Shown piece by piece: positions 1-6,196 of a DNA stretch of 6,196 nt (its first letter is position 1; the number at the start of each line of letters is the position of its first letter). The position numbers and the translations under genes were made by a program. The stretch is from Candidatus Schekmanbacteria bacterium (lineage in GTDB: Bacteria; CSSED10-310; JACPHN01). The notes beneath the pieces were generated by a model. That model was not told the origin of the DNA, did not search any database, and saw only the letters and a list, made by a program, of their open reading frames with translations. Location of the stretch: assembly GCA_016188575.1 (NCBI GenBank), contig JACPHN010000024.1, positions 1 to 6,196 on the forward strand, written 5' to 3'.

Positions 1-1
1 C

Positions 2-493
2 GTGGCGAGCGAGCCGCGCGAGCAAGATCTCCCAGTCGATGCTCGGGAAGTACTTGCGGATGTCGCCCCGCAGCACGTAGGGGAAGGCGCGCGCGAAATG
101 TTGGAATCGGCGCACGGCGGCGTGCGTGCCCTTGCCCTGGCGGCAGGCGTACGAGTCGAAGATGAATTTCGGCTCGAAGATCGGTTCGAGGATGGAGGTG
201 AGCGCATGGTGTGCCACGCGGTCACGGAAGGGCGCGGCGCTGATCATGCGGCGTTTGGAGTCGGTGACCACGAAGGTGCGGTAGGGGCCGGGACGATAGG
301 TCTGCGAGGAAAGCTCCTCGTGCAGCGCCCACAGCTCCTTTTCGCGGTCGAGGTCAAAGGCGGCGGGAGCGGGCTGCAGGTGTTTTCCACGGCGGGCGAG
401 GCGGCAGGCGGCCTCGAGGTGCGGGTAGGAGACCAGGCGGCGCCACAGGGAGCCGTCGCCGGGGTCACGTGGACCGCTGCGGCGGCGGCTCAT
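2..493 (-). CDS. DGR-type reverse transcriptase, N-terminal part (cut by window edge)
   Basis: This is the first 164 residues of a group II-intron-related reverse transcriptase of the DGR class. In that class the enzyme copies a template-repeat RNA into adenine-mutated cDNA. Residues 84-98 (ISAAPFRDRVAHHAL) form the first fingers motif. Residues 115-127 (YACRQGKGTHAAV) form the next. Residues 140-153 (VLRGDIRKYFPSID) are palm motif A, and D144 is the expected first catalytic metal-binding aspartate. The SYACR.GKGTHAAV and DIRKYFPSID strings are typical of DGR enzymes. The family is usually about 300-400 aa, so the YxDD motif and the thumb lie outside the window and integrity cannot be judged. 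The ATG overlaps the avd stop codon in an ATGA, and AGGGAG lies 8 nt upstream, so translation is probably coupled to avd. The product should act in the cytoplasm with Avd on the TR RNA. Confidence 0.93.
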   Translation of the reverse strand, partial: MSRRRSGPRDPGDGSLWRRLVSYPHLEAACRLARRGKHLQPAPAAFDLDREKELWALHEELSSQTYRPGPYRTFVVTDSKRRMISAAPFRDRVAHHALTSILEPIFEPKFIFDSYACRQGKGTHAAVRRFQHFARAFPYVLRGDIRKYFPSIDWEILLARLARH

Positions 494-852
494 GGGGACG
501 GCTCCCTGGCGTGCTGTTGCCGCAGCCAGCCGCCGATCATGCGGCCGATCTCCGTAATCTGCTCCATGGCAAAGGTGTGGGATTTCCGGCTGAGCAGGCC
601 GAGGTCGCGCAGGGCGCGAAGCAGGAACCGGAGTTTTTCCGCGGCGAGGTTGGCGCGTTCGAGCAGCGCGCGCTTGTGGCGGCTGTAGGCCGCCTCCACC
701 AGGGTCAGCAGGAGCTCGAGCGTGACGTTTTCCAGACGGTCGCCGAGGGTGAATTTGCGGCTCCTCGGCATCTTGTCGATGTGCGGGATCAGCCACAGGA
801 GCAGATCGTAGGCCTTGACGACCACAGGGAGCTGCTGCCGCTCATCGGTCAT
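490..852 (-). CDS. avd: DGR accessory protein Avd (four-helix bundle)
   Basis: This 120-aa protein has the usual Avd length (about 115-130 aa). It contains recognisable family stretches: KAYDLLLWLIPHIDK (residues 13-27), PRSRKFTLGDRLEN (29-42), a LEAAYSRHK-like helix around residue 55, and a C-terminal helix with EIGRMIGGWL. In the family, Avd forms a pentameric barrel of four-helix bundles, is basic, and binds both the reverse transcriptase and the TR-containing RNA; it is needed for mutagenic cDNA synthesis. The many Arg and Lys residues here fit nucleic-acid binding. The stop codon overlaps the reverse transcriptase ATG. There is no good Shine-Dalgarno sequence directly upstream of the ATG. 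A 13-codon ORF with a strong ribosome site reads across the start and may supply ribosomes by coupling. Extension to an earlier start is blocked by an in-frame TGA at 867-865. Confidence 0.93.
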   Translation of the reverse strand: MTDERQQLPVVVKAYDLLLWLIPHIDKMPRSRKFTLGDRLENVTLELLLTLVEAAYSRHKRALLERANLAAEKLRFLLRALRDLGLLSRKSHTFAMEQITEIGRMIGGWLRQQHAREPSP

Positions 853-883
853 TGACGCACTGTGTCATCTGGAAGTAGGGCAT
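842..883 (-). CDS. Possible 13-codon leader ORF overlapping the avd start
   Basis: The frame reads MPYFQMTQCVNDR and stops with TGA 8 nt inside avd. It is preceded by GGAGAAGG, with 6 nt between GGAG and the ATG, which is the best ribosome-binding site in the VP-avd gap. avd itself has no clear site. The ORF could be a leader whose termination re-initiates translation at the avd ATG, setting the Avd/RT level. It resembles no known peptide and is short enough to arise by chance. It lies just after the terminator-like hairpin, so it would sit near the 5' end of any transcript starting in the gap. Confidence 0.3.
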   Translation of the reverse strand: MPYFQMTQCVNDR

Positions 884-990
884 TGCCTTCTCCGTCGGGA
901 AAAAATCCTCGGCTCGCCGCCGCACGCGGCGGCGAGCCCCGGATCAGGATCAGGAAAGGACAAAGGACCCAAGAGGAAAAGCGCAAAGAA
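853..990. other. Intergenic gap between variable-protein gene and avd
   Basis: This 138-bp gap is the only substantial non-coding stretch. From the VP stop it holds a pyrimidine-rich tract (coding strand, 990-941), the 12-bp hairpin with its T-run, and the ribosome site plus leader ORF before avd. I looked for a copy of the VR here and found none, so the TR is not in this gap. No convincing -35/-10 pair is visible. avd and the reverse transcriptase are therefore probably expressed by read-through of the hairpin or from a promoter I cannot recognise. Confidence 0.7.
900..938 (-). terminator. Perfect GC-rich hairpin with U-tract: terminator and/or DGR homing hairpin
   Basis: GGCTCGCCGCCG (911-922) and CGGCGGCGAGCC (927-938) pair perfectly over 12 bp around a 4-nt loop. 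On the minus strand the stem is followed by GAGGA and then six Ts (905-900), the layout of an intrinsic terminator for the variable-protein gene, although the U-tract starts 5 nt after the stem, farther than ideal. In DGRs such as that of Bordetella phage BPP-1, a GC-rich hairpin or cruciform just downstream of VR promotes target recognition. This hairpin is 52 bp from the VP stop, and its loop (CGTG on the minus strand) is not the GRNA type described for that system. The hairpin itself is certain; which role it plays, or whether it plays both, is inference. Confidence 0.75.
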
Positions 991-3900
991 TTACAGCGTC
1001 CTCGCGCAGCGGAACCCTATGTCGTGGTACCAGTACGTCGGGTAGTTCCAGTAGCGGTCGGCGGAGCGGAGCCACGTGGCGCTAAAGTTCCACGAGCCGC
1101 CCCGATTGACGCGGTGGGACCCGGAGGAAGGGCCGGGCGGATTCTGGTACGGACTTTGCGAGTAGTACCCGCTGTCATACCAGTCGCTCACCCATTCAAA
1201 TACGTTACCCGCCATGTCGAATGCTCCATACGGCGACACCCCGAGCGGATAGCTCCCCACCGGCGTGGTCGCACCCACACAGTAGTCGTGGTTCGCATAC
1301 GTGCAGTCCGGGCTCGTATCCCCCCACGGAAAGATCCGCTGGTCCGTCCCACGCGCCGCCTTTTCCCACTCCGCCTCCGTCGGCAACCGTCTGCCCGCAT
1401 AGGCGCAGTACGCCGTCGCCTGGTAATGGTCGACGCAGTTGATCGGATGCTGCTCCTTGCCGCTGGCGTTGTACGTACACGACCCGCCGGTATTCGCCGC
1501 CGTACACGACCCCGCGGTCACGCACGACTTGTACTGCGCCGACGTCACCTCATACGTGTCGATGTAGTACGCGTCCAGATTCACCGCGTGCACCGGATCT
1601 TCGTCGCCGTACGAGTCGCACGAATCCGCCGGCGTCGTCCCGTCGCAACCCATCTGGAATTCCCCCGCCGGTACCAGCACCTCGTCCCCCACCGGTGTCC
1701 CCGGCGTCGGAGTACTCGTGGGCGTCGCCGCCAGCACAATCGTGAACGTGTCATCACTCCGGTCCGTGTACGCCACCCATGCACTGTCGTAGGTAATCAC
1801 CTTGACCCAGCAAGCACTGCTGTCGATCCCCGCGGGAATCGTCCAGTTCGTGCTGTTTCCCGCTACGCCCGACGCCACCCCGCTCCCCGATACCCCCGCG
1901 TTGGTCGTGTACTGCAGGTCGACTCCGGGTTGAATCTGGTTCGCCACACTCCACTGTACCGTAATGGTCGACCCCGCCGTCAGCACCTCCCCGCCGTTGG
2001 GGTAGGCGACCTGCGGCTGCGGGGAGATTGCCGTCGCGGTCCGCGTCGCCGTCCACGTCACGGTTGCCGTACGGGTTGGCGTCGACTGCACCGTCGGCGT
2101 GGCCGATACGATCGTGAACGTCACGTCGCTCTGATCCGTGTACGGCGTCCACGAGCCATCATAGGTAATCACCTTCACCCAGCAATTGCTCGAATCGATG
2201 CCCCCGGGAATGCTCCACTCGTAGCTCATTCCCGCGACACCAGAGGCCATCGCTGTCCAGTTTACCCCACTGTTCGTCGTGTATTGCAGATCCACCCCGG
2301 GTTGTACTTGATTCCCCACCGTCCACTCCACCGTGATCGTGCTCCCCGCCGTCAGCACCTCGCCGCCGTTCGGGTAGACCACCTGCGGCACCGGGTACGT
2401 TACCGTCGCGGTCCGCGTCGCCGTCCACGACACGGTTGCCGTACGGGTTGGCGTCGACTGCACCGTCGGCGTCCGCGTCGCGCTGGGTTGCACGGGAACC
2501 GTCGCGGTCCGCGTCGCCGTCGGCTGGACTCCTACCGTCGGCGTCGGGGTCAGCCCCCCTCCATCCTGAGCAACCGTCACCTCCAAACCCGCCACTGTGA
2601 TCATCCCCTCGCGAGGAGACAGCGTATTGCCCTCGACGAAATATGTCACGGTTCCAGGGCCGATGCCGGAGGCATCGTACAGAAAGGAAATCCAGCCCAC
2701 GTCGGCGATCGCAGTCCACAAACAACCCCTCGTGGTCTCCACATCGATGCTCCCGGAGCCTCCGAGCAACGTGAATGAGGCGTTCGCCGGATCAATCGCG
2801 TACGTGCAGTCTCCCAACGTAACGTCGATCGTGCTGGTTTGCGTCAGACCCGCGAGGTCCTCTGCAACCGCCTTCAGCACATAGTTGCCGCCCGGAAGCT
2901 CCCGTGCATCCCAGACCACCGCGGGCTCGGTTCCCACGTCCGAAGCGATCGCTTGATCGCCTCCTCCAGCGTTGTAGTAAAACTCCACGCTGTTGATACC
3001 TGTGTTGTCGCTCGCATCAGCGGCCACGCGAACCAGGCCGGTTACTGAGGCCCCATCGCTCGGATCGCTGAATGCAACCGATGGTGGCGTCGTGTCCGTG
3101 GCCCCCGTATTGTCTATGGTGAAGGGGGACGAAAAGGATTTCTCACCCTCACCCAGCGACCCGCGCTCGTCCCAGGGTCGCACCTCCAGCCACAGATCCT
3201 CCTTGACCGTTCCGGGAAAGGTCGCGGCAGTATTGATCCAGACCGTCACCGTCGTGTACGGGGCCTCGATGGGAATGTCCTTGACCCAGCATATCTGCGG
3301 CGGACTGACGCCAGGGTCCTGCACGATGTGCCCATGGCTGGTCGCGGACAGCACCGGGCACTGTCGGGTCGGCCACCAGCTCCAGCCCCAGGCGTACCGG
3401 ATCTCCACCGTGGCGGTGGGACTGACGGCGTCGTAGATGCGAAAAGTCAGGGGAATCTGACCGGCGAAACCGGCGACCGCCACGCGCGATACCACCGGAT
3501 CGTGATCCACAGGCTGCGCTTCCAAGATTTCGATTCGCAACGGACGCTCTTCTCCCGGAGCATAGACCCAACACTTTCCATAATACTGATCCTCCTGGAA
3601 ACCCGCCTGTACCATTTCCTCGACGATAGCGTCCGTACCTTTGTCGACAAGAAATGCGATTCCAGCTTTGGCGTCCTCGACACCCAGATGCAGGGTCCTG
3701 GCAACTTCGGGGGCGACACGGCCCGCGACACCGCTCATCGCCGCGCTTATCGCCATTCCGCGCAGCTCGTCTGCGATTGTGTGCAGATCGGCGCGGGCGC
3801 AAACCCGGTAGATGCCACTATCCCAGTCAAAGTCGTGCCACACATCCACTGCCTCGTAGACGTGGAACGCCGTGGTGCCCACTGCGGCAACTTTCATCAG

Positions 3901-5412
3901 TATTAGTGCCACCTGGATCACTCGGTTCGCCGCGAAGGATTCTCGGAGCTCGTCGCTGCTCAGGCGAACCGTGCTCGGGAAGCGTTCCGAGCTGGGATCG
4001 TAGGCGGTCACGATCAGTTGCCGCGCCGTCAAGGCGGCGTAGCATTTTGCTCCCGAAACGGGGTTGCCGCTGCCATCCCGGGTCGTACAGGTGACTTCAC
4101 CTGCGCGCCGGCCGCCGGGCGTTGCCAGCGTCAGGGTCACGGATCCCGTGGCATCCGTGGTGCCATCGCCGATGGCGGCGGGCTCCGCCCCCGGCGTTAC
4201 CTGCGCTTCGTTGCTGGTCTGAAAGCTGCCGTCGGCGTCGAAAGCGAGAACCTTGTAGAAGTAGGTCATTTGCGCTTCGACGCTGGTGTCGGTGTAGGTT
4301 CTCGAAGATTCGTCGCCGACGGTGGCGGCCAGAAACCAGTCGTCGGGATCGGCCAGGACCGCGCCGGGAATCACCACGGCAGCCGCGCCAAGAGCAAGGA
4401 AAAGGGTAGCGCGCCGGCGTCGTGAGCGGATCAGGGCGCCGGATATCGCAAGCAAGAGAAACCCGGCGGGAATACCGATGAGGCCGACTGACGACGGCAC
4501 GCCAAAGTCGGAGGTGACAGATCGCCGCACCTCATAATGGTGGAAGCGCTGGAGATTGGCGGCGGTCCAGGAGAGAGTCACAGATGAGTCGGTCGCGTCC
4601 GTGACTGTAAGGGTCAAAGGGGGAGCGGTGACGGAGCCGTATGAAACGCGAACCCAGTCGTGGTACGCCTTGCCCGCGGACCCCGACGAGCGACTGCCGA
4701 GGACCACATTCCGACCCTCGAGAAGCGACGCATGCAGCTTCTTGGTGCTCGTCCACAGCAAGGTGTCGTCGACGTGGAACCGTACGCTCCGATCCGAACC
4801 GACCTCGATCCTGAGCCGATGCCAGCCATTCGCGTAGGCGTCAGCGTCGAATGTATATTCCGGCATTCCCTCAGTGCTTTCATCCTCGGCGACAATGCCA
4901 CCGAAGAACCACGCCTTCCGGCGATACTCCGCCGGCGCGCCCCAGCACGCGTCGCCAACCGCGCTCAGGTTGAACCAGATGCCGTGACCTCCGCTGAACC
5001 CTTGTTCGGACGTGGATGGGTCGGCGTCCCTGGTGAGCCCGATTTGAGCGTCGGCCCAGCATCCCCCAAGGTCCGCAAAATCCAGGTAGACCTCGGACTC
5101 GATTGTCATGCCTTCGGTGCTGCCCACAAGGGTCTTCGAGAACCCGCCGCTGTCATAGTTGGGGTCGCCGTTATTGTCGAACACCCCCGTGCGGTCGTAC
5201 GCCGAGGAAGCCCATTGCGGCAGCGGGCTCCCGTAAAGTGTCCAGTTACTCAGGCCCGACCCAGCGAAGTCGTCGAAGAGAGCTTCGGCGGCTGAGGCCG
5301 CGCTGGCAACAAGCGACAGGGCCAGGGCGGCCGCGGCGGCGCCGCCCCAGGCAGTCCGCAAGCACCGGTGTCTTTGCCGATCGGTTTCGCAGGTTGCATG
5401 CGCACTCATCAC
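991..5412 (-). CDS. DGR variable protein: secreted multidomain protein with C-terminal FGE/C-type-lectin-fold domain
   Basis: This 1473-aa protein is the target gene of the DGR. Domains in order: Sec signal peptide (1-42, hydrophobic core AAAAALALSLVASA, cleavage near ASA/AEA, no lipobox Cys); concanavalin-A-like module (about 43-258); fibronectin type III (264-406) split by a membrane-hairpin insert (305-354); unassigned segment (408-775) with a hydrophobic stretch near 497-521; Ig-like domain starting at TPPSVAFSDP (about 775-868); BACON-like domain (869-951); TPT/TRTAT linker; two KRE9/KNH-like modules starting PNGGEVLTAGSTITV; a second linker; FGE-sulfatase/CLec domain (1241-1473) with LPTEAEWEKAARG, FPWGD, AFDMAGNVFEW and RGGSW. 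The catalytic Cys pair that follows GGS in true FGE enzymes is absent, so this is a binding scaffold rather than an enzyme. GTG at 5412 has GGAGG 6 nt upstream; ATG at 5409 (9 nt) is equally possible. Residue numbers use the GTG. The start overlaps the upstream gene's stop. Many paired Cys in the last domain suggest disulfides outside the cytoplasm. The ligand is unknown. Confidence 0.92.
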   Translation of the reverse strand: MMSAHATCETDRQRHRCLRTAWGGAAAAALALSLVASAASAAEALFDDFAGSGLSNWTLYGSPLPQWASSAYDRTGVFDNNGDPNYDSGGFSKTLVGSTEGMTIESEVYLDFADLGGCWADAQIGLTRDADPSTSEQGFSGGHGIWFNLSAVGDACWGAPAEYRRKAWFFGGIVAEDESTEGMPEYTFDADAYANGWHRLRIEVGSDRSVRFHVDDTLLWTSTKKLHASLLEGRNVVLGSRSSGSAGKAYHDWVRVSYGSVTAPPLTLTVTDATDSSVTLSWTAANLQRFHHYEVRRSVTSDFGVPSSVGLIGIPAGFLLLAISGALIRSRRRRATLFLALGAAAVVIPGAVLADPDDWFLAATVGDESSRTYTDTSVEAQMTYFYKVLAFDADGSFQTSNEAQVTPGAEPAAIGDGTTDATGSVTLTLATPGGRRAGEVTCTTRDGSGNPVSGAKCYAALTARQLIVTAYDPSSERFPSTVRLSSDELRESFAANRVIQVALILMKVAAVGTTAFHVYEAVDVWHDFDWDSGIYRVCARADLHTIADELRGMAISAAMSGVAGRVAPEVARTLHLGVEDAKAGIAFLVDKGTDAIVEEMVQAGFQEDQYYGKCWVYAPGEERPLRIEILEAQPVDHDPVVSRVAVAGFAGQIPLTFRIYDAVSPTATVEIRYAWGWSWWPTRQCPVLSATSHGHIVQDPGVSPPQICWVKDIPIEAPYTTVTVWINTAATFPGTVKEDLWLEVRPWDERGSLGEGEKSFSSPFTIDNTGATDTTPPSVAFSDPSDGASVTGLVRVAADASDNTGINSVEFYYNAGGGDQAIASDVGTEPAVVWDARELPGGNYVLKAVAEDLAGLTQTSTIDVTLGDCTYAIDPANASFTLLGGSGSIDVETTRGCLWTAIADVGWISFLYDASGIGPGTVTYFVEGNTLSPREGMITVAGLEVTVAQDGGGLTPTPTVGVQPTATRTATVPVQPSATRTPTVQSTPTRTATVSWTATRTATVTYPVPQVVYPNGGEVLTAGSTITVEWTVGNQVQPGVDLQYTTNSGVNWTAMASGVAGMSYEWSIPGGIDSSNCWVKVITYDGSWTPYTDQSDVTFTIVSATPTVQSTPTRTATVTWTATRTATAISPQPQVAYPNGGEVLTAGSTITVQWSVANQIQPGVDLQYTTNAGVSGSGVASGVAGNSTNWTIPAGIDSSACWVKVITYDSAWVAYTDRSDDTFTIVLAATPTSTPTPGTPVGDEVLVPAGEFQMGCDGTTPADSCDSYGDEDPVHAVNLDAYYIDTYEVTSAQYKSCVTAGSCTAANTGGSCTYNASGKEQHPINCVDHYQATAYCAYAGRRLPTEAEWEKAARGTDQRIFPWGDTSPDCTYANHDYCVGATTPVGSYPLGVSPYGAFDMAGNVFEWVSDWYDSGYYSQSPYQNPPGPSSGSHRVNRGGSWNFSATWLRSADRYWNYPTYWYHDIGFRCARTL
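997..1107 (-). other. DGR variable repeat (VR) in the last codons of the variable protein
   Basis: Residues 1436-1472 run from NRGGSW to GFRCART, the region varied in FGE/CLec-type DGR targets. Between the constant GGSW and GFRCAR, variable-looking positions are N1442, F1443, S1444, W1447, Y1454, W1455, N1456, Y1457, Y1460, W1461, Y1462, H1463 and D1464. Their codons are AAC, TTT, AGC, TGG, TAC, TGG, AAC, TAC, TAC, TGG, TAC, CAC and GAC. All fit AAY or AGG/AAG templates with changes only at the A positions, the adenine-specific DGR signature. The GC-rich 3' end (GGGTTCCGCTGCGCGAGG) should hold the initiation-of-mutagenic-homing site. Exact borders need the TR, which is not in the window. Confidence 0.85.
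1739..2472 (-). repeat. 372-bp-period tandem duplication encoding two KRE9-like Ig modules and linkers
   Basis: Two in-frame copies, about 1739-2100 and 2111-2472, repeat with a period of 372 bp (124 codons). Each encodes a Thr/Arg linker (TPTRTATV.WTATRTAT) and a roughly 90-aa beta-sandwich-like module starting YPNGGEVLTAGSTITV and ending DDTFTIV or DVTFTIV. The linker part is almost identical: 2031-2100 and 2403-2472 differ at one base by eye. The module parts have diverged more (for example NWTAMASG against SGSGVASG). A shorter element, GTCGCGGTCCGCGTCGCCGT, recurs a third time near 2501. The arrangement suggests a fairly recent duplication or ongoing homogenisation in a stalk-like part of the protein. 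Confidence 0.85.
4351..4500 (-). other. Transmembrane-hairpin insert inside the fibronectin type III domain
   Basis: Residues 305-354 form VPSS, a hydrophobic helix (about 309-328, GLIGIPAGFLLLAISGALI), the basic loop RSRRRR (329-334), and a second hydrophobic helix (335-353) ending GAVLA before DPDDW. Fibronectin strands A-C (SSVTLSW, HHYEVRRS) lie before the insert and strands E-G (SRTYTDT, TYFYKVLAFD, NEAQVTP) after it, so it sits in one loop of the fold. By the positive-inside rule the basic loop would be cytoplasmic, anchoring a periplasmic protein by a hairpin. The first half resembles a C-terminal sorting signal (short motif, helix, Arg cluster), and the second half looks like a signal peptide with an AVLA/D cleavage site. 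Function is inferred only. Confidence 0.7.
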
Positions 5413-6143
5413 TGCAAGCCTCCTTCTTCGTCCAGGTTTGTGGTCCGGGCACCAGTCGGGTCACGGTCGAAAGCGGCGTCGGTCGGTGAGGCGGGCGCGG
5501 GCGGCGCGTCTTCCCCCTCATCCGAGTCTTCCTGCGCGGCACGGGTGGCGCGCAGCTTCTGAAAGTCCTTGTCGGCCCGGCCCGCGATCGCGAGCAGCGT
5601 GCGCCGGAACGCGACCAGATCCTCCTCGAACGCAGCGCCCGCCGCGCGGGTGGCGGCGAGCCGCGCCTGGTACTGGCGGTCCGCGGCCTCCGCCTCGGCC
5701 CATTCCTGGCGCGCCGCCACCGTTGCCGTGTCCAGGGCGGCCAGCGCCGCGGCGGCGTAGGGCAGCGGCTCGCCGGCCGCGGTCCGCGCCTCTTCGATCT
5801 GCTCGGCCAGGCGCTCGGCATCGGCCAGCAGGTCGTCGGGCACCGCGCTGCCGGCGGCGTAGGACGCGGCGTCGAACCCGGGGACGTCGCGGGCGAGCAG
5901 CGGCAGCCAGGCGCGCACGGCAGCCAGCATCGCCGCCGCCGCGCCGCGGCCCTCGTCCAGCTCTCGGCGCCACGTCGATTCGTAGCGCAGGGTCGCGTCA
6001 TAAGCGGCGATGAAGGCCGTCGCGTGCTCCTTCAGCACGGGGTCGTAGGCGGCGATGGCGGGGGACTCGCCGCCCCGGCGCTCGAGGACGCGGATGGCGC
6101 GAGGGGCCAGACGGCGAAGTTTCCAGTTGGGGCTGCTCGGCAT
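5409..6143 (-). CDS. Helical cytoplasmic protein of unknown function, translationally coupled to the variable protein
   Basis: I do not recognise this 244-aa protein. It has no signal peptide or membrane segment. It is rich in Ala, Glu and Arg and looks almost wholly alpha-helical, with long amphipathic or coiled-coil-prone stretches (for example LLADAERLAEQIEEAR and AARQEWAEAEAADRQYQAR). The C-terminal ~50 residues are acidic and Pro-rich and probably disordered (SDEGEDAPPAPASP). The N-terminus is basic (WKLRRLAPRAIRVLERRGG). The start is well supported: GGAGGAG lies just upstream of the ATG. The last codons (EEGGLQ) contain the GGAGG used by the variable-protein gene, and the stop TGA overlaps that gene's GTG/ATG, so the two are co-translated. 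A role in secretion, assembly or signalling for the displayed protein is possible but unproven. Confidence 0.85.
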   Translation of the reverse strand: MPSSPNWKLRRLAPRAIRVLERRGGESPAIAAYDPVLKEHATAFIAAYDATLRYESTWRRELDEGRGAAAAMLAAVRAWLPLLARDVPGFDAASYAAGSAVPDDLLADAERLAEQIEEARTAAGEPLPYAAAALAALDTATVAARQEWAEAEAADRQYQARLAATRAAGAAFEEDLVAFRRTLLAIAGRADKDFQKLRATRAAQEDSDEGEDAPPAPASPTDAAFDRDPTGARTTNLDEEGGLQ

Positions 6144-6196
6144 GGTGCTCCTCCGGTTGGGGATCGGGCTGCTGATGGGCTCGCCGGCGGCCGGGA
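6144..6196 (-). other. Upstream edge with ribosome-binding site
   Basis: These 53 bases precede the 244-aa gene. They contain a strong Shine-Dalgarno sequence, GGAGGAG at 6154-6148, well spaced from the ATG. No promoter elements are recognisable in the short GC-rich remainder, so the operon may begin further upstream. Confidence 0.5.

What the first reader, a model, noticed from the sequence alone, without database searches (positions are those of the whole stretch)
2..5412. DGR cassette with an unusually large, surface-type variable protein
The sequence shows a DGR-type reverse transcriptase (DIRKYFPSID motif A), Avd, and a target ending in an FGE/CLec fold, all on one strand. Known FGE/CLec DGR targets such as Treponema TvpA and Legionella LdtA are displayed at the cell surface. 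Here the target is 1473 aa with at least six different modules before the variable tip, so diversification of a long stalked adhesin or receptor is the likely purpose. The ligand is unknown.
Basis: partly seen in the sequence, partly recalled or inferred. Interest (0 to 1): 0.75.

Follow-up and report, generated by a model that had tools for sequence, protein, structure and literature searches.

The report
Contig-cut DGR with many targets
This is the left-truncated core of a diversity-generating retroelement, a known kind of bacterial mutation machine, and the same genome carries at least six more genes with a related hypervariable tip, several on quite different protein bodies, so one machine may be diversifying a small family of membrane or secreted proteins.

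Summary
On the minus strand lie UP (244 aa, unknown), a 1473-aa target ending in an FGE/C-type-lectin domain, Avd, and the first 164 residues of a DGR-type reverse transcriptase (RT) cut by the contig end. No template repeat (TR) is in the window or was found in the 9.2-Mb assembly; relatives with the same gene order carry it about 1.1 kb after the RT start, i.e. beyond the window. Adenine-directed mutagenesis is still well supported: five variable regions (VRs; window plus four paralogs) differ at codon positions 1-2 and hardly at 3, and all 25 adenine columns of a distant relative's TR are variable here, against 16/71 other columns (p = 1e-12). Six further FGE-tailed genes occur, several on unrelated bodies (subtilase, HExxH protease, cohesin/dockerin). 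A second cassette has its Avd/RT middle replaced by a 23S-rRNA-IVP element. "Surface adhesin" is not established: the organism has an outer membrane, and the target carries an internal transmembrane hairpin that splits an fn3 domain, so an inner-membrane anchor is possible. A new member of a known kind; two side features may be new: the split fn3 and a pyrimidine-rich tract after the VR.

The parts
5409..6143 (-). UP: 244-aa protein without family match, overlapping the target start by 4 bp; possible partner of the target
   Evidence: ORF; no Pfam, PADLOC or PHROG match; 93% DNA identity to a copy upstream of the C111 target
991..5412 (-). Target gene, 1473 aa (GTG start; ATG at 5409 fits the AAGGAGG better), signal-peptide-like start, several extracellular-type modules, FGE tip
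4177..4623 (-). fn3 domain split by a two-TM hairpin (TM segments aa 312-328 and 337-353, loop RSRRRR; hairpin about 4354-4479)
   Evidence: hydropathy; six-row alignment; genome-wide search. Prediction only; structure model failed
2869..3084 (-). Big_7 Ig-like domain (aa 777-848)
   Evidence: Pfam E 8.4e-11
1000..1689 (-). FGE-sulfatase / C-type-lectin-fold domain (aa 1242-1471) carrying the VR
   Evidence: Pfam E 1.4e-55; fold match to TvpA Z 16.6
1018..1104 (-). VR core, 29 codons, about 18 of them variable between paralogs
991..1017 (-). IMH-like conserved 3' tail of the VR, with the stop codon
   Evidence: 85% mean identity between paralogs against 67% in the core
939..990 (-). Pyrimidine-rich tract between the stop codon and the hairpin
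   Evidence: 76% C+T in the 50 nt after the VR end; function unknown
911..938 (-). GC-rich hairpin, 12-bp stem, 4-nt loop, followed by T6 (900-905): terminator-like, or DGR target hairpin
490..852 (-). Avd, 120 aa
   Evidence: NF033474 103.8 bits, cut-off 80
2..493 (-). DGR-type RT, first 164 residues (motif DIRKYFPSID), cut by the contig end; ATGA overlap with Avd

Best explanation
It is a chromosomal diversity-generating retroelement of the Avd-type, FGE-target class in an outer-membrane-bearing bacterium. The RT, with Avd, is expected to copy a TR that lies about 0.6 kb beyond the window's left edge, randomise its adenines, and paste the cDNA over the VR at the 3' end of the target gene. 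That varies about 18 codons at the tip of a C-type-lectin fold held on a long membrane-anchored or secreted body, most likely changing what the tip binds. The same machinery probably also diversifies, or once diversified, FGE-tailed genes elsewhere in the genome that share the VR 3' end (four of them also the downstream hairpin) but have no intact RT or Avd beside them. Shown: parts, gene order, adenine-directed VR diversity, paralogous targets. Inferred: TR position, action in trans, ligand binding, present activity.
For: Avd over curated cut-off; RT closest to a DGR RT among solved structures and aligned with RTs that adjoin TR/VR pairs; the C111 copy, 99% identical in the overlap, continues with the DGR-type motif GIPIGNQTSQFFANAYL. 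VR core: variable columns 19/29, 16/29 and 5/29 at codon positions 1, 2, 3, no invariant A in 87 columns against 13 in 96 upstream. A columns of a distant relative's TR: 25/25 variable here, other columns 16/71, p 1.4e-12; five more TRs agree. TR found 1.05-1.13 kb after the RT match start in six relatives with the same order. Six further FGE-tailed genes with VR-like ends.
Against: No TR was found in the assembly. The RT catalytic YxDD motif is not in the window. No read data, so present activity is untested. The sister cassette on C111 is broken. VR differences are between paralogs, not alleles.
Confidence: 0.88

Rival explanations
1. A relic DGR: the system once diversified these genes, but RT or TR is now lost and the VR diversity is a frozen record.
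For: TR not found in the assembly; C111 cassette broken by an IVP element; RT incomplete in the contig.
Against: Both losses coincide with contig ends. The window's Avd and RT half are open frames without disruption.
Confidence: 0.25
2. A periplasm-facing sensor rather than a surface adhesin: the target is held in the inner membrane by the hairpin and its variable tip senses ligands or intruders in the periplasm.
For: Internal two-TM hairpin with a basic loop; Omp85 present. Periplasmic DGR targets are predicted in Thiohalocapsa (PMC10907252). Other targets carry protease-like bodies.
Against: The topology is a hydropathy prediction; the hairpin could be processed. No signalling domain was recognised in the window target. 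Roux et al. (PMC8144416) read most cellular targets as membrane-anchored proteins binding extracellular substrates.
Confidence: 0.4
3. No DGR action: the FGE tips are ordinary paralogs diversified by selection and recombination, and the RT is coincidental.
For: Domain shuffling is real: C136 and C91 share 96% of the subtilase-side DNA but only 75% of the FGE body.
Against: Selection does not explain near-invariant third positions, nor the match of variable sites to adenines in relatives' TRs, nor the adjoining RT and Avd.
Confidence: 0.03

Closest known systems
Treponema denticola DGR with TvpA and remote targets (2y3c; PMC4891356)
   Same: FGE-type C-type-lectin target (sequence E 1.2e-22; fold Z 16.6); two to seven targets per genome, some remote from the core
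   Different: Treponema targets are mostly predicted lipoproteins of modest size; here the window target is 1473 aa, with an internal TM hairpin
DGRs of uncultured bacteria with RTs 46-58% identical (L070-L079: Rubripirellula, Kuenenia, Deltaproteobacteria, Anaerolineae MAGs)
   Same: Avd and an FGE match beside the RT; gene order target-Avd-RT-TR in L072, L074, L076, L079
   Different: L073, L075, L077, L078 place Avd after the RT; their target bodies were not compared with the window target
Thiohalocapsa PB-PSB1 multi-locus DGRs (PMC10907252)
   Same: Several target loci in one genome, some with machinery missing or replaced by repeat arrays, trans action proposed
   Different: Those targets carry STAND NTPase, vWA and similar conflict-system domains; none was recognised in the window target
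BPP-1 bRT/Avd/Mtd
   Same: RT homology (8ub7), Avd family, C-type-lectin fold of the tip, hairpin downstream of the VR
   Different: Phage-borne, single target; its hairpin family has 7-10 bp stems, GRNA loops and 4-34 bp spacing, here 12 bp, CGTG and about 55 nt

Membership tests
Diversity-generating retroelement | RT of the DGR class | tested here: met
   N-terminal half only: best solved match 8ub7, aligns with DGR RTs; the SQ motif is seen only in the C111 copy
Diversity-generating retroelement | RT catalytic motif YxDD | not testable with these tools
   beyond the contig end; not found elsewhere in the genome
Diversity-generating retroelement | Accessory protein (Avd) | tested here: met
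   NF033474 103.8 bits, cut-off 80
Diversity-generating retroelement | Template repeat near the RT | tested here: inconclusive
   none in the assembly, but the expected place lies beyond the contig end
Diversity-generating retroelement | VR differences confined largely to adenine positions of the TR | tested here: met
   indirect, with TRs of relatives: 25/25 A columns variable, 16/71 others
Diversity-generating retroelement | Mutagenic retrohoming | not testable with these tools
   needs reads or an experiment
TvpA/FGE-type DGR variable protein | VR in the last part of an FGE/C-type-lectin domain | tested here: met
Surface-displayed DGR target (TvpA, LdtA type) | Exposure on the outer surface | not testable with these tools
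   no lipobox seen by eye; internal TM hairpin predicted; outer membrane present

The most novel reading that the evidence does not exclude
The target site of this DGR clade has a second recognition element beyond the IMH: a sense-strand pyrimidine-rich array of degenerate 7-8-nt repeats between VR and GC hairpin, present after VRs and not after TRs. It may be bound by the four-helix Avd; heptamer arrays also flank two of the three IVP (PF05635, a family that Avd also matches weakly) genes of this genome.
Probability: 0.25. Interest if true: 0.75.

Novelty: new member of a known kind. Interest (0 to 1): 0.45.

Why it matters
One retroelement diversifying a family of unrelated bodies (proteases, Ig-like stalks, cohesin/dockerin proteins) that share a swappable tip would be a bacterial repertoire system, here in a phylum with only eight genomes in the held collection. 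If the VR-side tract is a real target signal, it would help explain how remote VRs are recognised and how new targets arise, which can be tested directly.

Tried and rejected
(1) The RT piece on C164 is not the missing half: by eye its motifs look like a group II intron RT and it is at another contig end. (2) TR search with the VR and with an inferred TR found only VRs. (3) Same-phylum genomes hold only RTs 27-32% identical. (4) Viral contigs and phages hold only RTs below 50% identity, so no sign of a phage origin. (5) Structure of the split fn3 alone: mean pLDDT 49, unusable. (6) Hairpin as the BPP-1-type cruciform: loop and spacing do not fit, so left open. (7) Exosortase sorting of the hairpin: one exosortase hit of 35 bits, but such signals are normally C-terminal, so not adopted. 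(9) Several family-search calls failed on wrong frames and were repeated.

Full report
The window is a whole contig. It is contig C70 (6196 bp) of a 9.2-Mb, 275-contig genome (94% complete). This explains the truncated RT and the missing TR. On the minus strand the order is UP (6143-5409), target (5412-991), Avd (852-490) and RT (493-2, open to the edge). UP/target and Avd/RT each overlap by 4 bp. A hairpin followed by T6 lies between target and Avd.

Identity of the parts. Avd passes the curated NCBIfam cut-off (103.8 bits, cut-off 80). The RT half matches the RT of PDB entry 8ub7 (BPP-1 bRT by my own knowledge; the tool calls it 'Reverse transcriptase') far better (1.7e-22) than any group II intron RT (2e-13). 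It aligns at 43-58% to RTs, most of which adjoin TR/VR pairs in other genomes. The target's last 230 residues are an FGE domain (1.4e-55). A model of it (mean pLDDT 67) matches FGE enzymes, TvpA (Z 16.6) and BPP-1 Mtd (Z 10.5-10.7).

Adenine-directed variation. Five genes in this genome (window, C111, C136, C119, C221) have VRs that align without gaps. In the 29-codon core, codon positions 1, 2 and 3 vary in 19, 16 and 5 columns; upstream they vary in 6, 9 and 10 of 32. The core has no invariant A (0/87, against 13/96 upstream). An outside test: in the TR of a distant relative (L066), all 25 A columns correspond to columns variable here, against 16 of 71 others (p 1.4e-12). Five more relatives' TRs give p 1e-12 to 7e-11. 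These are paralogs, not alleles, so this shows past mutagenesis, not present activity.

Where the TR should be. In six relatives with the same gene order (L061, L062, L072, L074, L076, L079) the TR follows the RT, 1.05-1.13 kb from the RT match start. Here that would be about 0.6 kb beyond the window edge. Searches of the assembly with the VR and with an inferred TR found only VRs.

A family of targets. FGE-tailed genes with DGR-like VRs sit on C111 (HExxH metalloprotease-like body upstream of a scaffold gap), C136 and C91 (subtilase), C119, C221 (dockerin and cohesin; two FGE domains in tandem, the second cut by the contig end) and C185. Further FGE proteins (C73, C215, C267) have more divergent ends. 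The DNA shared with the window starts at or just before the FGE domain; in C136 and C91 it ends at the hairpin. C136 and C91 are 96% identical in the subtilase part and 75% in the FGE body, which suggests the tip is exchanged between bodies (inference). Remote targets are known from Treponema denticola, and action in trans is proposed for Thiohalocapsa.

A broken twin cassette. C111 carries UP (93% DNA identity, with a frame-shifting gap), a target, and then Avd and RT whose middle is replaced by a 23S_rRNA_IVP gene (PF05635, E 5e-33). Its RT remainder is 99% identical to the window's end and runs 197 bp further with GIPIGNQTSQFFANAYL. The replacement is bounded by inverted heptamer arrays (GAGTTTC GGGTTTC TAGTTTC ...). 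Repeat arrays replacing DGR parts are described in PMC10907252. A chimeric assembly at this contig end cannot be excluded.

Membrane topology. Hydropathy shows a signal-peptide-like start and two TM segments at aa 312-353 around RSRRRR, inside an fn3 domain. The same split fn3 occurs in other targets and in some 15-20 frames of the genome, with weaker cases in one same-phylum genome and one of another phylum. The genome has five strong Omp85 hits. An inner-membrane anchor is therefore as plausible as surface display. This is prediction only; the structure attempt failed.

VR-side flanking tract. The 50 nt after the VR are pyrimidine-rich in the window (76%), four paralogs (68-74%) and twelve relatives (58-80%). 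Combined p is 3e-13 against same-strand windows, and 4e-7 against 198 frame ends; after TRs the mean is 48%. Period 6-10 repeats, mostly 7-8, are enriched after VRs (mean z 1.5, 9 of 25 with z above 2) and not after TRs (mean z -0.3, 1 of 21), but not significantly in the window itself (p 0.11). I noticed the tract first and tested it afterwards on the same loci, some of them related, and I chose the twelve relatives after seeing that more distant DGRs lack it, so these p-values are optimistic. A terminator-related or mobile-repeat origin is not excluded. No held paper combines DGR with the words polypyrimidine or pyrimidine-rich; the library is incomplete.

Verdict. A real and mostly ordinary DGR, cut by an assembly edge, in a genome with a family of targets. 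The surface-adhesin reading is open. The split fn3 and the VR-side tract are the parts worth following.

Noticed in passing
window 4177-4623 (-); also L057, L058 (two), L059, L113, L116, L118-L120, L123-L125, L128; weaker L130, L133: An fn3 domain split by a two-TM hairpin with an Arg-rich loop recurs in some 15-20 proteins of this genome. The first TM resembles an exosortase-type sorting tail and the second a signal peptide. I found no description of it in the one paper search made.
   Followed up: partly
window 939-990 (-); L061-L063, L065, L072-L079: Pyrimidine-rich, degenerate 7-8-nt repeat tract directly after the VR, absent after TRs.
   Followed up: partly
L150 (C111:59532-59846), L151 (C226:27326-27622): Two of three IVP (PF05635) genes of the genome are flanked by inverted heptamer arrays; one sits inside a DGR cassette and has replaced part of Avd and RT.
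   Followed up: partly
L056 (C221) 5059-8586: A target with two FGE domains in tandem, the first with an internal VR that is not followed by the hairpin; the body has dockerin and cohesin domains.
   Followed up: no
L055 (C91) and L053 (C136): Two subtilase-FGE fusion proteins, 96% identical in the subtilase-side DNA and 75% in the FGE body, as if the tip had been exchanged.
   Followed up: partly
window 5409-6143 (-): UP, a 244-aa protein of unknown family, overlaps the target start and is duplicated with the cassette on C111, where it carries a frame-shifting gap.
   Followed up: no
L001 (G000:C164:42327-42521): A separate RT fragment at another contig end, by eye of group II intron type, not part of this DGR.
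   Followed up: no
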